64,000 bases of DNA from Opitutia bacterium Tous-C4FEB (GTDB lineage: Bacteria > Verrucomicrobiota > Verrucomicrobiia > Opitutales > Opitutaceae), in assembly GCA_002304445.1 (NCBI GenBank), contig NEVA01000006.1:1-64000 (forward strand), in the 5' to 3' direction. The notes beneath the pieces were generated by a model. The model saw nothing but the letters and a program-made list of their open reading frames with translations. It had not been told where the DNA came from and did not search any database. Numbering within the stretch: position 1 is the stretch's first letter; each line of letters begins with the position of its first letter. Both the position numbers and the translations under genes were made by a program. Below, in pieces: positions 1-64,000 of the stretch.

Positions 1-1
1 A

Positions 2-922
2 CTACGAATTGAATACCCCGGCGCGTTGCATCACGTGATCAACCGCGGCAATTATCGCCGGGGTTTGTTTGAGAGCGTGGGAGCGGCGGAAGCGTTTTTG
101 GTCACGCTGTTTGAAGCGGCGGACAAGTTCGGCTGGCGGGTACACGCCTATGTGCTGATGCCGAACCATTTTCACCTGGCGGTGGAAACACCCGAGCCGA
201 ACTTGGGCGAAGGGATGCATTGGTTGCAAAGTTCAATGGCCACCCGGTTCAATCGCTTGCGCGGGGAAAGCGGGCATCTGTTCCAGGGCCGTTATCAGGC
301 GCTGCTGATCGAGAACGTCGCCGCGTTGACCCGCGTGGTGAACTACATCCACCTCAATCCGGTGAGGGCGAAAATCGTGCCTGCTGAGCAGGTCGCCGGC
401 TTTCGTTGGAGCAGTCTCGCGGCGCTGCTGAAAGGTCCGCGGTCCAAGTCGCTCAAGCCTCAAGATTGGCTGCGTGCCCTCGGGGATTGGCCGGATGATG
501 CACTAGGCCACCGGGCCTACACCGACTACTTGAAGGCCCTCGCGCAAGACGAGGCGGCTTGGCAACGCGAGGGTTTGGTGGGCTTGGCGCAAGGCTGGGC
601 AATCGGCACGCTCGCGTGGAGACGGGCCCTCGCCAAAGAGCACGCCGCCCGCGCCCTCACCGCTGGTTTGCCGCGGGCGGAACGCATCGAGCTGCGACAG
701 GCAAGCTGGCACGCCAGCTTGTCCGCCAATTTGGCCAAGCGCGGAAAGACAGTCTCCGACCTAACGACCAAACCGAAGAAACAGAGCTGGAAAATCGAAA
801 TGGCGGACGAGATTCGCCAACAAACCGGGGCCTCGATCGCGTGGTTGGCCGAACACCTGCAACTTGGCGCTTCAAACTCTCTGCGCGGCTATCTCCACCA
901 AGCAAAACGGGCCAAAAATTAA
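2..922 (+). CDS. REP-associated tyrosine transposase (RAYT, Y1/IS200-like), 5' truncated by window edge
   Basis: The reading frame is open to the left edge and begins RIEYPGALHHVINRGN, the usual start region of RAYT proteins. A few N-terminal residues therefore lie outside the window, and the in-frame TTG at 26 is not the real start. The HUH motif is visible as NHFHLAVE, followed by NYIHLNPVRAKIV, which is typical of the Y1 transposase fold and likely carries the catalytic tyrosine. The C-terminal part is a helical extension (AEHLQLGASNSLRGYL). RAYTs are single-copy domesticated transposases that act on REP hairpins with a GTAG foot. Several such hairpins occur in this window, which supports the assignment. 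It stands alone without flanking inverted repeats. The family assignment is firm; mobility is not shown. Confidence 0.9.
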   Translation, partial: LRIEYPGALHHVINRGNYRRGLFESVGAAEAFLVTLFEAADKFGWRVHAYVLMPNHFHLAVETPEPNLGEGMHWLQSSMATRFNRLRGESGHLFQGRYQALLIENVAALTRVVNYIHLNPVRAKIVPAEQVAGFRWSSLAALLKGPRSKSLKPQDWLRALGDWPDDALGHRAYTDYLKALAQDEAAWQREGLVGLAQGWAIGTLAWRRALAKEHAARALTAGLPRAERIELRQASWHASLSANLAKRGKTVSDLTTKPKKQSWKIEMADEIRQQTGASIAWLAEHLQLGASNSLRGYLHQAKRAKN

Positions 923-962
923 ACAAATACGGCCGGACCCCCCGCGATCAGGCCTCCTTTTT

Positions 963-2498
963 ATGCTCCGCCAAACCCGCCCCGGCGCCTTCCTCGCCGC
1001 CTTCTTCCTCCTCGGTTTTTCTCTCACCGCCGCGGCCTCCAAGCCCAACCTCGTCGTCTTTTTGGTCGATGATCTGGGCGTGATGGACACGTCCGTCCCG
1101 TTTATCACCGATGCTTCCGGCCGGGCCCAACGGCAGCCGCTCAACCATTTTTACCGCACCCCCGCGATGGAGCGCCTGGCTGCCCGCGGCGTCCGATTCA
1201 ACAACTTCTGCGCGATGAGCGTGTGCTCGCCCACGCGCATCGCGATCTTGACCGGCCAAAACGCCGCCCGTCACCACGCCACGAACTGGATCAATCCCGA
1301 TACGGACAACGCCGGCACCCAAGGTCCCTCCGCGTGGAACTGGCGCGGGCTCAAGCCCGGCGATGTCACTCTGCCCGGTCTCCTCCGCGACGCCGGCTAC
1401 CGCACGTTTCACGTCGGCAAGGGCCATTTCGGTCCCCGCGCCGCCGACGGAGCCGACCCGGTCAAACTCGGCTTCGACGTCAACATCGCCGGCGCTTCCA
1501 TCGGTGCCCCCGGCAGCTATTTCGCCCGCCAGGACTTCGGTAAAAAATCGACCAAGCGCGCCAGCCATGCCGTTCCTCACCTCGAAAAATATCACGGCCA
1601 AGATCTCTTCCTCACCGAAGCGCTCACCCTGGAGGCCAAAGACCTCGTCTCCGCTGCCGCCAAGCAAGGGCAACCGTTCTTCCTCCACCTCGCCCACTAC
1701 GCCGTCCATTCGCCCTTCGAGTCCGATCCGCGCTTCGCCGCTCACTACCAAGATTCGGGCAAACCCGCCAACGCCCAAGCCTTCGCCACGCTGGTCGAGG
1801 GCATGGACAAATCCCTCGGCGACCTCCTCAACCACCTCGAGGCGCTCGGCATCGCGGAGGACACCCTCGTCGTCTTTTTGGGCGACAATGGCTCCGATGC
1901 GCCCCTCGGCCATGAGCATGCCGTCGCCTGCGCCGCACCACTCCGCGGCAAAAAAGGCTCCCATTACGAGGGTGGGATGCGCATCCCCTTCATCGCCGCG
2001 TGGGCAAAACCCGATCCCGCCAACCCGCATCAGCGCCGCCTCCCCATCGCCGCCGGCGCCCTCCAAACCCAAACCGCCGCCGTCATGGATCTTTTCCCCA
2101 CGCTCCTCGCCGTGGCCGAGGCCCGCGCCCCCGCCGCCCACCCGGTTGACGGCTTCCGCCTCGACCGCCTGCTCTCGGGCCAAACCGACTCCACCCGGCC
2201 GGAGTCGTTCCTCATGCACTACCCTCACGGCCCCCACCGCACCTCCTACTGGACCAGTTATCGCGAAGGCCCGTGGAAGGTCATTTATCACTACTTCCCC
2301 ACCGCGGTCTCCGGCGGCTCGCACTACCAACTTTTCCATCTGGGTAACGACCCCTTCGAGCAGGCTGATCTCGCCGCCACCGAGCCCGCCGCGCTCCGGC
2401 GCATGATGACCGCCCTTTCCGACCAACTCGAACACCACCAAGCCCTTTACCCGGTCTCCGCCGACACCCGCGCCCCGCAGCGGCCAAAAATCCCCTAG
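963..2498 (+). CDS. secreted sulfatase (arylsulfatase A type)
   Basis: The protein has 511 residues. The ATG at 963 was chosen because it gives a clean Sec signal peptide (MLRQTRPGAFLAAFFLLGFS, cleaved near AAA-SK). An upstream in-frame start would add a polar extension read through the intergenic gap. The first metal-site motif is NLVVFLVDDLG. The formylglycine signature C-x-P-x-R appears as SVCSPTRIAILTGQ, so a Cys-type sulfatase needing an FGE is expected. Further metal and active-site segments are HVGKGHFG and FLGDNGSDAPLG. The likely role is periplasmic removal of sulfate esters from polysaccharides or other sulfated organics; the substrate cannot be read from sequence. No FGE or glycoside hydrolase partner is nearby. 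No clear Shine-Dalgarno is seen. Confidence 0.93.
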   Translation: MLRQTRPGAFLAAFFLLGFSLTAAASKPNLVVFLVDDLGVMDTSVPFITDASGRAQRQPLNHFYRTPAMERLAARGVRFNNFCAMSVCSPTRIAILTGQNAARHHATNWINPDTDNAGTQGPSAWNWRGLKPGDVTLPGLLRDAGYRTFHVGKGHFGPRAADGADPVKLGFDVNIAGASIGAPGSYFARQDFGKKSTKRASHAVPHLEKYHGQDLFLTEALTLEAKDLVSAAAKQGQPFFLHLAHYAVHSPFESDPRFAAHYQDSGKPANAQAFATLVEGMDKSLGDLLNHLEALGIAEDTLVVFLGDNGSDAPLGHEHAVACAAPLRGKKGSHYEGGMRIPFIAAWAKPDPANPHQRRLPIAAGALQTQTAAVMDLFPTLLAVAEARAPAAHPVDGFRLDRLLSGQTDSTRPESFLMHYPHGPHRTSYWTSYREGPWKVIYHYFPTAVSGGSHYQLFHLGNDPFEQADLAATEPAALRRMMTALSDQLEHHQALYPVSADTRAPQRPKIP

Positions 2499-2639
2499 CG
2501 CAGATCAGGCCGGAAAGGCCCAGCGGTTTTCACCATTAGACCTTAAACCCGCCGCAGCCCAACCGTCCAAATTTATCCACCACGGCTGCACCCGAAATTA
2601 TCCCGGATAAAGACGGGGAACCGGTTTCACCTCATAGGT
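2499..2639. other. intergenic stretch after the sulfatase
   Basis: This is the 141-base gap between the sulfatase stop and the MITE-like repeat. No convincing ORF, tRNA or strong terminator was found. A short GGCC-containing stem followed by four T residues near 2507-2533 is too weak to call as a terminator. Confidence 0.4.
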
Positions 2640-2772
2640 GATACCAACGTCCCTTAATCAACCGACTGTCATTGCGAGAAGCGCAGCGACGAAGCAATCC
2701 AGCTGGATTGCCACGGCGCGCTTCGCGCACCTCGCCATGACAAACGTCTAGAAATCAAGGGACGTTGGTATC
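2640..2772. repeat. MITE-like element with 16-bp terminal inverted repeats
   Basis: The ends are perfect 16-base inverted repeats: gataccaacgtccctt at 2640-2655 and its reverse complement at 2757-2772. Inside, 2668-2741 forms a long imperfect hairpin (gtcattgcgag against ctcgccatgac) centred on the perfect palindrome caatccagctggattg. A related core starts near 39518. The element encodes no protein. It looks like a non-autonomous mobile repeat, and it may also act as a terminator between the sulfatase and the convergent aldo/keto reductase gene, whose stop lies 10 bases away. Confidence 0.8.
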
Positions 2773-2781
2773 CCTGTTCCA

Positions 2782-3732
2782 TCACGCCACCGCGGCGGCG
2801 ATTCGGCTGCGCAAGTTCTCGTCGGGCAACCGACCGATCCCAGCGCGCATGTTGTCGCGGAGATGGGTGACTTTGGAAGTCGCCGGGATCGCGACGGTGA
2901 TCGCCGGATGGGACACGACGAACTTCAACAGCAGTTGCGCCCAACTCGCGCAATCGATCTCGGCGGCCCACGCGGGCAACGGCTTTCCCGCTTGGCGCCG
3001 GATCAGGTCGCCCCCGCCCAGCGGACGATTGGCAATCACCGCCACGCCCTTATCCCGGGCGAGATCGAACAACCGCTTCTCGGCGTCACGCTCGGACACC
3101 GAGTAAGCGACCTGCACGAAATCGACGACTTCGCTTTGGATCAGTTTCGCGACCGCCTCCGCCCCGCTGGCCGTGTAGTGGGTCACTCCGAGATACCGGA
3201 TGCGGCCATCTTTTTTCCAGCCGCGCAAGGTGTCGAGATGCGTGCCGACATCGAGCAGGTTGTGCACCTGCATCAGATCGATTTTCCCCGCCCGCAATTT
3301 GCGGATGGAGTCGTGCATCTGCGCGATACCCGCAGCGCGGCCGGAGATCCAAACCTTGGTCGCAACAAACAATTTTTCCCGCAGGGCGTTTTTCGCCATC
3401 AGGTCACCGGCGACTTCTTCGGACTGACCATACATCGGCGACGAATCCAGGACGCGGCCGCCCAACGCCGCAAATTCACGCAACACCGCTTCGATGGGCG
3501 CGCGTTCGTCGGCGCCCGAACCCACGTCAAACGTCTGCCACGTGCCCAAGCCGATCACCGGAATCTGCTCCCCCGTCGACGGAATCGCCCGCGTGAGCAG
3601 CGGCGTCGCCCGCGGCGCTTCGGCCGCCACCGCCGCCATCAGGTTTCGTCCGCCCGCCAAGAGCGTGGCCGAGCCGAGCAACCACAACGCCGCTCGACGA
3701 TTCATCCGGGGCTTCGACGTAGAAGGTGACAT
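2782..3732 (-). CDS. aldo/keto reductase, exported (Tat-like leader)
   Basis: About 316 residues from the ATG at 3732; an alternative ATG at 3705 gives MNRRAALWLLGSATLLAGG, a twin-arginine-like leader. The AKR tetrad can be placed: Asp in GRVLDSSPMYG, Tyr in the same segment, Lys in FVATKVW and His in LMQVHNL. The NADPH-binding end resembles AVIANRPLGGGDL and SKVTHLRDNM. It probably reduces an aldehyde or ketone, perhaps of a sugar, in the periplasm; many Tat-secreted oxidoreductases of this group are uncharacterised. The gene lies downstream of the PhoX-like gene on the same strand with a REP between them. The start choice is uncertain; the family is clear. Confidence 0.88.
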   Translation of the reverse strand: MSPSTSKPRMNRRAALWLLGSATLLAGGRNLMAAVAAEAPRATPLLTRAIPSTGEQIPVIGLGTWQTFDVGSGADERAPIEAVLREFAALGGRVLDSSPMYGQSEEVAGDLMAKNALREKLFVATKVWISGRAAGIAQMHDSIRKLRAGKIDLMQVHNLLDVGTHLDTLRGWKKDGRIRYLGVTHYTASGAEAVAKLIQSEVVDFVQVAYSVSERDAEKRLFDLARDKGVAVIANRPLGGGDLIRRQAGKPLPAWAAEIDCASWAQLLLKFVVSHPAITVAIPATSKVTHLRDNMRAGIGRLPDENLRSRIAAAVA

Positions 3733-3811
3733 CACGCCAACCGTTATCCCGCGCCGGAAAACTTTCAATCCGGCAAAACCGCCGGAAGACAATCGCCCTA
3801 GCCGGCGCGAC

Positions 3812-3835
3812 GTAGGAGCGCGCTCGCGCGCGATC
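3812..3835 (+). repeat. REP hairpin with GTAG foot (single copy)
   Basis: GTAGGAGCG then cgctcgcgcgcg then ATC forms a GC-rich stem with the GTAG tetranucleotide at its 5' foot. The same design occurs at 9798, 32354 and 55762. It lies between the PhoX-like and aldo/keto reductase genes. Confidence 0.75.
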
Positions 3836-3879
3836 AGCAAACCAGCGGCCCGCGCCACCCGACGCGCCCGGACCTGCGC

Positions 3880-5277
3880 TCAGCCCCTCCGCTCGCCCCA
3901 CGGACCCGTGATGGCCAGCGTGTAGCCAGGATTCTGCACGTTCACGAACAGCGTCGTCCCATCGGGCGAGAAACACGCGCCGCACAGCTCGCGGCCCCGT
4001 TTCGTGTTTGCGCCGATCACATAATACTCGCCGCGCGGCGTGATGCCCACGATGCGGCAGATCGCGTCGGCATCTTCGCAGATAATCAGATCGCCCCACG
4101 GCGCCACCGTCACATTGTCGCAATTGCGGAGCAGCTCGGTGTCGTTCGGTTCGGCGAAGAGCTCGATGAACCCCGGGGTCGCCGCCTCGCGCGCGGTGCC
4201 CTCATGCACGCTCGGGAAATACCGGAAGATCTGCCCCGACGCATTCCGCCCGCCGTTGGTCATCGCGAAATAGACCGAGTCGTTGCCCCACCACGCGCCC
4301 TCACCGCGTGCAAACACCGCCGCGCCCGCCGCCGCGCCGCGCAGGCGCAGGTCGCCCTTCGGGTTGTCGATTTCCTCCAGGTCGATCCACTCTACCGCGA
4401 GCCGTTGACCGATCGGAAACGCGCTCTTTTTCCAATTGCGGGTGTCGGCCGATTTCCGATCACGCACCGCCATGGCCTGAAGTTTTCCGCCCGCCGCGAG
4501 TTTGCCCGGCTCCTTCGGAATGAAGCGGTAAAGCAGGCCGTCACCCACGTCCTCCGTCTGATAAACGATCCCCGAGGCCGGATCGACCGCGACGGCCTCG
4601 TGCCGAAAACGTCCCATCGCCTTCAACGGCAAGGGATCTGCCAGCGCCGGTTGCGCCGTCGGCCGCACTTCGAAGTTGTACCCGTGCGCCTGCTCCGAGT
4701 GCGCCTCGGGCGTATCGCCGACTTCCTCGCACGTCACCCAGGTACCCCAGGGCGTGGGACCTCCCGCGCAATTGACCGTCGTGCCGGCCAAGCTGAGGAA
4801 CTGCCGCTCGAGCCGTTGCGTACGGGTGTCGAAGACCAACGTCGTGGTCCCGCCCAGATGCGGCGCGATGCCCTTGCCGTAGTCGTAAATTTTCGCCCGG
4901 TCGATCCGCCCGAGCCGGCTCAGGTCCTTGCCAAACGCGCCCAACTCGGACTCGGCGCTTTTGATCTCGTGGTTGCAGACGAGCAGCGTCCGCCCGTTCT
5001 CTCCCGCAAACGCCGCCATGCCGTCGTGTTTACCGGGCACCAGCAAGCCATCCGCCATCTCGTCGCCCGTCGCGCCAAACCGGGTATAACGAAAACCCTT
5101 GGGCAGTTGGAAGAGCCCCGCCGGGTCGTCGACCAGTGCACCGAAGCCCGCCCGTGCGCCCGCTGCTGCTCCGCCGCCCGTCGCCGCCGCGGCCGGGCGG
5201 TTCACCAATTCGCGCAGGCCGATAAACCCCGCGGTGTAGAGCCCGGCTGATTTCAGAAAGTCGCGTCGAGTCGTCAT
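3880..5277 (-). CDS. PhoX-like protein (DUF839), Tat-exported
   Basis: The protein has 465 residues. The N-terminus MTTRRDFLKSAGLYTAGFIG is a near-consensus Tat signal (T-R-R-x-F-L-K). The rest matches the PhoX/DUF839 beta-propeller family: LPKGFRYTRFGATGDEM, an HDGMAAF segment, LLVCNHEI, GTWVTCEEVGDT and the late ICEDADAICRI. Characterised PhoX enzymes are Ca/Fe-dependent alkaline phosphatases of the periplasm. Many DUF839 members have no tested activity, so phosphatase function is inferred from the family. The gene is divergent from the ABC permease pair at 5422. No Pho box was recognised upstream. Confidence 0.88.
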   Translation of the reverse strand: MTTRRDFLKSAGLYTAGFIGLRELVNRPAAAATGGGAAAGARAGFGALVDDPAGLFQLPKGFRYTRFGATGDEMADGLLVPGKHDGMAAFAGENGRTLLVCNHEIKSAESELGAFGKDLSRLGRIDRAKIYDYGKGIAPHLGGTTTLVFDTRTQRLERQFLSLAGTTVNCAGGPTPWGTWVTCEEVGDTPEAHSEQAHGYNFEVRPTAQPALADPLPLKAMGRFRHEAVAVDPASGIVYQTEDVGDGLLYRFIPKEPGKLAAGGKLQAMAVRDRKSADTRNWKKSAFPIGQRLAVEWIDLEEIDNPKGDLRLRGAAAGAAVFARGEGAWWGNDSVYFAMTNGGRNASGQIFRYFPSVHEGTAREAATPGFIELFAEPNDTELLRNCDNVTVAPWGDLIICEDADAICRIVGITPRGEYYVIGANTKRGRELCGACFSPDGTTLFVNVQNPGYTLAITGPWGERRG

Positions 5278-5421
5278 ATCCCGAGCACACCGACCCCGCG
5301 CCCGTTGTCAAAAACGGCCGGCGACCGTGACCTGTTTGTGACGCCCGGCACACGCTTGCCATCGTTTCCCTCTCCGCTCTCTCTTGGCGCTTCCGCCCTC
5401 AGCCCTGTCTTTCGTCGCACT

Positions 5422-6339
5422 ATGCTTCGCTTCACTTTCCGCCGCCTGCTCCAGATCATTCCGGTGCTCTGGATCATCATCACGGCGACGTTTTTCATGA
5501 TCCGGTTTGTGCCCGGTGGACCGTTCACGGCCGAAAAAGCCGTCACCCCGGAAATCCTCCGCAACCTCGAGGCCCACTACGGTCTCGATAAACCGCTTTA
5601 CCGGCAATACTTCGACTACATGGGCAGCCTTTTGCGCGGCGACCTCGGTCCGTCGTTCAAATACCCCAATCGCACCGTCAACGAAATCATCGGCGACAAG
5701 CTCCCGACGTCCTTGGAGCTCGGATTCATTTCCCTCGCCGTGGCCTTGGTGCTCGGCATCACGCTCGGCACCCTCGCCGCCGTAAAACGCAACACGTGGC
5801 TCGACTACGTGTGCTCGTCCTCGGCGATGATCGGCATCTGCGTGCCCACGTTCGTCCTCGGCCCGCTCTTCGTGCTCACCTTCGCGATCCATTTCCAATG
5901 GCTCAACGCCTCCGGTTGGTATGGCCCCTCCGACCGCATCTTGCCCTGCCTCACCCTCGGCTGCGTTTACGCCGCCAACATCGCCCGGCTCACCCGCGGC
6001 GGCATGTTGGAGGTCCTCAATCAAGACTACATCCGCACCGCCCGCGCGAAAGGCGCCGGCGAACTTCGGGTCGTCTTCAAGCACGCGATGCGCGGCGGCT
6101 TGCTCCCCGTCATCTCCTTCCTCGGGCCGGGCATCGCCGGCATTCTCACGGGCTCGTTCGTGATCGAGACCATTTTCCAAATACCCGGCCTCGGCCGCGA
6201 ATTCGTCAACAGCGCCTTCAACCGCGATTACACCTTGGTCCTCGGCACCGTCATCCTCTACGCGACGCTCATCGTCGTCCTGAATCTCGTGGTCGATATC
6301 GTCCAGATCTGGCTCAACCCGAAACTTAAATTCGAATGA
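5422..6339 (+). CDS. ABC transporter permease, oligopeptide/dipeptide type (DppB/OppB family)
   Basis: The protein has 305 residues starting MLRFTFRRLLQIIPVLWII, the usual first membrane segment of DppB-type permeases. The coupling EAA-type loop is seen as ARAKGAGELRVVFKHAMRGG and the end is DIVQIWLNPKLKFE. About six membrane segments are expected. It forms a heterodimer with the 6425 permease. No ATPase or binding-protein gene lies in the window, so the importer must be completed from elsewhere. The ATG at 5422 is chosen because the upstream extension is not hydrophobic and runs through the promoter region. Peptide import is the default inference; nickel or sugar-oligomer uptake is possible. 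Confidence 0.93.
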   Translation: MLRFTFRRLLQIIPVLWIIITATFFMIRFVPGGPFTAEKAVTPEILRNLEAHYGLDKPLYRQYFDYMGSLLRGDLGPSFKYPNRTVNEIIGDKLPTSLELGFISLAVALVLGITLGTLAAVKRNTWLDYVCSSSAMIGICVPTFVLGPLFVLTFAIHFQWLNASGWYGPSDRILPCLTLGCVYAANIARLTRGGMLEVLNQDYIRTARAKGAGELRVVFKHAMRGGLLPVISFLGPGIAGILTGSFVIETIFQIPGLGREFVNSAFNRDYTLVLGTVILYATLIVVLNLVVDIVQIWLNPKLKFE

Positions 6340-6379
6340 GCCACCCTGCTCGCCTTTTCTCCCCCGAACTCCCGTCCTC

Positions 6380-6421
6380 ATTCCGACATTCGCGCCAATT
6401 CGCGTGATTCGCGGGCTCACT
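6380..6421 (+). repeat. TTCGCG-periodic intergenic repeat
   Basis: Three to four units of the form attcgcgccaattcgcgtg recur about every 10-11 bases in the gap between the two permease genes. Related copies lie at 13491, 13569, 13622, 43494, 46938, 53450 and 53504. In this copy the repeat ends only a few bases before the downstream ATG. Confidence 0.7.
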
Positions 6422-6424
6422 CCG

Positions 6425-7336
6425 ATGGTTTCACTCTCCCCTTCTCCCGACCGCATCCCGTCCCCCGCCGTCACACCCGAGCAGATCGAAACCGGTCATT
6501 CCCTCTGGCACGACGCGTGGTCACGCCTGCGCAAAAACAAACTCGCCGTCTTCGGCGGCGTCACGCTCGTCGTGCTCGGCCTGCTCTGCGGCATCGGCCC
6601 GTTCTTCACCCAGTCTTACCAGACGCAAAACCTCGACCTCGGTGCCACACCGCCGAGCGCTGCGCATTGGCTCGGCACCGACACGCTCGGCCGCGACCTC
6701 TTTTCGCGCATTCTCTTCGGCGGCCGCATCTCGATCTTGGTCGGGCTCGTCGCCACGTTTGTCGCCCTCGCGATCGGCGTCACCTACGGCGCCGTCTCCG
6801 GTTTCTTCGGCGGCAAGCTCGACGCGTTCATGATGCGCATCGTCGATATCATGTATGCCCTGCCGTTCACGATCTTCGTGATTCTGCTCATGGTGTTTTT
6901 CGGGCGAAATATCTTTTTGCTCTTCTTCGCCATCGGCGCGGTCGAATGGCTCACGATGGCGCGCATCGTCCGCGGCCAAATCATGACGATCAAGAAAATG
7001 GAATACATCGAGGCCGCCCGTGCCCTCGGCCTCGGCAAGCGCCGGATCATCTTCCGCCACATGATCCCCAACATCCTCGGCCCGATCATCGTTTACACGA
7101 CGCTCACGATTCCCGCCGTCATGCTGCTTGAGGCGTTCCTCAGCTTCCTCGGCCTCGGCGTGCAACCGCCCATGAGTTCCTGGGGTGTGCTCATCAAGGA
7201 CGGCGCGGAAAAGATGGAGGAATTCTGGTGGCTCCTCGTGTTCCCCGGCGGCGTGTTTTCGCTCACACTGTTTTCCCTGAACTTCCTCGGCGACGGCCTC
7301 CGCGATGCCCTCGACGTGCGCTCGTCGAAGGATTGA
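6425..7336 (+). CDS. ABC transporter permease, oligopeptide/dipeptide type (DppC/OppC family)
   Basis: The protein has 303 residues from the ATG at 6425; a GTG at 6404 lies inside a repeat and is less likely. The N-terminal OppC segment is SLWHDAWSRLRKNKLAVFGG, then the signature HWLGTDTLGRDLFSRILFGG, the EAA loop EAARALGLGKRRIIFRHMIPN, and FLGLGVQPPMSSWGVLIKDG. It pairs with the permease at 5422, with 85 bases between them holding a repeat. Together they form the membrane pore of a peptide-type importer. No ATPase follows; the next genes are a toxin-antitoxin pair. Confidence 0.94.
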   Translation: MVSLSPSPDRIPSPAVTPEQIETGHSLWHDAWSRLRKNKLAVFGGVTLVVLGLLCGIGPFFTQSYQTQNLDLGATPPSAAHWLGTDTLGRDLFSRILFGGRISILVGLVATFVALAIGVTYGAVSGFFGGKLDAFMMRIVDIMYALPFTIFVILLMVFFGRNIFLLFFAIGAVEWLTMARIVRGQIMTIKKMEYIEAARALGLGKRRIIFRHMIPNILGPIIVYTTLTIPAVMLLEAFLSFLGLGVQPPMSSWGVLIKDGAEKMEEFWWLLVFPGGVFSLTLFSLNFLGDGLRDALDVRSSKD

Positions 7337-7436
7337 GCGTCGCCGGCGGATTGACACTGCCGGGGCGCGAGAATTTGGTCTCCCCATGCCCGCCCCGACA
7401 CTTGCTTCGACCAAAGCCACCCGAAGCCTCTCCACC

Positions 7437-7622
7437 ATGGGAGCTGTTCGGATTCGCTCAGCCAAGACGGCGACCGCGGTGACCAAGCGCACGAAAAAGA
7501 CGATCATGCGCGGCTCGTTTTACGAGTTGGCCCACAAGTATATCGGAGCGGTCGAGGGCCCCGGCGATCTTTCTGCCCGCAGCAAGACGATGGAAGGCTA
7601 TGGGCTCTCGCGTCGTTCTTGA
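7437..7622 (+). CDS. antitoxin of a PIN-domain toxin-antitoxin pair
   Basis: A small basic protein, 61 residues from the ATG at 7437 (other in-frame ATGs at 7386 and 7506). The C-terminal half, SFYELAHKYIGAVEGPGDLS then ARSKTMEGYG, is the recognisable part: short antitoxins that end in a 'GPxDLS...K.M.GYG' peptide wrap PIN toxins. It overlaps the toxin gene by 23 bases, the usual arrangement. The antitoxin would neutralise the RNase, and the pair usually autoregulates its promoter, but no classic DNA-binding domain is visible here. The start is uncertain. Confidence 0.75.
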   Translation: MGAVRIRSAKTATAVTKRTKKTIMRGSFYELAHKYIGAVEGPGDLSARSKTMEGYGLSRRS

Positions 7623-8025
7623 TACCGGTCCGCTCGTGGCGCTGATCGATCGGCGTGATCCGCTCCACGCTTGGGCGGCGAATGAGGTCAAGCTGCTTAA
7701 GCCGCCATTTCTCACCTGCGAAGCCGTGATCGCCGAAAGTCTTTTCCTCCTGCAGAACGTGCACGGTGGCTCCAACCATGTCACCGGGCTGATGCGCGAC
7801 GGCTATGTTCGGCTCGATTTTCACCTTGATGCTCATCTCGTCCCGGTCGCCGAGTTGATCGAAAAATACTCCGACGTCCCCATGTCCCTCGCCGACGCCT
7901 GCCTCGTGCGCATGAGCGAACTGCACGACCGCGCCCGGGTCTTTACCCTCGACTCCGATTTCAAACGCTACCGCCGCCACGGCCGCCAAGCCATCCCGCT
8001 CATCATTCCCGGACCGACCCGATGA
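7600..8025 (+). CDS. PIN-domain toxin (VapC-like ribonuclease)
   Basis: The protein has 141 residues and begins MGSRVVLDTGPLVALIDRRD. The acidic quartet of PIN nucleases is in place: Asp in VLDTGPLVA, Glu in EAVIAESLFLL, Asp in SLADACLVRM, and Asp in FTLDSDFKRY. It is expected to be a Mg-dependent RNase held inactive by the overlapping upstream antitoxin. Its stop codon overlaps the start of the next gene, an ABC exporter, in ATGA. That is unusual for a TA module and suggests read-through transcription and translational coupling. Confidence 0.88.
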   Translation: MGSRVVLDTGPLVALIDRRDPLHAWAANEVKLLKPPFLTCEAVIAESLFLLQNVHGGSNHVTGLMRDGYVRLDFHLDAHLVPVAELIEKYSDVPMSLADACLVRMSELHDRARVFTLDSDFKRYRRHGRQAIPLIIPGPTR

Positions 8026-9764
8026 TCCGCCGTTTCCGACCCTACTTCAGCTACCTGCGCGCCCACCGCGGCCTGCTCATCGTCGCTATTCTCTGCGGCA
8101 TCATCGCCGGCGTGGCCTCCGGCGCCGGTCTGCCTTACATGGTGAAGAAGGTCTTCCCCGTTATCTTCGCCAAGGACGCCGTTCCGCTCACCGCGTGGGA
8201 ACTCGCTCTCATCACGCTTTGGATTCCCGCCGTCTTTCTCGTGCGCGGCGTCGCCACCTACCTCAACACTTACTTCATCCAGCTCGTCGGCACGCGCGTC
8301 CTCGAAGCCATCCGCCTCGATTTCTTCCGCAAACTCCAGATTCTCCCGCTCTCATTTTTCCAGAAAAACTCCACCGGCGACCTCATCTCGCGCGGACTCT
8401 CCGACGCCAACCAGCTTCAGGTCACCCTCACCACCGTCGCCAACGAAATCATCAAGAGCCCCGCGAGCCTCCTCGGGAGCATCGGCTTCGTCGCCTACAC
8501 CGCCTACACCGAGCAGGGCGTCGCCCTTGTCCTCGTTGCCCTCGCGGTCGTTCCGCTCTCGGTTCTACCCATCCGCTACATCGGCAAAAAGCTCATCAAG
8601 CGCGCCGGCCGGATCCAAGCCGAACTCGGCGGCGTCACCGATATTTTCTCCGAAAATCTCAGCGCCACCAAAGAGGTCCGCGCCTTCGGTCTTGAAGCCC
8701 GCGAGACGACCCGCTTCTCCCGCGCCTCCCAGACGCTCATCCGCGCGCAGATGAAGTTCATGAAGTACGAGAAGGCGCTCACCCCGCTCATCGAGATCAT
8801 CTCCTCGGCCGGCATCGCCTTCACCCTGCTTTACGCCTACAAAGTCCAACTCGCCCAAGACACCTTCATCACGCTCATCACCGCGCTCTACGCGAGTTAC
8901 GAGCCGATCAAGAAACTCGGCAGCCTTAACAACGAGCTGAAGCGGGGCATCGGCGCTCTCGACCGCCTCGAAGCCGTCCTGCAAGCCCCCGCCGCGATCG
9001 TCGACGACCCCGCTGCCCTCCCGTTGCCCCGCGCCACCGGCGAACTCGTTTTCGAAAACGTCGGTTTTTCCTACGCCGCCTCTGAGCCCGTGCTGCGCGA
9101 TGTTTCGGTCCGCCTGCCCGCCGGCACCGTCTGCGCCCTCGTCGGCCCAAGCGGCGCCGGCAAGTCCACCTTCGCCAACCTCGTCCCGCGTTTCTTCGAT
9201 CCTGTCGCCGGCCGGGTCACGCTCGACGGTCACGATCTCCGCCAGCTCCGCCTCGCCGATCTCCGCCGCGCCATCGCCGTCGTCTCCCAAGACCCCGTCC
9301 TCTTCAACGACACTATCTTCAACAATCTCCTCATCGCCCGCCCCGCGGCCACTGTTGCCGAAGTCGAAGCCGCCGCCCGTGCCGCCTTCGCCCACGACTT
9401 CGTCACCGGCTTTCCCGAAGGCTACGCCACCGTCGTCGGCGAGCGCGGCGCCCGGCTCTCCGGCGGCCAAAAGCAACGCCTCGCCCTCGCCCGCGCCTTC
9501 CTCCGCAACGCCCCGGTCCTCATCCTCGACGAAGCCACCAGCGCCCTCGACAGCGAGAGCGAAGCCGCCATCCAGCTCGCGCTCAAGCAACTGGTCGTCG
9601 GCAAAACCGTGCTGATCATCGCCCACCGTTTTTCCACGATCCGCGACGCGACGAAGATCCTCGTCTTCGACCAGGGCCAGATCGTCGCCGACGGCACCCA
9701 CGCCGAACTCCACGCCGGCAACGCCCTCTACCGCTCCCTCTACGACCGCCAGCAAGGCGCATAA
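8022..9764 (+). CDS. ABC exporter, fused permease and ATPase (MsbA-like)
   Basis: The protein has 580 residues, the usual size of MsbA half-transporters. It has six membrane segments in the first ~310 residues (for example SYLRAHRGLLIVAILCGIIA). The nucleotide-binding domain follows: Walker A GPSGAGKST, ABC signature LSGGQKQRLALARA, Walker B LILDEATSALD and the H-loop IIAHRF. A homodimer would flip lipid A-core or another lipid across the inner membrane. Envelope glycosyltransferases follow at 10593-13464, which supports a lipid/LPS substrate, but the MsbA family also contains multidrug exporters. It starts in the ATGA overlap with the PIN toxin gene. Confidence 0.92.
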   Translation: MIRRFRPYFSYLRAHRGLLIVAILCGIIAGVASGAGLPYMVKKVFPVIFAKDAVPLTAWELALITLWIPAVFLVRGVATYLNTYFIQLVGTRVLEAIRLDFFRKLQILPLSFFQKNSTGDLISRGLSDANQLQVTLTTVANEIIKSPASLLGSIGFVAYTAYTEQGVALVLVALAVVPLSVLPIRYIGKKLIKRAGRIQAELGGVTDIFSENLSATKEVRAFGLEARETTRFSRASQTLIRAQMKFMKYEKALTPLIEIISSAGIAFTLLYAYKVQLAQDTFITLITALYASYEPIKKLGSLNNELKRGIGALDRLEAVLQAPAAIVDDPAALPLPRATGELVFENVGFSYAASEPVLRDVSVRLPAGTVCALVGPSGAGKSTFANLVPRFFDPVAGRVTLDGHDLRQLRLADLRRAIAVVSQDPVLFNDTIFNNLLIARPAATVAEVEAAARAAFAHDFVTGFPEGYATVVGERGARLSGGQKQRLALARAFLRNAPVLILDEATSALDSESEAAIQLALKQLVVGKTVLIIAHRFSTIRDATKILVFDQGQIVADGTHAELHAGNALYRSLYDRQQGA

Positions 9765-9797
9765 GACGCCCGCGCGCCGGCGCCCGGTTGCCCCGCG

Positions 9798-9822
9798 GTA
9801 GGAGCGGCTTTACGCCGCGATC
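9798..9822 (+). repeat. REP hairpin with GTAG foot (single copy)
   Basis: GTAGGAGCGGC-ttta-cgccgcgatc forms a hairpin with GTAG at the foot. It lies in the gap between the convergent MsbA-like exporter and methyltransferase genes, where it could also help stop transcription. Confidence 0.72.
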
Positions 9823-9865
9823 CACACCTGCGTCGAGATCCACCCCTCGTCCCCGCGCCACGCCC

Positions 9866-10534
9866 TCACCGCCGCACCCGCACGATGTAGTGCAGATAGA
9901 GCGTGTTCTTCAGATAGCCAAACGTCAGCGCGTTCAAAATCCGCACGTTCCAGCCCGCGTCCACTTTCTTAAACACCCGCTCGATCGTGAGCCCGTTGCT
10001 CGCAAACAATTCCGCGATCGTCTCAAGCGTGAAGAACCTCAGATGCGTTTTATCGAGCAGGCCTTCCTGTGCGTAGGTCCATTGCCCGCGCAGCATCTTC
10101 CGGATGTTTCGGTGAAACCCCACGTTGGGAATACTCGCCACAATGCAGCCGTCGGGCTTGAGCAGTTTTTTCAACTTTGCCACCACCGCCCACGGATCGG
10201 CCGTGTGCTCCAGCACGTCCGCGCAAATGATGCAGTCCACCGTGCCCTCGGGAAACGGCAACGCGACGTGTTCGATGTTACCGACCACCACGTCATCGAG
10301 CCAGCGCCGCGCTTCCTCGCCCGCCGCCGGAAACAGTTCGGCGCCATAAACCGTCATCATGCCCGGCTGCTCTTTCAGCCAACGTCCGAGCGTCCCCTTC
10401 CCGCAGCCCACATCCAGCACCACCGCGCACCCTTCCGGGATCGCTTCGATTACCTCCGCGCGCAGATGGGCGTAGTAATCGGTGCGCTTTCCGTTTTCTG
10501 AGGCGGGGAGCCAGCTCGGCGGGTGATATTGCAT
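9866..10534 (-). CDS. class I SAM-dependent methyltransferase
   Basis: The protein has 222 residues. Motif I is VVLDVGCGKGTLGRWL, the acidic strand-2 end is YGAELFP, and motif IV is DCIICADVLEHTADPW; these are typical of the Methyltransf_11/23 (UbiE-like) group. The sequence continues with CIVASIPNVGFHRNIRKML and HLRFFTLETIAELF, a pattern common in methyltransferases encoded within LPS or O-antigen clusters. It is convergent with MsbA and divergent from the glycosyltransferase operon at 10593. The substrate is unknown; modification of a glycan or lipid is inferred from context. Confidence 0.88.
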   Translation of the reverse strand: MQYHPPSWLPASENGKRTDYYAHLRAEVIEAIPEGCAVVLDVGCGKGTLGRWLKEQPGMMTVYGAELFPAAGEEARRWLDDVVVGNIEHVALPFPEGTVDCIICADVLEHTADPWAVVAKLKKLLKPDGCIVASIPNVGFHRNIRKMLRGQWTYAQEGLLDKTHLRFFTLETIAELFASNGLTIERVFKKVDAGWNVRILNALTFGYLKNTLYLHYIVRVRR

Positions 10535-10592
10535 TGCGGATTTTTTTAAGACTTATCGCTTCGCGCGCACTCGCGCCAACTCGAAAACCCGC

Positions 10593-11654
10593 ATGACGGC
10601 CGCACCGCATCTCCTCGTCATCCGCCGACGCTACCTCGGCGATATCGTCTTGCTCGGTTCTTTCCTGCGCAACTTGCGCCTCCACTGGCCCGACGCGCGC
10701 CTCACCGTCCTGACCGAGCCCGCCTACTCCGCCGTGCTCGCGCTCAACCCCGATGTCTCCGCCGCCCTCGCCCTGCCGCGCCACACCACCGACTGGCCCG
10801 CGTTTCTAGGCCTTTTGCGCCGCGCCCGTTTCACCCACGTCTTCGATCTCGATAACACCCAGAAAACCGCGCTGCTCACCCGGCTCACCGGCGCACCCCA
10901 CCGCCATGCATTCCACCTTGAGAACGTTCGCCGTCACTTCCCGCGACTTTACACCCACACCACCTTCGTCGACTCGGTCGCCTATAGCGCCCAACACATC
11001 ACCGAGACCTATCTCGCGATGCTCACCACCGCCGGCATCCCGATCGCGAGCCGTGAAGTCCGCCTCGTGCCCCGCCCCGCCGACCTCGCTGCCATCTCCG
11101 CTCTCCTCGGCCCACAGCCGAAAATCGATCATCCAAAATCGAAAATCCAAAAAATTCTTCTCCATCCCGGTTCCCGCAGTCCTTACCGCGTCTGGCCCGC
11201 CGAGAATTTTGCCGCCGTCTGCGACCGTCTCCAAGACGACCTAAACGTCCAGATCTTCCTCGTGGGCGGTCCCGCCGAGCGTCCGCTGCTCGACGCCATC
11301 CGCGCGGCCGCCAAGACCCACCTCGTCGTCCTCGACCGCCCGTTGCCCATCGGACAATTCGCCGCCCTCACCTCGCAGTTCGATCTCTTTCTCTGCCACG
11401 ACAGCGGCCCAATGCACGTCGCCGCCGCCGTCGGGACGCCCGTCGTCGCTCTCGTCGGCGCGCAGAACGCCACGGTTTGGGGCCCCGTCGGCCCGCATCA
11501 CACCGTGCTCCAGGCCGCCCAACCCTGTGCCGCCGCCTGCGTCGCCCCCGACTCCTGCACCCCCGGCGACTCCTACAAAAACCTCTGCGTGCGCCGGCTC
11601 ACCGTTGCCGAGGTTTTCTCCGCCGTGCGCACCGCGCTCGCCGGCCCACGATGA
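10593..11654 (+). CDS. glycosyltransferase family 9 (heptosyltransferase-like)
   Basis: The protein has 353 residues. The N-terminal motif LLVIRRRYLGDIVLLGSFLR is the GT9 acceptor-domain start. The C-terminal donor site is clear: ILLHPGS, VFLVGGPAERP-like segment, and HDSGPMHVAAAVGTPVVALVG. GT9 enzymes add ADP-heptose (or a related sugar) to the LPS core at the inner face of the cytoplasmic membrane. It is the first gene of a three-gene operon and ends in an ATGA overlap with the next glycosyltransferase. Residues near KIDHPKSKIQK come from an A-rich repeat at 11121-11152 and are probably not part of the ancestral fold. Confidence 0.92.
   Translation: MTAAPHLLVIRRRYLGDIVLLGSFLRNLRLHWPDARLTVLTEPAYSAVLALNPDVSAALALPRHTTDWPAFLGLLRRARFTHVFDLDNTQKTALLTRLTGAPHRHAFHLENVRRHFPRLYTHTTFVDSVAYSAQHITETYLAMLTTAGIPIASREVRLVPRPADLAAISALLGPQPKIDHPKSKIQKILLHPGSRSPYRVWPAENFAAVCDRLQDDLNVQIFLVGGPAERPLLDAIRAAAKTHLVVLDRPLPIGQFAALTSQFDLFLCHDSGPMHVAAAVGTPVVALVGAQNATVWGPVGPHHTVLQAAQPCAAACVAPDSCTPGDSYKNLCVRRLTVAEVFSAVRTALAGPR
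11121..11152 (+). repeat. AAAATC-type repeat inside the GT9 coding region
   Basis: The stretch repeats aaaatcga, caaaatcga and aaaatcca units. Its base use is A-rich in a gene that is otherwise strongly G/C at third positions. It encodes PKIDHPKSKIQK just before the conserved ILLHPGS strand. It looks like an in-frame insertion into the interdomain linker. Confidence 0.6.
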
Positions 11655-12538
11655 TTCCCCCGCCACTCATCACCTTCGGCGTGCCGGCTTACAATCGGCC
11701 CGCACTCCTCGCCGAAACCCTCGCCAGTCTCGCCGCGCAAACCGTCGCCGTGGATTACGAAGTCATCGTCTGCGACGACGGCACCCTCCCCGAGACCGCC
11801 GCCACCGTCGCCCGTTTTCCGTCCGATAAATTTTTCTACCACCGCAACACGCCCGCGCTCGGCCCCGTGCGCAATTGGAACGAAGCCCTCCGCCGGGCGC
11901 GTGGCACCTGGGTCATGGTGCTCCACGAGGACGATACGCTCTATCCGTGGTATCTCGCCACCGTCCTTCCACACCTCGGAGAAAATCTCGCCGCCATCTG
12001 CACGAGCACCGTCTCCGGCGCGACCATGCCCGCCCTGCCCGCCCCCACCTCGCCCGCTACGGCCGCGACCCTTGCGTACCCGCCGCGCTATTTTCTCAAA
12101 AGCGCCATGACGCCCTTCCCCGGGGTGTTGATCCGTCGAGAGCTCGCCGAAAAACTCGGCGGCTTCAGTGAAAAAGCCGGCCCACTCGCCGACTATGAGT
12201 TCTGGTATCGCCTCGCCTGCGCCGGCCGCATCGAAGTCGTTCGCGAGGTCGCCGCGTTCTACCGCGTGGCCGACGGCCAATGGACCGAACGCGCTTGGCC
12301 GACCATGATTCGCCAGACGCATCTCCTCCGCCTCCGCATCGCCCGCGAACAGTTCCCAAAAAGCCCGCACCTCGGCCGTTGGATCGCCCGTTTCTTCACC
12401 TACCGCAACGCGCTCAGTTACGCGGCCCGTTTCCCCCAGAAACCCGCCTCGCTCACCCGCGCCCTTCGTCTCGGCTCGATCCCGTTTGCGCGCTTGCCCA
12501 GCGGTTGGGTTTGGGCCGCCCTCAAGCGACTCGCCTGA
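11651..12538 (+). CDS. glycosyltransferase family 2
   Basis: The protein has 295 residues. The N-terminal GT2 motif is ITFGVPAYNRPALLAETLAS, with the nucleotide-binding IVCDDGT and the metal-binding acidic HEDDTLYP (D-x-D variant). The late acceptor motif is GPLADYEFWYRLACAGRIEV. It lacks membrane segments, so it acts at the cytoplasmic face. The ATG at 11651 overlaps the upstream stop (ATGA), and the next glycosyltransferase starts 5 bases after its stop. It probably adds a sugar to LPS core or another surface glycan. Confidence 0.9.
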   Translation: MIPPPLITFGVPAYNRPALLAETLASLAAQTVAVDYEVIVCDDGTLPETAATVARFPSDKFFYHRNTPALGPVRNWNEALRRARGTWVMVLHEDDTLYPWYLATVLPHLGENLAAICTSTVSGATMPALPAPTSPATAATLAYPPRYFLKSAMTPFPGVLIRRELAEKLGGFSEKAGPLADYEFWYRLACAGRIEVVREVAAFYRVADGQWTERAWPTMIRQTHLLRLRIAREQFPKSPHLGRWIARFFTYRNALSYAARFPQKPASLTRALRLGSIPFARLPSGWVWAALKRLA

Positions 12539-12543
12539 ACGCC

Positions 12544-13464
12544 ATGCGCCTCACCGTCGCCATCTGCACCTACCACCGCGCCGAATTTCTGCGCCAAACG
12601 CTCGCCAGTCTGGCCCGGCAGACTTTCCCGCGCGACCAGTTCGAAGTCCTCGTCATCGACAACAACTCCCCGGACCACACCGCCGCCGTCGTCGCCGAGT
12701 TTGCCTCCACCCCGCTCGCCCCGCGCCACATTCTCGAACAACAACAGGGCCTCGACTACGCCCGCAACCGCGCCATCGCCGAGGCCCGCGGCGATGTCAT
12801 CCTCTTCGCCGACGACGACATCCTCGCGCGGCCCGATTGGCTCACCCACATCTTCGCGCCGTTCGCCTCCGATGCCTGCGACCGCATCGGCGCAGTGGGT
12901 GGCGAAGTGATTCCCGTCTTCCCCGACGGCCTCCCGCCCTGGGTCGCCGAGTGGCACGCGCCGCTCGCCTTCCGCGCCGACGCCGGCCCACTTCCGTCGC
13001 GCCATAGCCCGATGGGCGCCAACCTCGCCATCCCCCGAGCTGTCTTCACCCGCGTCGGCGTGTTTCACACCGCACTCGACCGTGCGGCCGGGAACTATTT
13101 CTCCGGCGGCGACAGCGAGATGATCCGCCGCATCCGCGCGGCAGGTCTGGAAATCTGGTTCGCTCCCGCCGCCGCCGTGCGCCACCAGATGCCCGCGAGT
13201 CGCACCACGTTTCGTTACGCCGCGCGCCACGCTTTCGACTCGGCCCGCTCGCGCACCATCGACCGCGCCGGCCAACCGGGCGGTCGCTCCTACCTCGCCA
13301 CGCGCTGGCTCGCCAACATCCTCAAAACTCTCGGCTACGCTGTCGTCGCGCTCCTGGCCGTCTGCGTCCTTCGCACCGGCGACGCCAAAAAATCCCTCGT
13401 CCGCGCTTGGCGCTCCTGCGGCTATCTCTACCAAATCCCCCGGAGCCTCCTCGGAAAAATCTGA
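12544..13464 (+). CDS. glycosyltransferase family 2
   Basis: The protein has 306 residues. It begins MRLTVAICTYHRAEFLRQTL, then VLVIDNNSPDHT, the GT2 nucleotide site, and the metal-binding DxD as ILFADDDILA. A late segment SGGDSEMIRRIRAAGLEIWF matches the acceptor loop of the family. The C-terminus has a likely membrane-associated stretch (LKTLGYAVVALLAVCVL). It is the last gene of the 10593 operon. The exact sugar and linkage cannot be read. Confidence 0.9.
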   Translation: MRLTVAICTYHRAEFLRQTLASLARQTFPRDQFEVLVIDNNSPDHTAAVVAEFASTPLAPRHILEQQQGLDYARNRAIAEARGDVILFADDDILARPDWLTHIFAPFASDACDRIGAVGGEVIPVFPDGLPPWVAEWHAPLAFRADAGPLPSRHSPMGANLAIPRAVFTRVGVFHTALDRAAGNYFSGGDSEMIRRIRAAGLEIWFAPAAAVRHQMPASRTTFRYAARHAFDSARSRTIDRAGQPGGRSYLATRWLANILKTLGYAVVALLAVCVLRTGDAKKSLVRAWRSCGYLYQIPRSLLGKI

Positions 13465-13682
13465 AGCTCTCGTCCGATTTTCCACCTCAGATTTTCCGTG
13501 CAGTCCGTATGTGCCGTGGGCAACTCCGAAACGCCCGACGCTTATTCGAAAGTCCCTCAACCCTTCGGAATTCGCGTCGATTCGCGCCCATTCGCGGGCA
13601 CTCCCGTTTTCATTCACCGTTCGTTAGTTCGCGTGTTTCGCGGGGAAAATCTTCCCCCGTCCATCCGCACGATTCCACTCTC
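13465..13682. repeat. intergenic region built of TTCCGTG/TTCGCG-periodic repeats
   Basis: This 218-base gap between convergent genes holds three related blocks: tccgtgcagtccgtatgtg near 13496, ttcgcgtcgattcgcgccca from 13571, and ttagttcgcgtgtttcgcgg from 13624. The units repeat roughly every 10-11 bases. No gene or terminator was recognised. Confidence 0.65.
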
Positions 13683-14339
13683 CTAAATCTCCCCCGCCCT
13701 TACCACCAACGCCCGCGCCTCCTCCGCTCGCTTCCGGTTTTTCTCCACGCCGAGCGCGTCTAGACCCAGCGCATTTGCGGCCGCCAGCACGGTGCCTACG
13801 CCGCAAAACGGATCGACCACCACCTTCGCCGCCACAACCTCCCGCGCAAAGCGCACCGCGTGGCCGGCCGCGCGCACGCCCATCGCTCGCACCCACTTCT
13901 GCTCGCCCGCGTCGGCGATCACATCGGGAATCGTCAACACCTCCGGACACTTCAACGCCCGCGAAACCGCAATGAAGTGGGTGAATCCCGGCCGCCCGGT
14001 CGTGAGCATTCCCGCCGGCCGCCGCAGCACAATCTTGTGAAACAAGACGCGCGCCCCCGCATCCTGAGCGGCCCCGATCACCATCGCGCCTTTGTCGATC
14101 CACTCCCCGTCCCGCTTGATATCGCTTTGAAAAAAGAGCGCCGCGCTCTCATCCGGCACCGCATTTACCACCAGCCGCACCGCACCGAGAAACCACGCCC
14201 GCCACACTTCAAGCGTCACGCCCACCTCGGAAACATCCGGCAGCGAAGTCACCGCACACGCCCCGTCGATCCGCCCGCGTTCCCGCAGCCACGGAATCGC
14301 ATCCGCGCAGATCACCTCTCGATTCGGCTCACCGTTCAT
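13683..14339 (-). CDS. DNA methylase-like protein with an altered catalytic motif
   Basis: About 218 residues from the ATG at 14339 (MNGEPNREVICADAIPWL). The C-terminal PFCGVGTVLAAANALGLDAL then GVEKNRKRAEEA is the SAM-binding FxGxG motif of N4/N6 DNA methylases. Where that class has a (D/S)PP(Y/W) motif, this protein has TSLPDVSEVG, so the usual amino-methylation tetrad is missing. The central part (FFQSDIKRDGEWIDKGAMVI) is of unknown role. It could be a non-DNA methyltransferase derived from the class. It stands alone, convergent with the glycosyltransferase operon. Its function is not assigned. Confidence 0.75.
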   Translation of the reverse strand: MNGEPNREVICADAIPWLRERGRIDGACAVTSLPDVSEVGVTLEVWRAWFLGAVRLVVNAVPDESAALFFQSDIKRDGEWIDKGAMVIGAAQDAGARVLFHKIVLRRPAGMLTTGRPGFTHFIAVSRALKCPEVLTIPDVIADAGEQKWVRAMGVRAAGHAVRFAREVVAAKVVVDPFCGVGTVLAAANALGLDALGVEKNRKRAEEARALVVRAGEI

Positions 14340-14606
14340 CACTCCACGGAGCGACAACCTGGCGCCGGAGTAAAGCCCTCCGCCGCCTCGAGGTCGTTCG
14401 CGCCGGCGAGGGACCGAGGCGGGCTCTCCAAGATTCCGCCCTTCGGCGAATTTTTTCGGCATTCCCTACCGTCGCTTCGCCCCAGACTCCACCCTTGGGG
14501 GTTAAACCGTACAAGGTGTGGGCGAGGCGTTTTTGGCCCGCCGCCGGTTCGCGCTACTTCTACTCCCACGTCCCGGCTAATGAATTTCGGGCGATCCCGC
14601 TTAATC
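14340..14606. other. divergent intergenic region
   Basis: This 267-base gap separates the methylase-like gene from the hydroxylase-like gene. It holds a palindromic block near 14419-14446 (ggcgggctctcc and ttccgccc) that resembles REP-type hairpins. No ORF with coding character was found. Confidence 0.4.
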
Positions 14607-15605
14607 ATGCATGAACGGTTGCCATCCCATCGAAACCTCCGGACCGTTGCCGCACTCATGGCACCTACCTCGGGCTCATCCGCACCGGTCGAAGAGAAGT
14701 TCTCTCTTCCCCTTTTTCTATTCACCGTCGCGGTCTCGCTGGCAGGCCTCATTGCCCTCGTGTGGCTGCTCGCGCCGGACTCCGTCTGGCAGGCGCAAAT
14801 CGCGATGCCGGTCGTTCCCTTCATCGTCGCCTTCCTCGTGGTGCATCTCGGCACCTGCTTCTTCGAGTATTTCTTCCACCGCTACGTGTTGCACCGCCCG
14901 GTGGTCCCCGCCCTGAGCCGGTTCTACAAGCAACACACCTTGCACCACTCGCTCACGCGCATCGGCAAACGGTTCACCCCCGGCGGTCGCGAGGTCCCTT
15001 ACGTTGAGAATATCTACCCCGTCACCACCCCGGAGCAGGGCGAGGCGTCATTCTTTCCTTGGTATACGCTCGTCGCCTTTGCCGCCGGCTTCGCTCCGTT
15101 CCTGATTTTGATGCAGTGGCTCATGCCCACGTGGCCGTGGCTCTTCGCCGGCTTCGCCGCCCTCGCCTTCGCCCTGGCGCTCTACGAAATCTTCCACGCC
15201 TTCGAACATTGGGCCTTCGAGCGCTGGGCCCCGCTCCTCGCGCACAAATACTTCGGCGGCCTTTGGCGTCACATCTACAGCTTCCACCTGCGCCACCACG
15301 CCTCCATCGACTCCAACGAGGGCATTTCCGGGTTCTTTACCTTGCCCGTGTTCGACTGGGTTTTCGGCACTTTCCAAATCCCGAAAACTCTCTTCACCCA
15401 CGGCTCCGAGTGGCACGCCTCCGAGTTCACCACGCCCCGGCCCTACGCTTTCATCCGCTGGTGCGACGCCCGCGCCGATGCGCTCGTGAAAAATCGCCGC
15501 GCGCTCGCCCGTCGGCAACCCGCCGCCACCGGCCCCGACGCTCCCGTCACCCAGGATGACGCCGAGTCCGCCGCCGGCAGCTCCAGCCGTTTCAACGCCA
15601 ACTGA
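14607..15605 (+). CDS. fatty acid hydroxylase / sterol desaturase superfamily membrane protein
   Basis: About 332 residues from the ATG at 14607; ATGs at 14580 and 14658 are also possible. Histidine clusters typical of the di-iron family are present: HRYVLHR, KQHTLHHS, FHAFEHWAF and FHLRHHAS. They lie between hydrophobic segments (PLFLFTVAVSLAGLIALVWL, MPVVPFIVAFLVVHLG, TLVAFAAGFAPFLILMQWLM). Such enzymes use O2 and a di-iron centre to hydroxylate or desaturate lipids, carotenoids or sterols in the membrane. The tail after residue ~300 is a polar, Ala-rich extension. It is followed by a strong terminator, so it is probably monocistronic. Confidence 0.82.
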   Translation: MHERLPSHRNLRTVAALMAPTSGSSAPVEEKFSLPLFLFTVAVSLAGLIALVWLLAPDSVWQAQIAMPVVPFIVAFLVVHLGTCFFEYFFHRYVLHRPVVPALSRFYKQHTLHHSLTRIGKRFTPGGREVPYVENIYPVTTPEQGEASFFPWYTLVAFAAGFAPFLILMQWLMPTWPWLFAGFAALAFALALYEIFHAFEHWAFERWAPLLAHKYFGGLWRHIYSFHLRHHASIDSNEGISGFFTLPVFDWVFGTFQIPKTLFTHGSEWHASEFTTPRPYAFIRWCDARADALVKNRRALARRQPAATGPDAPVTQDDAESAAGSSSRFNAN

Positions 15606-15628
15606 TCCCCGGCCGGCTCAACCGAATC

Positions 15629-15658
15629 GCCCGAAGCCTCAAGGCTTCGGGCTTTTTT
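15629..15658 (+). terminator. Rho-independent terminator
   Basis: A perfect 10-bp stem gcccgaagcc / ggcttcgggc with a TCAA loop is followed by six T residues. It ends the hydroxylase-like transcript. Confidence 0.93.
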
Positions 15659-15713
15659 GTGCCTAAATATCGTGCGCCGCCCGCCAACGCTTCACCGCCC
15701 TCCCGCCCTCGCG

Positions 15714-16319
15714 CTACTTCTTCTGTAACACCGGCGCCTGCGACTTCAGCTTCTTGATCTTCGGCGCGATCACGAACGAGCAATAGCCCGCTTGCGGGTT
15801 TTTCGCGAAATAATCCTGATGGTAATCCTCCGCTGGCCAGAATTTCACGAGCGGCACGATTTCCGTCGTGATCGGATCGCGAAATTCTTGGCTCGCCAGG
15901 ACCCGCGATTTCATCGCCGCGGTTTTTTGCACTTCATCAGCGTAGAGAATGATCGAGCGATAATGCGGACCGTGATCGTTCCCCTGCCCGCCCACCTGCG
16001 TGGGATTGTGCACCTGCCAGAAGTAGTCGAGCAACGCCTCGAGCGAGACCACGGCTGGATCGTAGTCGATCCGGATGACCTCGGCGTGGCCCGTGCGTTG
16101 GGCGGTGATGTCTTTGTAAGTGGGGTTCGGTTCCTTGCCGCCGGCGTAGCCACTGACGACGGCTTTTACGCCGGGAACGATTTCATAGGTGGCTTCAGTG
16201 CACCAGAAACACCCGCCCCCGAGGACGAGCGAGGCGGTTTTGGATTCAGCGGCGGAAGACATAGGGGAGAACACGGCAAGCAGCGCGGGGACGAAGATTA
16301 ACCAAGCGATAGGTTTCAT
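15714..16319 (-). CDS. msrA: peptide-methionine (S)-S-oxide reductase, exported
   Basis: The protein has 201 residues. The N-terminus MKPIAWLIFVPALLAVFSPM is a Sec signal peptide, so this MsrA works in the periplasm. The catalytic segment is LGGGCFWCTEATYE, followed by YAGGKEPNPTYKDI, HAEVIRIDYDP, FWQVHNPTQ and the GNDHGPHYRSII substrate loop. It repairs methionine-S-sulfoxide in envelope proteins. The recycling Cys is probably the WC Cys next to the catalytic one or lies in the tail; no MsrB is nearby. The gene follows ettA on the same strand after a gap of 128 bases. Confidence 0.95.
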   Translation of the reverse strand: MKPIAWLIFVPALLAVFSPMSSAAESKTASLVLGGGCFWCTEATYEIVPGVKAVVSGYAGGKEPNPTYKDITAQRTGHAEVIRIDYDPAVVSLEALLDYFWQVHNPTQVGGQGNDHGPHYRSIILYADEVQKTAAMKSRVLASQEFRDPITTEIVPLVKFWPAEDYHQDYFAKNPQAGYCSFVIAPKIKKLKSQAPVLQKK

Positions 16320-16447
16320 GGGCGAGAGGAGCTACCGTGCCCAAAATTATTCCCGCCGCAAGTCGGCCCGCACGGACGCCGCCAGCCCGCATCCGCCCGC
16401 TGCCGGCCCCCGCTCCCGTAACGGACCACGGAGAGACGCCCTGACGC

Positions 16448-18136
16448 TTACCGCGAGAGCTTCCGGTATTTGATCCGGTGAGGCTGGTCGGCGTCCTTGC
16501 CTTTCCGCTTCTTGAAATCTTCAAGGTAACTCGAGTAGTTGCCGGCGAACCAATGCACGGTGCTGTCGCCTTCAAAGGCCATGATGTGCGTCGCCACGCG
16601 GTCGAGGAACCAACGGTCGTGCGAGATGATCACCGCGCAGCCGGCAAACGTCTCCAGCGCTTCTTCCAGCGCGCGGATCGAATTCACGTCGAGATCGTTG
16701 GTCGGCTCGTCGAGCAGCAGCAGATTTGCCCCGCTCTTCAGTACGCGCGCGAGCAACACGCGGTTGCGTTCCCCGCCGGAAAGCACGCCGACTTTTTTCT
16801 GTTGGTCCGCACCCGTGAAACCGAACTGCGCGCAATAGGCGCGGCTGTTCACCGAGCGCGGCCCAAGCGCGAGGATTTCCTGCCCGTCGCTGATCACTTC
16901 CCAAATCGTCTTGTTGCCCTCCAGCGAATCGCGCGACTGCTCGACGTAGGCGAACTTCACCGTCTCGCCGACCTTGAACGTGCCCGCATCGGCTTTTTCC
17001 AAATCCGTGATGAGCTTGAAGAGCGTGGTCTTGCCCGCGCCGTTGGGCCCGATGATCCCAACGATGCCGCCGGGCGGCAGCGCGAAGTTGAGTTTATCGA
17101 AGAGCAATTTCTCGCCAAACGCCTTCGCCACATTCTGCGCCTCGACGACGACCGTGCCGAGCCGCGGGCCGGCCGGAATGATGATCTCGAAAATCTTTTC
17201 CTGTTCGACGACATCGGCTTTGAGCATGGCCTCGTAGGCGTTGATGCGCGCCTGGCCCTTTGATTGCCGGGCCTTCGCGCCTTGGCGAATCCAGGCCAGT
17301 TCTCGCGCCATGGCTTTCTGGCGCTTGCTCTCGGTGCGCTCGGCGACGGAGGCGACCGCCTGCTTCTGCTCGAGCCACGAGGAATAGTTGCCCTTCCACG
17401 GCAGACCGTGGCCGTGATCGAGTTCGAGAATCCAACCGGCCACATTGTCCAAAAAGTAGCGGTCGTGCGTGACGGCGATGACCGTGCCTTCGTAGCGACC
17501 GAGGTGCTGCTCGAGCCAATTAACACTGTCGGCATCGAGATGATTCGTCGGCTCGTCGAGCAAGAGAATCGACGGCTTCTGCAACAACAGTCGCGCGAGC
17601 GCCACGCGGCGCCGTTCACCGCCGGAAAGATGATCGACGATGGCGTCGCCGGGCGGACAACGCAGCGCATCCATCGCCATGTCCACCTGCGGCGCGACAT
17701 CCCACGCGCCGAGCGCGTCGATCTTTTCCTGCAGCTTCGCCTGTTTGTCGGCGACGGCATCCTTCGCCGCATCGTCGGCCGCTGCGGCGAGCTCGTCCCA
17801 ACTCGCATCGTAGGCCGCCGTGAGATCCGTGAGATGCTTCACGCCCTCTTCGACGCAGGCCCGCACCGTGGCCCCGGGGGTGAGGGCCGGTTCCTGCTGC
17901 AGAAAGCCCACCGTATAACCCGGTTCAAAATGCACGCGACCGTCGATCTCGGTATCGATCCCCGCGAGGATGCGCATGAGCGAGGACTTGCCGGAGCCGT
18001 TCAGGCCGAGGACTCCGATCTTCGCGCCGTAGTAAAACGAGAGGGAGATGTCGCGGAGGATTTCCTTGCGCTCGATTTTCTTCGAGACGCCGAGCATTGA
18101 GAAAATGATCTTCGGGGCTTCTTCGGTTTTGGCCAT
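16448..18136 (-). CDS. ettA: energy-dependent translational throttle protein EttA (ABC-F)
   Basis: The protein has 562 residues with two ATPase domains and no membrane segment. Domain 1 has Walker A GLNGSGKSS and signature LSGGERRRVALARLL; domain 2 has Walker A GPNGAGKTT and signature LSGGERNRVLLARVL. The arm/linker region ELAWIRQGAKARQSKGQARI is characteristic of EttA. ABC-F proteins bind the ribosomal E site; EttA gates the first elongation steps according to ATP/ADP ratio. It is preceded closely by the YkgJ-like gene (12 bases) and looks co-transcribed with it and the peroxiredoxin gene. Confidence 0.95.
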   Translation of the reverse strand: MAKTEEAPKIIFSMLGVSKKIERKEILRDISLSFYYGAKIGVLGLNGSGKSSLMRILAGIDTEIDGRVHFEPGYTVGFLQQEPALTPGATVRACVEEGVKHLTDLTAAYDASWDELAAAADDAAKDAVADKQAKLQEKIDALGAWDVAPQVDMAMDALRCPPGDAIVDHLSGGERRRVALARLLLQKPSILLLDEPTNHLDADSVNWLEQHLGRYEGTVIAVTHDRYFLDNVAGWILELDHGHGLPWKGNYSSWLEQKQAVASVAERTESKRQKAMARELAWIRQGAKARQSKGQARINAYEAMLKADVVEQEKIFEIIIPAGPRLGTVVVEAQNVAKAFGEKLLFDKLNFALPPGGIVGIIGPNGAGKTTLFKLITDLEKADAGTFKVGETVKFAYVEQSRDSLEGNKTIWEVISDGQEILALGPRSVNSRAYCAQFGFTGADQQKKVGVLSGGERNRVLLARVLKSGANLLLLDEPTNDLDVNSIRALEEALETFAGCAVIISHDRWFLDRVATHIMAFEGDSTVHWFAGNYSSYLEDFKKRKGKDADQPHRIKYRKLSR

Positions 18137-18148
18137 GCGCCGAATCGA

Positions 18149-18412
18149 CTAGGGTTTCGTCGCCAGTTCAAGCCGCGCGAGCAGGTCGAGCGCATCAAGG
18201 CGATTTACCCCGCAGATGTCCGCCATCGGCCGCAGACTGGCGCAGACCGCCGGGCGGTCGGCCCGCCCAAAAATCGCGCAGCGGAAATCCGCGAGCAGCT
18301 GCACACACCTCACGCCGGCCGGCTTGCCGTGAGGCATCCCCGGGATCGACGAAGAAATCGATGGCGCGATGCAACACGCGCCGCAACCAGCGCGACAGTC
18401 CATGGCCGACAA
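18149..18412 (-). CDS. YkgJ-family cysteine-cluster protein
   Basis: A small protein of 87 residues with the family's CRAGCGACC start (C-x3-C-x2-CC) and later Cys in VRCVQLL, FRCAIF, AVCASL and DICGVN. The pattern suggests binding of zinc or an Fe-S cluster. The function of the family is not established. It sits between the peroxiredoxin and ettA genes, 26 and 12 bases apart, on the same strand. Confidence 0.88.
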   Translation of the reverse strand: MSAMDCRAGCGACCIAPSISSSIPGMPHGKPAGVRCVQLLADFRCAIFGRADRPAVCASLRPMADICGVNRLDALDLLARLELATKP

Positions 18413-18438
18413 GCGGGGCCATGGCCCGCCGGCACAAG

Positions 18439-18915
18439 CTATTTCAAGCCCGCGATCAGCACCTTGAGCTGCGCCGCGTGGTCCGCCGTGTCCACTTTCT
18501 CCGCCACCGCGAGCACCGTGCCGTCGCCCCCGAGCACAAATGCCGCCCGCGCCGGCCCAAAGTATTTTTTGCCGTACATGGACTTTTCCACGACCGCATC
18601 CGCCGCCTGCGCAAAAAGATCACCGGGATCGCTCGCCAACGTATAGGTGATTTTCTTCTTCGCGGCGTATTTCAGATGCGAGCCGGGAGTGTCGCGGCTG
18701 ACGGCGACGAGTGAAAAACCGGCCTCGGCAAACTCGGCGGCGTGGGCCGCGAGCGAGTCATTCTGCTTATCGCAGGAACCCGTGTTATTCTTCATATAGA
18801 CCGACACAATCGTGCGGCGGGTGAGCAGATCCTTGAACGCGACCTCCTTGGCGACGCCGCCGGCGACGATCGTGAGCTTAAAGTTGGTTTTCAGTTTCTT
18901 TCCGGGAGAAATCAT
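18439..18915 (-). CDS. peroxiredoxin, BCP/PrxQ-like
   Basis: The protein has 158 residues with no signal peptide. The AhpC/TSA fold is recognisable in TIVSVYMKNNTGSCDKQNDS, where Cys after NTGS takes the peroxidatic position, then FSLVAVSRDTPGSHLKYAAK and FGPARAAFVLGGDGTVLAVA. The PxxxTxxC motif is altered to MKNNTGSC, so activity should not be assumed. It would reduce hydrogen or organic peroxides using thioredoxin. It heads a minus-strand group with the YkgJ-like gene and ettA, and is divergent from a thioesterase gene. Confidence 0.88.
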   Translation of the reverse strand: MISPGKKLKTNFKLTIVAGGVAKEVAFKDLLTRRTIVSVYMKNNTGSCDKQNDSLAAHAAEFAEAGFSLVAVSRDTPGSHLKYAAKKKITYTLASDPGDLFAQAADAVVEKSMYGKKYFGPARAAFVLGGDGTVLAVAEKVDTADHAAQLKVLIAGLK

Positions 18916-19031
18916 AGTGCAGCCACTGAGCGAGGGTCGGCGTCGGCGTCAAATTACCCGACAATTTAGCCCAAAAATACCTCCGGTTGAGGCTTTGACG
19001 TGCCGATAAATAACCTGCAACTTCGCCCCGA

Positions 19032-19493
19032 ATGAAATCCGTCAAGGTGCCCGCTTTGGAGCTGTTCCTCCACGAAATGATCCCCCTCGCCAAGGCGATG
19101 GGCGTCGGCGTGGAAGTCAGCGATGAACGCGCCCTCACCCTGACGGCTCCAAAAGAGCAAAACAAAAATTCGCTCAACACCGCATTTGGCGGCAGTCTCG
19201 TTTCACTCGCCACCTTAGCCGGTTACGGTGTCGTCTGGGAGTTGATGAAAAACGAAAAAGGCGCCGAAAAACCCGAATGGAGTATCGTCGTCAAGGAGAG
19301 CCGAGCGGCCTACCGCCGCCCCGTGATCGGCGACCTGAGGGCGATCTGCGAGCGCCCGGCCCAAGCTGCCATCGCCGAATTCAAGGAGGCTCTCGCCCGC
19401 TACGGCAAAGCCAAGCTCAAGCTTCGCGCCCGCGTCATCGAAAAGGGTCAGACCGCGGTCGATGTGACCGCGGCTTTTGTCGTCACCCGCTAG
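19032..19493 (+). CDS. hotdog-fold thioesterase (YiiD C-terminal domain family)
   Basis: The protein has 153 residues. LFLHEMIPLAKAMGVGVE is the first hotdog helix/strand, and NSLNTAFGGSLVSLATLAGY is the conserved catalytic segment of the YiiD_C family. WSIVVKESRAAYRRPVIGDL completes the fold. It probably hydrolyses acyl-CoA or acyl-ACP; the substrate is unknown. In other bacteria this domain is fused to an acetyltransferase, but here it stands alone. A terminator follows at 19527. Confidence 0.88.
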   Translation: MKSVKVPALELFLHEMIPLAKAMGVGVEVSDERALTLTAPKEQNKNSLNTAFGGSLVSLATLAGYGVVWELMKNEKGAEKPEWSIVVKESRAAYRRPVIGDLRAICERPAQAAIAEFKEALARYGKAKLKLRARVIEKGQTAVDVTAAFVVTR

Positions 19494-19526
19494 ACTCCGT
19501 CCGCCTGACCCCGCCCCGTCGTCCAA

Positions 19527-19553
19527 CCGCGCCCGACCCGGCGTGGTTTTTTT
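19527..19553 (+). terminator. Rho-independent terminator
   Basis: A 7-bp stem ccgcgcc / ggcgtgg (one G-U pair) with a 6-base loop is followed by seven T residues. It ends the thioesterase transcript just before the convergent dUTPase gene. Confidence 0.75.
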
Positions 19554-19559
19554 GCGGGC

Positions 19560-19931
19560 TTAGATGTGCTTCGAATCCGCCTCGTCTTTCTTCACGTAGC
19601 CGCTGTCCTGCCGCTGATGATTCACGGCGTTTTTCTTGAGGTAAGCCTGGTAAACGTCGTCGGCCGACATGCCCAAGGTCTGGGCCAGCGACACGAGAAA
19701 ATGAAACAGATCAACGACTTCGACCTTGGCGTTCTGCTCGTCGAATTTTTGATATTTCGCCCACCACTTCCACGGCACGCTGTCGATCAGCTCGGCGGTT
19801 TCCTGCTGTAAAGCGCGGGTGTAATTGAGCACCCATTTGGCTTTTTCCTCATCGGTCGGTGGCGGCAAGGTGACGCCGATCCGTGCATTGAGCGCCGCCT
19901 GCATGCGAAAAATTTCTTCAAATTTGTCCAT
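19560..19931 (-). CDS. dimeric (all-alpha) dUTP diphosphatase-like protein
   Basis: About 123 residues from the ATG at 19931 (MDKFEEIFRMQAALNARIG); the upstream in-frame extension is ignored. The signature of dimeric dUTPases is present: YTRALQQETAELIDSVPWKWW, with the Mg-binding ExxE pair, then the second acidic motif VEVVDLFHFLVSLAQTLGM. The C-terminus YLKKNAVNHQRQDSGY fits the nucleotide-contact region. It hydrolyses dUTP to dUMP and so keeps uracil out of DNA. It lies alone, convergent with the thioesterase gene. Confidence 0.85.
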   Translation of the reverse strand: MDKFEEIFRMQAALNARIGVTLPPPTDEEKAKWVLNYTRALQQETAELIDSVPWKWWAKYQKFDEQNAKVEVVDLFHFLVSLAQTLGMSADDVYQAYLKKNAVNHQRQDSGYVKKDEADSKHI

Positions 19932-20157
19932 GCGCGCGACGGTGCAAACGGGCTCCAACGCTGGCAAGCCCGCGTTGACGCCGATGCCGCGGACCGCGTT
20001 ACCCGTCCTCTTGAATTTGCAGTTGCCCCGGCAAGGCAGTCACGCGATCCTGATTGTTTGAGGCCGACGTCGAGTGCGCTTACCGCGCTCCGCCGGTGTC
20101 ACCAACCCGGGCCGCTCCCGCATCGCGGTGAGTGCCCAGAAAACAAAAAACAACAAC

Positions 20158-21294
20158 ATGACAGATCAAGATACGTCCGGCACACCCGCCGCCCCGAACG
20201 CCGATAGCTTGGCGCCGGCGGCCCCTGCCGCGACTGCCCCTGCGAGCACCGCAAGCGGCGAGACCCAGCCGTTCGGTTCGTTCGGCGCTGCCAAGGGCTC
20301 CGGCCTCAACCGCGGCAAGAAACGTCCCGCCCACAGCAACCCGGCCCCGGCCGCGTCCACCGTAGCCTACACCCCCAGCTCCCTCGAGGTCATCACCTCA
20401 AAGAGCGAATATAAGAATCCGTTCGCGCCCGAGCCGGTAGCTCCTGCAATCGCGCCGGTTAGCACTCCGGCTCCCGTTGAAGTCACCGCCCCGGCTCCGG
20501 TCGCCGCGGTGATCGCCCCAGCACCTGCGCCTGCGCCCGCTCCGGCTCCCGTCGTCGCGGCGGAAAAAGTCGAACTCAACATCCTCCCGCCGGCCGAATC
20601 AAAACGTGCCGCCACGAGTTGGGAATCGCACTCCGGCGGGTCCGCTGCCCGCCGCGAGGATCGCCCGACGTTCCGCGTCGAGCCCCGCCCCGGCCAGCCG
20701 CGCAACCCCGAAACCTCTCCGACCAAGGACCTTTACCCGTTGGATGCTTCGGCACCGACTTCCCGCGATTCGGGCCCGCGTGACTCCGGTCCGCGCGATT
20801 CCAGCCGCGGCCCGCGACGCGACGGTCCCCGTTTCGAGCCCCGTGAACCTCGCCGCGATCCCCGGCCCGAGCAAAGCAACCGCCTGCCCACCCCGGCTCC
20901 AAAAGCCAAATCCGGCGGCGGCTTCATCGGCTGGCTCAAAGGTCTTTTCGGCGCAAAGCCGGCCGCAACTGAAACCCCTTCGACTGCTCACGGTGAACGG
21001 CACCGCGAGGGTAGCGAAGGTGGCGGTGACGGTTATCAAGGCGGCGGTCGTCGCCGCAGCCGTCGCGGTGGTCGTGGTCGCTCCCAAGGCGGTGATCGCC
21101 AAGAGGGCTATACCCCGCGTCCCGAGGGCCAGAGCTCCGGCGGCGGCGAGGGCCAGGGCGAACCTCGCGGTGGAGGCCGCGGTGAGTATCGTGGCGGTGG
21201 CGGTCGCCATCGCGGCGGTCGTGGCCGAGATCGCGGCGATCGCGGCGGTTCCGATCCACGCCCAGAAGGTCGACAGGGCGGCGGCGCGATCTGA
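20158..21294 (+). CDS. Ala/Pro-rich protein with a C-terminal RGG-type basic tail
   Basis: The protein has 378 residues from the ATG at 20158; the upstream extension lacks coding character. It has no recognised domain. Residues ~1-140 are Ala/Pro-rich with many AP dipeptides. A middle part holds repeated RDSGP units (SRDSGPRDSGPRDSSRG) rich in Arg and acidic residues. A short hydrophobic island GGGFIGWLKGLFGAKP follows. The last ~90 residues are Gly/Arg-rich (RRRSRRGGRGRSQGG, RGGGGRHRGGRGRDRG), resembling eukaryotic-style RGG RNA-binding tails. It probably binds RNA or nucleic acid as a disordered protein, by inference only. A terminator follows. Confidence 0.75.
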   Translation: MTDQDTSGTPAAPNADSLAPAAPAATAPASTASGETQPFGSFGAAKGSGLNRGKKRPAHSNPAPAASTVAYTPSSLEVITSKSEYKNPFAPEPVAPAIAPVSTPAPVEVTAPAPVAAVIAPAPAPAPAPAPVVAAEKVELNILPPAESKRAATSWESHSGGSAARREDRPTFRVEPRPGQPRNPETSPTKDLYPLDASAPTSRDSGPRDSGPRDSSRGPRRDGPRFEPREPRRDPRPEQSNRLPTPAPKAKSGGGFIGWLKGLFGAKPAATETPSTAHGERHREGSEGGGDGYQGGGRRRSRRGGRGRSQGGDRQEGYTPRPEGQSSGGGEGQGEPRGGGRGEYRGGGGRHRGGRGRDRGDRGGSDPRPEGRQGGGAI

Positions 21295-21340
21295 TTTGCG
21301 TTAATCCTTGCCCACCGCGCAGACCCAAGCGCAATTCAAC

Positions 21341-21368
21341 GGCGTCCCTTCACCGGGGCGCCTTTTTT
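21341..21368 (+). terminator. Rho-independent terminator
   Basis: The stem ggcgtccc / ggggcgcc (one G-U pair) with a 6-base loop is followed by six T residues, downstream of the RGG-protein gene. Confidence 0.85.
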
Positions 21369-21400
21369 CATTTTCCGCTCCCTCCGGCGCCGGATCGGAC

Positions 21401-21432
21401 TCCCAGCTCCCAACTCTCAGCTCTCAACTTCT
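21401..21432 (+). repeat. CTCTCAA-type short repeat upstream of murA
   Basis: Units of the form cagctcccaactctcag and ctctcaac run in tandem just before the murA start. Similar runs lie at 37826, 39701, 50146 and 54144. Confidence 0.6.
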
Positions 21433-21441
21433 TCCTCCCAG

Positions 21442-22731
21442 ATGTCCGATCTCATCGTCCACGGCGGTCGCCCTCTCTCCGGCACCATCACTCCGTCCGG
21501 CAACAAGAACTCCGTTCTTCCCATCTTTTGCGCCACGCTGCTCACCGATGGGCCCGTGACCTTGCTAAACGTCCCCGACATCACCGATCTCAACAAACTC
21601 GTCGCTTTCTTTCAGACTCAGGGCTCGCAGATCAGTTGGGACCGCAACGCCGGAACCATGCGGGTCGATCACTCGTCGTTTCGCAGTACCCTCGCCGACG
21701 ACGAGCTGCCGCAGGACATGCGCTCGACGGTCCTGCTTTACCCCGCCCTGCTCCATCGTTTCCGCAAACTCACCATCCGCGCCAACACCAAAGGCTGCTC
21801 GCTCGGAGTCCGCGAGATCGACCCCCACCTCGAAATCCTCCGCGCCCTGGGCACCGTCATTAACGAAGGCGAACCGCTCATCCTCGCCCTCCCCGGCGGC
21901 TTCACCGGCGCCCGTCACTGGTGCGACTACATGTCGGTCACCGTCACGGAGAATTTCGCCATGGCCGCCGCCCTCGCCGCCGGCTCTTCCACGCTCATCA
22001 ACGCCGCCAGCGAGCCGCACGTGCAGGAGCTCTGCGCCGCGCTCGTTGCGATGGGCGCCCGAATCGAAGGCCTCGGCACCAGCCGCCTCGAAATCACCGG
22101 CGTGAAACGGCTCCACGGTGCCACCATCACCATCGGGACCGACTACCACGAGATCGTTACCTTCCTCGCCCTCGGCGCGATCACCGGCGGCGAAGTGCGC
22201 GTCGAGCATTCGCTCCCGCATCACTTCGACCTCATCGCCCGCGCCTTCGCCAAACTCGGCGTGATCGTCGAACACGAGGGCACCACCGCTGTCGTCCGCC
22301 GCAACCAATCGCTCCGCATCGCGGCGCCGTTCACCAGCAACCTCCTGCCGAAAATCGAAGCCGCGCCGTGGCCTTACTTCTCCGTCGATCTGCTGCCGCT
22401 TATGATCGCACTGAGCACCCGTTGCGAAGGGACGATCCACTTTTGGAACAAGGTTTACGAAAACGGGTTTTCCTGGATTCCCGAACTGGCGAAGTTCGGC
22501 GCCCACGCGCTCGTGAGCGATCCGCACCGCATCGTCATTTTCGGCAACCGTCCCCTCCACCCGGCCACCGTCGACTCGCCCTACATCATCCGCGCCGCCG
22601 TCGCCCTCGCGATGGTCGCGGCCGCGATTCCCGGCAAATCAGTCGTGCGCAACGCCGAGATCATCAAGCGCGCCCACCCTCGCTTCGTCGAAAATCTTCG
22701 CAGCCTCGGCGCCGAGCTGGAGTGGAAATAA
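21442..22731 (+). CDS. murA: UDP-N-acetylglucosamine 1-carboxyvinyltransferase (MurA family)
   Basis: The protein has 429 residues, close to the usual ~420. It starts [20 protein letters not shown], where K-N matches the catalytic pair of MurA. The PEP-reactive Cys loop is [18 protein letters not shown] (Cys present). The late catalytic Asp region is altered to [14 protein letters not shown] in place of the common GFPTDMQ. It would transfer enolpyruvate from PEP to UDP-GlcNAc, the first step of peptidoglycan synthesis. Sequence drift from typical MurA means a paralogue with a related role is possible. It is followed by ruvB after 4 bases. Confidence 0.85.
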
Positions 22732-22735
22732 TCCC

Positions 22736-23779
22736 ATGGCCGCTTCCGATTCCAACAAGGGCGTCAACTTTCTCGCCTCCACCCTCGCCACCCCCGTCTC
22801 GCCCGCCGAGGCCGCGCTGCGTCCTCTTTCGTTTTCAGATTTTACCGGTCAGCTCAAGACGATCGATCGCCTGAAAATCATGGTCGGCGCCGCCAAGAAA
22901 CGCGGCGAGGCCCTCAATCACATTCTCCTCTCCGGCCCGCCCGGCCTCGGCAAGACCACCCTCGCCTTCATCCTCGGCAACGAACTGGGCAAGGCCGTGC
23001 GCGTCACTTCCGGCCCGGTCATCGAAAAAGCCGGCGATCTCGCGGGCCTGCTTACCAGTCTCGAAGAAGGCGACATCCTCTTTATCGACGAAATCCACCG
23101 TATCCCCAAAACCGTCGAGGAGTATCTCTACTCGGCGATGGAAGATTTTCGGCTCGATATCATGATCGACCAAGGCCCCAACGCCCGCAGCGTCCGCCTG
23201 TCGATTCCGCGCTTTACGCTGGTCGGGGCCACGACCCGCTCCGGCCTGCTCACTGCGCCCTTGCGCTCGCGCTTCACCCTCCAGACGCGGCTCGACTATT
23301 ACGATCACGCCACCCTCGAGGGGATCGTCCAGCGCAGTTGCGGCTTGCTGGGCGTGGCCATCGATCAAGGCGGCGCGTCCGAGATCGCCACCCGCGCCCG
23401 CGGCACGCCGCGCGTCGCCAACAATCTCATCAATTTCTGCCGCGACTACGCCCAGGAACGCGCCTCGGGCAAAATCACGAAACCCGCCGCCGCCGCCGCT
23501 TTGGAACTGCTCGAGATCGACGCCGCCGGCCTCGATGAGATGGACAAACGCATGTTACGCGTCATGGCCGAGAACTATCGCGGCGGGCCCGTGGGCATGA
23601 GCACGATCGCCGTCGCCGTCGGCGAAGAAGCCGAAACCCTCGAAGAAGTTCATGAACCTTTTTTGATTCAGGAAGGCTACCTGCAACGCACCCCTCAGGG
23701 CCGCACGCTTACCCCGAAGGGCTACGCCGCCGTCGGACTGAAAGCTTCCGTCGCCGCTGACCAACCCGGTTTGTTCTAA
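22736..23779 (+). CDS. ruvB: Holliday junction branch-migration helicase RuvB
   Basis: The protein has 347 residues. It shows the RuvB start [20 protein letters not shown], Walker [11 protein letters not shown], Walker [11 protein letters not shown], sensor 1 [17 protein letters not shown], the Arg finger region and the C-terminal winged helix ending PKGYAAVGL. It drives branch migration of Holliday junctions with RuvA. ruvA and ruvC are not in the window. It starts 4 bases after the murA stop, so the two are probably co-transcribed. Confidence 0.96.
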
Positions 23780-24107
23780 ACCCGCGGGACGAAAAGTGGG
23801 GCTCACCAGCGGCATCGTCTCGGCGGGAGACTCGTGCGACTTGCACCCAAGGTCCTACAACGACGCCCGCCGCTCTTCCTCAGTGGCTCGCTCACTCCGA
23901 AAGCGAGGCCAACGGTCAACCGCCCGGCGTCCTCGGTATGCCGCTCCGGCTCGGTTTCACCTTTCAGAAACTGCGCGCCGGATCTCGCGCACCAGCCCCA
24001 TGGTCCGACCGGCCGCGCCCGCGGCCTGACAACTGCCGCCCCGGCTTCCGCCGTCGTCCTTGCGTTCGGCTGCATCTCGCTCACGCTCCCACTGTCCCAC
24101 AAAAACT
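23780..24107. other. 328-base region without a gene; possible structured RNA
   Basis: No ORF here has coding character in either strand. Several short stems are visible on inspection: gtctcggcgggagac, gtgcgacttgcac, ggctcgct paired with agcgaggcc, and ggccgcgcccgcggcc. They are closely spaced between 23815 and 24035. The signature sequences of RNase P RNA, tmRNA, 6S RNA and SRP RNA were looked for and not found. It could be a novel RNA or simply GC-rich intergenic DNA; strand is undetermined. Confidence 0.3.
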
Positions 24108-24209
24108 ATGGCCAAAACACAAAACTCCCAAAAAAAGACCCTCAAGAAACCGCTTAAGACCCAAGCGGAGAAAAAAATCGCGAAACGCGACAAGAAGGCC
24201 GGCCGTTAA
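24108..24209 (+). CDS. 33-residue lysine-rich basic protein
   Basis: The frame starts MAKTQNSQKKTLKKPLKTQA and ends KAGR, giving 33 residues with about 12 Lys and 3 Arg. It is too short for the usual ORF cut-off. A strong terminator 80 bases downstream on the same strand supports a transcript here. No domain is known; a small nucleic-acid- or ribosome-binding protein is a guess from charge. No clear Shine-Dalgarno precedes the ATG. Confidence 0.5.
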   Translation: MAKTQNSQKKTLKKPLKTQAEKKIAKRDKKAGR

Positions 24210-24288
24210 TCACGGCGCCTCGCCCGATCGCCGGACCAACTCCAGCTTCGGGTAGGTTTTCCAACGGAAGCCCGACTCCCGCCCCCTC

Positions 24289-24314
24289 CGCGCCGATTCA
24301 CTCGGCGCGTTTTT
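24289..24314 (+). terminator. Rho-independent terminator
   Basis: A perfect 8-bp stem cgcgccga / tcggcgcg with loop TTCAC is followed by five T residues. It ends the small lysine-rich gene, and its T-tract overlaps the stop of the convergent minus-strand gene. Confidence 0.9.
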
Positions 24315-24546
24315 ATTTTACCAAAACGGTGACCCGGGACACGTCGCTGTCCTTTGACTCAAACGATACCAACCGGCGTTGCTTCGAACCCATGGCCGGC
24401 AACGTGCGCCAGACCGGCGCGAAGCGCTCGTCGTTGTCGTTGAACCGGCAATAAACCATCGGCGTGCGCGAACCTTTGCTTTCGTTGGTAAACTCGGCCC
24501 AAACGCGCACGCGACCGTCCGGAAGCGCATAGGTCGCAGCATTCAC
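24313..24546 (-). CDS. small uncharacterised protein translationally coupled to gudD
   Basis: About 77 residues from a GTG at 24546, which overlaps the gudD stop as GTGA; another GTG lies at 24558. The sequence reads [20 protein letters not shown] then [23 protein letters not shown] and ends in VTVLVK. The alternating hydrophobic pattern suggests a small beta-sandwich domain. No family is recognised. Position suggests co-expression with glucarate catabolism. Confidence 0.55.
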
Positions 24547-25889
24547 CGGACCAAGCACGGGCGCTTGGGGTCAAATTTCCACCCCGGCAGCAAAAACTGC
24601 ATCGCCACCGCATCATCCCGCGCACCGCCGCCGACTTTCCGGTAGAGTTCATGCGCAGCCTCGAGTTGCGCGAGATCGATTTCGATTCCTAGGCCGGGCC
24701 GGGCCGGCACCGTCAATTTTCCGCCGGTAATCACCAAGGGCTCACGCGTCAGCCGTTGTCCGTCCTGCCAGATCCAGTGCGTGTCGATTGCCGTCACGCG
24801 CCCCGGTGCCGCCGCCGCCACATGGGTGAACATCGCGAGCGAAACATCAAAATGGTTGTTCGAATGCGATCCCCACATGAGCCCGCGCTCCTGACACACC
24901 TGCGCGACTCGCACCGAGCCCTGCATCGTCCAAAAATGCGGATCGGCGAGCGGAATATCCACCGCCTGTAACGCCAACGCATGACCCAGCTCGCGCCAGT
25001 CCGTCGCGATCATGTTGGTCGCCGTCGGCAGGCCCGTCGCTTGGCGAAACTCCGCCATGATCTCGCGGCCCGAAAACCCTTTCTCCGCGCCGCAGGGATC
25101 CTCGGCATACGCCAAGACGTTTTGTTTTCCCGTGCACAGCCGCACCGCCTCGTCGAGCGACCACGCGCCATTCGGATCGAGCGTGATGCGCGCCGTAGGG
25201 AAGCGCTCGGCGAGCGCCGTGACCGCTTCGATCTCAACTTCGCCGCGACACACCCCGCCCTTGAGCTTGAAATCATTGAAGCCATAGCGCGCCTGCGTTG
25301 CCTCCGCCAAGCGCACGATCGCCGCCGTCGTCATCGCCTCTTCGTGCCTGAGGCGCAGCCAATCATCGTGCGCCTCCGGTTCTTCGCGATAGCCGAGGTT
25401 GGTCTTTTTTTTGTCCGCGACATAAAAAAGGTAACCCAGCACCTCGACCTCCTTCCGCTGCTGCCCCGCACCCAACAACGCCGCCACCGGCACCTCCAAA
25501 AATTGCCCGTGCAGATCGAGCATCGCCGCCTCGATTGCCGTCATCGCGTGGATCGTCGTGCGCAAATCGAAGGTCTGTTGCCCCCGCCCGCCCGCGTCCC
25601 GATCCCCGAAACGGATCCGCACCGTCTCGATCACCGCCGCACTCGCGTCGACCGACCGGCCGACGACCAGCTCTCGCGCATCTTCCAGCGTCTGCCGGAT
25701 CTTCTCTCCGCCCGGCACCTCTCCGACCCCGGTCCGCCCCGCATTGTCGGTCAGCAAAACAATGTTGCGCGTGAAAAACGGTCCGTGCGCGCCGCTTAGG
25801 TTGAGCAACATGCCGTCATGTCCCGCGACGGGAACCACGCGCATCGCCGTTACGGTGGGCGCGGCGTTTGTTTTCGCTCCGGGTCTCAT
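24543..25889 (-). CDS. gudD: glucarate dehydratase
   Basis: The protein has 448 residues from the ATG at 25889, matching the ~446 of known GudD; this start overlaps the kdgD stop as ATGA. Enolase-superfamily signatures are visible: the KxK base in DFKLKGGV, metal ligands in [14 protein letters not shown] and LAYAEDPCG, and the His/Asp dyad in [15 protein letters not shown]. It dehydrates D-glucarate (and L-idarate) to 5-dehydro-4-deoxy-D-glucarate, which KdgD then processes. Cytoplasmic. Confidence 0.95.
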
Positions 25890-26797
25890 TGCGGTCCGAG
25901 TGCCTGCATCAGCGTCGCCAACCGGGCGCACTCGTCGGCGGTCAAATCCACCAGCGGCGGCCGCACCGGTCCCGCATCGCGCCCGGCGATCTTCGCCCCG
26001 GCCTTCACGATACTCACCGCATAGCCCGGCTTGCGGTTACGGATCTCCAGGTACGGCAGGAAAAACGTGTCGAGCAGTCGCCCCATCGTCGCGTGGTCGT
26101 CGGTCGCTACCGCGCGGGAAAACTCCATCGCCGTCTTCGGAATAAAGTTAAATACCGCCGAGGAATACACCGGCACGCCCAGCGCCTTATACGCCGCCGC
26201 ATACACTTCCGCCGTCGGCAACCCGCCGAGATAGGCAAACCGGTCTCCGAGTTTCCGCCGGATCGTCACCATCAGCTCGATCTCGCCGATCCCATCCTTG
26301 AAACCGATCAGATTCGGGCACCGGTCGGCCAACTTCACGAGCGTTTCCGCCTGCAACCGACATGCCCCGCGATTATAGATGATCACGCCGAGTTTCACCG
26401 ACCGACACACGGCTTCGACGTGCGCCGCCAGTCCTTCCTGCCCCGCCTCCGTCAGATAGTGCGGCAACAACAACACTCCCTGCGCCCCCAGCCGCTCCGC
26501 CTCCTGCGCGAACGCGATCGCCTGACGCGTCGGTCCGCCCGCGCCCGCCACAATCGGCACCCCTCCCCGACAGGTCGTCACCGCGGTGCCGACGACCGCA
26601 CTGTAGTCCTGCGCCGTGAGCGAGAAAAACTCTCCCGTGCCGCCCGCCGCGAACAGCACCGTGGCACCGTAAGGCATCAGCCATTCCAATCGCTTCGCGT
26701 AGGTATCGGCTCGGAAGTCGCCCGCCGCGTCGAAGTCCGTGATCGGAAACGAAAGCAGGCCGGCCGACATTGTTTTCTTCAATTCTTCAGGAATCAT
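25886..26797 (-). CDS. kdgD: 5-dehydro-4-deoxyglucarate dehydratase
   Basis: The protein has 303 residues from the ATG at 26797 ([20 protein letters not shown]). It belongs to the DHDPS/NAL family: the substrate loop GGTGEFFSL, the conserved Tyr in [11 protein letters not shown] and the Schiff-base Lys in [12 protein letters not shown]. It converts 5-dehydro-4-deoxy-D-glucarate to 2,5-dioxopentanoate with loss of CO2 and water. It overlaps gudD (ATGA), so both are made together. The dehydrogenase that should follow, giving 2-oxoglutarate, is not in the window. Confidence 0.93.
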
Positions 26798-26900
26798 AGG
26801 GCAAGTTGGGGATTGCAAAAACTCATGCGATCCTGCCGGCCCCAATGCAAGCGCCCGCACCCCTAAAATCACGCGGACGCCTTGCCCCGTTCTCCCGTGC

Positions 26901-27623
26901 CTACAAATCGCCCAACTGCGGCCGCAGCACGATTTCCTCCACGACCGTCTTTCGGGTGAGGCGATAAACATCCAAAAACGCCCGCGCCACATCCTCCGCC
27001 GGCATCATCCGCTCCTTGGCCACGCCGCTTCCGCTCCATGAAGGCGACCACGTCGCGCCCGGATAAACACAGCACACGCGCACGCCCTTCGTCTTGAGTT
27101 CGGCCCGCATCACCTTGCTGAGACCCGTCACCCCAAACTTCGCCGCGCAATAGCCCGCGCCGCCCGGATAGGCGTCCAAACCCGCGATCGAGCTCATGTT
27201 GAACACATCACCGCGCCCGCGCGCCGCCATCCCCGGCACGAACGCCTTCGACACCAAAAACACGCTGCGCAGATTTGCCCCGATCAGCCGGTCAAACTGC
27301 GCCACACTCATCTCGGTCAACGTCGACGCCTCGAACTTGCCCGCGTTGTTGATCAACACATCAACACCGCCAAACCGCTTCGACACCGCCGCCGCCATGG
27401 TCGCGACCGAGGCTTCGTCGCTCACGTCACAACCAAAGGTCGCAACCGCGGCGCCTCGCCCGCTCAGGAGCTTCGCCGCCCCGCGCGCGACGACCGCCAA
27501 ATTCTGCTCGTTCCGCGCCACCAGCGCGAGCCGCACCCCGCGGACTTCCCGGGCGAACACCCGGGCGATCGCCGCGCCGATTCCCTGCGATGCACCGGTG
27601 ATCACAACGACGGGTTTGCTCAT
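26901..27623 (-). CDS. short-chain dehydrogenase/reductase (SDR)
   Basis: The protein has 240 residues. The NADP-binding motif is [18 protein letters not shown], then [10 protein letters not shown], the catalytic Ser in [12 protein letters not shown] and the YxxxK pair in [13 protein letters not shown]. It lies 50 bases downstream of folE2 on the same strand, with a PTPS-like gene before that. This raises the possibility of a sepiapterin-reductase-like role in tetrahydropterin synthesis. The sequence alone also fits a ketoacyl reductase-like SDR. The next gene, kdgD, is 104 bases further. Confidence 0.9.
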
Positions 27624-27672
27624 GAATCAGGCTCCGTGAATTCCGGATGTTCCGCGGGAGAAATACCAACCC

Positions 27673-28647
27673 TCAACACACCAACGACGCGAAGTCCGAG
27701 AAATCCGCGGTGAATCCGCCCTTCAAGCCTTTGCAAATCACACTGACGGCATCGTGCGAATGCAGCGACTCCAAGTGCGAGCACGCCACTTGGAAGTCCG
27801 CGATGCGCGCGTCACTCGCGAGCTCTCGATAGAGCAACCTCGCCGCGTCCTCCACAAACTTGATGTGCGCCCCGTTGAGCTCGGCAAACGCCTGCTCGTC
27901 CTCGCGCTTCACCATCACTTGCGTCTCGGTCTTGAGCGCGTTGGCGCAGTGGCGCTGCAAGTCCTCGATCCGGAGCGTGCGTCCCGCCGCGAGCTCGACG
28001 CGCACCCGCGCCTTCGATCGTTGCGCGTGCGGCGTTGCAAAAACACCGCGCGTGTTGCGGGCGTGTTCGGCCAGCTCCGCGCTGCACGGACAGGTCGACG
28101 AGTAGACAAAATCAAACTCCACGACTCGGCGGAATTTTCCCGTGCGGTCCATCGTCGCCTCATAAGCCACCCGGTAGTACTGCCAGCCGGAAAGTCCGCT
28201 GCGGAGGCTCGACTGGACCATCGGGTAGGAGAACGACAGTTTGATCCGCGCGTCGAAGGCCACGATCGTGCGCTGATACTTCGTCAGCAGGCGGCGCAAC
28301 ACGTCAAACGTGAACACCTCGTCCTGGTAGTCATAGAACGAGCGCATGATCCGGCCCATGTTGATGCCCTTGAGCCCGGCCTGGAGCGAAACCGTCCCCG
28401 TCACACTCGTCTCGAGCGTGTGAACCGTGCCGTTCGCAGCTTTGAATTTCAGCGGCAGACGAAAATTGGCACACCCCACCTGCTGGATCGGCACGCGCGC
28501 CCCGTCGGCCGCGTTCACCGCCTCCATCATGTCGGGCAATGAATCGCGATAGGACACATCGGACTTAAACGAGGCGTCGAACGTGCGGTTGACGAGCGGC
28601 GCCACGCCACCGGGCGTCTCGTGCAAATACATGGGTTTCTTTTTCAT
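27673..28647 (-). CDS. folE2: GTP cyclohydrolase I type 2 (FolE2)
   Basis: The protein has 324 residues. The metal-site motif is [19 protein letters not shown], and [10 protein letters not shown] and [19 protein letters not shown] are typical FolE2 segments. FolE2 opens GTP to 7,8-dihydroneopterin triphosphate, feeding folate, queuosine or tetrahydropterin synthesis. Unlike FolE it can work with metals other than zinc. Neighbours: a PTPS-like gene 97 bases upstream and an SDR 50 bases downstream, all on the minus strand. Confidence 0.95.
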
Positions 28648-28743
28648 TTCGTTTTTTGTTTCGGTCGGACGGGCGCCAAGCGGTGGGGACGATAACCGTT
28701 GCCCCGGTCACCCGGGATTATCTGGCGCGGGATTGGGATTGGA

Positions 28744-29235
28744 TTAGTCGGCCAGCGGGCCGTGATACTCCGCGAAATTGCGCGGCGTCTCGAACAGTCG
28801 GACACAGTGCAGCCGGCCGTGTTTGATGTGCGGGGCGATTTCGTTCCAAAACGCGATCACGAGGTTCTCCGTCGACGGAATAACCCCGCGCAGAAAGTCC
28901 ACCTCGTCGTTGAGGTTGCGGTGGTCGCATTTGTCGACGACCGCCGTGTGTAAAATCCGCTTCAATTCGCCCAGATCCATCACATAGCCCGTCTCCGGAT
29001 CGGGCGCGCCACGCAGGGTGACTTCGAGCACGTAGTTGTGCCCGTGCCAGTGTGGATTCGTGCACAGCCCGTAGTGTTCTTCATTCCACTTCTGGCTTTT
29101 CGTCGGATTGTACAGCCGGTGCGCCGAATTGAAATGCACCTGCCGTGTGATCGATACCACCCCGGCGAGCACGCGCGGAGCCGCGACCTTCCCGGAGCGC
29201 GTGGCGGATTTTCTGGCGGCAGATTTCGACGGCAT
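28744..29235 (-). CDS. 6-pyruvoyl-tetrahydropterin synthase / 6-carboxy-tetrahydropterin synthase family (PTPS/QueD)
   Basis: The protein has 163 residues with a short basic N-terminal extension (MPSKSAARKSATRSG). The zinc His are in HFNSAHRLYNP and PHWHGHNYVLEV; the catalytic region runs TNPHWHGHN to KCDHRNLNDEV, and PSTENLVIAFWNEIA is the conserved substrate loop. It acts on dihydroneopterin triphosphate, giving either 6-carboxy-tetrahydropterin (queuosine route) or 6-pyruvoyl-tetrahydropterin. An SDR in the same set favours the second reading, but this is inference. Confidence 0.9.
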   Translation of the reverse strand: MPSKSAARKSATRSGKVAAPRVLAGVVSITRQVHFNSAHRLYNPTKSQKWNEEHYGLCTNPHWHGHNYVLEVTLRGAPDPETGYVMDLGELKRILHTAVVDKCDHRNLNDEVDFLRGVIPSTENLVIAFWNEIAPHIKHGRLHCVRLFETPRNFAEYHGPLAD

Positions 29236-29356
29236 AGAGGATGATTATGTAGCACAAAACTTTGCTCCGTCAATCGCCGGACCGGGCCCGGCCGCACCTT
29301 TCCAATTGAACTGGCGAAGAACGGCATCGATTTTCCCCATTCTCATCCCACCGCCC

Positions 29357-30205
29357 ATGCCGATCCGAAAAGCCCTGATCACCGCCGCCAATCCCCGCCA
29401 GCGCACCTTGCCGCTCCAAACGCTGATGGATCAAAACGGTGATCCCAAATCCGCCCTGCAGATCGTGCTCGAGGAAGCTGCCGGCGCCGGCATCGAGGAG
29501 TTCTGCGTCGTCGTCTGCCCCGGCGACAAAACCGCTTACGCCGAGGCCTGCGGCGCCCTGCGTCCGCGCGTCCGCTTCATCGCCCAGCCCACCGCTCGCG
29601 GCTATGGTCATGCCATCCTTTGCGGCCGCGAGTTCGTCGGCGACCAACCGTTCCTCCACCTCGTCGGCGACCACCTCCACGTCGCCCAAGGCACCACCAG
29701 TTGCGCCCGCCAGCTCATCGACATCGCCGTTTCGGAAAACGCCTCCGTCTCCGCCGTGCAGCCCACGCGCGAGAGTCAGCTCACTTCCTACGGCGCCATC
29801 GGCGGCAAACTCATCGGCGGCGACCATCCGCTCTACCAAATCGACACCGTCCTCGAAAAACCCACCCCCACCGCGGCCGAGCAACAGCTCATCGTACCCG
29901 GCCTGCGCGCCGGTTTTTACCTCTGTTTCTTCGGCCTGCACGTTCTTGGACCCGATCTCTTCGCCATCCTCGACGAGCAACACGCCGCCGCTCCCGACCA
30001 ATCCCTCGGCCTCTCCCCGGCGCTCCACGCGCTCGCCGCCCGCCGGCGTTATCTTGCGTTCTCCATCGCCGGCCGTCGCTACGATATCGGTGCGCCCTAT
30101 GGCCTGCTCAACGCCCAGCTCGCCCTCTCGCTCTCCGGCCGCGATCGCGACCGCGTCCTCACCCAACTCGTGGAACTTCTCTCCGTCCGCGCCGACACCC
30201 CATGA
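29357..30205 (+). CDS. GalU-like sugar nucleotidyltransferase with a degenerate N-terminal signature
   Basis: The protein has 282 residues from the ATG at 29357. The fold is that of NTP_transferase enzymes (IEEFCVVVCPGDKTAY, RFIAQPTARGYGHAILCGRE, FLHLVGDHLHV), and YDIGAPYGLLNAQLALSLSG matches the GalU C-terminal end. The N-terminal GxGTRxLP loop is replaced by TAANPRQRTLPLQ, so nucleotide binding may be altered. It would make UDP-glucose or another UDP/dTDP-sugar. Its stop overlaps the start of the kinase/UDPGP fusion gene (ATGA), so the two proteins probably work together. Confidence 0.85.
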   Translation: MPIRKALITAANPRQRTLPLQTLMDQNGDPKSALQIVLEEAAGAGIEEFCVVVCPGDKTAYAEACGALRPRVRFIAQPTARGYGHAILCGREFVGDQPFLHLVGDHLHVAQGTTSCARQLIDIAVSENASVSAVQPTRESQLTSYGAIGGKLIGGDHPLYQIDTVLEKPTPTAAEQQLIVPGLRAGFYLCFFGLHVLGPDLFAILDEQHAAAPDQSLGLSPALHALAARRRYLAFSIAGRRYDIGAPYGLLNAQLALSLSGRDRDRVLTQLVELLSVRADTP

Positions 30206-33200
30206 GCCTGCGCGTCACCGATCTTATCGCGTCCGCCGATGCCGCGACGCGCGACACCGCCATCGACTCGTGGTGCGCCGGCCGCTCCGTCGCCCAACTC
30301 CTCGCCGATTGCGTCGAGCTCGACACCTACCGGCGCCGTGAAACCAACCTCTACCAACGCGTCCGCGCGCTCTTTTTCCTGACCGCGATCCACCGCTACC
30401 ACTTGCCCGCGCGCTCCGATCTCCCGCGCCTCGGCCGCGTGCCCTACGAGGGCTTTCGCCATCTGCTCGAACGCCGTTTTGAGGAAGCCATCGCCGTCTT
30501 CGCCGCCGCTCAAGCCGCCCACGGCCCCAGCGAAACCCTCTCCAGCGCCCTCGCCTCCGCACACCACGCGCTCGCGTTCCAGACCCTCGCCGACCAAGTC
30601 CGCCGCACCGTCCGCTCCACCCGCGGCAACGCCTGGATGTTCCGCCTCGGTCACCCGCTCGACCAACCGCTCCGCGTTCGCCCCGAGCTCCTCGCCCGCG
30701 AAAACGCCACCGCGCCCTTCCCGCTCCTCCGCGAACTCACGCCCGTGCGCATGGACCTCACCCACTGCGGCTGGTCCGATATTTTTTTCCTCGGCATGGA
30801 TTTCCCCGAGGGCGCCCGGGTCCTCAACATCTCGGTCAATCTCGGCGTTCATGGCCGCGACGCCGCTCCGCGCCCGCCCGTCGAAGCCTACTTCCGGGTC
30901 ATCGACGAACCCGTCATCCGTCTCGCCAGTGTCGATCTTGAGGCAACTGCCACGCTCACCTCGCTCGACGACGTTTTCGATTTCGGCCGCGACTACCTCG
31001 GCCTGCTAAAAGCCGCCGTCATCGCCGCCGGCTTGGTTCCACCCGGCATTGAACGCTCCGGCGCCAGCTTGGCCGAACTTCTCGCCACCATTTTCGGCCC
31101 CGGTCGCGGCTTCGAACTCGTTTCCAACGTCAACCGGATCCCCAAGGGTTCGCGCCTCGCCGTCTCCACCAATCTGCTCGGCGCGCTCATCGGCGTCTGC
31201 ATGCGCGCCACCGGCCAGATCCGCGCGCTCTCCGGCCCCAACGACGAAACCGAGCGCCGCATCGTCGCCGCCCGGGCCATCCTCGGCGAATGGATCGGCG
31301 GCTCCGGCGGCGGTTGGCAGGACTCCGGTGGTCTTTGGCCCGGCATCAAGCTCATCGAGGGCGCACCCGCGCTGCCCGGCGATCCCGAACACGGCATCAG
31401 CCGCGGCCGTCTCCTCCCACGCCACACGCTCCTCGGCCGCGACCGCATCTCAGCCGAGGCTCGGCAAAAACTCTCCGATTCCCTCGTGCTCGTCCACGGC
31501 GGCATGGCCCAAAACGTCGGCCCCATCCTCGAGATGGCCACGGAGAAATATCTCCTCCGCTGCGAACCCGAGCTCACCGCCCGCCGCCGCGCCGTCGCCA
31601 CCCTCGACGACATTCTCGCGCTCCTTTCCGCGGGCGACATCCGCGGCCTCGGCCGCGCCCTCACCGAAAACTTCTTCGGCCCGCTCCAGACGATGATCCC
31701 GTGGGTGAGCAACCGCTACACCGAGCAACTCATCGCCCGCACCCGCGAAGCCTTCGGCGAAGATTTCTGGGGCTTCTGGATGCTCGGCGGCATGTCCGGC
31801 GGCGGCATGGGCTTCATTTTTGCCCCGCACCGCCGCGCCGAAGCGCAGTCACGCCTGCTCGAGATCATGCTCGCCACCAAGCGCGAGCTGCAGGCCTCGC
31901 TGCCGTTCGCGATGGACCCCGTCGTTTACGACTTCGCCATCAACGAACACGGCTCCGTTGCCGCGCTCCTCACCGGCGCCGATGCGCTCCTGCCCGTCGA
32001 ATTCTATCAACTCACGGTCCCCGCCCTGCTCCGTCGCGAAGCCCGCGACCTCACGCCCCGCGAACGCGCCGACGTCGCCCAATTCACGAAGACCGCACGC
32101 ACCGCGCCCGCCTTCACCGCCGCGCTCCCCACGCTCCTCGACCGCCTCCTCCCCACCTCCTCCGAGACGTCGCGCACGACGCACACCCTCGACACGCTCC
32201 TCGCCCAAAACGGCTTCGACCGCGCCCAGCACGAGCAGATCCGCACCGATCTCCGCGCCGGCCGCATCGGCCTCGCGATGAACCGGCTCGCTCCTTCGAC
32301 GCGCATCGAAGACGTGCCCTCGTCCGATCTCTTCAACCTATCCTCCTCCGACGGCAGGAGCCCGCTCGCGGGCGATCGATCGGCCTCCCGCACCCCGCAG
32401 CGCCCGCCCGCGGGCTCCTACCGTGAGGCCGGCGCCGCCGCGCTCGTCCGCGGCGAGTGCGCCGTCCTCACCTATGCCGCCGGCGTCGGCTCCCGCTGGA
32501 CCCAGGGCGCCGGGGTCGTCAAAGCCCTCCACCCGTTCGCCAAATTCTCCGGCCAACACCGCAGCTTCGCCGACGTCCACCTCGCCAAATCGCGCCACAC
32601 CGCCGCCCTCCACGGCGCCGATGTCCCGCACATTTTCTCCACCAGCAACCTCACGCACGCCCCCATCGAAGCCTACCTGCGCGCCCATTTCTCCAGCGCT
32701 CTCGACCACACCGTCTTCCTTTCTCCCGGCCGCTCCATCGGCCTCCGCCTCGTCCCCGCCGTGCGCGACCTCGTCTTCGCGTGGGAGGAAACCGCCCAGC
32801 AGAAACTCGACGAACAAAAAGAAAAGATGCGCGACAGCGTCCGCGCCGCCCTCACCAACTGGGCCCGCACCGTTGGCGAAGGCGCCGACTACACCGACAA
32901 CCTCCCCGGCCAGTGCCTCCATCCCGTCGGCCACTGGTTCGAGATTCCCAACCTGCTAAAAAACGGCACCCTCTCCCACCTCCTCGCAGCCCGCCCTCAA
33001 CTCCGCACGCTGCTCGTCCACAACATCGACACGCTCGGCGCCACCCTCGATCCCGCCCTCGTCGGCTGGTTCCAAGCGAGCAACGCCACCCTCGGCTGGG
33101 AAGTCATCCCGCGCCGCATCGAAGACCACGGCGGTGGCCTCGCCCGCGTCGATGGGCGCGTACGCCTCGTCGAAGGTCTCGCCCTCCCGCGCGAGTCCGA

Positions 33201-33579
33201 CGAATTCAATCTCACTTATTACAATACCAACACCTGCTGGATCGACATCGACCGCCTGCTCGCGCTCTTCGGGCTCACGCGCGCCGAGCTCGCCGACGCC
33301 GACCGCACTGCCGCCGCCGTCCGCGCGATGGCCGCGCGCGTCCCCACCTACGTCACACTCAAAGACGTGAAAAAACGCTGGGGCCACGGCCAGGAAGACG
33401 TCTATCCGGTTGCCCAATTCGAAAAACTCTGGGGCGACATGACCGGCCTCGCCGAGTGCGCCAACGTCTTCGCCGCCGTCCCGCGCGCGCGCGGCCAACA
33501 ACTCAAAGACCAAGCCCAACTCGACAGCTGGGCCCGCGACCGCAGCGCCGCCGCCATCGAGGCGCTCTGCAAATGGTAA
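30202..33579 (+). CDS. large fusion: helical N-domain, GHMP sugar kinase, UDPGP-type pyrophosphorylase
   Basis: The protein has 1125 residues from the ATG at 30202 (the longer open frame upstream is antisense-like noise). Residues ~1-150 are helical and of unknown role. Residues ~150-600 resemble fucokinase-type GHMP kinases: RMDLTHCGWSDIFFLG, VSNVNRIPKGSRLAVST, and GGSGGGWQDSGGLWPGIKLI. Residues ~750-1125 resemble UDPGP enzymes, with AVLTYAAGVGSRWTQG followed by VVKALHPF. A REPIN lies between the two parts. Such an enzyme could phosphorylate a sugar at C1 and then make its UDP derivative. Bacteroides Fkp joins these activities in the reverse order with an unrelated partner domain. The substrate is unknown. 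Confidence 0.8.
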   Translation: MSLRVTDLIASADAATRDTAIDSWCAGRSVAQLLADCVELDTYRRRETNLYQRVRALFFLTAIHRYHLPARSDLPRLGRVPYEGFRHLLERRFEEAIAVFAAAQAAHGPSETLSSALASAHHALAFQTLADQVRRTVRSTRGNAWMFRLGHPLDQPLRVRPELLARENATAPFPLLRELTPVRMDLTHCGWSDIFFLGMDFPEGARVLNISVNLGVHGRDAAPRPPVEAYFRVIDEPVIRLASVDLEATATLTSLDDVFDFGRDYLGLLKAAVIAAGLVPPGIERSGASLAELLATIFGPGRGFELVSNVNRIPKGSRLAVSTNLLGALIGVCMRATGQIRALSGPNDETERRIVAARAILGEWIGGSGGGWQDSGGLWPGIKLIEGAPALPGDPEHGISRGRLLPRHTLLGRDRISAEARQKLSDSLVLVHGGMAQNVGPILEMATEKYLLRCEPELTARRRAVATLDDILALLSAGDIRGLGRALTENFFGPLQTMIPWVSNRYTEQLIARTREAFGEDFWGFWMLGGMSGGGMGFIFAPHRRAEAQSRLLEIMLATKRELQASLPFAMDPVVYDFAINEHGSVAALLTGADALLPVEFYQLTVPALLRREARDLTPRERADVAQFTKTARTAPAFTAALPTLLDRLLPTSSETSRTTHTLDTLLAQNGFDRAQHEQIRTDLRAGRIGLAMNRLAPSTRIEDVPSSDLFNLSSSDGRSPLAGDRSASRTPQRPPAGSYREAGAAALVRGECAVLTYAAGVGSRWTQGAGVVKALHPFAKFSGQHRSFADVHLAKSRHTAALHGADVPHIFSTSNLTHAPIEAYLRAHFSSALDHTVFLSPGRSIGLRLVPAVRDLVFAWEETAQQKLDEQKEKMRDSVRAALTNWARTVGEGADYTDNLPGQCLHPVGHWFEIPNLLKNGTLSHLLAARPQLRTLLVHNIDTLGATLDPALVGWFQASNATLGWEVIPRRIEDHGGGLARVDGRVRLVEGLALPRESDEFNLTYYNTNTCWIDIDRLLALFGLTRAELADADRTAAAVRAMAARVPTYVTLKDVKKRWGHGQEDVYPVAQFEKLWGDMTGLAECANVFAAVPRARGQQLKDQAQLDSWARDRSAAAIEALCKW
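32354..32421. repeat. REPIN (two inverted REPs) inside a coding region
   Basis: The first REP is gcaggagcccgctcgcgggc followed by gatc; the second is its inverted partner, ending gcgggctcctac at 32421. The pair is read in frame as the Pro/Ser/Arg-rich stretch GRSPLAGDRSASRTPQRPPA then GSY in the kinase/UDPGP fusion. The same REP family occurs at 3812, 9798 and 55762. Confidence 0.8.
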
Positions 33580-33666
33580 CGCCCCGATAGAGACGCCTCT
33601 CCGCGACGCCCGCCACGTTTTGGTTTGGCGCGCGTTCAGCACCGTTCTTCATCGCCTCCCTGCCTT

Positions 33667-34473
33667 ATGCCCATGCGTTTTTCCATCCTCGGTTCCGGCA
33701 GCTCGGGCAACGCCGCCCTGCTCGTCACCGAGGGCGCGCGCATCCTCATCGACGCCGGTTTCTCCGCGCGAAAACTCGAACAACTGCTCGCCGCCGCCGG
33801 CGAATCGCTCACCCGCATCGACGCGATCTTTCTGACTCACGAACACGGCGATCACGCCGCCGGCATCGAGGGCCTGAAGAAATTCCCGAAAATCCCCGTC
33901 TTTGCCAACCCGGCTACGTCCCGCGCTGTCCAAGCTAAAATCGCCGACGCCCATAAACCCGACTGGCAACTCTTCGAGACCGGCGCCCGTTTCCGTTTCC
34001 GCGACCTCGAGATCGAGAGCTTCGCCGTCCCCCACGACGCCCACGATCCCGTGGGCTTTCGCTTCACCGCCGGCCGGGACGATGACTTGTTTTCCCCGCG
34101 CCGTTCCCTCGTTTTTCTGACCGATCTTGGCCACGCCCCGCAGCATATCCGCGAACACCTCCGCGCCTGTGATGTCGTCGTCGTCGAAGCCAACCACTGC
34201 TCCGAGTTGCTCAAGGCCGACAACAAGCGCCCGTGGTCCACCAAGCAGCGCATCGCCGGTCGCCACGGCCATCTTTCCAACGAGGCCGTCCGTGAGCTCC
34301 TCGCCTCCGTCGCGAGCCCGTCGTGGCGCCGGATTTACCTCACGCACCTGTCGCGCGACTGTAATTCCGCCGCCGCCATCGAAACCGCTCTCGCCGGCGT
34401 CCGCGCTACGCTTGCGACCTGCGATTTCACCATCGTCGGCGCCGACGAAAGCACACCGTTCTACGACGTTTGA
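33667..34473 (+). CDS. MBL-fold metallo-hydrolase (YycJ/WalJ-like)
   Basis: About 268 residues from the ATG at 33667 (33673 also possible). The start MRFSILGSGSSGNAALLV and the metal motif FLTHEHGDHAAGI (HxHxDH) are characteristic, with further metal ligands in FLTDLGHAP, VVEANHC and YLTHLSRDC. This subfamily includes 5'-3' DNA exonuclease-like proteins linked to cell-wall stress. The cellular role here is unknown. It is cytoplasmic and is followed by pyruvate kinase after 103 bases. Confidence 0.88.
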   Translation: MPMRFSILGSGSSGNAALLVTEGARILIDAGFSARKLEQLLAAAGESLTRIDAIFLTHEHGDHAAGIEGLKKFPKIPVFANPATSRAVQAKIADAHKPDWQLFETGARFRFRDLEIESFAVPHDAHDPVGFRFTAGRDDDLFSPRRSLVFLTDLGHAPQHIREHLRACDVVVVEANHCSELLKADNKRPWSTKQRIAGRHGHLSNEAVRELLASVASPSWRRIYLTHLSRDCNSAAAIETALAGVRATLATCDFTIVGADESTPFYDV

Positions 34474-34576
34474 CGCGTCGGCCCCGATCGCGGCGCAGGC
34501 CGTCACGCAATTGTTTAACGGTGTTGTATTTCGCAGGCTGGCCAGCGGCCCGGCACCTGCTTCGCTCACCCCCGCC

Positions 34577-36031
34577 ATGATTACACCGCCCACCACCGCC
34601 GCTTTGCCCGCCCCTCTTCGCCGCACCAAGATCATCATCACCCTCGGGCCCGCGACCGAGAGCGAGGAGATGCTCGAAAAGCTCATCCTCGGCGGCGCCG
34701 ACATCATCCGGCTCAACATGGCCCACGCCAAACACGACTGGACCCGCACCGTCATCCGCCGCATCCGCGCGGTGAGCGCCCGCATCGGCCGCGAGGTCGC
34801 CATCATGATGGACATTAAGGGGCCCGAAATCCGCACCGGCGACCTCGAGGTGCCCATCGAGCTCAAGGCCGGCGAAATTTTCGACTTCACCGTCAAACCT
34901 GGTGCCGACCGCAACCAGTCCGAGGAGATCCGCTCCGTCGACGTAAACTACCAAGACCTCGTCAACGATATCGCCATTGGCGATACCGTCCTCGTGGACA
35001 ACGGCCTCATCCGCCTCGAAGTCCTCACCAAAGACCACGCCCACATCCGCTGCCGAGTGCTCATCCCCGGCGAGCTTAAATCCAAACGCCACATCAACCT
35101 CCCCGGCGTCACCGTCAATTTGCCCTCATTCACCGAGAAGGACCGCGCCGACTCCAACGTCGGCTTGGAGGAAGGCATCGACTTTCTCGCGCTGTCCTTC
35201 GTGCGCTCCGCCGCCGACATCAGCCTCCTGCGCGACTATCTCGAACAAAAGAAATCCCTCGTCCGCATCATAGCCAAAATCGAGGACCAGTCCGCTATCA
35301 CCAACCTCAACGAGATCATCGCCGCCACCGATTCCATTATGGTGGCCCGCGGCGATCTCGGCATCGAGTGCCCGTTTGAGGAACTGCCTGTGATTCAGCG
35401 CCGCGCCGTCCAATCCTGCATCGCCCAGGGCAAGCCCGTCATCATCGCCACCCACATGCTCGAATCGATGATCATCCAGCCCGTGCCCACGCGCGCCGAG
35501 ATCACCGATGTTGCCAACGCCGTCTACGAACAGGCCGATTGCGTGATGCTTTCCGGCGAGACCACCATCGGCAAATACCCGCTCGATTGCGTGCAGATGC
35601 TCGACAAAATCTCCCGCCGCATCGAGCGCGAGGAAGCCCCCGCCCTCCGCGAAACCGCCGTCTTCACCTCCGAGCGCATGAAGGTGCTGCACTCCGCCGT
35701 CGTTCTCGCCAACGAGCTCCCGCGCTCGAAGCTGCTCACCTTCACCCGCCACGGATTCATGGCCCACGGCCTCGCCGCGCTGCGCCCCCTCCATTCGCCG
35801 ATTCTCGCCTTCACTCCTCATCTGCCACTCCTGCGCCAGCTCCGCCTGCTCCGCGCCGTCGAGCCCTACCTGCTGCCGCTCTCCTCCGAGCCCGACGTCA
35901 CCATCGAGAACGCGATCATCACCTTGCGCCGACTCGGTCACGTCGCGCCCGGCGACAAAATCATCGTCGTCACGGACATCGTTTCCCAAGACCGCCTCGT
36001 CGACGCCATCCAGCTCCGCACGATCCGGTAA
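34577..36031 (+). CDS. pyk: pyruvate kinase
   Basis: The protein has 484 residues from the ATG at 34577. It starts RRTKIIITLGPATESEEMLE, then ADIIRLNMAHAKHDW and IMMDIKGPEIRTG; the active-site Lys is in VRIIAKIEDQSAI, and IMVARGDLGIECPFEELP and DCVMLSGETTIGKYP complete the signature. The C-terminal domain ends GDKIIVVTDIVSQDRLVDAI. It makes pyruvate and ATP from PEP and ADP. It is somewhat diverged in the N-terminal Asn/Arg loop (RLNMAHA for RLNFSHG), but all catalytic parts are present. Confidence 0.95.
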   Translation: MITPPTTAALPAPLRRTKIIITLGPATESEEMLEKLILGGADIIRLNMAHAKHDWTRTVIRRIRAVSARIGREVAIMMDIKGPEIRTGDLEVPIELKAGEIFDFTVKPGADRNQSEEIRSVDVNYQDLVNDIAIGDTVLVDNGLIRLEVLTKDHAHIRCRVLIPGELKSKRHINLPGVTVNLPSFTEKDRADSNVGLEEGIDFLALSFVRSAADISLLRDYLEQKKSLVRIIAKIEDQSAITNLNEIIAATDSIMVARGDLGIECPFEELPVIQRRAVQSCIAQGKPVIIATHMLESMIIQPVPTRAEITDVANAVYEQADCVMLSGETTIGKYPLDCVQMLDKISRRIEREEAPALRETAVFTSERMKVLHSAVVLANELPRSKLLTFTRHGFMAHGLAALRPLHSPILAFTPHLPLLRQLRLLRAVEPYLLPLSSEPDVTIENAIITLRRLGHVAPGDKIIVVTDIVSQDRLVDAIQLRTIR

Positions 36032-36221
36032 GCTTTCCGCCGATCCGAACCCTAGGGCACAGTTCGGAAAAAATTCCCCAAGATCAGAGCGGCAGGTTTT
36101 TTCAAAAAATTGCCGCCGCCCGCGGACTGCCTTTTTCACTCCTCGCGCCATCGAGTGACGATCTGCCCTGACGCTGATATTCTCGGCCCTTCTTCGATTT
36201 CCCCTCACTTCACCCGATTAA

Positions 36222-36541
36222 GTGCCGATTCAGCCCTTTAGCTTATCATCTGCTTCCGCCTCGTCGCTGTCATCCTCGAAACTTTCCGCTCCAACTTTCC
36301 CCGCAGCGGCAATCCCTTCGGCCTCAACTCCGAAATTACCGCCGCTCTCACCGGTCAAAACCCGCTCCGCCTCGCGCTCATCCCGCCCGACCGCCCCGCG
36401 ACCAACCGCGAGGGCGAACTCTGCGACCGCTGGGGCACGCCCTTCTTTTTTCACGCCGAAAGCGCCACGCGCATGACCATCACCAGCGCCGGCCCCGACA
36501 AAAAACTCCACACCCCCGACGACGAGACCTTCGCACCCTGA
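36222..36541 (+). pseudogene. small conserved secreted-type protein with a broken or non-canonical start
   Basis: In one frame 36242-36541 encodes LIICFRLVAVILETFRSNFP then NPFGLNSEITAALTG, GELCDRWGTPFFFH and SAGPDKKLHTPDDETFAP. The tail resembles the end of GspG-like pilin domains, and the start is a membrane anchor. But this frame has no ATG, GTG or TTG before the anchor, and a TAG lies at 36239. A GTG at 36222 in another frame would supply VPIQPFSL, so a -1 shift near 36245 would restore the gene. It is therefore a frameshifted gene, a sequencing error or a rare ATC start. Confidence 0.5.
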
Positions 36542-36658
36542 AGCCCGTCCTTCCTTCTCATTAGAAGATGGAGTCGGCGTGACCCCACCCGGCTTCTGAA
36601 CCGCCCCTCGCCGCCCCCGGCACTTGCCAAATCAGGTCCGCTCCGTTGGCTCCCGACT

Positions 36659-37054
36659 GTGCGCCACAAACTCTCCCTCGTCCTCACGCTGTGCGCGTGG
36701 CTTCTCGCCACCGGCAGCCACTGGGATGTGGTGCAGACGTTCGCCTGGGGCCGCATGATCGCGACCTACTCGCAAACCATGTCGCTCACCCAAGCCGTGG
36801 AAAAGACCTTCAGCGCCGGCGCGACCTGCGGCGTCTGCGCAGTCGTCGCCGCCGCCAAATCGCAGGACTCCGCCCATCCCACTTCGCCCGCCGCAGGTAA
36901 GTCCCTCGAAAAAATCCATCTCGTCTTCGCCCCCGCGCCCGCCGCGCCGCTCCTGCTTTCGTCCGCTTCATTTTCGTGGTCGCTTAGCGACCAATCGGTC
37001 CCCGTCACCTGCCGCGCCGCGCCCCCCGTGCCGCCGCCGCGAGCCTTGGCCTGA
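36659..37054 (+). CDS. small exported protein at the start of the metal island
   Basis: About 131 residues from a GTG at 36659. The signal-like start is VRHKLSLVLTLCAWLLATGS, followed by HWDVVQTFAWGRMIATYSQT and AVEKTFSAGATCGVCAVVAA. The CGVC pair could bind metal or form a disulfide. The remainder is Pro/Ala-rich. Similar short proteins with a Trp-His start and a CxxC are often found beside metal-efflux genes; this is from memory of the family pattern and not verified. It lies 144 bases before a TonB receptor on the same strand. Confidence 0.65.
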   Translation: MRHKLSLVLTLCAWLLATGSHWDVVQTFAWGRMIATYSQTMSLTQAVEKTFSAGATCGVCAVVAAAKSQDSAHPTSPAAGKSLEKIHLVFAPAPAAPLLLSSASFSWSLSDQSVPVTCRAAPPVPPPRALA

Positions 37055-37064
37055 GTTCACCCGC

Positions 37065-37088
37065 GTAGTGCCGGCCGTCGCCGGCCTC
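37065..37088 (+). repeat. GTAG-footed hairpin
   Basis: GTAGTGCCGGC-cgt-cgccggcctc forms a short hairpin with the GTAG foot. A partly degenerate inverted partner with gctcctat lies near 37131. It sits between the small exported protein and the TonB receptor gene. Confidence 0.55.
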
Positions 37089-37198
37089 CGTTTCGAAATG
37101 GCGGCGGCTCCGTGCCGCAATTCCGCCCCGCTCCTATCGGAGCAACCGCCGCGCCGCCGCGCGCCCGCGGTCTTCCAAACTCAGCCTGCGTTCCACCC

Positions 37199-39475
37199 AT
37201 GTCTCTCTGTCCCTCCTTCTCTCCTTTTCTCCATCTCGCCGCCTGCTCGCTCCTCCTAGGCTCCGCCCTTTCCGCGCAGACGACCCAACTCGTCGCCAAG
37301 GACGATCCCGTCATGCTCGACCGCATCGACGTCATCGCCGACAAAGCCAAAAACTTTTCGCTCCCCCTCGACGCCGCCCCCACCACCGGCTCCCGCCTCG
37401 GCCTCGCCGTGCGCGACTTGCCCGCGAGCGTCTCGGTCATCACGCAAGAAATGATGCAGCTCCGCGGCCTTCGCACCGCCGTCGAGTCCGTCGAATCCGC
37501 CGTCGGCATGACCGGCGGCACCAACTTCGGCTCCATCCCCACTTACTCCACGCGCGGTTTTGGCGGCAACAACGTCACCATCCTCCGCGACGGTATCCGC
37601 CAAAACACCGCCTCCCAATCCTCCCGCACCGTCGACTCGTTTCTCCTCGACCGCGTCGAAGTCTTGAAGGGCCCGTCGTCCCTCATGTTCGGCGAAGGCG
37701 CCGTCGGCGGCGCGATCAACTACGTCTCGAAAAACCCCGACCGCACCCGCCGCGGCGAACTCCTCGCCAGCATCGGCCCTTGGTCCACCTATCGCATCGG
37801 CGTCGGCCTCGGCGGCCCGATTCCGTCTCTCAACGCTCAACCCTCGACTCTCAGCTCCGTATCCTACCGCCTCGACCTCGTCCAAAATTCCACCGGCGGC
37901 TACCAAGACCGCAACCAACAGGATTATCTCGGTCTCGCCGGCGCCCTCGGCTGGCGCGTGAGCGACCGCCTTTCGCTCACCTACTTCACCACTTGGCTCT
38001 CCGATTCCGTCGAGAGCTACTACGGCAACCCCGTCGTCTACGACGCTGTCATCAACACCACGGTCGCCGGTGCCCAGCCCGAGGTCCGTCTCTTCAACGG
38101 CGCCACCGACCGCTTCGTCAACCCCCGCGTCGATCCCGCCGCCCGACGCACCAACTACAACATCCTCGACAACTACGCCGACACCGAAAACTCCTTCAAC
38201 CGTCTCCGCGCCGAGCTCACCCTCGCCCCCGACCTCGAACTCCGCAACGAAACCTACGCCGCCACCCAGGTCCTCAAATGGCGCAACCTCGAGACCAACA
38301 CTTGGAACCCCGTCACCCGTCTCGTCGCCCGCTCTTCGTTTGTCCACATCTACCGCGACGATGTCCTTCTCGGTAACCGCCTCGACCTCTCCCTCCGCCG
38401 GCCGCTCTTCGGCCTCACCAACCGTTTCCTCATCGGCGCCAGCATCGAGCACAACGACCAGATCCGCGGCGGCGCTCCCGCCAACGTCCCCACCGTGCTT
38501 TCCAGCGTCTCACTCCTCAACCCCGACGTCGGTCGCGGTCCCGTCGCCCGCGAGCAAAAAACCTCCCGCGTCGTAGTCGGCACCCACGCCCTCTTCGCCG
38601 AAAACATTCTCGAACTCACGCCCGCCCTGAAACTCGTCGGCGGTCTGCGCTACGATCACATCTCCCTCCAGCGCGACACTCTGTTCAACCCCACCACCGC
38701 CACGCCCACCCCGTTCTCCACCTTCAAGAAGGGCTACCGCCCCGTAACCGGCCGCGCCGGCCTCGTCTGGTCCGCCACCAACACCCTCAACGCTTACGCC
38801 GCCACCAGCACCGCCGCCGAGCCCGTCACCCAACTCGTCGGCCTCGCCGCGGCCAACGCCGACTTCTCCCTGCAAAAAGGCCGCCAACTCGAGGTCGGCC
38901 TCAAGGGCACGCTGCTCCGCGACCGTCTCGACTTCACCCTCGCCTACTTCGACATCGAGAAGAACGACCTGCTCACCTCTACCCTCGATCCCACCACCGG
39001 CGTGCGTATCAGCCAACAAATCGGCTCGCAGAAATCCTCCGGCGTCGAAGCCGCCTTCGCCCTCTCCCCCGCCGACGGCTGGCGCATCGAGCTCAACGCC
39101 GCCTACACCGCCGCCGAGTTCGGCGCGTTCAACGAAAACCTCGGCACCGGCGTCATCTCCCGAAAGGGCAAAGTCCCGGGCAACGTCCCCGACTGGGTCG
39201 CGAATGCCTTCGTCTCAAAACGCTTCGCCTCCGGCCTCACGTTCAGCGGCGGCCCCCGCTACGTCGGCGACCGCTACGGCAACACCAACAACTCCGTCAT
39301 CGCCAAAGCCTACACCACCGTAGACGCCTCCGTGAGCTATCCTTTGGGCCGCTCAACAATCACCCTCCGCGGTCGCAGCCTCCTCGACGAGGACTACGAA
39401 CCCATCGCCGGCACCACCATGCGCCGCCTCGCCGACCCCATCTCCGCCGAACTCACTCTCCGCACTCTCTTTTAA
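37199..39475 (+). CDS. TonB-dependent outer-membrane receptor (siderophore-receptor type)
   Basis: The protein has 758 residues from the ATG at 37199, giving a signal peptide (FLHLAACSLLLGSALSAQ). The plug domain is VRDLPASVSVITQEMMQLRG ... STRGFGGNNVTILRDGIRQN ... DRVEVLKGPSSLMFGEGAVG, typical of siderophore receptors. The barrel ends with the terminal aromatic TLRTLF. It would import a ligand, probably a metal complex, with TonB-ExbBD. Its position at the head of a metal-handling island suggests copper, zinc or metallophore rather than iron, but the sequence cannot decide. A CTCTCAA-type repeat lies in frame at 37826-37857 (residues ~210-220). Confidence 0.9.
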   Translation: MSLCPSFSPFLHLAACSLLLGSALSAQTTQLVAKDDPVMLDRIDVIADKAKNFSLPLDAAPTTGSRLGLAVRDLPASVSVITQEMMQLRGLRTAVESVESAVGMTGGTNFGSIPTYSTRGFGGNNVTILRDGIRQNTASQSSRTVDSFLLDRVEVLKGPSSLMFGEGAVGGAINYVSKNPDRTRRGELLASIGPWSTYRIGVGLGGPIPSLNAQPSTLSSVSYRLDLVQNSTGGYQDRNQQDYLGLAGALGWRVSDRLSLTYFTTWLSDSVESYYGNPVVYDAVINTTVAGAQPEVRLFNGATDRFVNPRVDPAARRTNYNILDNYADTENSFNRLRAELTLAPDLELRNETYAATQVLKWRNLETNTWNPVTRLVARSSFVHIYRDDVLLGNRLDLSLRRPLFGLTNRFLIGASIEHNDQIRGGAPANVPTVLSSVSLLNPDVGRGPVAREQKTSRVVVGTHALFAENILELTPALKLVGGLRYDHISLQRDTLFNPTTATPTPFSTFKKGYRPVTGRAGLVWSATNTLNAYAATSTAAEPVTQLVGLAAANADFSLQKGRQLEVGLKGTLLRDRLDFTLAYFDIEKNDLLTSTLDPTTGVRISQQIGSQKSSGVEAAFALSPADGWRIELNAAYTAAEFGAFNENLGTGVISRKGKVPGNVPDWVANAFVSKRFASGLTFSGGPRYVGDRYGNTNNSVIAKAYTTVDASVSYPLGRSTITLRGRSLLDEDYEPIAGTTMRRLADPISAELTLRTLF
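37826..37857 (+). repeat. CTCTCAA-type repeat in frame in the TonB receptor gene
   Basis: The tandem tctctcaacgctcaaccc then tcgactctcagctc encodes SLNAQPSTLSS between two barrel strands. The same sequence type lies outside genes at 21401, 50146 and 54144. Confidence 0.6.
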
Positions 39476-39479
39476 AAAA

Positions 39480-39505
39480 GTAGGGCAGGGTCTCCGACCC
39501 GCCCT
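39480..39505 (+). repeat. GTAGGG-type hairpin repeat
   Basis: GTAGGGCAGGGTCTCCGACC then cgccct. A near-identical copy lies at 43442-43467. It starts 5 bases after the TonB receptor stop. Confidence 0.65.
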
Positions 39506-39517
39506 TTCAATTTTCCC

Positions 39518-39595
39518 GTCATTGCGAGGAGCGCAGCGACGCGGCAATCCATCTGCTCATTCGTCACGCGCCTCGCGTCCCCCGCCGTCGCAAAG
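39518..39595. repeat. degenerate copy of the 2668-2741 hairpin core
   Basis: gtcattgcgaggagcgcagc then gacgcggcaatcc matches the left half of the core at 2668. The right half (gcctcgcg ... gtcgcaaag) is degraded, and the 16-bp terminal repeats of the 2640 element are absent. Confidence 0.65.
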
Positions 39596-39619
39596 TCCAA
39601 TCATTCTCCCCCCTCTCCC

Positions 39620-40990
39620 ATGCGCCCTCTTCCCTCCGCCATGCTCTCCGCCCTCCTCCTCGCCGCACTCCTCCCCGTCGCCTCCGCCACGCCCACTCCG
39701 TCTCTCAACTCTCAACCCGCAACGCTCAACCTTGCTTCCCCCGCCCCCGCCGACACCCAGTGCTCCAGTCTCACCCAAGCCCCCGACGGCACGCTCCACC
39801 TCACTTACTACGGCCCCGCCCCCGCCGACGCCGCGCCCAACGCGCGCACGCTCTGGCACGCCACCCTCGCGCCCAACGCCACCACGTTTTCCCCGCCGCG
39901 CCCCATCGTCACGACTCCGCTCCTCATGGAGAATTGGGCCGACTTCGCGACGCTCGCCGTCGGCACCGACGGCGCACTCACCGCCCAGTGGTTTCAAAAA
40001 TCCGCGCCCGACGCCCACGGCTACAACGGTTGGTTTTCCCGTTCTGCTGACGGCGGTCGCACCTGGCGCACTCCGGCCCGGCTCGGCCACGAATTCGTCG
40101 CCCTCGCCCCGCTCAGCCAAGGTCGCACGCTTGCGGTTTGGCTCGAAAGCACGCGCCCGCTCGAAGGCCATAACCACCTTCCTCCGACGGATCCGAGCGC
40201 CCCTTACCAGCCCGCCATGAAGCTTCTCGCCCGGCTTCTCTCGCCCGACGGCACGAGCCTCGGTGACTGGACCGTCGATCCCGACGTCTGCACCTGCTGC
40301 CAAAACACCGTTGCGGTCCTCCCCGGCGACCGCGTCTTCGTCGCCTACCGCGGCCACACCCGCGACGAGATCCGCGACAACCTTCACACCACCTTCGACC
40401 TCGCCACCGCTACGTGGTCCAAGCTCACCACGCTCCGCGACGACGGCTGGAAAATCGCCGCCTGCCCCGTCAATGGCCCCGCTGCCGACTCGCTCGGCTC
40501 CACCCTCGCCGTCTCGTGGTTCACCGCCGCCGAAGGCATCGCCCGCGTCTTCGCCCGTATCTCCGTCGATGCCGGCACCGCCTTCACCGCCCCGGTGCAG
40601 ATCGACCTCGGCCGACCCATCGGTCGCCTCGAAACCGTCGCCCTGCCCGATCGCTCCGCCGTTTTTCTCTGGTTGGAAATGAAGTCGGAAAAAAATGCCG
40701 CCGGTCTCTATGCCCGCCGCCTTTTCCCCGACGGCCGCCTCTCCGCTCCGCAACTGCTCACCACCACCACGCAGGCCCGCACCGGCGGCTTCCCCCGCGC
40801 CGCCCTCCGCCTCGACGGCTCACTGCTCATTTCCTTCACCCAAACCGGCGACTCCCCCCAAGTCCGCACCCTCACCTTCGACCCCGCGCCGCTCGTCCCC
40901 CAGACCACCCTGACCTTTCGCGGTGGCGCCGGGAACTCCGGGCCCGGTGGTTTCGAATTCTGCATCGCCGTCTCCGCCACCGTCCATTAA
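39620..40990 (+). CDS. secreted sialidase-like beta-propeller protein with a CxCC motif
   Basis: The protein has 456 residues with a signal peptide (MLSALLLAALLPVASA). Repeats resembling the Asp-box of sialidases are seen (FSRSADGGRTWRTP; DGALTAQWF; DGSLLISFTQ), indicating a six-bladed propeller. The middle holds DPDVCTCCQNTVAV, a CxCC motif that could bind a metal. Sialidase catalytic residues cannot be placed with confidence, so an enzyme activity is not claimed. It lies between the TonB receptor and a CusF-like gene on the same strand, so a role in extracytoplasmic metal handling is plausible. A CTCTCAA repeat at 39701-39731 is in frame just after the signal peptide. Confidence 0.75.
   Translation: MRPLPSAMLSALLLAALLPVASATPTPSLNSQPATLNLASPAPADTQCSSLTQAPDGTLHLTYYGPAPADAAPNARTLWHATLAPNATTFSPPRPIVTTPLLMENWADFATLAVGTDGALTAQWFQKSAPDAHGYNGWFSRSADGGRTWRTPARLGHEFVALAPLSQGRTLAVWLESTRPLEGHNHLPPTDPSAPYQPAMKLLARLLSPDGTSLGDWTVDPDVCTCCQNTVAVLPGDRVFVAYRGHTRDEIRDNLHTTFDLATATWSKLTTLRDDGWKIAACPVNGPAADSLGSTLAVSWFTAAEGIARVFARISVDAGTAFTAPVQIDLGRPIGRLETVALPDRSAVFLWLEMKSEKNAAGLYARRLFPDGRLSAPQLLTTTTQARTGGFPRAALRLDGSLLISFTQTGDSPQVRTLTFDPAPLVPQTTLTFRGGAGNSGPGGFEFCIAVSATVH
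39701..39731 (+). repeat. CTCTCAA-type repeat in frame near the N-terminus of the propeller protein
   Basis: tctctcaactctcaacccgc then aacgctcaacc encodes SLNSQPATLNL directly after the predicted signal-peptide cleavage region. Confidence 0.6.
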
Positions 40991-41016
40991 ACCGCCTCTC
41001 AAATCTCCTATCTCTC

Positions 41017-41442
41017 ATGAAATTCCTCACTCTCCTCATCCTCGCCCTCGCCGCGCTCGCCCCCGTCACGCTCCGCGCCGCCGCCGAGAAAACCACCGCC
41101 AAAAACTGCGGCTGCGACTGCTGCAAAGGCAAAGCCATCTGCTGCTGCAACACCGAAGCCGCCGCCTCGGCCTCACCGGCTGCCGCCAACCCGAGCGCGC
41201 CCACCGCCGCGCCCGAGATCAAGCGCTACGCCCTCCGCGGCGTCGTCGTCGCCGTTGACGCCGACAAATCCGCCCTCCGCGTGAAGCACGAAGAAATCCC
41301 CGGCTTCATGCGCGCGATGACCATGCAGTTCAAAGTCGATGCCCCCACGCTCACCGCCGCCAAAGTCGGCGCCGCCCTCACCGGCCAGATGTCCCGCCAA
41401 GGCAAAGATTGGGTCCTCGAAGCGGTGAAGTTCCTGCCTTGA
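41017..41442 (+). CDS. periplasmic copper-binding protein with Cys cluster and CusF-like domain
   Basis: The protein has 141 residues with a signal peptide (MKFLTLLILALAALAPVTLR). After it comes a Cys-rich stretch (KNCGCDCCKGKAICCCN). The C-terminal ~75 residues are CusF-like: YALRGVVVAVDADKSALRVK then HEEIPGFMRAMTMQFKV, with the Met residues CusF uses for Cu(I)/Ag(I). The Cys-rich segment in front of a CusF fold is unusual. It follows the propeller-protein gene by 26 bases and precedes the convergent sigma operon. Confidence 0.85.
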   Translation: MKFLTLLILALAALAPVTLRAAAEKTTAKNCGCDCCKGKAICCCNTEAAASASPAAANPSAPTAAPEIKRYALRGVVVAVDADKSALRVKHEEIPGFMRAMTMQFKVDAPTLTAAKVGAALTGQMSRQGKDWVLEAVKFLP

Positions 41443-41445
41443 ACG

Positions 41446-41471
41446 GTGGAGCCCGATGTCCCCATCGGGTT
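41446..41471 (+). repeat. hairpin repeat after the CusF-like gene
   Basis: gtggagcccgatg-tcc-ccatcgggttt forms a short hairpin of the same general form as the GTAG REPs but with GTGG at the foot. It may end transcription of the upstream genes. Confidence 0.45.
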
Positions 41472-41606
41472 TCTGTGCCCTTTGTCAGCCCCACCCCGTC
41501 GGCAATCCACCGCCGCCCTCCCGCGCCGGTGAGCAGCCGAAGCGGCAGTCCTACGCGTTCGCTCCTCGGCGAATTAGATTGGCGTTCTTCTCCGGCAGCT
41601 CCTCGC

Positions 41607-42239
41607 CTACGCCCACGGCATCAGCGCCGCGCGTAGTTTCTCCTTCGCCCGCGCCACCCGAGATTCCACGGCCTTCACCGAGCAGCCCAGCATGGCCGCG
41701 ATCTCTGCTTGTCGCAGGCCTTCATATTCAAACAGCACCAGCGCCTCGCGCAATTCCCCCGGCAGCGCCGCCACCGCGGCCTGCACCGCCGCCGCCCGCT
41801 CGGCCCGTTCCAGCCCGCCACCGTCTCCGGTTCTCCTCGTCTCTCCTTCTCTCCGTCCCTCCCTCTCCCCGTCTTCCGTCTCGATCCACTCTTCGAGCGC
41901 GATCGTCGGCCGTCGCCGCCACCAACGCAGTCGGTTGCGCGCGACATTCACCGCGATCGCAAAAATCCACGGCCGCACCGCCGCCCCTGCTCGAAACTGT
42001 TCCCGCTTTTGCCACACGCGGACCATCGTCTCCTGCGCCAGCTCTTCGGCCTCGCCCGCGTTGAACACGATCCGCGCAATCACCCGTTTCACCGGCAACT
42101 CCCAACGGCCGATCAGGACTCCCATCGCCGCCTCGTCTCCCGTCCGCACCCGCGCCATGAGCACCGCATCCTCCGCCGCGGCGCGCTCGACCTCTTCGTC
42201 ACCTCCCGTCGCTCCTCGACCCTCGCCCGTCGCCTTCAT
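41607..42239 (-). CDS. ECF sigma factor (CnrH-like position)
   Basis: About 210 residues from the ATG at 42239. Region 2 is LIGRWELPVKRVIARIVFNA then EAEELAQETMVRVWQKREQF and RPWIFAIAVNVARNRLRWW; region 4 is LPGELREALVLFEYEGLRQA then EIAAMLGCSVKAVESRVARA, the -35-binding helix-turn-helix. A long polar linker joins them. It is the last gene of a three-gene operon after a membrane-anchored small protein and a periplasmic sensor-like protein, the gene order of cnrYXH. Its ATG overlaps the upstream stop by one base (TGATG). It probably drives the metal genes. Confidence 0.92.
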   Translation of the reverse strand: MKATGEGRGATGGDEEVERAAAEDAVLMARVRTGDEAAMGVLIGRWELPVKRVIARIVFNAGEAEELAQETMVRVWQKREQFRAGAAVRPWIFAIAVNVARNRLRWWRRRPTIALEEWIETEDGEREGRREGETRRTGDGGGLERAERAAAVQAAVAALPGELREALVLFEYEGLRQAEIAAMLGCSVKAVESRVARAKEKLRAALMPWA

Positions 42240-42667
42240 CAAGGCTTCACCCGCACGTTCGGCGCTCCGGCATGATCGTGATCCGCCACCCGCGGCTGCA
42301 CGATCCCAAGATAACGGTGCCCCTGCTCCGCCGGCATCAATGCCGCGACGTTTTTAAAATGCTGCGTCATCGCGTCGACGCACACCCGCTCCAGCCGGGC
42401 GATCTCCGCCGCGGGCGCCTTGCGTTCCCGCGCATCGAGGATCGCCGCGCAGTGCTCGCCGCACTCCACACTGAAGTCGTCGTGTAGCTTTTTCACCGCC
42501 GCCGCCTGCGCGTCGCTCAAGCGAAATTCCACCCGCAGCCACGCCATCGCGTCGCCTGCCTGCGCCGCTCGCCGCAGCGCCGGATCGTCGTTGAGGGTGA
42601 AGAACGCCGCAAAAGCGACCGCGCCCGCCGCCACGGCAATCGCCAGAGTAATGACCCAGTTTCTCAT
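42239..42667 (-). CDS. periplasmic heavy-metal sensor-like protein (CnrX/Spy-like)
   Basis: The protein has 142 residues from the ATG at 42667. An N-terminal anchor (MRNWVITLAIAVAAGAVAFA) is followed by a helical hairpin domain with EFRLSDAQAAAVKKLHDDFS and VECGEHCAAI, then HFKNVAALMPAEQGHRYLGI. The C-x2-HC pattern and nearby His/Met are plausible metal ligands. It occupies the position of CnrX, the metal sensor that controls the anti-sigma factor in Cupriavidus. It overlaps both neighbours, which supports a single signalling unit. Confidence 0.8.
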   Translation of the reverse strand: MRNWVITLAIAVAAGAVAFAAFFTLNDDPALRRAAQAGDAMAWLRVEFRLSDAQAAAVKKLHDDFSVECGEHCAAILDARERKAPAAEIARLERVCVDAMTQHFKNVAALMPAEQGHRYLGIVQPRVADHDHAGAPNVRVKP

Positions 42668-42969
42668 CGCATCGCCATCGCCCGCGCATCGAGCCCGCTC
42701 ACGTAGTTTTGCAAAATCTCCGCCCGCTCCACCGCCACCCGCCCGCGGGCCTGCTCCCTCCCCGTCCATGCGCCCAACCCCAGCGCCACCGTCATCAACA
42801 CCGCAAACGGCACCGCCCGGGCCCGCGCAAATCCCGCCCACGCCGCGTCGCCCCGCGCCCGCCCGATTCTCGCCCAAACTCCCGGGCGGAACCCGGCCGA
42901 CGCCTTCGGCTCCACCGACCACTCGGCCAACACTTGGCTCAATTTTTGATCCGACGGTTTCATCTTCAT
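42664..42969 (-). CDS. small membrane anti-sigma-like protein (CnrY-like position)
   Basis: The protein has 101 residues. The cytoplasmic N-terminus SDQKLSQVLAEWSVEPKASA then GFRPGVWARIG is followed by one membrane segment (AVPFAVLMTVALGLGAWTG) and a ~30-residue periplasmic tail. CnrY has the same layout and length (~95). No sequence homology is claimed; the anti-sigma role is inferred from size, topology and its place before a CnrX-like and an ECF sigma gene. Its stop overlaps the next start (ATGA). Confidence 0.7.
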   Translation of the reverse strand: MKMKPSDQKLSQVLAEWSVEPKASAGFRPGVWARIGRARGDAAWAGFARARAVPFAVLMTVALGLGAWTGREQARGRVAVERAEILQNYVSGLDARAMAMR

Positions 42970-42989
42970 AATCTGCTATACCCCGTGCC

Positions 42990-43026
42990 GGAAAAAATCC
43001 CTCAAAATATTCCGTGGGATTTTTCC
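42990..43026. promoter_or_regulatory. inverted repeat in the divergent control region
   Basis: ggaaaaaatccc at 42990-43001 and gggatttttcc at 43016-43026 form an imperfect inverted repeat in the 107-base gap between the anti-sigma-like gene and the first small Cys protein. It is A/T-rich against the local background. A GGAAA-type element is also typical of ECF -35 boxes, so it may be a pair of divergent promoters or an operator. Confidence 0.4.
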
Positions 43027-43076
43027 GCCCACGGCGTATTACCCGTTGAACCACCCAATTTCAGCTCAAAATTTCC

Positions 43077-43445
43077 ATGAAAATATCCTCCCTCCTTCTC
43101 GTTCTCGCCACCGTCTCGGCCACCTTAACCGCGTCCGCCCAAACGCCCGCCACCTCCGGCTGCACCGCTCAAAAATCGTGCTGCCTGGCGCCTCTCGCCG
43201 CTGCCGACGAGCCCTCAGCCGCCGACGCCGCCGCGATCGCCAAAGCTCGCGCCGATTATCCCCTCAAAACCTGTCTCGTCGCCGACGAAGCGTTTACCAC
43301 CATCGAGCAAGCCGTCGGCCACGTGCACCGCGTCGCCGGCCAACCCGACCGCGTCATCTTCGTCTGCTGCAACGATTGTGTCGCCGACTTCAAGGCCGCC
43401 CCCGCCAACTACCTCGCCAAACTCGACGCCGCCAAAAAGAAGTAG
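43077..43445 (+). CDS. small secreted Cys-rich protein, YHS/TRASH-like (paralogue 1)
   Basis: The protein has 122 residues with a signal peptide (MKISSLLLVLATVSATLTAS). A CTAQKSCC pair follows. The C-terminal module reads YPLKTCLVADEAF ... RVIFVCCNDCVADFKAAPAN then YLAKL, the C...CCxxC-F-x3-P pattern of YHS/TRASH metal-binding domains. The protein at 45869 carries the same module. Both flank the multicopper oxidase gene, which suggests periplasmic copper binding or delivery. Its stop codon TAG is part of a GTAG repeat foot. Confidence 0.78.
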   Translation: MKISSLLLVLATVSATLTASAQTPATSGCTAQKSCCLAPLAAADEPSAADAAAIAKARADYPLKTCLVADEAFTTIEQAVGHVHRVAGQPDRVIFVCCNDCVADFKAAPANYLAKLDAAKKK

Positions 43446-43467
43446 GGTTGGGTCTCCGAACCGCCCT
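43442..43467 (+). repeat. GTAGGG-type hairpin repeat that supplies a stop codon
   Basis: GTAGGGTTGGGTCTCCGAAC then cgccct matches the repeat at 39480. The TAG of the foot is the stop codon of the gene at 43077. Confidence 0.65.
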
Positions 43468-43510
43468 CCGCGCCCATGCCCGCTCACTTCGTCCGGATTT
43501 CGTGTAGTTC

Positions 43511-45850
43511 GTGTTTTTCGTTGTGACCTTCCGTCCTCCCCAGCTGCCGCGTATATCCGCGCCCCTCGCTCCGCTGTTCCTCGCCCTCCTCGCCCTGATC
43601 ACCATCCCCGCGGCTCACGCCTGTGCCAACTGCGGCGGCAAGGGCAAAGCCGGCTGGCTCGCCCGCGAACTCGCGCCCAAGGCCACCGCCCTTTACCCCA
43701 ACGCTCCGGTCGTCGATTACACGCTCGAGATTGCCGAGACCACCCTGTCACCCGCCGGTCGCCCCGTCCCCGCTCTCACTATCAACGGCTCCGTCCCCGG
43801 CCCCACCCTCCGCTTCCGCGTCGGTGATGTCGCTCGCATCATCGTCCGCAACCGCCTCGCCGCCGGCGAGACGTCCCTCCATTGGCACGGGCTCCTCCTC
43901 CCCAATCTCGAGGACGGCGTGCCCCACCTCACCACCCCGCCCATTCCCGCCGGCACCGAGCGCACCTTCGAGTTTCTCCTCACTCACGCCGGCACCTACT
44001 GGTATCACAGCCACACCGGCCTGCAGGAACAACGCGGCGTTTACGGTAGCATCGTCGTCGAGCCCGCCCCCGGCTCTCCGCCCCGCGCCGATCTTCCCCG
44101 CATCGACCACGATCACGTCGTCGTGTTGTCCGATTGGACCAACGACAACCCCGACGCCGTCATGCGCTCGCTCCTCCGCGGCAGCGACTGGTTCGCGATC
44201 CGCAAAAACACCGCCCAATCCCTCCTCGGCGCCTACCGCTCCGGCCATCTCCGCGACTTCCTGAAACGCGAGCGCGCCCGCATGCTCCCGATGGATCTGT
44301 CCGACGTCGCCTACGACGCCTTTCTCCTCAACGGCCAGTCCGTTTCCCGCCTCCCCGCCCGCCCCGGCGATACCATCCGCCTCCGCGTCATCAACGCCGG
44401 TGCCTCGACTTACTTCTACCTGAGTTCCGCCGCCGGACCGCTCACAATCGTCGCCGCCGACGGCATGGACGTAGCGCCGATCAAACAAAACCGGCTCCTC
44501 ATCGGCATGGCGGAAACTTACGACGTCCTCGTCACCGTTCCCCTTTCACCCGCCGCCGCCGCTTGGGAAATCCGCGCCACCGCCCAAGACAACTCCGGCC
44601 ACGCCTCCCTCTTCGTTGGCGACCCCGCCGGCCCCGCGCAAAACGCCCCGCCGCCCGGTCCGCTCGAAATCTACAACATGGACGCCGCCCTCTCGGTGAT
44701 CCTCGCCCAACACGACGAGACCGGCGACATCACCGACACCGATGCCCTTGCCGCCGAGGTCGACCGTCCGCTGCCACCCTACGTCCGCCTCCGCTCGCCC
44801 ACCCCCACCACCCTCCCCGCCGCCGCACCTCGCCGCTCCGTCACCCTCAAGCTCACCGGCGACATGACCCGTTACCTCTGGTCTCTCGACGATCGCACGA
44901 TGGACGAAGAAAGCACCATCGCGGTGAAGAAGGGCGAAGTCCTCCGCCTCGTCCTCGTGAACAACACGATGATGCACCATCCGATGCATCTCCACGGACA
45001 CTTTTTTCGGCTCCTCATCCCCGATGCCGGCGACCCTGCCTACGCCCCGCTCAAACACACGGTCGACGTCCCGCCCATGAGCCGCCGCACCATCGAGTTT
45101 CTCGCCAGCGAGGACCGCGACTGGCTGTTCCACTGCCATCTCCTTTACCACATGATGGCCGGCATGGCGCGGGTCGTAAGCTACGAAAGTGGCACGGGCG
45201 TCTCGCCCGTGGTCCCAGGTAGCTTGGGCGTCCCGCCCAAGTTCCCGCCCAAGTCCGCTCCCCGTCCGATTGGCACGGGCGTCCCGCCCGTGATTCCGAA
45301 TTCTTCCACTTCCGCTTCAAATTCAACCCCCGCCCCCAACCTCGGTGAACACGCCAAACCTCACACCTACGCCTGGCTCGACGTCACCCTGCAATCCCAC
45401 CTCAGCACCGGCCACGGCACCGTCCAAACCGGCCGCGACAACCTCAACCTCAGTTGGGAAACCGGTTGGGCCCGCGTCGACGACACCGGCTTCGAAATCG
45501 ACGCAACCTACTCCCGCTATTTCAACCCCCGCTGGACCGCCTTCGCCGGCCTCCGCGCCGCAAACCTCACCGCCACGCGCCACTCCGCGATCGCTGGCGC
45601 CACGTACCGCCTGCCCTACCTCGTCGATTTCACCACCACGCTCCAAAGCAACGGCGACGCCCGTTTCTCCCTCGCCAAAAATCTCCCACTCACCGCCCGC
45701 CTCGGCCTCCAGCTCCACGTCGAATACGACACCGCGCTGCGCTTCGCCTCGACCGTCACGCTTGCCTACACCGTTTCAAAAACCATCTCCTTCGTCGCAT
45801 CCCATGACGGCGACTACGGCCTCGGCGCCGGCGTCGCCGTCCGTTTTTAA
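43511..45850 (+). CDS. multicopper oxidase (CopA-like) fused to a CopB-like outer-membrane beta-barrel
   Basis: The protein has 779 residues from a GTG at 43511; a GTG at 43523 is also possible. After a signal peptide (LFLALLALITIPAAHACANC) come the copper sites: SLHWHGLLLP, WYHSHTGLQE, HHPMHLHGHFFR and LFHCHLLYHMMAGM, so all type 1, 2 and 3 ligands are present. The oxidase part ends near residue 560. A repeat-derived Pro-rich linker follows. Residues ~615-779 look like a CopB-type barrel (YAWLDVTLQSHLSTGHGTVQ ... VDFTTTLQSNGDARFSLAKN, ending in VAVRF). It would oxidise Cu(I) in the periplasm while tethered to the outer membrane. Confidence 0.88.
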   Translation: MFFVVTFRPPQLPRISAPLAPLFLALLALITIPAAHACANCGGKGKAGWLARELAPKATALYPNAPVVDYTLEIAETTLSPAGRPVPALTINGSVPGPTLRFRVGDVARIIVRNRLAAGETSLHWHGLLLPNLEDGVPHLTTPPIPAGTERTFEFLLTHAGTYWYHSHTGLQEQRGVYGSIVVEPAPGSPPRADLPRIDHDHVVVLSDWTNDNPDAVMRSLLRGSDWFAIRKNTAQSLLGAYRSGHLRDFLKRERARMLPMDLSDVAYDAFLLNGQSVSRLPARPGDTIRLRVINAGASTYFYLSSAAGPLTIVAADGMDVAPIKQNRLLIGMAETYDVLVTVPLSPAAAAWEIRATAQDNSGHASLFVGDPAGPAQNAPPPGPLEIYNMDAALSVILAQHDETGDITDTDALAAEVDRPLPPYVRLRSPTPTTLPAAAPRRSVTLKLTGDMTRYLWSLDDRTMDEESTIAVKKGEVLRLVLVNNTMMHHPMHLHGHFFRLLIPDAGDPAYAPLKHTVDVPPMSRRTIEFLASEDRDWLFHCHLLYHMMAGMARVVSYESGTGVSPVVPGSLGVPPKFPPKSAPRPIGTGVPPVIPNSSTSASNSTPAPNLGEHAKPHTYAWLDVTLQSHLSTGHGTVQTGRDNLNLSWETGWARVDDTGFEIDATYSRYFNPRWTAFAGLRAANLTATRHSAIAGATYRLPYLVDFTTTLQSNGDARFSLAKNLPLTARLGLQLHVEYDTALRFASTVTLAYTVSKTISFVASHDGDYGLGAGVAVRF
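45191..45297 (+). repeat. three GGGCGTC-palindrome units in the oxidase-barrel linker
   Basis: ggcacgggcgtctcgcccgt at 45191, agcttgggcgtcccgcccaa at 45221 and ggcacgggcgtcccgcccgt at 45272 are related palindromes. They encode GTGVSPVVPGSLGVPPKFPP then GTGVPPVIP. Confidence 0.75.
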
Positions 45851-45868
45851 GCTCCAAAATAATTCTTC

Positions 45869-46171
45869 ATGAAACCCATCCTCTTCACCCTCGCCCTATT
45901 GATCGTCCCGGCCTTCGCCGCCGTCTCCTCCCCCGAAAAAGTCGATGCTTCAAAATCCAAAGACTCCGCCAGCGCTCCGAAGCCCTATCCGTTAAAAGTC
46001 TGCATCGTGACCGACAACGACCTCGATTCGATGGGCGACGAGAGCTCCTTCATCCACGAAGGCCAGACGGTGAAATTTTGCTGCCCGCCCTGCGAAAAGA
46101 AATTCCTAAAGAACCCCGCGCGCTACCTCGCCAAACTCACTCCGCCCAGTAACCCGGGCGCCCCGAAATAG
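45869..46171 (+). CDS. small secreted Cys-rich protein, YHS/TRASH-like (paralogue 2)
   Basis: The protein has 100 residues with a signal peptide (MKPILFTLALLIVPAFAAVS). The module YPLKVCIVTDNDL ... VKFCCPPCEKKFLKNPARYL then AKL matches that of the protein at 43077. The spacing of C...CCxxC and the following F-x3-P is the same. It starts 18 bases after the oxidase-barrel gene, so it is probably co-transcribed. A periplasmic metal-binding role is inferred. Confidence 0.8.
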   Translation: MKPILFTLALLIVPAFAAVSSPEKVDASKSKDSASAPKPYPLKVCIVTDNDLDSMGDESSFIHEGQTVKFCCPPCEKKFLKNPARYLAKLTPPSNPGAPK

Positions 46172-46367
46172 CCCGCCGCCGTAACCGCCCGCAGATCCTG
46201 CCCAGCATTTTCAACTTCGCGGCCTTTCGCGGTTTCCCACGACCGGTCCCTTCGCTCTTGCGTGCTTCGTCGCCGCCTGCCGCGAACTCCCGCATTCCCA
46301 CTCATCTCCTCACGTTTCTCGCCTCTTACTCGGCTCACCCCTCCCGCTCCTTAACGCGCCGCCACCC
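46172..46367. other. intergenic region upstream of the lipoprotein gene
   Basis: This 196-base gap holds short TTCGCG units (acttcgcggcctttcgcggt near 46215). No ORF or terminator is evident. Confidence 0.4.
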
Positions 46368-46766
46368 ATGCGCCCGAAGTTTCTCGCTCTCGCCTTTTGC
46401 TGGGGCCTCACGCTGTTACTTTCCGGCTGCAACACGACCGCCGTCCGCGTGCTGACCAACTACGAGACGTTTTCAAAACTCGATCCCAAGGTCCGCGCCG
46501 ACATCCTCCGCGGCCGCGTCGAGCTCGGCTACACGCCCGAAATGGTCCGCCTCGCCCTCGGCCGCCCCAACTACTCCAGTTCCGCCGCCGCCGTGAAGGG
46601 CGGCTATGACGTCTGGAGCTACACCGCGCTGGATGTCACGAAGCCCACCGGTTTCGACTCCCACCAGTCGGGCTACGCCAACTCCACGCCGACGATCTTC
46701 CTCGGCTCCGTCACCTTCCGCGACGGCAAGGTGATCGAATTCACGAACAGCTTCGCCGCCCGGTGA
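46368..46766 (+). CDS. lipoprotein with a BamE/SmpA-like domain
   Basis: The protein has 132 residues. The lipobox LLLSGC follows a signal peptide (FLALAFCWGLTLLL), so the mature protein starts at that Cys and is lipid-anchored. The region ILRGRVELGYTPEMVRLALG then RPNYSSS resembles the first strand-helix of SmpA/BamE domains, which assist outer-membrane protein assembly. Membership in the metal island may be coincidental. No partner Bam gene is nearby. Confidence 0.78.
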   Translation: MRPKFLALAFCWGLTLLLSGCNTTAVRVLTNYETFSKLDPKVRADILRGRVELGYTPEMVRLALGRPNYSSSAAAVKGGYDVWSYTALDVTKPTGFDSHQSGYANSTPTIFLGSVTFRDGKVIEFTNSFAAR

Positions 46767-47050
46767 GCCCACCCCGCACCGCCTGAATTTTCTGCCCCCC
46801 CTCCCGTTGTAGAACCGACCGCCGGTCGGTTGTCGGCCGGCCGATCAGCCCGACCGGCGGTCGGGCCTACAGTTCGGGCATCTTCCGGCTCACGGTGCAT
46901 GCCATTCTCGCAGCCACCGATTCCTCCGCTTCCGCCCTTCCGTGTAGTCCGTGTGTTCCGTGGGCACCCTCCGTCTTCGCGCCCTTCGCGTGGATCCTCT
47001 CGCTGCCGCGTCCCTTGACACGCCGCCGATTCCCCGGCTCGTTTTCCGCC
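46767..47050. other. intergenic region with REPIN-like hairpin and TTCCGTG repeats
   Basis: This 284-base gap contains the hairpin pair at 46809-46870 and the periodic block ccgtgtagtccgtgtgttcc starting near 46940, with ttcgcgcccttcgcgtgg from 46975. No gene is evident before the GTG at 47051. Confidence 0.6.
46809..46870. repeat. REPIN-like inverted pair with GTAG/CTAC ends
   Basis: GTAGAACCGACCGCCGGTCGG and the inverted partner ending gcggtcgggcctac are separated by a GC-rich spacer of about 20 bases. The hairpin core differs from the GTAGGAGCG family, so it is a second REP type. Confidence 0.7.
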
Positions 47051-47458
47051 GTGTCGTTCCTCCGCCGCTTCATTGCCGTCGCGCTCCTGGCCCTTTGGCT
47101 GCCCGCGACTTTGCACTGCGCCCTCGAGGCCGCCGGGCTCAAAATCGCCTTCGTGTGCCACGACCACGACGATGGTCACGGCCATAGTCACCCGGCGCCC
47201 GCACCGGACCACCACGGCGCTCAGTCCCACACCGATGCCTGCCACCCTTTGGAAGATGCGGCCATTAAACCCACGTCTCTCGCGAAACTCGTCGGCCAAG
47301 CCACGTTTTTCCTGATCGCTCTCCTGCCTGTCCCACCCGAACTCCCGGTCGATCGCGTGTGCCCCGAGCGCACCGATGTGCCCCGTGAGTTGGGTCGAGG
47401 TTGGCAATTCGCCACGCGCGCCGCTCCGCTGGCACGCGCTCCGTCCGCTTCGGTTTAA
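47051..47458 (+). CDS. His-rich exported protein preceding czcCBA
   Basis: About 135 residues from a GTG at 47051. A hydrophobic start (FIAVALLALWLPATLHCALE) is followed by a His/Asp stretch, CHDHDDGHGHSHPAPAPDHH, and HTDACHPLED. A second hydrophobic segment (ATFFLIALLPVPP) suggests one or two membrane passes. The His cluster resembles metal-buffering loops of zinc and copper proteins. It lies 109 bases before czcC on the same strand and may be a periplasmic metal buffer. The start is uncertain. Confidence 0.65.
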   Translation: MSFLRRFIAVALLALWLPATLHCALEAAGLKIAFVCHDHDDGHGHSHPAPAPDHHGAQSHTDACHPLEDAAIKPTSLAKLVGQATFFLIALLPVPPELPVDRVCPERTDVPRELGRGWQFATRAAPLARAPSASV

Positions 47459-47567
47459 CGCGCTCGCCCAGCGAGCCGCCCGTTCCGTCTCCGCGCTTTC
47501 GCGGAGCCCGTCCCCGCCACGAGCAGCCGCGTCGGCCTGCCTTCACTCCATCGTCCGTATTTTTCCC

Positions 47568-48803
47568 ATGCGTTTACCTGTTTTCACTCTCCTTTTGCTC
47601 ACCGCCGCGACGCTCACCGCCGCCGAGCGCCCGCTCACGCTCGCCGACGCCCTCGCCCGCGTCGAAGCCGGCCACCCTTTCCTGCGCACGCGCGACGCCG
47701 AATCCCGCCTCGCCTCCGCTCGCTCGGCCCAAGCCTCCGCGCGCCCCGCCGCGGAGATTTCCCTCCAATTTGAAAACGCCCTTGGCACCAGCGAACTCAG
47801 CGCCGCCCGCAGCCTCGAAACCACCCTCCAGCTCAGCCGGGCCATCGATCTCGCCGACCGCCGTGCCTCCCGCAACACCGTCGCCTCCGCGCGCAACGAC
47901 GCCGAGCAACTGGCGTGGGCGGAACGCCGCCGCGAACTCCACGCCGAGGCCGCATGCCGCTTCATCCGCGTTGTCGCCGCCCAAGCCGAACTCATCGCCT
48001 CGCGCGAATTCGTCGCCCTCGCCCTAAGCACGGCCGAGACCGTCGCCACCCAAGCCCGCGCCCACGTCGCTCTGCCTGCCGACATCGCCCGCACCCGCCT
48101 CGCCCTCGCCGAGGCCACCCTCGAGAGCGAACACGCCGAGCACCTCCTGCTCTCCGCTCGCCAATCCCTCGCTTCGCTCTGGGGTGCCCCCGTTCCCGAT
48201 TTCACCACCGCCTTGGCCGATCTTACCACGCTCCCAGCCGTCGCACCTTACGAGACGCTCGTCGCCCGCCTCACGGGCACGCCTGCCCAAGCCCGCTACG
48301 CCGCGCTCACCCGCTGGCGCGACGCCCAAGAACGCCTCGCCCGCTACGAGGCCGCCCGGGGCGAGACCCGCTGGTCCGCCGGCCTCCGCCGCGTCGAAGC
48401 CACCGATGATTTCGGCTTCGTCGTCGGCCTCGGCTACGCCCTCCCCAATCGGGCCTCCGGCGAAGCGAGCGCCTCCGAAGCCCGCGCCGAGCGCGACCGC
48501 GCCGCCGCCGAGGGCGAGGCTGCCCTCCACGCCGCCCGCGCCACGCTCTTTTCCCTGCATCAGGAGCTCGGCCACGCCCGCATCGCGCACGACACCGCCC
48601 GCGACGAACTCATCCCGGCCGCCACCGCGTGGCTCACCGCCATCGACGCCGGCCTCGCCGCCGGCCGCTATCACGCCCGCGACCAACTCGAAGCCCGCGT
48701 CGCCCTCTTCTCCGCCCGCCGCCGCCAGGTCCAGGCCGCCGCCGAATACCACGCCACCCTCGTCGAAATCGAACACCTCCTCGCCACCCCCGCCTCGTCC
48801 TAA
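47568..48803 (+). CDS. outer-membrane factor of an RND pump (CzcC/TolC family)
   Basis: The protein has 411 residues with a signal peptide (LPVFTLLLLTAATLTAAERP). The OEP family start is LTLADALARVEAGHPFLRTR; the rest is rich in heptad-like Ala/Arg coils (residues 40-200 and 250-400), as in TolC trimers. QLSRAIDLADRRASRNTVAS and GEASASEARAERDRAAAEGE are characteristic coiled regions. It forms the outer-membrane channel for CzcB and CzcA encoded directly downstream; 23 bases separate it from czcB. Confidence 0.88.
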   Translation: MRLPVFTLLLLTAATLTAAERPLTLADALARVEAGHPFLRTRDAESRLASARSAQASARPAAEISLQFENALGTSELSAARSLETTLQLSRAIDLADRRASRNTVASARNDAEQLAWAERRRELHAEAACRFIRVVAAQAELIASREFVALALSTAETVATQARAHVALPADIARTRLALAEATLESEHAEHLLLSARQSLASLWGAPVPDFTTALADLTTLPAVAPYETLVARLTGTPAQARYAALTRWRDAQERLARYEAARGETRWSAGLRRVEATDDFGFVVGLGYALPNRASGEASASEARAERDRAAAEGEAALHAARATLFSLHQELGHARIAHDTARDELIPAATAWLTAIDAGLAAGRYHARDQLEARVALFSARRRQVQAAAEYHATLVEIEHLLATPASS

Positions 48804-48826
48804 ATTTCTCCGCTCCCAAATTTATC

Positions 48827-53361
<4,535 letters not shown>

Positions 53362-53632
53362 AAGTCTTCCTCCTATTGCGATCACCGCGTGGACCAGATC
53401 GCCCTGATCCGGCGTCTCCGAAACCCTTCCGATTCTCCGCCTCTGAATTTTCCGTGTATTCCGTGTGTTCTGTGGGCCCTGTCCGATCGGCCCCGTTCCG
53501 CCTTTCGTGTGTTTCGTGGTTAGAAAACTCCCGTCTGTCCGCCTGCCTGCTCGGTTCTCCAGGGCCAACGCCCACCGGTAAAATTCGCCATTGCCCGCTC
53601 GCCATTCTGCAGCGGCCACTCAATTTCACCGC
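53362..53632. repeat. intergenic region with TTCCGTG/TTTCGTG-periodic repeats
   Basis: Two blocks are seen: ttccgtgtattccgtgtgtt from 53450 and tttcgtgtgtttcgtggtta from 53503. They are spaced about 50 bases apart. No gene was found in this 271-base gap before the lipoprotein gene. Confidence 0.65.
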
Positions 53633-54130
53633 ATGAAGACCACCCTCTGCGCCTCTCTCGCTGTGTTGCTCCTCTGCGCCTTCGCCGGTTGTTCGAAGCA
53701 CTCCGAGCATAAGGACTATTCCAAAGCCCCCGGCGGCGACGCCCACGCCGGTCACAACCACGGCGGCCACGCCCACACCGCGCCCCACGGGGGCATTCTC
53801 GTCGAGCTCGGCAACCACGCTTACAACGTCGAACTCCTCCGCGACTCCGCCACCGGCAAGCTCACCGCCTGGATTCTCGACGCCCACGCCGAAAACTTCG
53901 TCCGCATCGCTTCGCCCGCGATCGAGGTGGTAGCCATGCCCGGCGGAAAATTCACCCCGCTCTCCCTCGCCGCCGTCGCCAACCCCGCCACCGGCGAGAC
54001 CGTCGGCAGCACCTCCCAATTCGAGGTCCAAGCCGATTGGCTCAAAACCTCCGGCCCCTTCACCGGTATCTTCACCGTCGAGATCCGCGGCACCAAGTTC
54101 GAGAAAGTGGGCTTCGCCCTCTCAAAGTAA
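53633..54130 (+). CDS. His-rich lipoprotein of the metal island
   Basis: The protein has 165 residues from the ATG at 53633. The signal peptide [13 protein letters not shown] ends in a lipobox, then SKHSEHKDY and a His-rich stretch [20 protein letters not shown]. The folded part ([20 protein letters not shown] then [17 protein letters not shown]) resembles the N-terminal domain of the CzcB protein upstream. It may be a lipid-anchored metal-binding partner of the pump. No family name is assigned. Confidence 0.72.
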
Positions 54131-54143
54131 CCCTCGGCGTCCG

Positions 54144-54174
54144 AACTCTCAGCTCTCAGCTCTCAACTCTCAGC
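54144..54174 (+). repeat. CTCTCAG-type short repeat upstream of the GTPase gene
   Basis: actctcagctctcagctctc then aactctcagc is a tandem of three to four units, 16 bases before the ATG at 54190. Confidence 0.6.
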
Positions 54175-54189
54175 GATCCGATCTCCCAG

Positions 54190-55626
54190 ATGCCCATTCC
54201 CGTCACCGTCCTCACCGGCTTCCTCGGCGCCGGCAAAACCACGCTCCTCAACCGCATCCTCACCGAACAGCACGGCAAGAAACTCGCCGTGATCGAAAAC
54301 GAATTCGGCGAGGTCGGCGTGGACAACCAGCTCGTCATCCAGTCCGACGAAGAACTCTTCGAGATGAACAACGGCTGCATCTGCTGCACCGTCCGCGGCG
54401 ATCTCATCCGCATCCTCGGCCGCCTCATGAAGCGCAAGGAGCCCCTCGACGGCATCCTCATCGAGACCACCGGCCTCGCGAACCCCGGCCCCGTCGCGCA
54501 GACGTTTTTCACCGACGACGAGATGAAGGCCAACTTCCGCCTCGACGCCATCGTCACCGTCGTCGACGCCAAACACATTCTCCAGCACCTCGGCACCGAC
54601 GACGAATCCGTGAAGCAACTCGCGTTCGCCGACGTCATCATCCTCAACAAAACCGACCTTATCCCCGACTCCGAGCTCGCGCCGCTCGAAGCCCGCATCC
54701 GCGCCATCAACGCCGTCGCCAAGATCCATCGCGCGCAAAACGCCAACGTTCCCCTCGGCCACGTGCTCAACGTCGGCGGCTTCAACCTCGGCCGCGCCGT
54801 CGATGTCGACCCGAAGTTCCTCGAACCCGAATATCCCTTCGAATGGGCCGGCGCCTACGCGCTCCCCGTCGGCGCGCACGAACTCATCATCGGCCACCAC
54901 GGTCACGATCACGGCCACGACCACTCCCACGAAGGCCACGACCACGCGCACGGCGAGCACGACCACCATCACCACCACGGTAAAGCCAACGAACTCGACG
55001 TCGTCGTCATACCCGTAAAATTGCCCGTCAACGGCGACTTCACCACGCCCGATTCGCTCGCCGCCCTCGCTGCCGCGCGCGACGCCGCCGTCCACGTCTT
55101 CGCCGACTGGGAAGCCCGCCTCAAGGAGGGGGACACTGTCGTCCCCGGCGCGACGCTCCACCGCCTCCTCCTCCCCGAGGGCAACGGCAAGTTCGTGCTT
55201 AAAATCAAAGACCCCGGCTTCTATCTCGTCTTTGAATCCTGCGGCCACGACCCACTGCACATCCAGGTGATGGGCGAGACCGCGAAGCCGTGCTGGCAGC
55301 AGGATTTCCACGCCGCCCACACCCACAACGACGCCGTCACGAGCGTCGGCATCACCGAAAAAGGCGACCTCGACGGCAAGAAACTCAACGACTGGATCAG
55401 CGAACTCCTGCGCGTAAAAGGCGGCGACATCTACCGCATGAAAGGCGTGCTCGCGGTGAAGGGCTCCAACAAGCGCCTCGTCTTCCAAGGCGTGCACATG
55501 CTCTTCGACGCGAAATTCGATCGCGAGTGGAAGTCCGGCGAGCCCCGCCAAAACACCTTGGTCTTCATTGGCAAAAACCTCGACCGCCCCGCCCTCACGG
55601 AAGCGTTCAAGGCCTGCTTGGCGTAG
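54190..55626 (+). CDS. COG0523 GTPase (CobW/YciC-like metallochaperone) with a His-rich loop
   Basis: The protein has 478 residues from the ATG at 54190. Walker A is [12 protein letters not shown], the metal motif CxCC is [10 protein letters not shown], Walker B is [13 protein letters not shown] and the guanine motif is LNKTD. A loop of about 30 residues ([20 protein letters not shown] then DHHHHHHG) precedes the C-terminal CobW_C domain. COG0523 proteins deliver zinc, cobalt or other metals using GTP. The cluster suggests zinc allocation when CzcCBA exports metal. Its stop TAG lies in a GTAG sequence (55623-55626) that begins a hairpin-like repeat. Confidence 0.92.
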
Positions 55627-55869
55627 GGCCGGCGCTCATCGCCGCGCCGCTCCGAACGCCCCGCACAACCTCCGCCCCACCGTCACAGTGACACAACGCG
55701 CGGACCGGCAGAGGGGCCTCGCCACCCGCATCGCGGCCTCGATCCAAGCAAAACGCCGGCGGTAGAAGCGCGCTTGCGCGCGATGACGTGCTCGATCGCC
55801 GGACAAATACGCGTCGCTACCGCCCGCAAGCGGGCTCCTACCCTGTGCCTACGCTACGCCTGACTCATA
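55627..55869. other. intergenic region with REP elements
   Basis: This 243-base convergent gap holds the GTAG-linked sequence at 55623 and the REPIN at 55762-55841. No gene is evident. Confidence 0.6.
55762..55841. repeat. REPIN: two inverted REPs with GTAG/CTAC ends
   Basis: GTAGAAGCGCGCTTGCGCGC then gatgac faces the inverted copy cgcccgcaagcgggctccta then c. They are separated by about 30 bases. The same family occurs singly at 3812 and 9798 and as a pair inside a gene at 32354. Confidence 0.82.
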
Positions 55870-57267
55870 TCACACATTGCCCAACCGCGCGGTCGAGTCG
55901 CCGAAGCGGTCGAGCTTCGTCACCCCGATTTGGTCGGCGAGCGTGAGGAAGAGGTTGCTCATCGGCTTCGATCCGTGCCGCACATAGCGGCCCGGCGTCA
56001 GTTGCCCGCCGCCACCGCCCGCGAGAATCACCGGGAGGTTGTCGTGCGAGTGGCGGTTACCGTCGGCATTGCCGCTGCCGTAAACGATGCGCGTGTTGTG
56101 GAGAACCGAGTTGCCGTCGATGTCGCGCGTCTCGTGCAGATCCTTCAAGAAGCGGGCAAACTGCTCGGCATACCAGCGGTCAATTTTCTCGATCTTCGCG
56201 ATGCGCTCCAAATTGCCCTGATGGTGCGAGAGATCGTGATGTCCTTCGAAGACGCCGATCTCGCCGAAGGAGCGGTTGCTGCCGTCGTGGGCCAGCGTAA
56301 ACGTCCCGATGCGCGTCGAATCGGTCTTAAACGCGAGCGCCAACATGTCATACATCAGGCGGACGTGATCACCGTGACTGCGCGGCACGCCCGCCGGCGT
56401 GTCGGTGTCGGGGTCGACGTTGGGGCCGAACTGCTCGGCCTTTCCGATTCGAATCTCAACGTCACGGATGCCGGTAAGATACTGGTCGAGTTTATCGCGG
56501 TCGTGGGCATCGAGCCGACCCTGCATCCGGCGGGTGTCTTCGTTGACGAAATCGAGCACGGAACGACGCGCCTCCATGCGGCGGCGGGCGTTCTCGGCGC
56601 GCTCGCCATGGGCGCCGCCGCCAAACATCCGCTCGAAGAGCAGGCGCGGATTCGACTCGGGCGGCATGGGCGTCGTCGCGGAGCGCCACGAGAGATTGTG
56701 TTGGTAAGCGCAAGCGTAGCCGGAATCGCAGCTGCCAGACCGGCGCTCGACGTCGCAGGTGAGTTCAAGCGAGGGGAAACGCGTGAGGTGGCCGACTTGG
56801 CCGGCCATCACCTGATCGATCGAAATGCCCGCCCGGATCTCGGTCGCGCTCTTGTTGAGCCGCACCCCGGTCAAAAAGACGCCGTTGCCGCGCGCATGGT
56901 CGCCGGCGCCGTCTTTGCCGCCCTTCGCGTTGGCGTGATCAAGCCCGCTCACCACCTGCAGCTGGTTCTTCAGGGCCGCGAGCGGCTCCAGCGTGGGACC
57001 GAAACGGAAATCCGAGCCGCCGCCCTCGGGCCACCATGAGGCGGGAATCGCCCCGTTGGGGAAATAGACGAACGCCGTGCGCAACGGCGCACCGGTCGCG
57101 GTCGTGGCGAGACCCTTGGCCGCCTGCGCCGCCAACAGCCGCGACGGCACCAGCGAAGCGAGCGAGGGCAACGCGATGCACGCGCCGAGACCGCGCAGGA
57201 AATGCCGGCGGTTCATGGCTTGGGTGTGCTGCTCGGCGGTGAACGAATCGGGCGGGGATGCTTTCAT
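55870..57267 (-). CDS. DUF1552 protein, Tat-exported
   Basis: About 465 residues from the ATG at 57267, which overlaps the upstream stop (ATGA); a second ATG at 57216 gives MNRRHFLRGLGACIALPSLA, a Tat signal. The DUF1552 core is RTAFVYFPNGAIPASWWPEG, RGNGVFLTG, SGYACAYQHNLSWRS and LAHDGSNRSFGEIGV. The family always occurs next to a DUF1592-type cytochrome-like protein and is otherwise uncharacterised. The two probably form one periplasmic system. No substrate is suggested by the sequence. Confidence 0.9.
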   Translation of the reverse strand: MKASPPDSFTAEQHTQAMNRRHFLRGLGACIALPSLASLVPSRLLAAQAAKGLATTATGAPLRTAFVYFPNGAIPASWWPEGGGSDFRFGPTLEPLAALKNQLQVVSGLDHANAKGGKDGAGDHARGNGVFLTGVRLNKSATEIRAGISIDQVMAGQVGHLTRFPSLELTCDVERRSGSCDSGYACAYQHNLSWRSATTPMPPESNPRLLFERMFGGGAHGERAENARRRMEARRSVLDFVNEDTRRMQGRLDAHDRDKLDQYLTGIRDVEIRIGKAEQFGPNVDPDTDTPAGVPRSHGDHVRLMYDMLALAFKTDSTRIGTFTLAHDGSNRSFGEIGVFEGHHDLSHHQGNLERIAKIEKIDRWYAEQFARFLKDLHETRDIDGNSVLHNTRIVYGSGNADGNRHSHDNLPVILAGGGGGQLTPGRYVRHGSKPMSNLFLTLADQIGVTKLDRFGDSTARLGNV

Positions 57268-59831
57268 GGGGCGGGAGCGTTGAGGCTGACGTTGACCGCG
57301 CGAATGGGTGCGCGGCGTTGTTGGAAAGGAGCGGAATCGATGACGCCGCGGATCAAGGCCGAGGGGCGGCCGCCGGCGGCTTCGAGCTTGGCGGCCAATT
57401 GGTCGAGCGTGTCCGTGTCGGTGTATTCGACCCCGCGCCCGAGCGCATACGTGAGAAGTTTTTCGCCCACGTTGTGATAGAAATCGCCCCGGTGACCGGT
57501 GGCGAGGATGCGTTTCAGCTCCCGGATGTTGGAAAACTTTTCGCCCGTGATGAGCTGGCCGGTCGAATCGATCTCGTGATTCGCCTCGGCGGTGCGCCAT
57601 TGGCCGAGGGCGTTGAAATTTTCGAGGGCGAGTCCGAGCGGATCCATGCGGCTGTGGCAGGAATAGCAGGTCGGGTTGGTGGCGTGCAGCGCCATGGTTT
57701 CGCGGAGCGTCATCTGTGCGAGCTTTTCGGGGCTGGCAGCATCTTCCAGCCCGGGGATATCGGGCGGCGGCGGGGCGGGCGGCGTGCCCAAAATCGCTTC
57801 CAAAATAAAGACGCCGCGCTTCACGGGCGACGTGCGCGTGGGATTCGACGTTACCGCGAGCACACTGCCGTGGGTCAGCACGCCGCCCCGCGGGCTGTCC
57901 GGCGGCAACATCACCTTGCGCATCGCCCGACCGGTGACGCCGGGGATGCCATAATGCTTGGCGAGCTCCTCGTTGAGAAACGTGTAGTCGCTATCGATCA
58001 GCTCGGTGAGCGGACGGTCCTCTTTGAGTATATGCTCAAAAACCATCTCGGTCTCATCCAACATCGCCTGCCGAAGCGGCCCCGTGAGCTGAGGCACCGT
58101 TTGCCGGCTCCCTTCGGTCCGCACTTGTCTCGCCGCCGCGAGATCGGCGAGGTCCTGCGGCGTGCGCCGCACATCCGGGATATCCGATATCCGCCGAATC
58201 ACCGCGCGCGCCTGTCGGAACGCCGCGCTCGGCGGATGCTCCCGGAGATACACCGCACTGCCGTCGATCACCACGGTCGAAATATCGCGCGACTGCAGCC
58301 ATTGGCCGGTGAAATTCCGCACAAACTCGGCCGAGCGCGGATGGGCCATGAGACGGGTGATCTGCGCGGGAAGCGTTGCCCGGAGCTTCTGCTCCCGAGC
58401 CAGCCGGAACAGCTCTTCATCCGGCATCGTGGACCAGAACAGATACGACAGCCGCGAGGCCAAGGCATACTCGTCGATCAGCGGATGCGTCTGGCCCGGC
58501 CGGATCGGTTCCACGCCTTCCTCCCGAAAAATAAATCGGGGCGACGCCAAGACCGCCACCATCGCCTGCGCGACGCCGGCTTCGAAGCTGCCGTCGGGCT
58601 GCGTCATCACGCGCTCGGCCAAACCAACGAGCCGCTTCACCGTAGGCTCGTCGACCGGACGCCGAAACGCGCGGGTCGCAAATTGCCCCAACAGTTCGCC
58701 CGCGTAAGCCCGCCGCCCGGCCAACTCCGCAGGCACAACCTTCGGAAAAAACCGCGCGTAATTCTTCGGTGCGACCCAGTGCTCCGGTGCCATCGGTCCC
58801 TTCACGGTCACGCCGTTGAGCCGGATCCGCAGCTGCCGCTCCTGGGGCATCGCATCGCCCAACGGCCTGATTTCCACCGACAGCTCGTGCTCTCCCGCCG
58901 CCCAATCCCGGTCAAAAGTAAACTCATGCGGAATGCTGCCCTCCCGGGCGAACTCGCGCTCAAGCAACGGCTCGCCTCCGACGCGGAAGATGAGCACGGC
59001 CCGGTTGAGATCGAACTTGTCCTCCACGTAGCGTTCGACCGTCCGCAGATCGAGCACCAGTTGATACCTGCCGGCCACAGCGACGCGGTGCTTCGCCGTC
59101 GCGACCGCCGGCACATAGTAGGACAACTCCAAAGCGGAGCCCGGTGACGCACCTCCGCGCTCCCGTCCACGCGCCGGGTCGACCGCCACGGGCGGAGCCG
59201 ACGATACAAATTTGCGCCCCGGCACCGTCGTTTCATCGACTACTTTCGCGATCGTCGGAACCGCCAAAGCGATCACCCGCTGCGCCGTGTCGAGATAACG
59301 CTCGAGCAACAAGGGCGAGACCGTGAGCACATCGCCGATGTTGTCGAAACCGTGTCCGGAATCGTCGGCCGGAAACTCCAGCTTGGTGTCGACCTCGATG
59401 CCGGTGAGATCGCGCACGGTGTTGCGATATTCGGTGCGATTCAGCCGACGCAAGGTCACGCGACCGGGATCGGGCACCGCCGGATCGAGCTCAAACACAT
59501 CGCGCTTCACCCATTTCGTCAGCTTTTCCGCCAGCTCCGGCGGGAGCCGCGGTTCGTCGGCCGGTGGCATGATGCCCGTGCGGACGTTGCGCAGCGCCCG
59601 CACCCAGAGCGCGTGGTCCTTGAGGTCCGCGCCGCTCGCAAACTCGTCGAGCGTGACGCCGCCTTTGTCGATGCCGCCGCCGTGGCAGCCGTAGCAATAC
59701 TCGTTCAAGATCGGCTTAATCTCCTTCGCGAAGAAGTCCAAAGCTGGGTCTGCGGCACGGCTATCCGCCAGCCCGCCGAAAACGGCGAGCCCAAGCAGAG
59801 GGCCAAGGAAATTGCAGCGGGGGGAACGCAA
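57264..59831 (-). CDS. multi-domain Planctomycete-type c-type cytochrome protein (DUF1587/1592/1588/1585)
   Basis: The protein has 855 residues with a signal peptide (FLGPLLGLAVFGGLADSRAA). The first haem site is EYCYGCHGGGIDKGGVTLDE (CxxCH, PSCyt1). Then follow DUF1587 (LRRLNRTEYRNTVRDLTGIE), DUF1595, DUF1592 (YALASRLSYLFWSTMPDEEL), DUF1588 (GVLTHGSVLAVTSNPTRTSP) and a second CxxCH in PTCYSCHSRMDPLG with DUF1585. It is probably a periplasmic electron-transfer enzyme of unknown substrate, coupled by overlap to the DUF1552 gene. The family is restricted mainly to Planctomycetes and Verrucomicrobia. Confidence 0.93.
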   Translation of the reverse strand: MRSPRCNFLGPLLGLAVFGGLADSRAADPALDFFAKEIKPILNEYCYGCHGGGIDKGGVTLDEFASGADLKDHALWVRALRNVRTGIMPPADEPRLPPELAEKLTKWVKRDVFELDPAVPDPGRVTLRRLNRTEYRNTVRDLTGIEVDTKLEFPADDSGHGFDNIGDVLTVSPLLLERYLDTAQRVIALAVPTIAKVVDETTVPGRKFVSSAPPVAVDPARGRERGGASPGSALELSYYVPAVATAKHRVAVAGRYQLVLDLRTVERYVEDKFDLNRAVLIFRVGGEPLLEREFAREGSIPHEFTFDRDWAAGEHELSVEIRPLGDAMPQERQLRIRLNGVTVKGPMAPEHWVAPKNYARFFPKVVPAELAGRRAYAGELLGQFATRAFRRPVDEPTVKRLVGLAERVMTQPDGSFEAGVAQAMVAVLASPRFIFREEGVEPIRPGQTHPLIDEYALASRLSYLFWSTMPDEELFRLAREQKLRATLPAQITRLMAHPRSAEFVRNFTGQWLQSRDISTVVIDGSAVYLREHPPSAAFRQARAVIRRISDIPDVRRTPQDLADLAAARQVRTEGSRQTVPQLTGPLRQAMLDETEMVFEHILKEDRPLTELIDSDYTFLNEELAKHYGIPGVTGRAMRKVMLPPDSPRGGVLTHGSVLAVTSNPTRTSPVKRGVFILEAILGTPPAPPPPDIPGLEDAASPEKLAQMTLRETMALHATNPTCYSCHSRMDPLGLALENFNALGQWRTAEANHEIDSTGQLITGEKFSNIRELKRILATGHRGDFYHNVGEKLLTYALGRGVEYTDTDTLDQLAAKLEAAGGRPSALIRGVIDSAPFQQRRAPIRAVNVSLNAPAP

Positions 59832-60092
59832 AGGGGGAAGCGGGGAAAATGATTATGAGAGCCAAAAAAGCAAAGCCGGCTTACGAACAGACCAGACGCG
59901 CCGACCCTCGGAAAGTTGTTAACGACTCGACCGGGGGCCAGAGAAATTTCGCGCTCAGTGAAGAGCGCGAAGCGACGGGCGCATCTCAGTTTCTTACTCG
60001 GCGTAGGGGCGGAACTTGTGTCCGCCCGGGTGGGCGTGGTCGAGCCACGCCACGACAGAAGCCGGCCCTACTCGATCAAACCGGCGCCGCGA
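59832..60092. other. intergenic region with a GTAG/CTAC inverted pair
   Basis: This 261-base gap contains the repeat at 60003-60071. The remainder shows no ORF with coding character and no terminator. Confidence 0.5.
60003..60071. repeat. REPIN-like inverted pair with GTAG/CTAC ends
   Basis: GTAGGGGCGGAACTTGTGTC then cgcccg is followed by gtggtcgagccacgccacga, and the block ends in ggccctac at 60071. It is a third REP type with less regular symmetry. Confidence 0.6.
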
Positions 60093-63000
60093 TCAGAAGG
60101 TGAACGTATTCGTGATCGACCACTGTTTGGGCTGCGGAATCCGCGCCGAGGCGACCTGCCCGTTGGGCTGGGCGGTGACGGCGATCAGGTCGTCGTCGCC
60201 CAAGAAATCGCGGACGTTGAGTTGGATCGACCAGCCGATCTTGCCGTCTCTGAACTTGCGGCCGTAGCGCAGCCAAGCGTCGCAGTTGAGCTGCTCGCTG
60301 CCGTAAAACGGTTGATTGATGTCAGAGACCCAGACGCCGATCGAATTTCGCTTCACGCCGTAGCCGATCGCCACGCGGTCCTGCCAGCGGGCGGCGCCGC
60401 CGATGCCGAAGCCTTTGAGCGGCCCCGTGACAAAGTCGTAGTTTGTCACCGCGTTGAAACGCCACTTGCGGAGCTCTTGCACCGCAGCGCCGTTGGCTGC
60501 GAGGGCATTGAGGTAAGGGATATACATGTTGTTGGTCGTGGCGCCGCCGAACCGGGTGCCCGTCACGCTGTTGAAATACGGAATGTCCTCGAACCCTTCC
60601 TGCGCGCGGATGCTCGTGGCGGCGATGCCGTTGCCATCCGACCAGAGGGGCAGATTTTTTGCCACAAAGGCCGCGAAGTCGGCGCCGTAGTTGGCGCGCA
60701 CCGCTTCCTGCATCGCGGCGTTGAAGGTGATGCGCCAGTTGCGGCGGGGATTGTAGGTGCCCTCAAATTCCCAGCCTTCCGCTGTGGTGTCGGAGATATT
60801 GCCGACGTTTGGCGGACGCGTGGCGCTCCAGTTTCCGCCACCAGCGGCCTGGGAGAAGGCCCACGAGGATACGAGCTGCGGATCGACCGGGCGGAGCCAC
60901 TCGGCGGCGGTGCGCTGGGTGAACCAAAGGTTGCGGGCGGTGGTCTCGGCCGCGGTGAGCGCGGGGTTCGCGTTGCCCGCCTGAGCCGGCGCGGTGAGCG
61001 AAGCGCGCAGCGGGAGGTAGCGCGGATCGCTCGGCGCAAAGCCAAACCATTTGTTGATGAGCACCTCGCTGGTGTTGGAACCGCGCAGTCCGTTCATCGC
61101 GCGGGTGACGTCGTTGCCCGGCCAAAACGTATTGTAGAAGGTACTCACGTCGTTCGCCTGCGTGGTTTTGTAGTTCACGATGCGCAGGACGAATTTCTGG
61201 TCGGCAAACGAGAGCGTGAGACCCTTGTCCACCGTGGAACCGGCGGGCGGGCTGAACGGGCGGCCGTAAACATCGGCCACCGTCGAGGACGGCCGGAAAT
61301 TTTCCGAGCGGTTATAGGACAAGCTCACGTCCATCCCGAGCGGGAGGCGCTGCTTGATGAAATCGGGCGCGTGGCCGACGACGCTCCAGCTCACGGTCCG
61401 GTCCTTGGCGTAGATGTTGGGTTTGGCGGGCGAGATCCACGACGCCGCGAAGGGATCGACCTGATTCGTCGCCGTGACGCGCACCGGCGCGCCGCGGTTG
61501 AAAAGCGAAAACTCGTCTTCGCGCCAGCCGACGAGGCCGACGAGTTTGCGGTTGAGAAAATAACTCTGCCAGATCGCGGAGTAGCTCGTGGTCTGGTTCC
61601 GCGCGCGCGAGGCGTTGGAGTAGAGTTTGTCGAGACCGCTCTCCGGTCCGATCACGGTCACGGGGGCGTTGGTCACCCACTCGTTGGTCCGATTGTCGAA
61701 GAGCAACGCAGTGCCATTGGTCCGGGGAATGTGCGGCGCGGTGAGGCCTTGGATACCGGCGCCGGCCGCCGACGTGCGATTGGCCAGCGAGCCGCCGAGG
61801 TAGTGGATCGCGGCGTAATCGGGATAGGTCAGCGCGGCGGGATTGTTGGCGTAGGCGTTGAGGTCGGTCGTGTAGGAGAACCCCTGGTAACTGCGGGAAA
61901 ACGTGGAGCTCTCAAGGTCGCTGTAAACGCCCGTGACCGTGTGCTTGCCGAGATGGCGGAGCAGGCCGGATTTTTGCGTGAGATCCAGGGTGGCGTAGGA
62001 GGTCGCGCGGAAAGCCTTGCGGCGGTTGTTGGAGAAATTGTTGCCGATGGAATCGGAGGCGAAATACGGCCGGCCGAAGTTGGGGTTGACCGCTCCGTTC
62101 ACGAGCCGGCTTTGCATATCGACATGGATCGTCGCCGCGTCGAAGCCGATGATGCTGGTGTTGGCGCGGTCCTGTTTCTGCTCGTCGTAGGCGACTTCAA
62201 AGCCGAGGGCGTCTTTGAAAAAGGTCTGCCGGAAACTGGCGTTGAAGGCGTTGAACTTCGCGCCCTCGCGTTTGTTGGGGCCGTCGAGCAGCGTGTTGTA
62301 GAAATCGAAGACCGAAGGATCGCGGATCTCCTGGTATTTCCAAAGCCCGGCGTAAGCCTGGCCGGCGGGCGCGAACTGTTGGTTGAGGAAAAAGAGCGGG
62401 TTGTTGCCCTGCGTCGTGTAGTTGCCGACGCCGAACCATTGGGTGAACGGATTGCCGCCGCGGCTGAGCATGAACGCCGGCGTGCCGGGGCCGCCCATCA
62501 CGGCGGAGTTGGGATCCGTGAAGACGCCGCCGACTTGGCCGAACCAACGGCCCGCCGAGCCGAGATGCGCCGCAAGCAGCGGATTGGTGGTCACCGTCGT
62601 GGGCTGGCTCGGATCGATGGCGACCTTGTTCAGCACGTTGAACCAAACCGAGAGTCCGTCCTGCGGCGGCGTGGGCCGGGGGCGGTTGGCCGAGATTTCC
62701 CCGGTCTCATAGCTTACGTTGAGCTGCGTGAACGCGTCGCGGATCAGGCGCGGCTCCCAGCGCAGCGCCGCGTAGAGCCGGCGGTCGTCCTCGAAGGCGG
62801 GCTTTTGGCGGAATTTCTTGTCGTCGTTCAGGCCGATGACGCGCACCGCCAACCGGTCCTTCATGATGGACTGGTTCAGATCGAGCACCTCGCGGTGCGA
62901 ATCGTAGCGGCTATAGGTCTGCTGAAAGACCAAGGCATTTTTGCGCAGATTCGGGACTTTCAGCTGGTTGTTGATGATGCCCGCCGGGCTACCAAGGCCG

Positions 63001-63605
63001 AACAGAATGGCATTGGCCCCGCGTGAAATATCGACGCGCTCGGTGTTATACGAATCGAGCCCGATATCGGTGGGGAAAAAATCCCGGGTGAGATCGGCGC
63101 CGCTGAGCCCGCGCACCCGCGTCGAAACATTCGGGCTCTGAAGATTGGCTTCCGCGTTGGAAAAATTATTGCCCGTGCTGACGCCGGAGTAGTTGCCGCC
63201 GGGGCCGGATGCCTCCGTGCCCGTCGTGTAAACGAGAATCTCCTTGGTGTTCGTCGAGCCCGTGTCGGCCAAAAATTGGGCGTTCACCACGCTGATCGCC
63301 GCGCCGACATCGCGGAGCTCCGTCCGCAGGCGCGTGCCCGCCAACGTCGACGCCGACTGGTAGCCTTTGTCGGTGTCGGTCTCGACCACGAACGGCGTGA
63401 GCTTCACCACCTCTTCGGAATCGCGGACGACCGGCGCCGCAACCGATCCCGGGGCCACCGTCGATTTCCTATCCGCGGCCTTGGCGGCAGCCGGAGTGGG
63501 CGGCGCGGCCAGTTGAGCCGAGAGCGAGGAGGCGCCGAGCAGGCCGAAAACGGCGCACACGACTCGAATTGTCCGATCAAAAAAGAGCGAGGAATTGGAT
63601 TTCAT
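60093..63605 (-). CDS. large TonB-dependent receptor (opitutacean SusC-like type)
   Basis: The protein has 1170 residues from the ATG at 63605, giving a signal peptide (TIRVVCAVFGLLGASSLSAQ). Before the plug comes EEVVKLTPFVVETDTDKGYQ then SASTLAGTRLRTELRDVGAA, the form typical of Opitutaceae TonB receptors. The plug has STRVRGLSGADLTRDFFPTD then IGLDSYNTERVDISRGANAI. The barrel ends in WSITNTFTF. It probably imports a glycan or other organic; no SusD partner is nearby. The sugar-isomerase-like gene upstream lies 124 bases away. Confidence 0.92.
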   Translation of the reverse strand: MKSNSSLFFDRTIRVVCAVFGLLGASSLSAQLAAPPTPAAAKAADRKSTVAPGSVAAPVVRDSEEVVKLTPFVVETDTDKGYQSASTLAGTRLRTELRDVGAAISVVNAQFLADTGSTNTKEILVYTTGTEASGPGGNYSGVSTGNNFSNAEANLQSPNVSTRVRGLSGADLTRDFFPTDIGLDSYNTERVDISRGANAILFGLGSPAGIINNQLKVPNLRKNALVFQQTYSRYDSHREVLDLNQSIMKDRLAVRVIGLNDDKKFRQKPAFEDDRRLYAALRWEPRLIRDAFTQLNVSYETGEISANRPRPTPPQDGLSVWFNVLNKVAIDPSQPTTVTTNPLLAAHLGSAGRWFGQVGGVFTDPNSAVMGGPGTPAFMLSRGGNPFTQWFGVGNYTTQGNNPLFFLNQQFAPAGQAYAGLWKYQEIRDPSVFDFYNTLLDGPNKREGAKFNAFNASFRQTFFKDALGFEVAYDEQKQDRANTSIIGFDAATIHVDMQSRLVNGAVNPNFGRPYFASDSIGNNFSNNRRKAFRATSYATLDLTQKSGLLRHLGKHTVTGVYSDLESSTFSRSYQGFSYTTDLNAYANNPAALTYPDYAAIHYLGGSLANRTSAAGAGIQGLTAPHIPRTNGTALLFDNRTNEWVTNAPVTVIGPESGLDKLYSNASRARNQTTSYSAIWQSYFLNRKLVGLVGWREDEFSLFNRGAPVRVTATNQVDPFAASWISPAKPNIYAKDRTVSWSVVGHAPDFIKQRLPLGMDVSLSYNRSENFRPSSTVADVYGRPFSPPAGSTVDKGLTLSFADQKFVLRIVNYKTTQANDVSTFYNTFWPGNDVTRAMNGLRGSNTSEVLINKWFGFAPSDPRYLPLRASLTAPAQAGNANPALTAAETTARNLWFTQRTAAEWLRPVDPQLVSSWAFSQAAGGGNWSATRPPNVGNISDTTAEGWEFEGTYNPRRNWRITFNAAMQEAVRANYGADFAAFVAKNLPLWSDGNGIAATSIRAQEGFEDIPYFNSVTGTRFGGATTNNMYIPYLNALAANGAAVQELRKWRFNAVTNYDFVTGPLKGFGIGGAARWQDRVAIGYGVKRNSIGVWVSDINQPFYGSEQLNCDAWLRYGRKFRDGKIGWSIQLNVRDFLGDDDLIAVTAQPNGQVASARIPQPKQWSITNTFTF

Positions 63606-63729
63606 AAGATAAATGAGTGAAGCGTTGCCCGGCGGGAACCGGGCCAAAGTGAACGACTGCGTTTTCCCGTTCGACGGGACAACCCACCGCGGCTGCCATG
63701 CGGTGGGGTTGGGCAACAGGCAGTGCCGC

Positions 63730-64000
63730 TCAGAGCCGCGCGCGGATCTCTTCGAGGGCCTGCTTGGTGCGCTTGATGCCTTCGATTTCGCTGTGCTTGT
63801 GACCTTCGTATTCGATGCCGATGTAGCCGCTGTAACCGGCACCGACCGTGATCTTCACCATCCGCTCAAAATCGAGGATCATCTCGATCTTCTCACGCCG
63901 ATCCTCGGTATAGAAACGGCCGGCACCGGTGTCCCAGTCCCACGATTTGGCGCTCACGGACTGCTTCACCCAAGGCATGAACTCACGCAGACCTTGGTAG
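63730..64000 (-). CDS. sugar phosphate isomerase/epimerase family protein, C-terminal part only
   Basis: The frame is open to the right edge, so the gene's start is outside the window. The visible ~90 residues begin YQGLREFMPWVKQSVSAKSW then DWDTGAGRFYTEDRREKIEM, and end SGYIGIEYEGHKHSEIEGIK then RTKQALEEIRARL. This is the last part of a xylose-isomerase-like TIM barrel (AP_endonuc_2 family), with the terminal metal Glu in GIEYEG. These proteins isomerise or epimerise sugars; the exact activity is unknown. It precedes the large TonB receptor on the same strand. Confidence 0.85.
   Translation of the reverse strand, partial: YQGLREFMPWVKQSVSAKSWDWDTGAGRFYTEDRREKIEMILDFERMVKITVGAGYSGYIGIEYEGHKHSEIEGIKRTKQALEEIRARL

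Follow-up and report, generated by a model that had tools for sequence, protein, structure and literature searches.

A multicopper oxidase and a CopB-like barrel encoded in one reading frame: a predicted outer-membrane-tethered Cu(I) oxidase in an Opitutaceae genome

The window considered here, i.e., the whole stretch of DNA that was analysed, comprises the 64,000 nucleotides at positions 1 to 64,000 of contig NEVA01000006.1 from Opitutia bacterium Tous-C4FEB, a member of the Opitutaceae whose assembly is a draft of 39 contigs. On the forward strand of this window the genes for a CusF-like protein, a 122-residue Cys-containing protein, a multicopper oxidase fused to a CopB-like barrel and a YHS/TRASH-like protein are followed, in that order, by the OEP, MFP and RND genes of a Cus-type efflux system (Table 1). 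Divergent from these copper genes, at 41607-42969 on the reverse strand, is a CnrYXH-like set that consists of an ECF sigma factor, a Metal_resist protein, which we take by resemblance to be CnrX-like, and a short protein that is presumably the counterpart of a CnrY-like anti-sigma factor. These neighbours (the CusF-like protein, the CnrYXH-like ECF set, the Cus-type RND pump and the YHS protein) point to copper resistance as the setting of the fusion gene. A scan for sigma-70 promoters between 42900 and 46400 found none.

Table 1. Features of the fusion gene and its neighbourhood, in positions of the window
Feature	Position	Strand	Basis or remark
CusF-like protein with Cys-rich N-terminal stretch	41017..41442	+	CusF_Ec 9.1e-10 in frame 40414-41442
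ECF sigma factor	41607..42242	-	Sigma70_r2, r4_2
Metal_resist protein, candidate CnrX-like metal sensor	42239..42673	-	Metal_resist 3.2e-4, below cut-off
Short protein at CnrY-like anti-sigma position	42664..42969	-	Position and length; no Pfam match
Cys-containing protein of 122 aa, a relative of the YHS protein behind the fusion	43077..43445	+	Weak TRASH match, E 0.03
Fused multicopper oxidase/CopB-like barrel gene, 779 aa	43511..45850	+	Start GTG 43511 or GTG 43523
Putative signal peptide	43511..43621	+	Hydrophobic core, then AHA; no twin-arginine motif
CANCGG Cys pair right behind the supposed cleavage site	43622..43639	+	Alignment
Three-domain multicopper oxidase, residues 67-560	43709..45190	+	Pfam; NCBIfam TIGR01480
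In-frame linker insertion with three units of a dispersed hairpin repeat	45185..45297	+	Comparison with congeners; 3' edge uncertain
CopB-like 12-strand barrel domain, residues 619-779, C-terminal F	45365..45847	+	Pfam, predicted structure, profile comparison
Small, apparently exported YHS/TRASH-like Cys protein, 100 aa	45869..46171	+	Pfam below cut-off
Cus-type tripartite efflux genes	47565..53361	+	OEP 47565-48803, MFP 48818-50119, RND 50179-53361

The fusion gene is an uninterrupted frame that encodes a single protein, the only match to the fusion in its own genome. Near the two alternative GTG starts, the ATG of two congeners aligns at 43520, which is GTT in this genome. Cleavage of the putative signal peptide before C38 was assigned by eye, and with this assignment the mature forms of the Opitutaceae-type fusions would start with CxxCGG. 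Residues C38, C41, G42 and G43 are invariant in two overlapping sets of aligned Opitutaceae-type fusions (9 of 9 and 13 of 13 rows); the Cys pair is missing from all five Bacteroidota rows tested and from most rows of family f10, and is present in several rows of family f14. Anchoring as a lipoprotein through the Cys that follows the signal was considered and judged unlikely, since AHA-C does not match the usual lipobox.

An earlier note, made from the letters of the sequence, had described this gene as an oxidase-barrel fusion in one frame, with all four copper-ligand motifs in the first ~560 residues, and on both points it was right. The motifs HWHG (residues 124-127), HSH (166-168), HHPMHLHGH (489-497) and HCHLLYHM (541-548) all precede residue 560, and they fall within an oxidase part for which Pfam gives three matches above cut-off, to Cu-oxidase_3 (74-186), Cu-oxidase (201-359) and Cu-oxidase_2 (440-559). 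Among the NCBIfam models, TIGR01480 (copper resistance system multicopper oxidase, copper_res_A) scores best, at 372.6 bits, which is below its curated cut-off of 478.95. The same four ligand patterns are found in all 44 fused proteins compared, and members from genus g67 of family f10 and from the Bacteroidota have Met/His-rich inserts before the third domain.

Among relatives, no other part of the protein differs in length as much as the linker between oxidase and barrel. Two congeners whose fusion proteins share 93 and 94% identity with that of Tous-C4FEB have no repeat segment; the Tous-C4FEB linker is ~102 nt longer than theirs, and the extra stretch, which starts after the AGCTAC ending at 45184, contains three 27-nt repeat units (45190-45297), of which the second is 74% like the first. 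The inserted segment folds into three hairpins with a z of -4.9, and none of 200 shuffles was as stable. At up to 3 mismatches, 25 genomic sites carry the repeat, including two in this linker, as against none for the reversed control; an earlier, shorter repeat pattern had given a weaker contrast (12 versus 4 in the control). The linkers of the other relatives aligned likewise do not have these repeats. It is clear from these comparisons that a dispersed palindromic repeat has landed in frame in the linker as a private insertion. The repeats of what the earlier note called a repeat-built linker are therefore present, but they have no counterpart in the congeners and are not part of the design of the protein; the idea of a functional spacer was rejected for the same reasons, the repeat being dispersed and missing in both congeners. 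This linker has no Met, Met-containing linkers or inserts occur in some relatives, and no disordered Met/His-rich region of the kind at the PcoB N-terminus precedes the barrel in this protein.

The C-terminal domain, whose last residue is the aromatic F779, as had been remarked from the sequence, was modelled as a barrel of 12 strands (residues 619-778) from an input of 13 sequences, those of this protein and of the 12 named loci described below. The ten-residue blocks of the strand region have pLDDT values of 69-88, and the mean for the C-terminal 222 residues is 70.2, the low part being the linker. A model of the full-length protein also gives 12 barrel strands, at a mean pLDDT of 49.9 that is too poor to place the two domains. 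With the barrel model as query, Foldseek ranks PcoB (7pge) first (E 3.2e-7, TM-score 0.51/0.57), and VIA-align likewise puts 7pge first (Z 16.9, 161 residues, 3.4 A), with VhGalP in effect tied (Z 16.6) and KdgM, NanC and OMPLA close behind (14.3-15.4), so that the fold alone is not specific and excludes no family. By profile comparison the domain is a relative of CopB: hhalign aligned 26 diverse fused barrels with CopB and E. coli PcoB over 113 columns (probability 95.7, E 9.3e-9), where earlier, small alignments had given probabilities of 58.7 and 71.9. Single-sequence matches are weaker, with Pfam CopB (PF05275) found at residues 660-743 at E 7e-5 and 22.9 bits for the whole protein and at 26.6 bits for the isolated barrel domain, both below the gathering cut-off of 27. 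Pfam CopB is the family hit most often among the 26 fused barrels, with 11 matches at 0.01 or better, ahead of OMP_b-brl (7), DUF481 (2) and three further families (1 each). Searched against the sequences of solved structures, the fused-barrel profile ranks a designed barrel (E 5.7e-5) above 7pge (E 0.0073). The barrel proposed in the earlier note is thus upheld by model, fold search and profile.

Nine of 120 family genomes (G000, G018, G062, G007, G004, G054, G109, G041 and G117) encode this fusion in a single frame, and a scan by the C-terminal domain found the oxidase in frame with the barrel at all 12 named loci (L044-L055), the record titles of which read Opitutus, Opitutae, Opitutaceae, Candidatus Didemnitutus or Verrucomicrobiota. 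Among 387 genomes of the phylum, for which at most two candidates per genome were scored, the full-length profile finds some match in 75, and 29 carry an intact fusion, 19 of these as a single match that reaches the model end and 10 by reading of the locus (G195, G147, G144, G220, G178, G150, G320, G347, G293 and G138). Within the latter group, G195, G220, G347 and G138 have no separate barrel match listed and were counted since their tails are nearly the same as in congeners; two genomes were left out of the 29, G222 because its frame is broken and G366 because its copy is broken or partial. The break in G222, a single-contig genome, lies inside the barrel (L111, G222:C1:2243000-2250000).

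The fusion is also carried by plasmids of other phyla. Of 72,556 plasmid records searched, 3971 have some match to the fusion protein and 12 have one place that covers at least 80% of it; among the matches listed, rows at 80-82% coverage belong to Hymenobacter, Mucilaginibacter, Bernardetia and Ornithobacterium. Ten regions among the best 60 of the 3971 were opened (L113-L116, L118 and L160-L164), and all ten genes proved to be fused, with tails of 184-215 aa past the last copper motif, some of which had no barrel match in the plasmid search. Nine are from Bacteroidota (two from Hymenobacter and one each from Mucilaginibacter, Pontibacter, Bernardetia, Fibrella, Spirosoma, Flavobacterium and Ornithobacterium) and one is from the Fusobacteriota (Ilyobacter polytropus). 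Their annotation reads "multicopper oxidase domain-containing protein" in nine cases and "multicopper oxidase type 3" in the tenth, i.e., the barrel has been overlooked. That an assembly or sequencing error joined two genes in the Tous-C4FEB contig, for example through a merged stop codon, is refuted by the recurrence of the same single open frame across genomes of the phylum and on plasmids from Bacteroidota and Fusobacteriota.

The premise from which the earlier note started, that CopA and CopB are normally separate proteins, stands only in part: separate pairs do occur, with a separate CopA beside a full CopB in 8 of the 387 phylum genomes (G003, G007, G156, G164, G238, G269, G305 and G356), but the fused exceptions are many. 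A strict co-exclusion of the fusion and separate copAB is not claimed, as the numbers are small and G007 has both. In that genome (L099, G007:C7:150000-166000) the fusion and a separate, Tat-type copA with copB lie in one cluster.

Trees of the oxidase part were built with rows from fetched loci, chosen by the length of the tail (more than 150 aa for fused and less than 80 aa for separate proteins), a choice by which other tails would be missed. In the first tree, 44 fused rows lie on one side of a branch (98/96), the other side of which holds 11 separate CopA/PcoA and one outgroup on a very long branch. When five plasmid rows were added and the outgroup was omitted, the 49 fused rows were set apart from the 11 separate CopA/PcoA by a branch of 100/100, the tree being unrooted and displayed with a midpoint root. 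PcoA (L117) sits with the other separate CopA, across this branch from the fused rows, where the root is not fixed. The tails of the five added plasmid proteins match the fused-barrel HMM at 120-178 bits, the profile itself including close relatives of some of these proteins.

Fused and separate oxidases also differ in their presumptive export signals. A loose Tat pattern, RR.[FLM][LIVMFA], which is absent from the Tous-C4FEB fusion, is found in 1 of 44 fused proteins (L017) as compared to 10 of 11 separate ones, and in none of five further fused proteins; the strict pattern occurs in 0 of 44 and 6 of 11, respectively, and a looser test, RR followed by a hydrophobic stretch, is passed by 7 of 44 and 9 of 11. 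The sole separate CopA without the motif among the 11 (L102, G305:C12:500-5500) has its CopB adjacent. On general grounds of outer-membrane biogenesis, proteins that end in such a barrel should arrive at BAM unfolded, from which we infer a Sec route for the fusion; that most fused proteins have no Tat motif fits Sec export and BAM insertion. PcoA, on the other side of the tree, is described with a Tat signal (PMC7558416). The comparison suggests as a constraint that oxidases lose the Tat signal when they carry a barrel at the C-terminus, and in that case the oxidase would need to fold and to be loaded with copper in the periplasm.

Some of the neighbours recur at other fused loci. Of 26 fused loci searched, 19 have a relative of the YHS protein downstream of the fusion, namely all 12 named loci, 7 of 9 from other Verrucomicrobiota (not L107 and L108) and none of 5 from Bacteroidota. 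Relatives of the sigma factor occur in 6 of the 26 stretches (L044, L045, L046, L047, L051 and L053), and L099, where the stretch ends, has relatives of the Metal_resist and short proteins; the stretches vary in length, so that absences of neighbours are soft. The YHS/TRASH-like protein is a candidate copper donor. Several of the plasmid copies have as neighbours four-helix copper-binding proteins, heavy-metal P-type ATPases, HMA-domain proteins and DUF305 proteins.

On the whole, the best-supported reading is that of a predicted outer-membrane-tethered Cu(I) oxidase, in which one polypeptide would cover the work of CopA/PcoA and CopB/PcoB, and we consider this account probable. Under it, Sec would export the fusion unfolded, BAM would insert the C-terminal 12-strand barrel into the outer membrane, and the oxidase would fold and take up copper in the periplasm. 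PcoB is described as a 12-strand barrel with periplasmic termini (PMC9210255), and a like topology of the fused barrel would tether the oxidase at the inner face of the outer membrane, as the earlier note had proposed, where the flexible linker would keep it at the periplasmic opening of the barrel. Cu(I) might reach the oxidase from carriers in the periplasm, for which the CusF-like protein and the YHS protein are candidates, and its oxidation would yield Cu(II) next to a barrel that lets Cu(II) pass or handles it in some other way.

The barrel might alternatively be an anchor and nothing else, which would keep the oxidase at the outer membrane and conduct no copper; we think this unlikely, if conceivable. 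The profile alignment bears on it in both directions, in that PcoB E187 falls on D706, whereas the Cu-site residue E207 is unmatched, falling on N724 beside a gap, and D97, the Cu-site partner of E207, lies outside the aligned part, so the PcoB copper path may not be kept in the fused barrel. Conservation is similarly divided: in two family genomes the barrel resembles its counterpart less closely than the oxidase does (57 vs 75% and 64 vs 71%), which favours an anchor, but in two congeners more closely (97 and 96 vs 93 and 92%), which speaks against one, as does the use of a barrel of the CopB type rather than an arbitrary one. A second alternative, which we regard as rather improbable, has the barrel admit copper while the oxidase serves as a guard at the point of entry. 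It follows from a proposal made for PcoB, which lets Cu(II) through along a gradient in liposomes and by itself sensitises E. coli to copper; the authors of that work favour import (PMC9210255). Work on Caulobacter, however, reads PcoB as an efflux protein, the cells containing more copper once the N-terminal region of PcoB is missing (PMC12509749), and the gene setting of the fusion is one of efflux and resistance. Finally, the fusion could be a porin-oxidase for Fe(II) or another electron donor from outside the cell, as has been proposed from genome evidence for the porin-multicopper oxidase PcoAB in iron oxidisers, alongside the fused porin-cytochrome Cyc2 (PMC5566968). This we consider very improbable for genes with mostly copper-type neighbours; the ten plasmid regions opened contain one annotated heme-binding-domain protein, near the Mucilaginibacter copy, and no other cytochrome-like label.

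Among the known systems closest to the outer-membrane-tethered oxidase that we favour are the separate CopA/PcoA and CopB/PcoB, with which it has in common a three-domain oxidase with the same ligands, a related 12-strand barrel and a copper-resistance setting. It differs from them in being one polypeptide, in its place across the 100/100 branch from the 11 separate CopA, in the usual lack of a Tat motif and, with respect to PcoB, in having the oxidase where a Met/His-rich region precedes the barrel. CueO and the laccases have the multicopper oxidase fold and, to our knowledge, no barrel; the CueO model PRK10965 matches the fusion weakly (104.9 of 525 bits). Cyc2 resembles the fusion in the placement of a redox domain in front of an outer-membrane barrel, but the domain is a cytochrome rather than a copper oxidase, forms a plug within the barrel and takes part in iron oxidation, as described in PMC5566968. 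Fused PcoA-PcoB proteins were reported from five Legionella species in BMC Microbiol 2012 (PMC3548706); they join the same two partners in one gene, and the same inference, that PcoA and PcoB interact, was drawn from them. They occupy a single clause of that paper and are likened to ours by description. In a literature search at the level of listings and selected passages, in a collection with few subscription papers, we found no further fusion of this kind and none for Verrucomicrobiota or Bacteroidota. The Legionella report makes the kind known, and the design is under-described rather than unprecedented, while for a deep, apparently Sec-exported fused lineage no description was found in the literature searched.

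The fusion bears on how PcoA and PcoB work together. In Caulobacter, the level and half-life of PcoA are reported to drop without the N-terminal region of PcoB, a disordered region that has been proposed as the docking site of PcoA (PMC12509749). In the fusion the oxidase takes the place of this proposed docking region, and a natural fusion provides independent support for a physical PcoA-PcoB pair. The direction in which PcoB moves copper is contested between import (PMC9210255) and efflux (PMC12509749), and the fusion offers a one-chain system in which oxidation and flux would be measurable together.

A more far-reaching idea, which we put forward as speculation and think doubtful, is that the fused clade represents a separate and ancient class of outer-membrane copper oxidases, which left the Tat route upon gaining the barrel, which spans three phyla with a dedicated YHS donor in the Verrucomicrobiota, and in which the barrel takes Cu(II) directly from its own oxidase, coupling oxidation to passage. 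As a minor observation on the Tous-C4FEB locus itself, the Cys-rich stretch that precedes the CusF domain of the upstream CusF-like protein is unusual.
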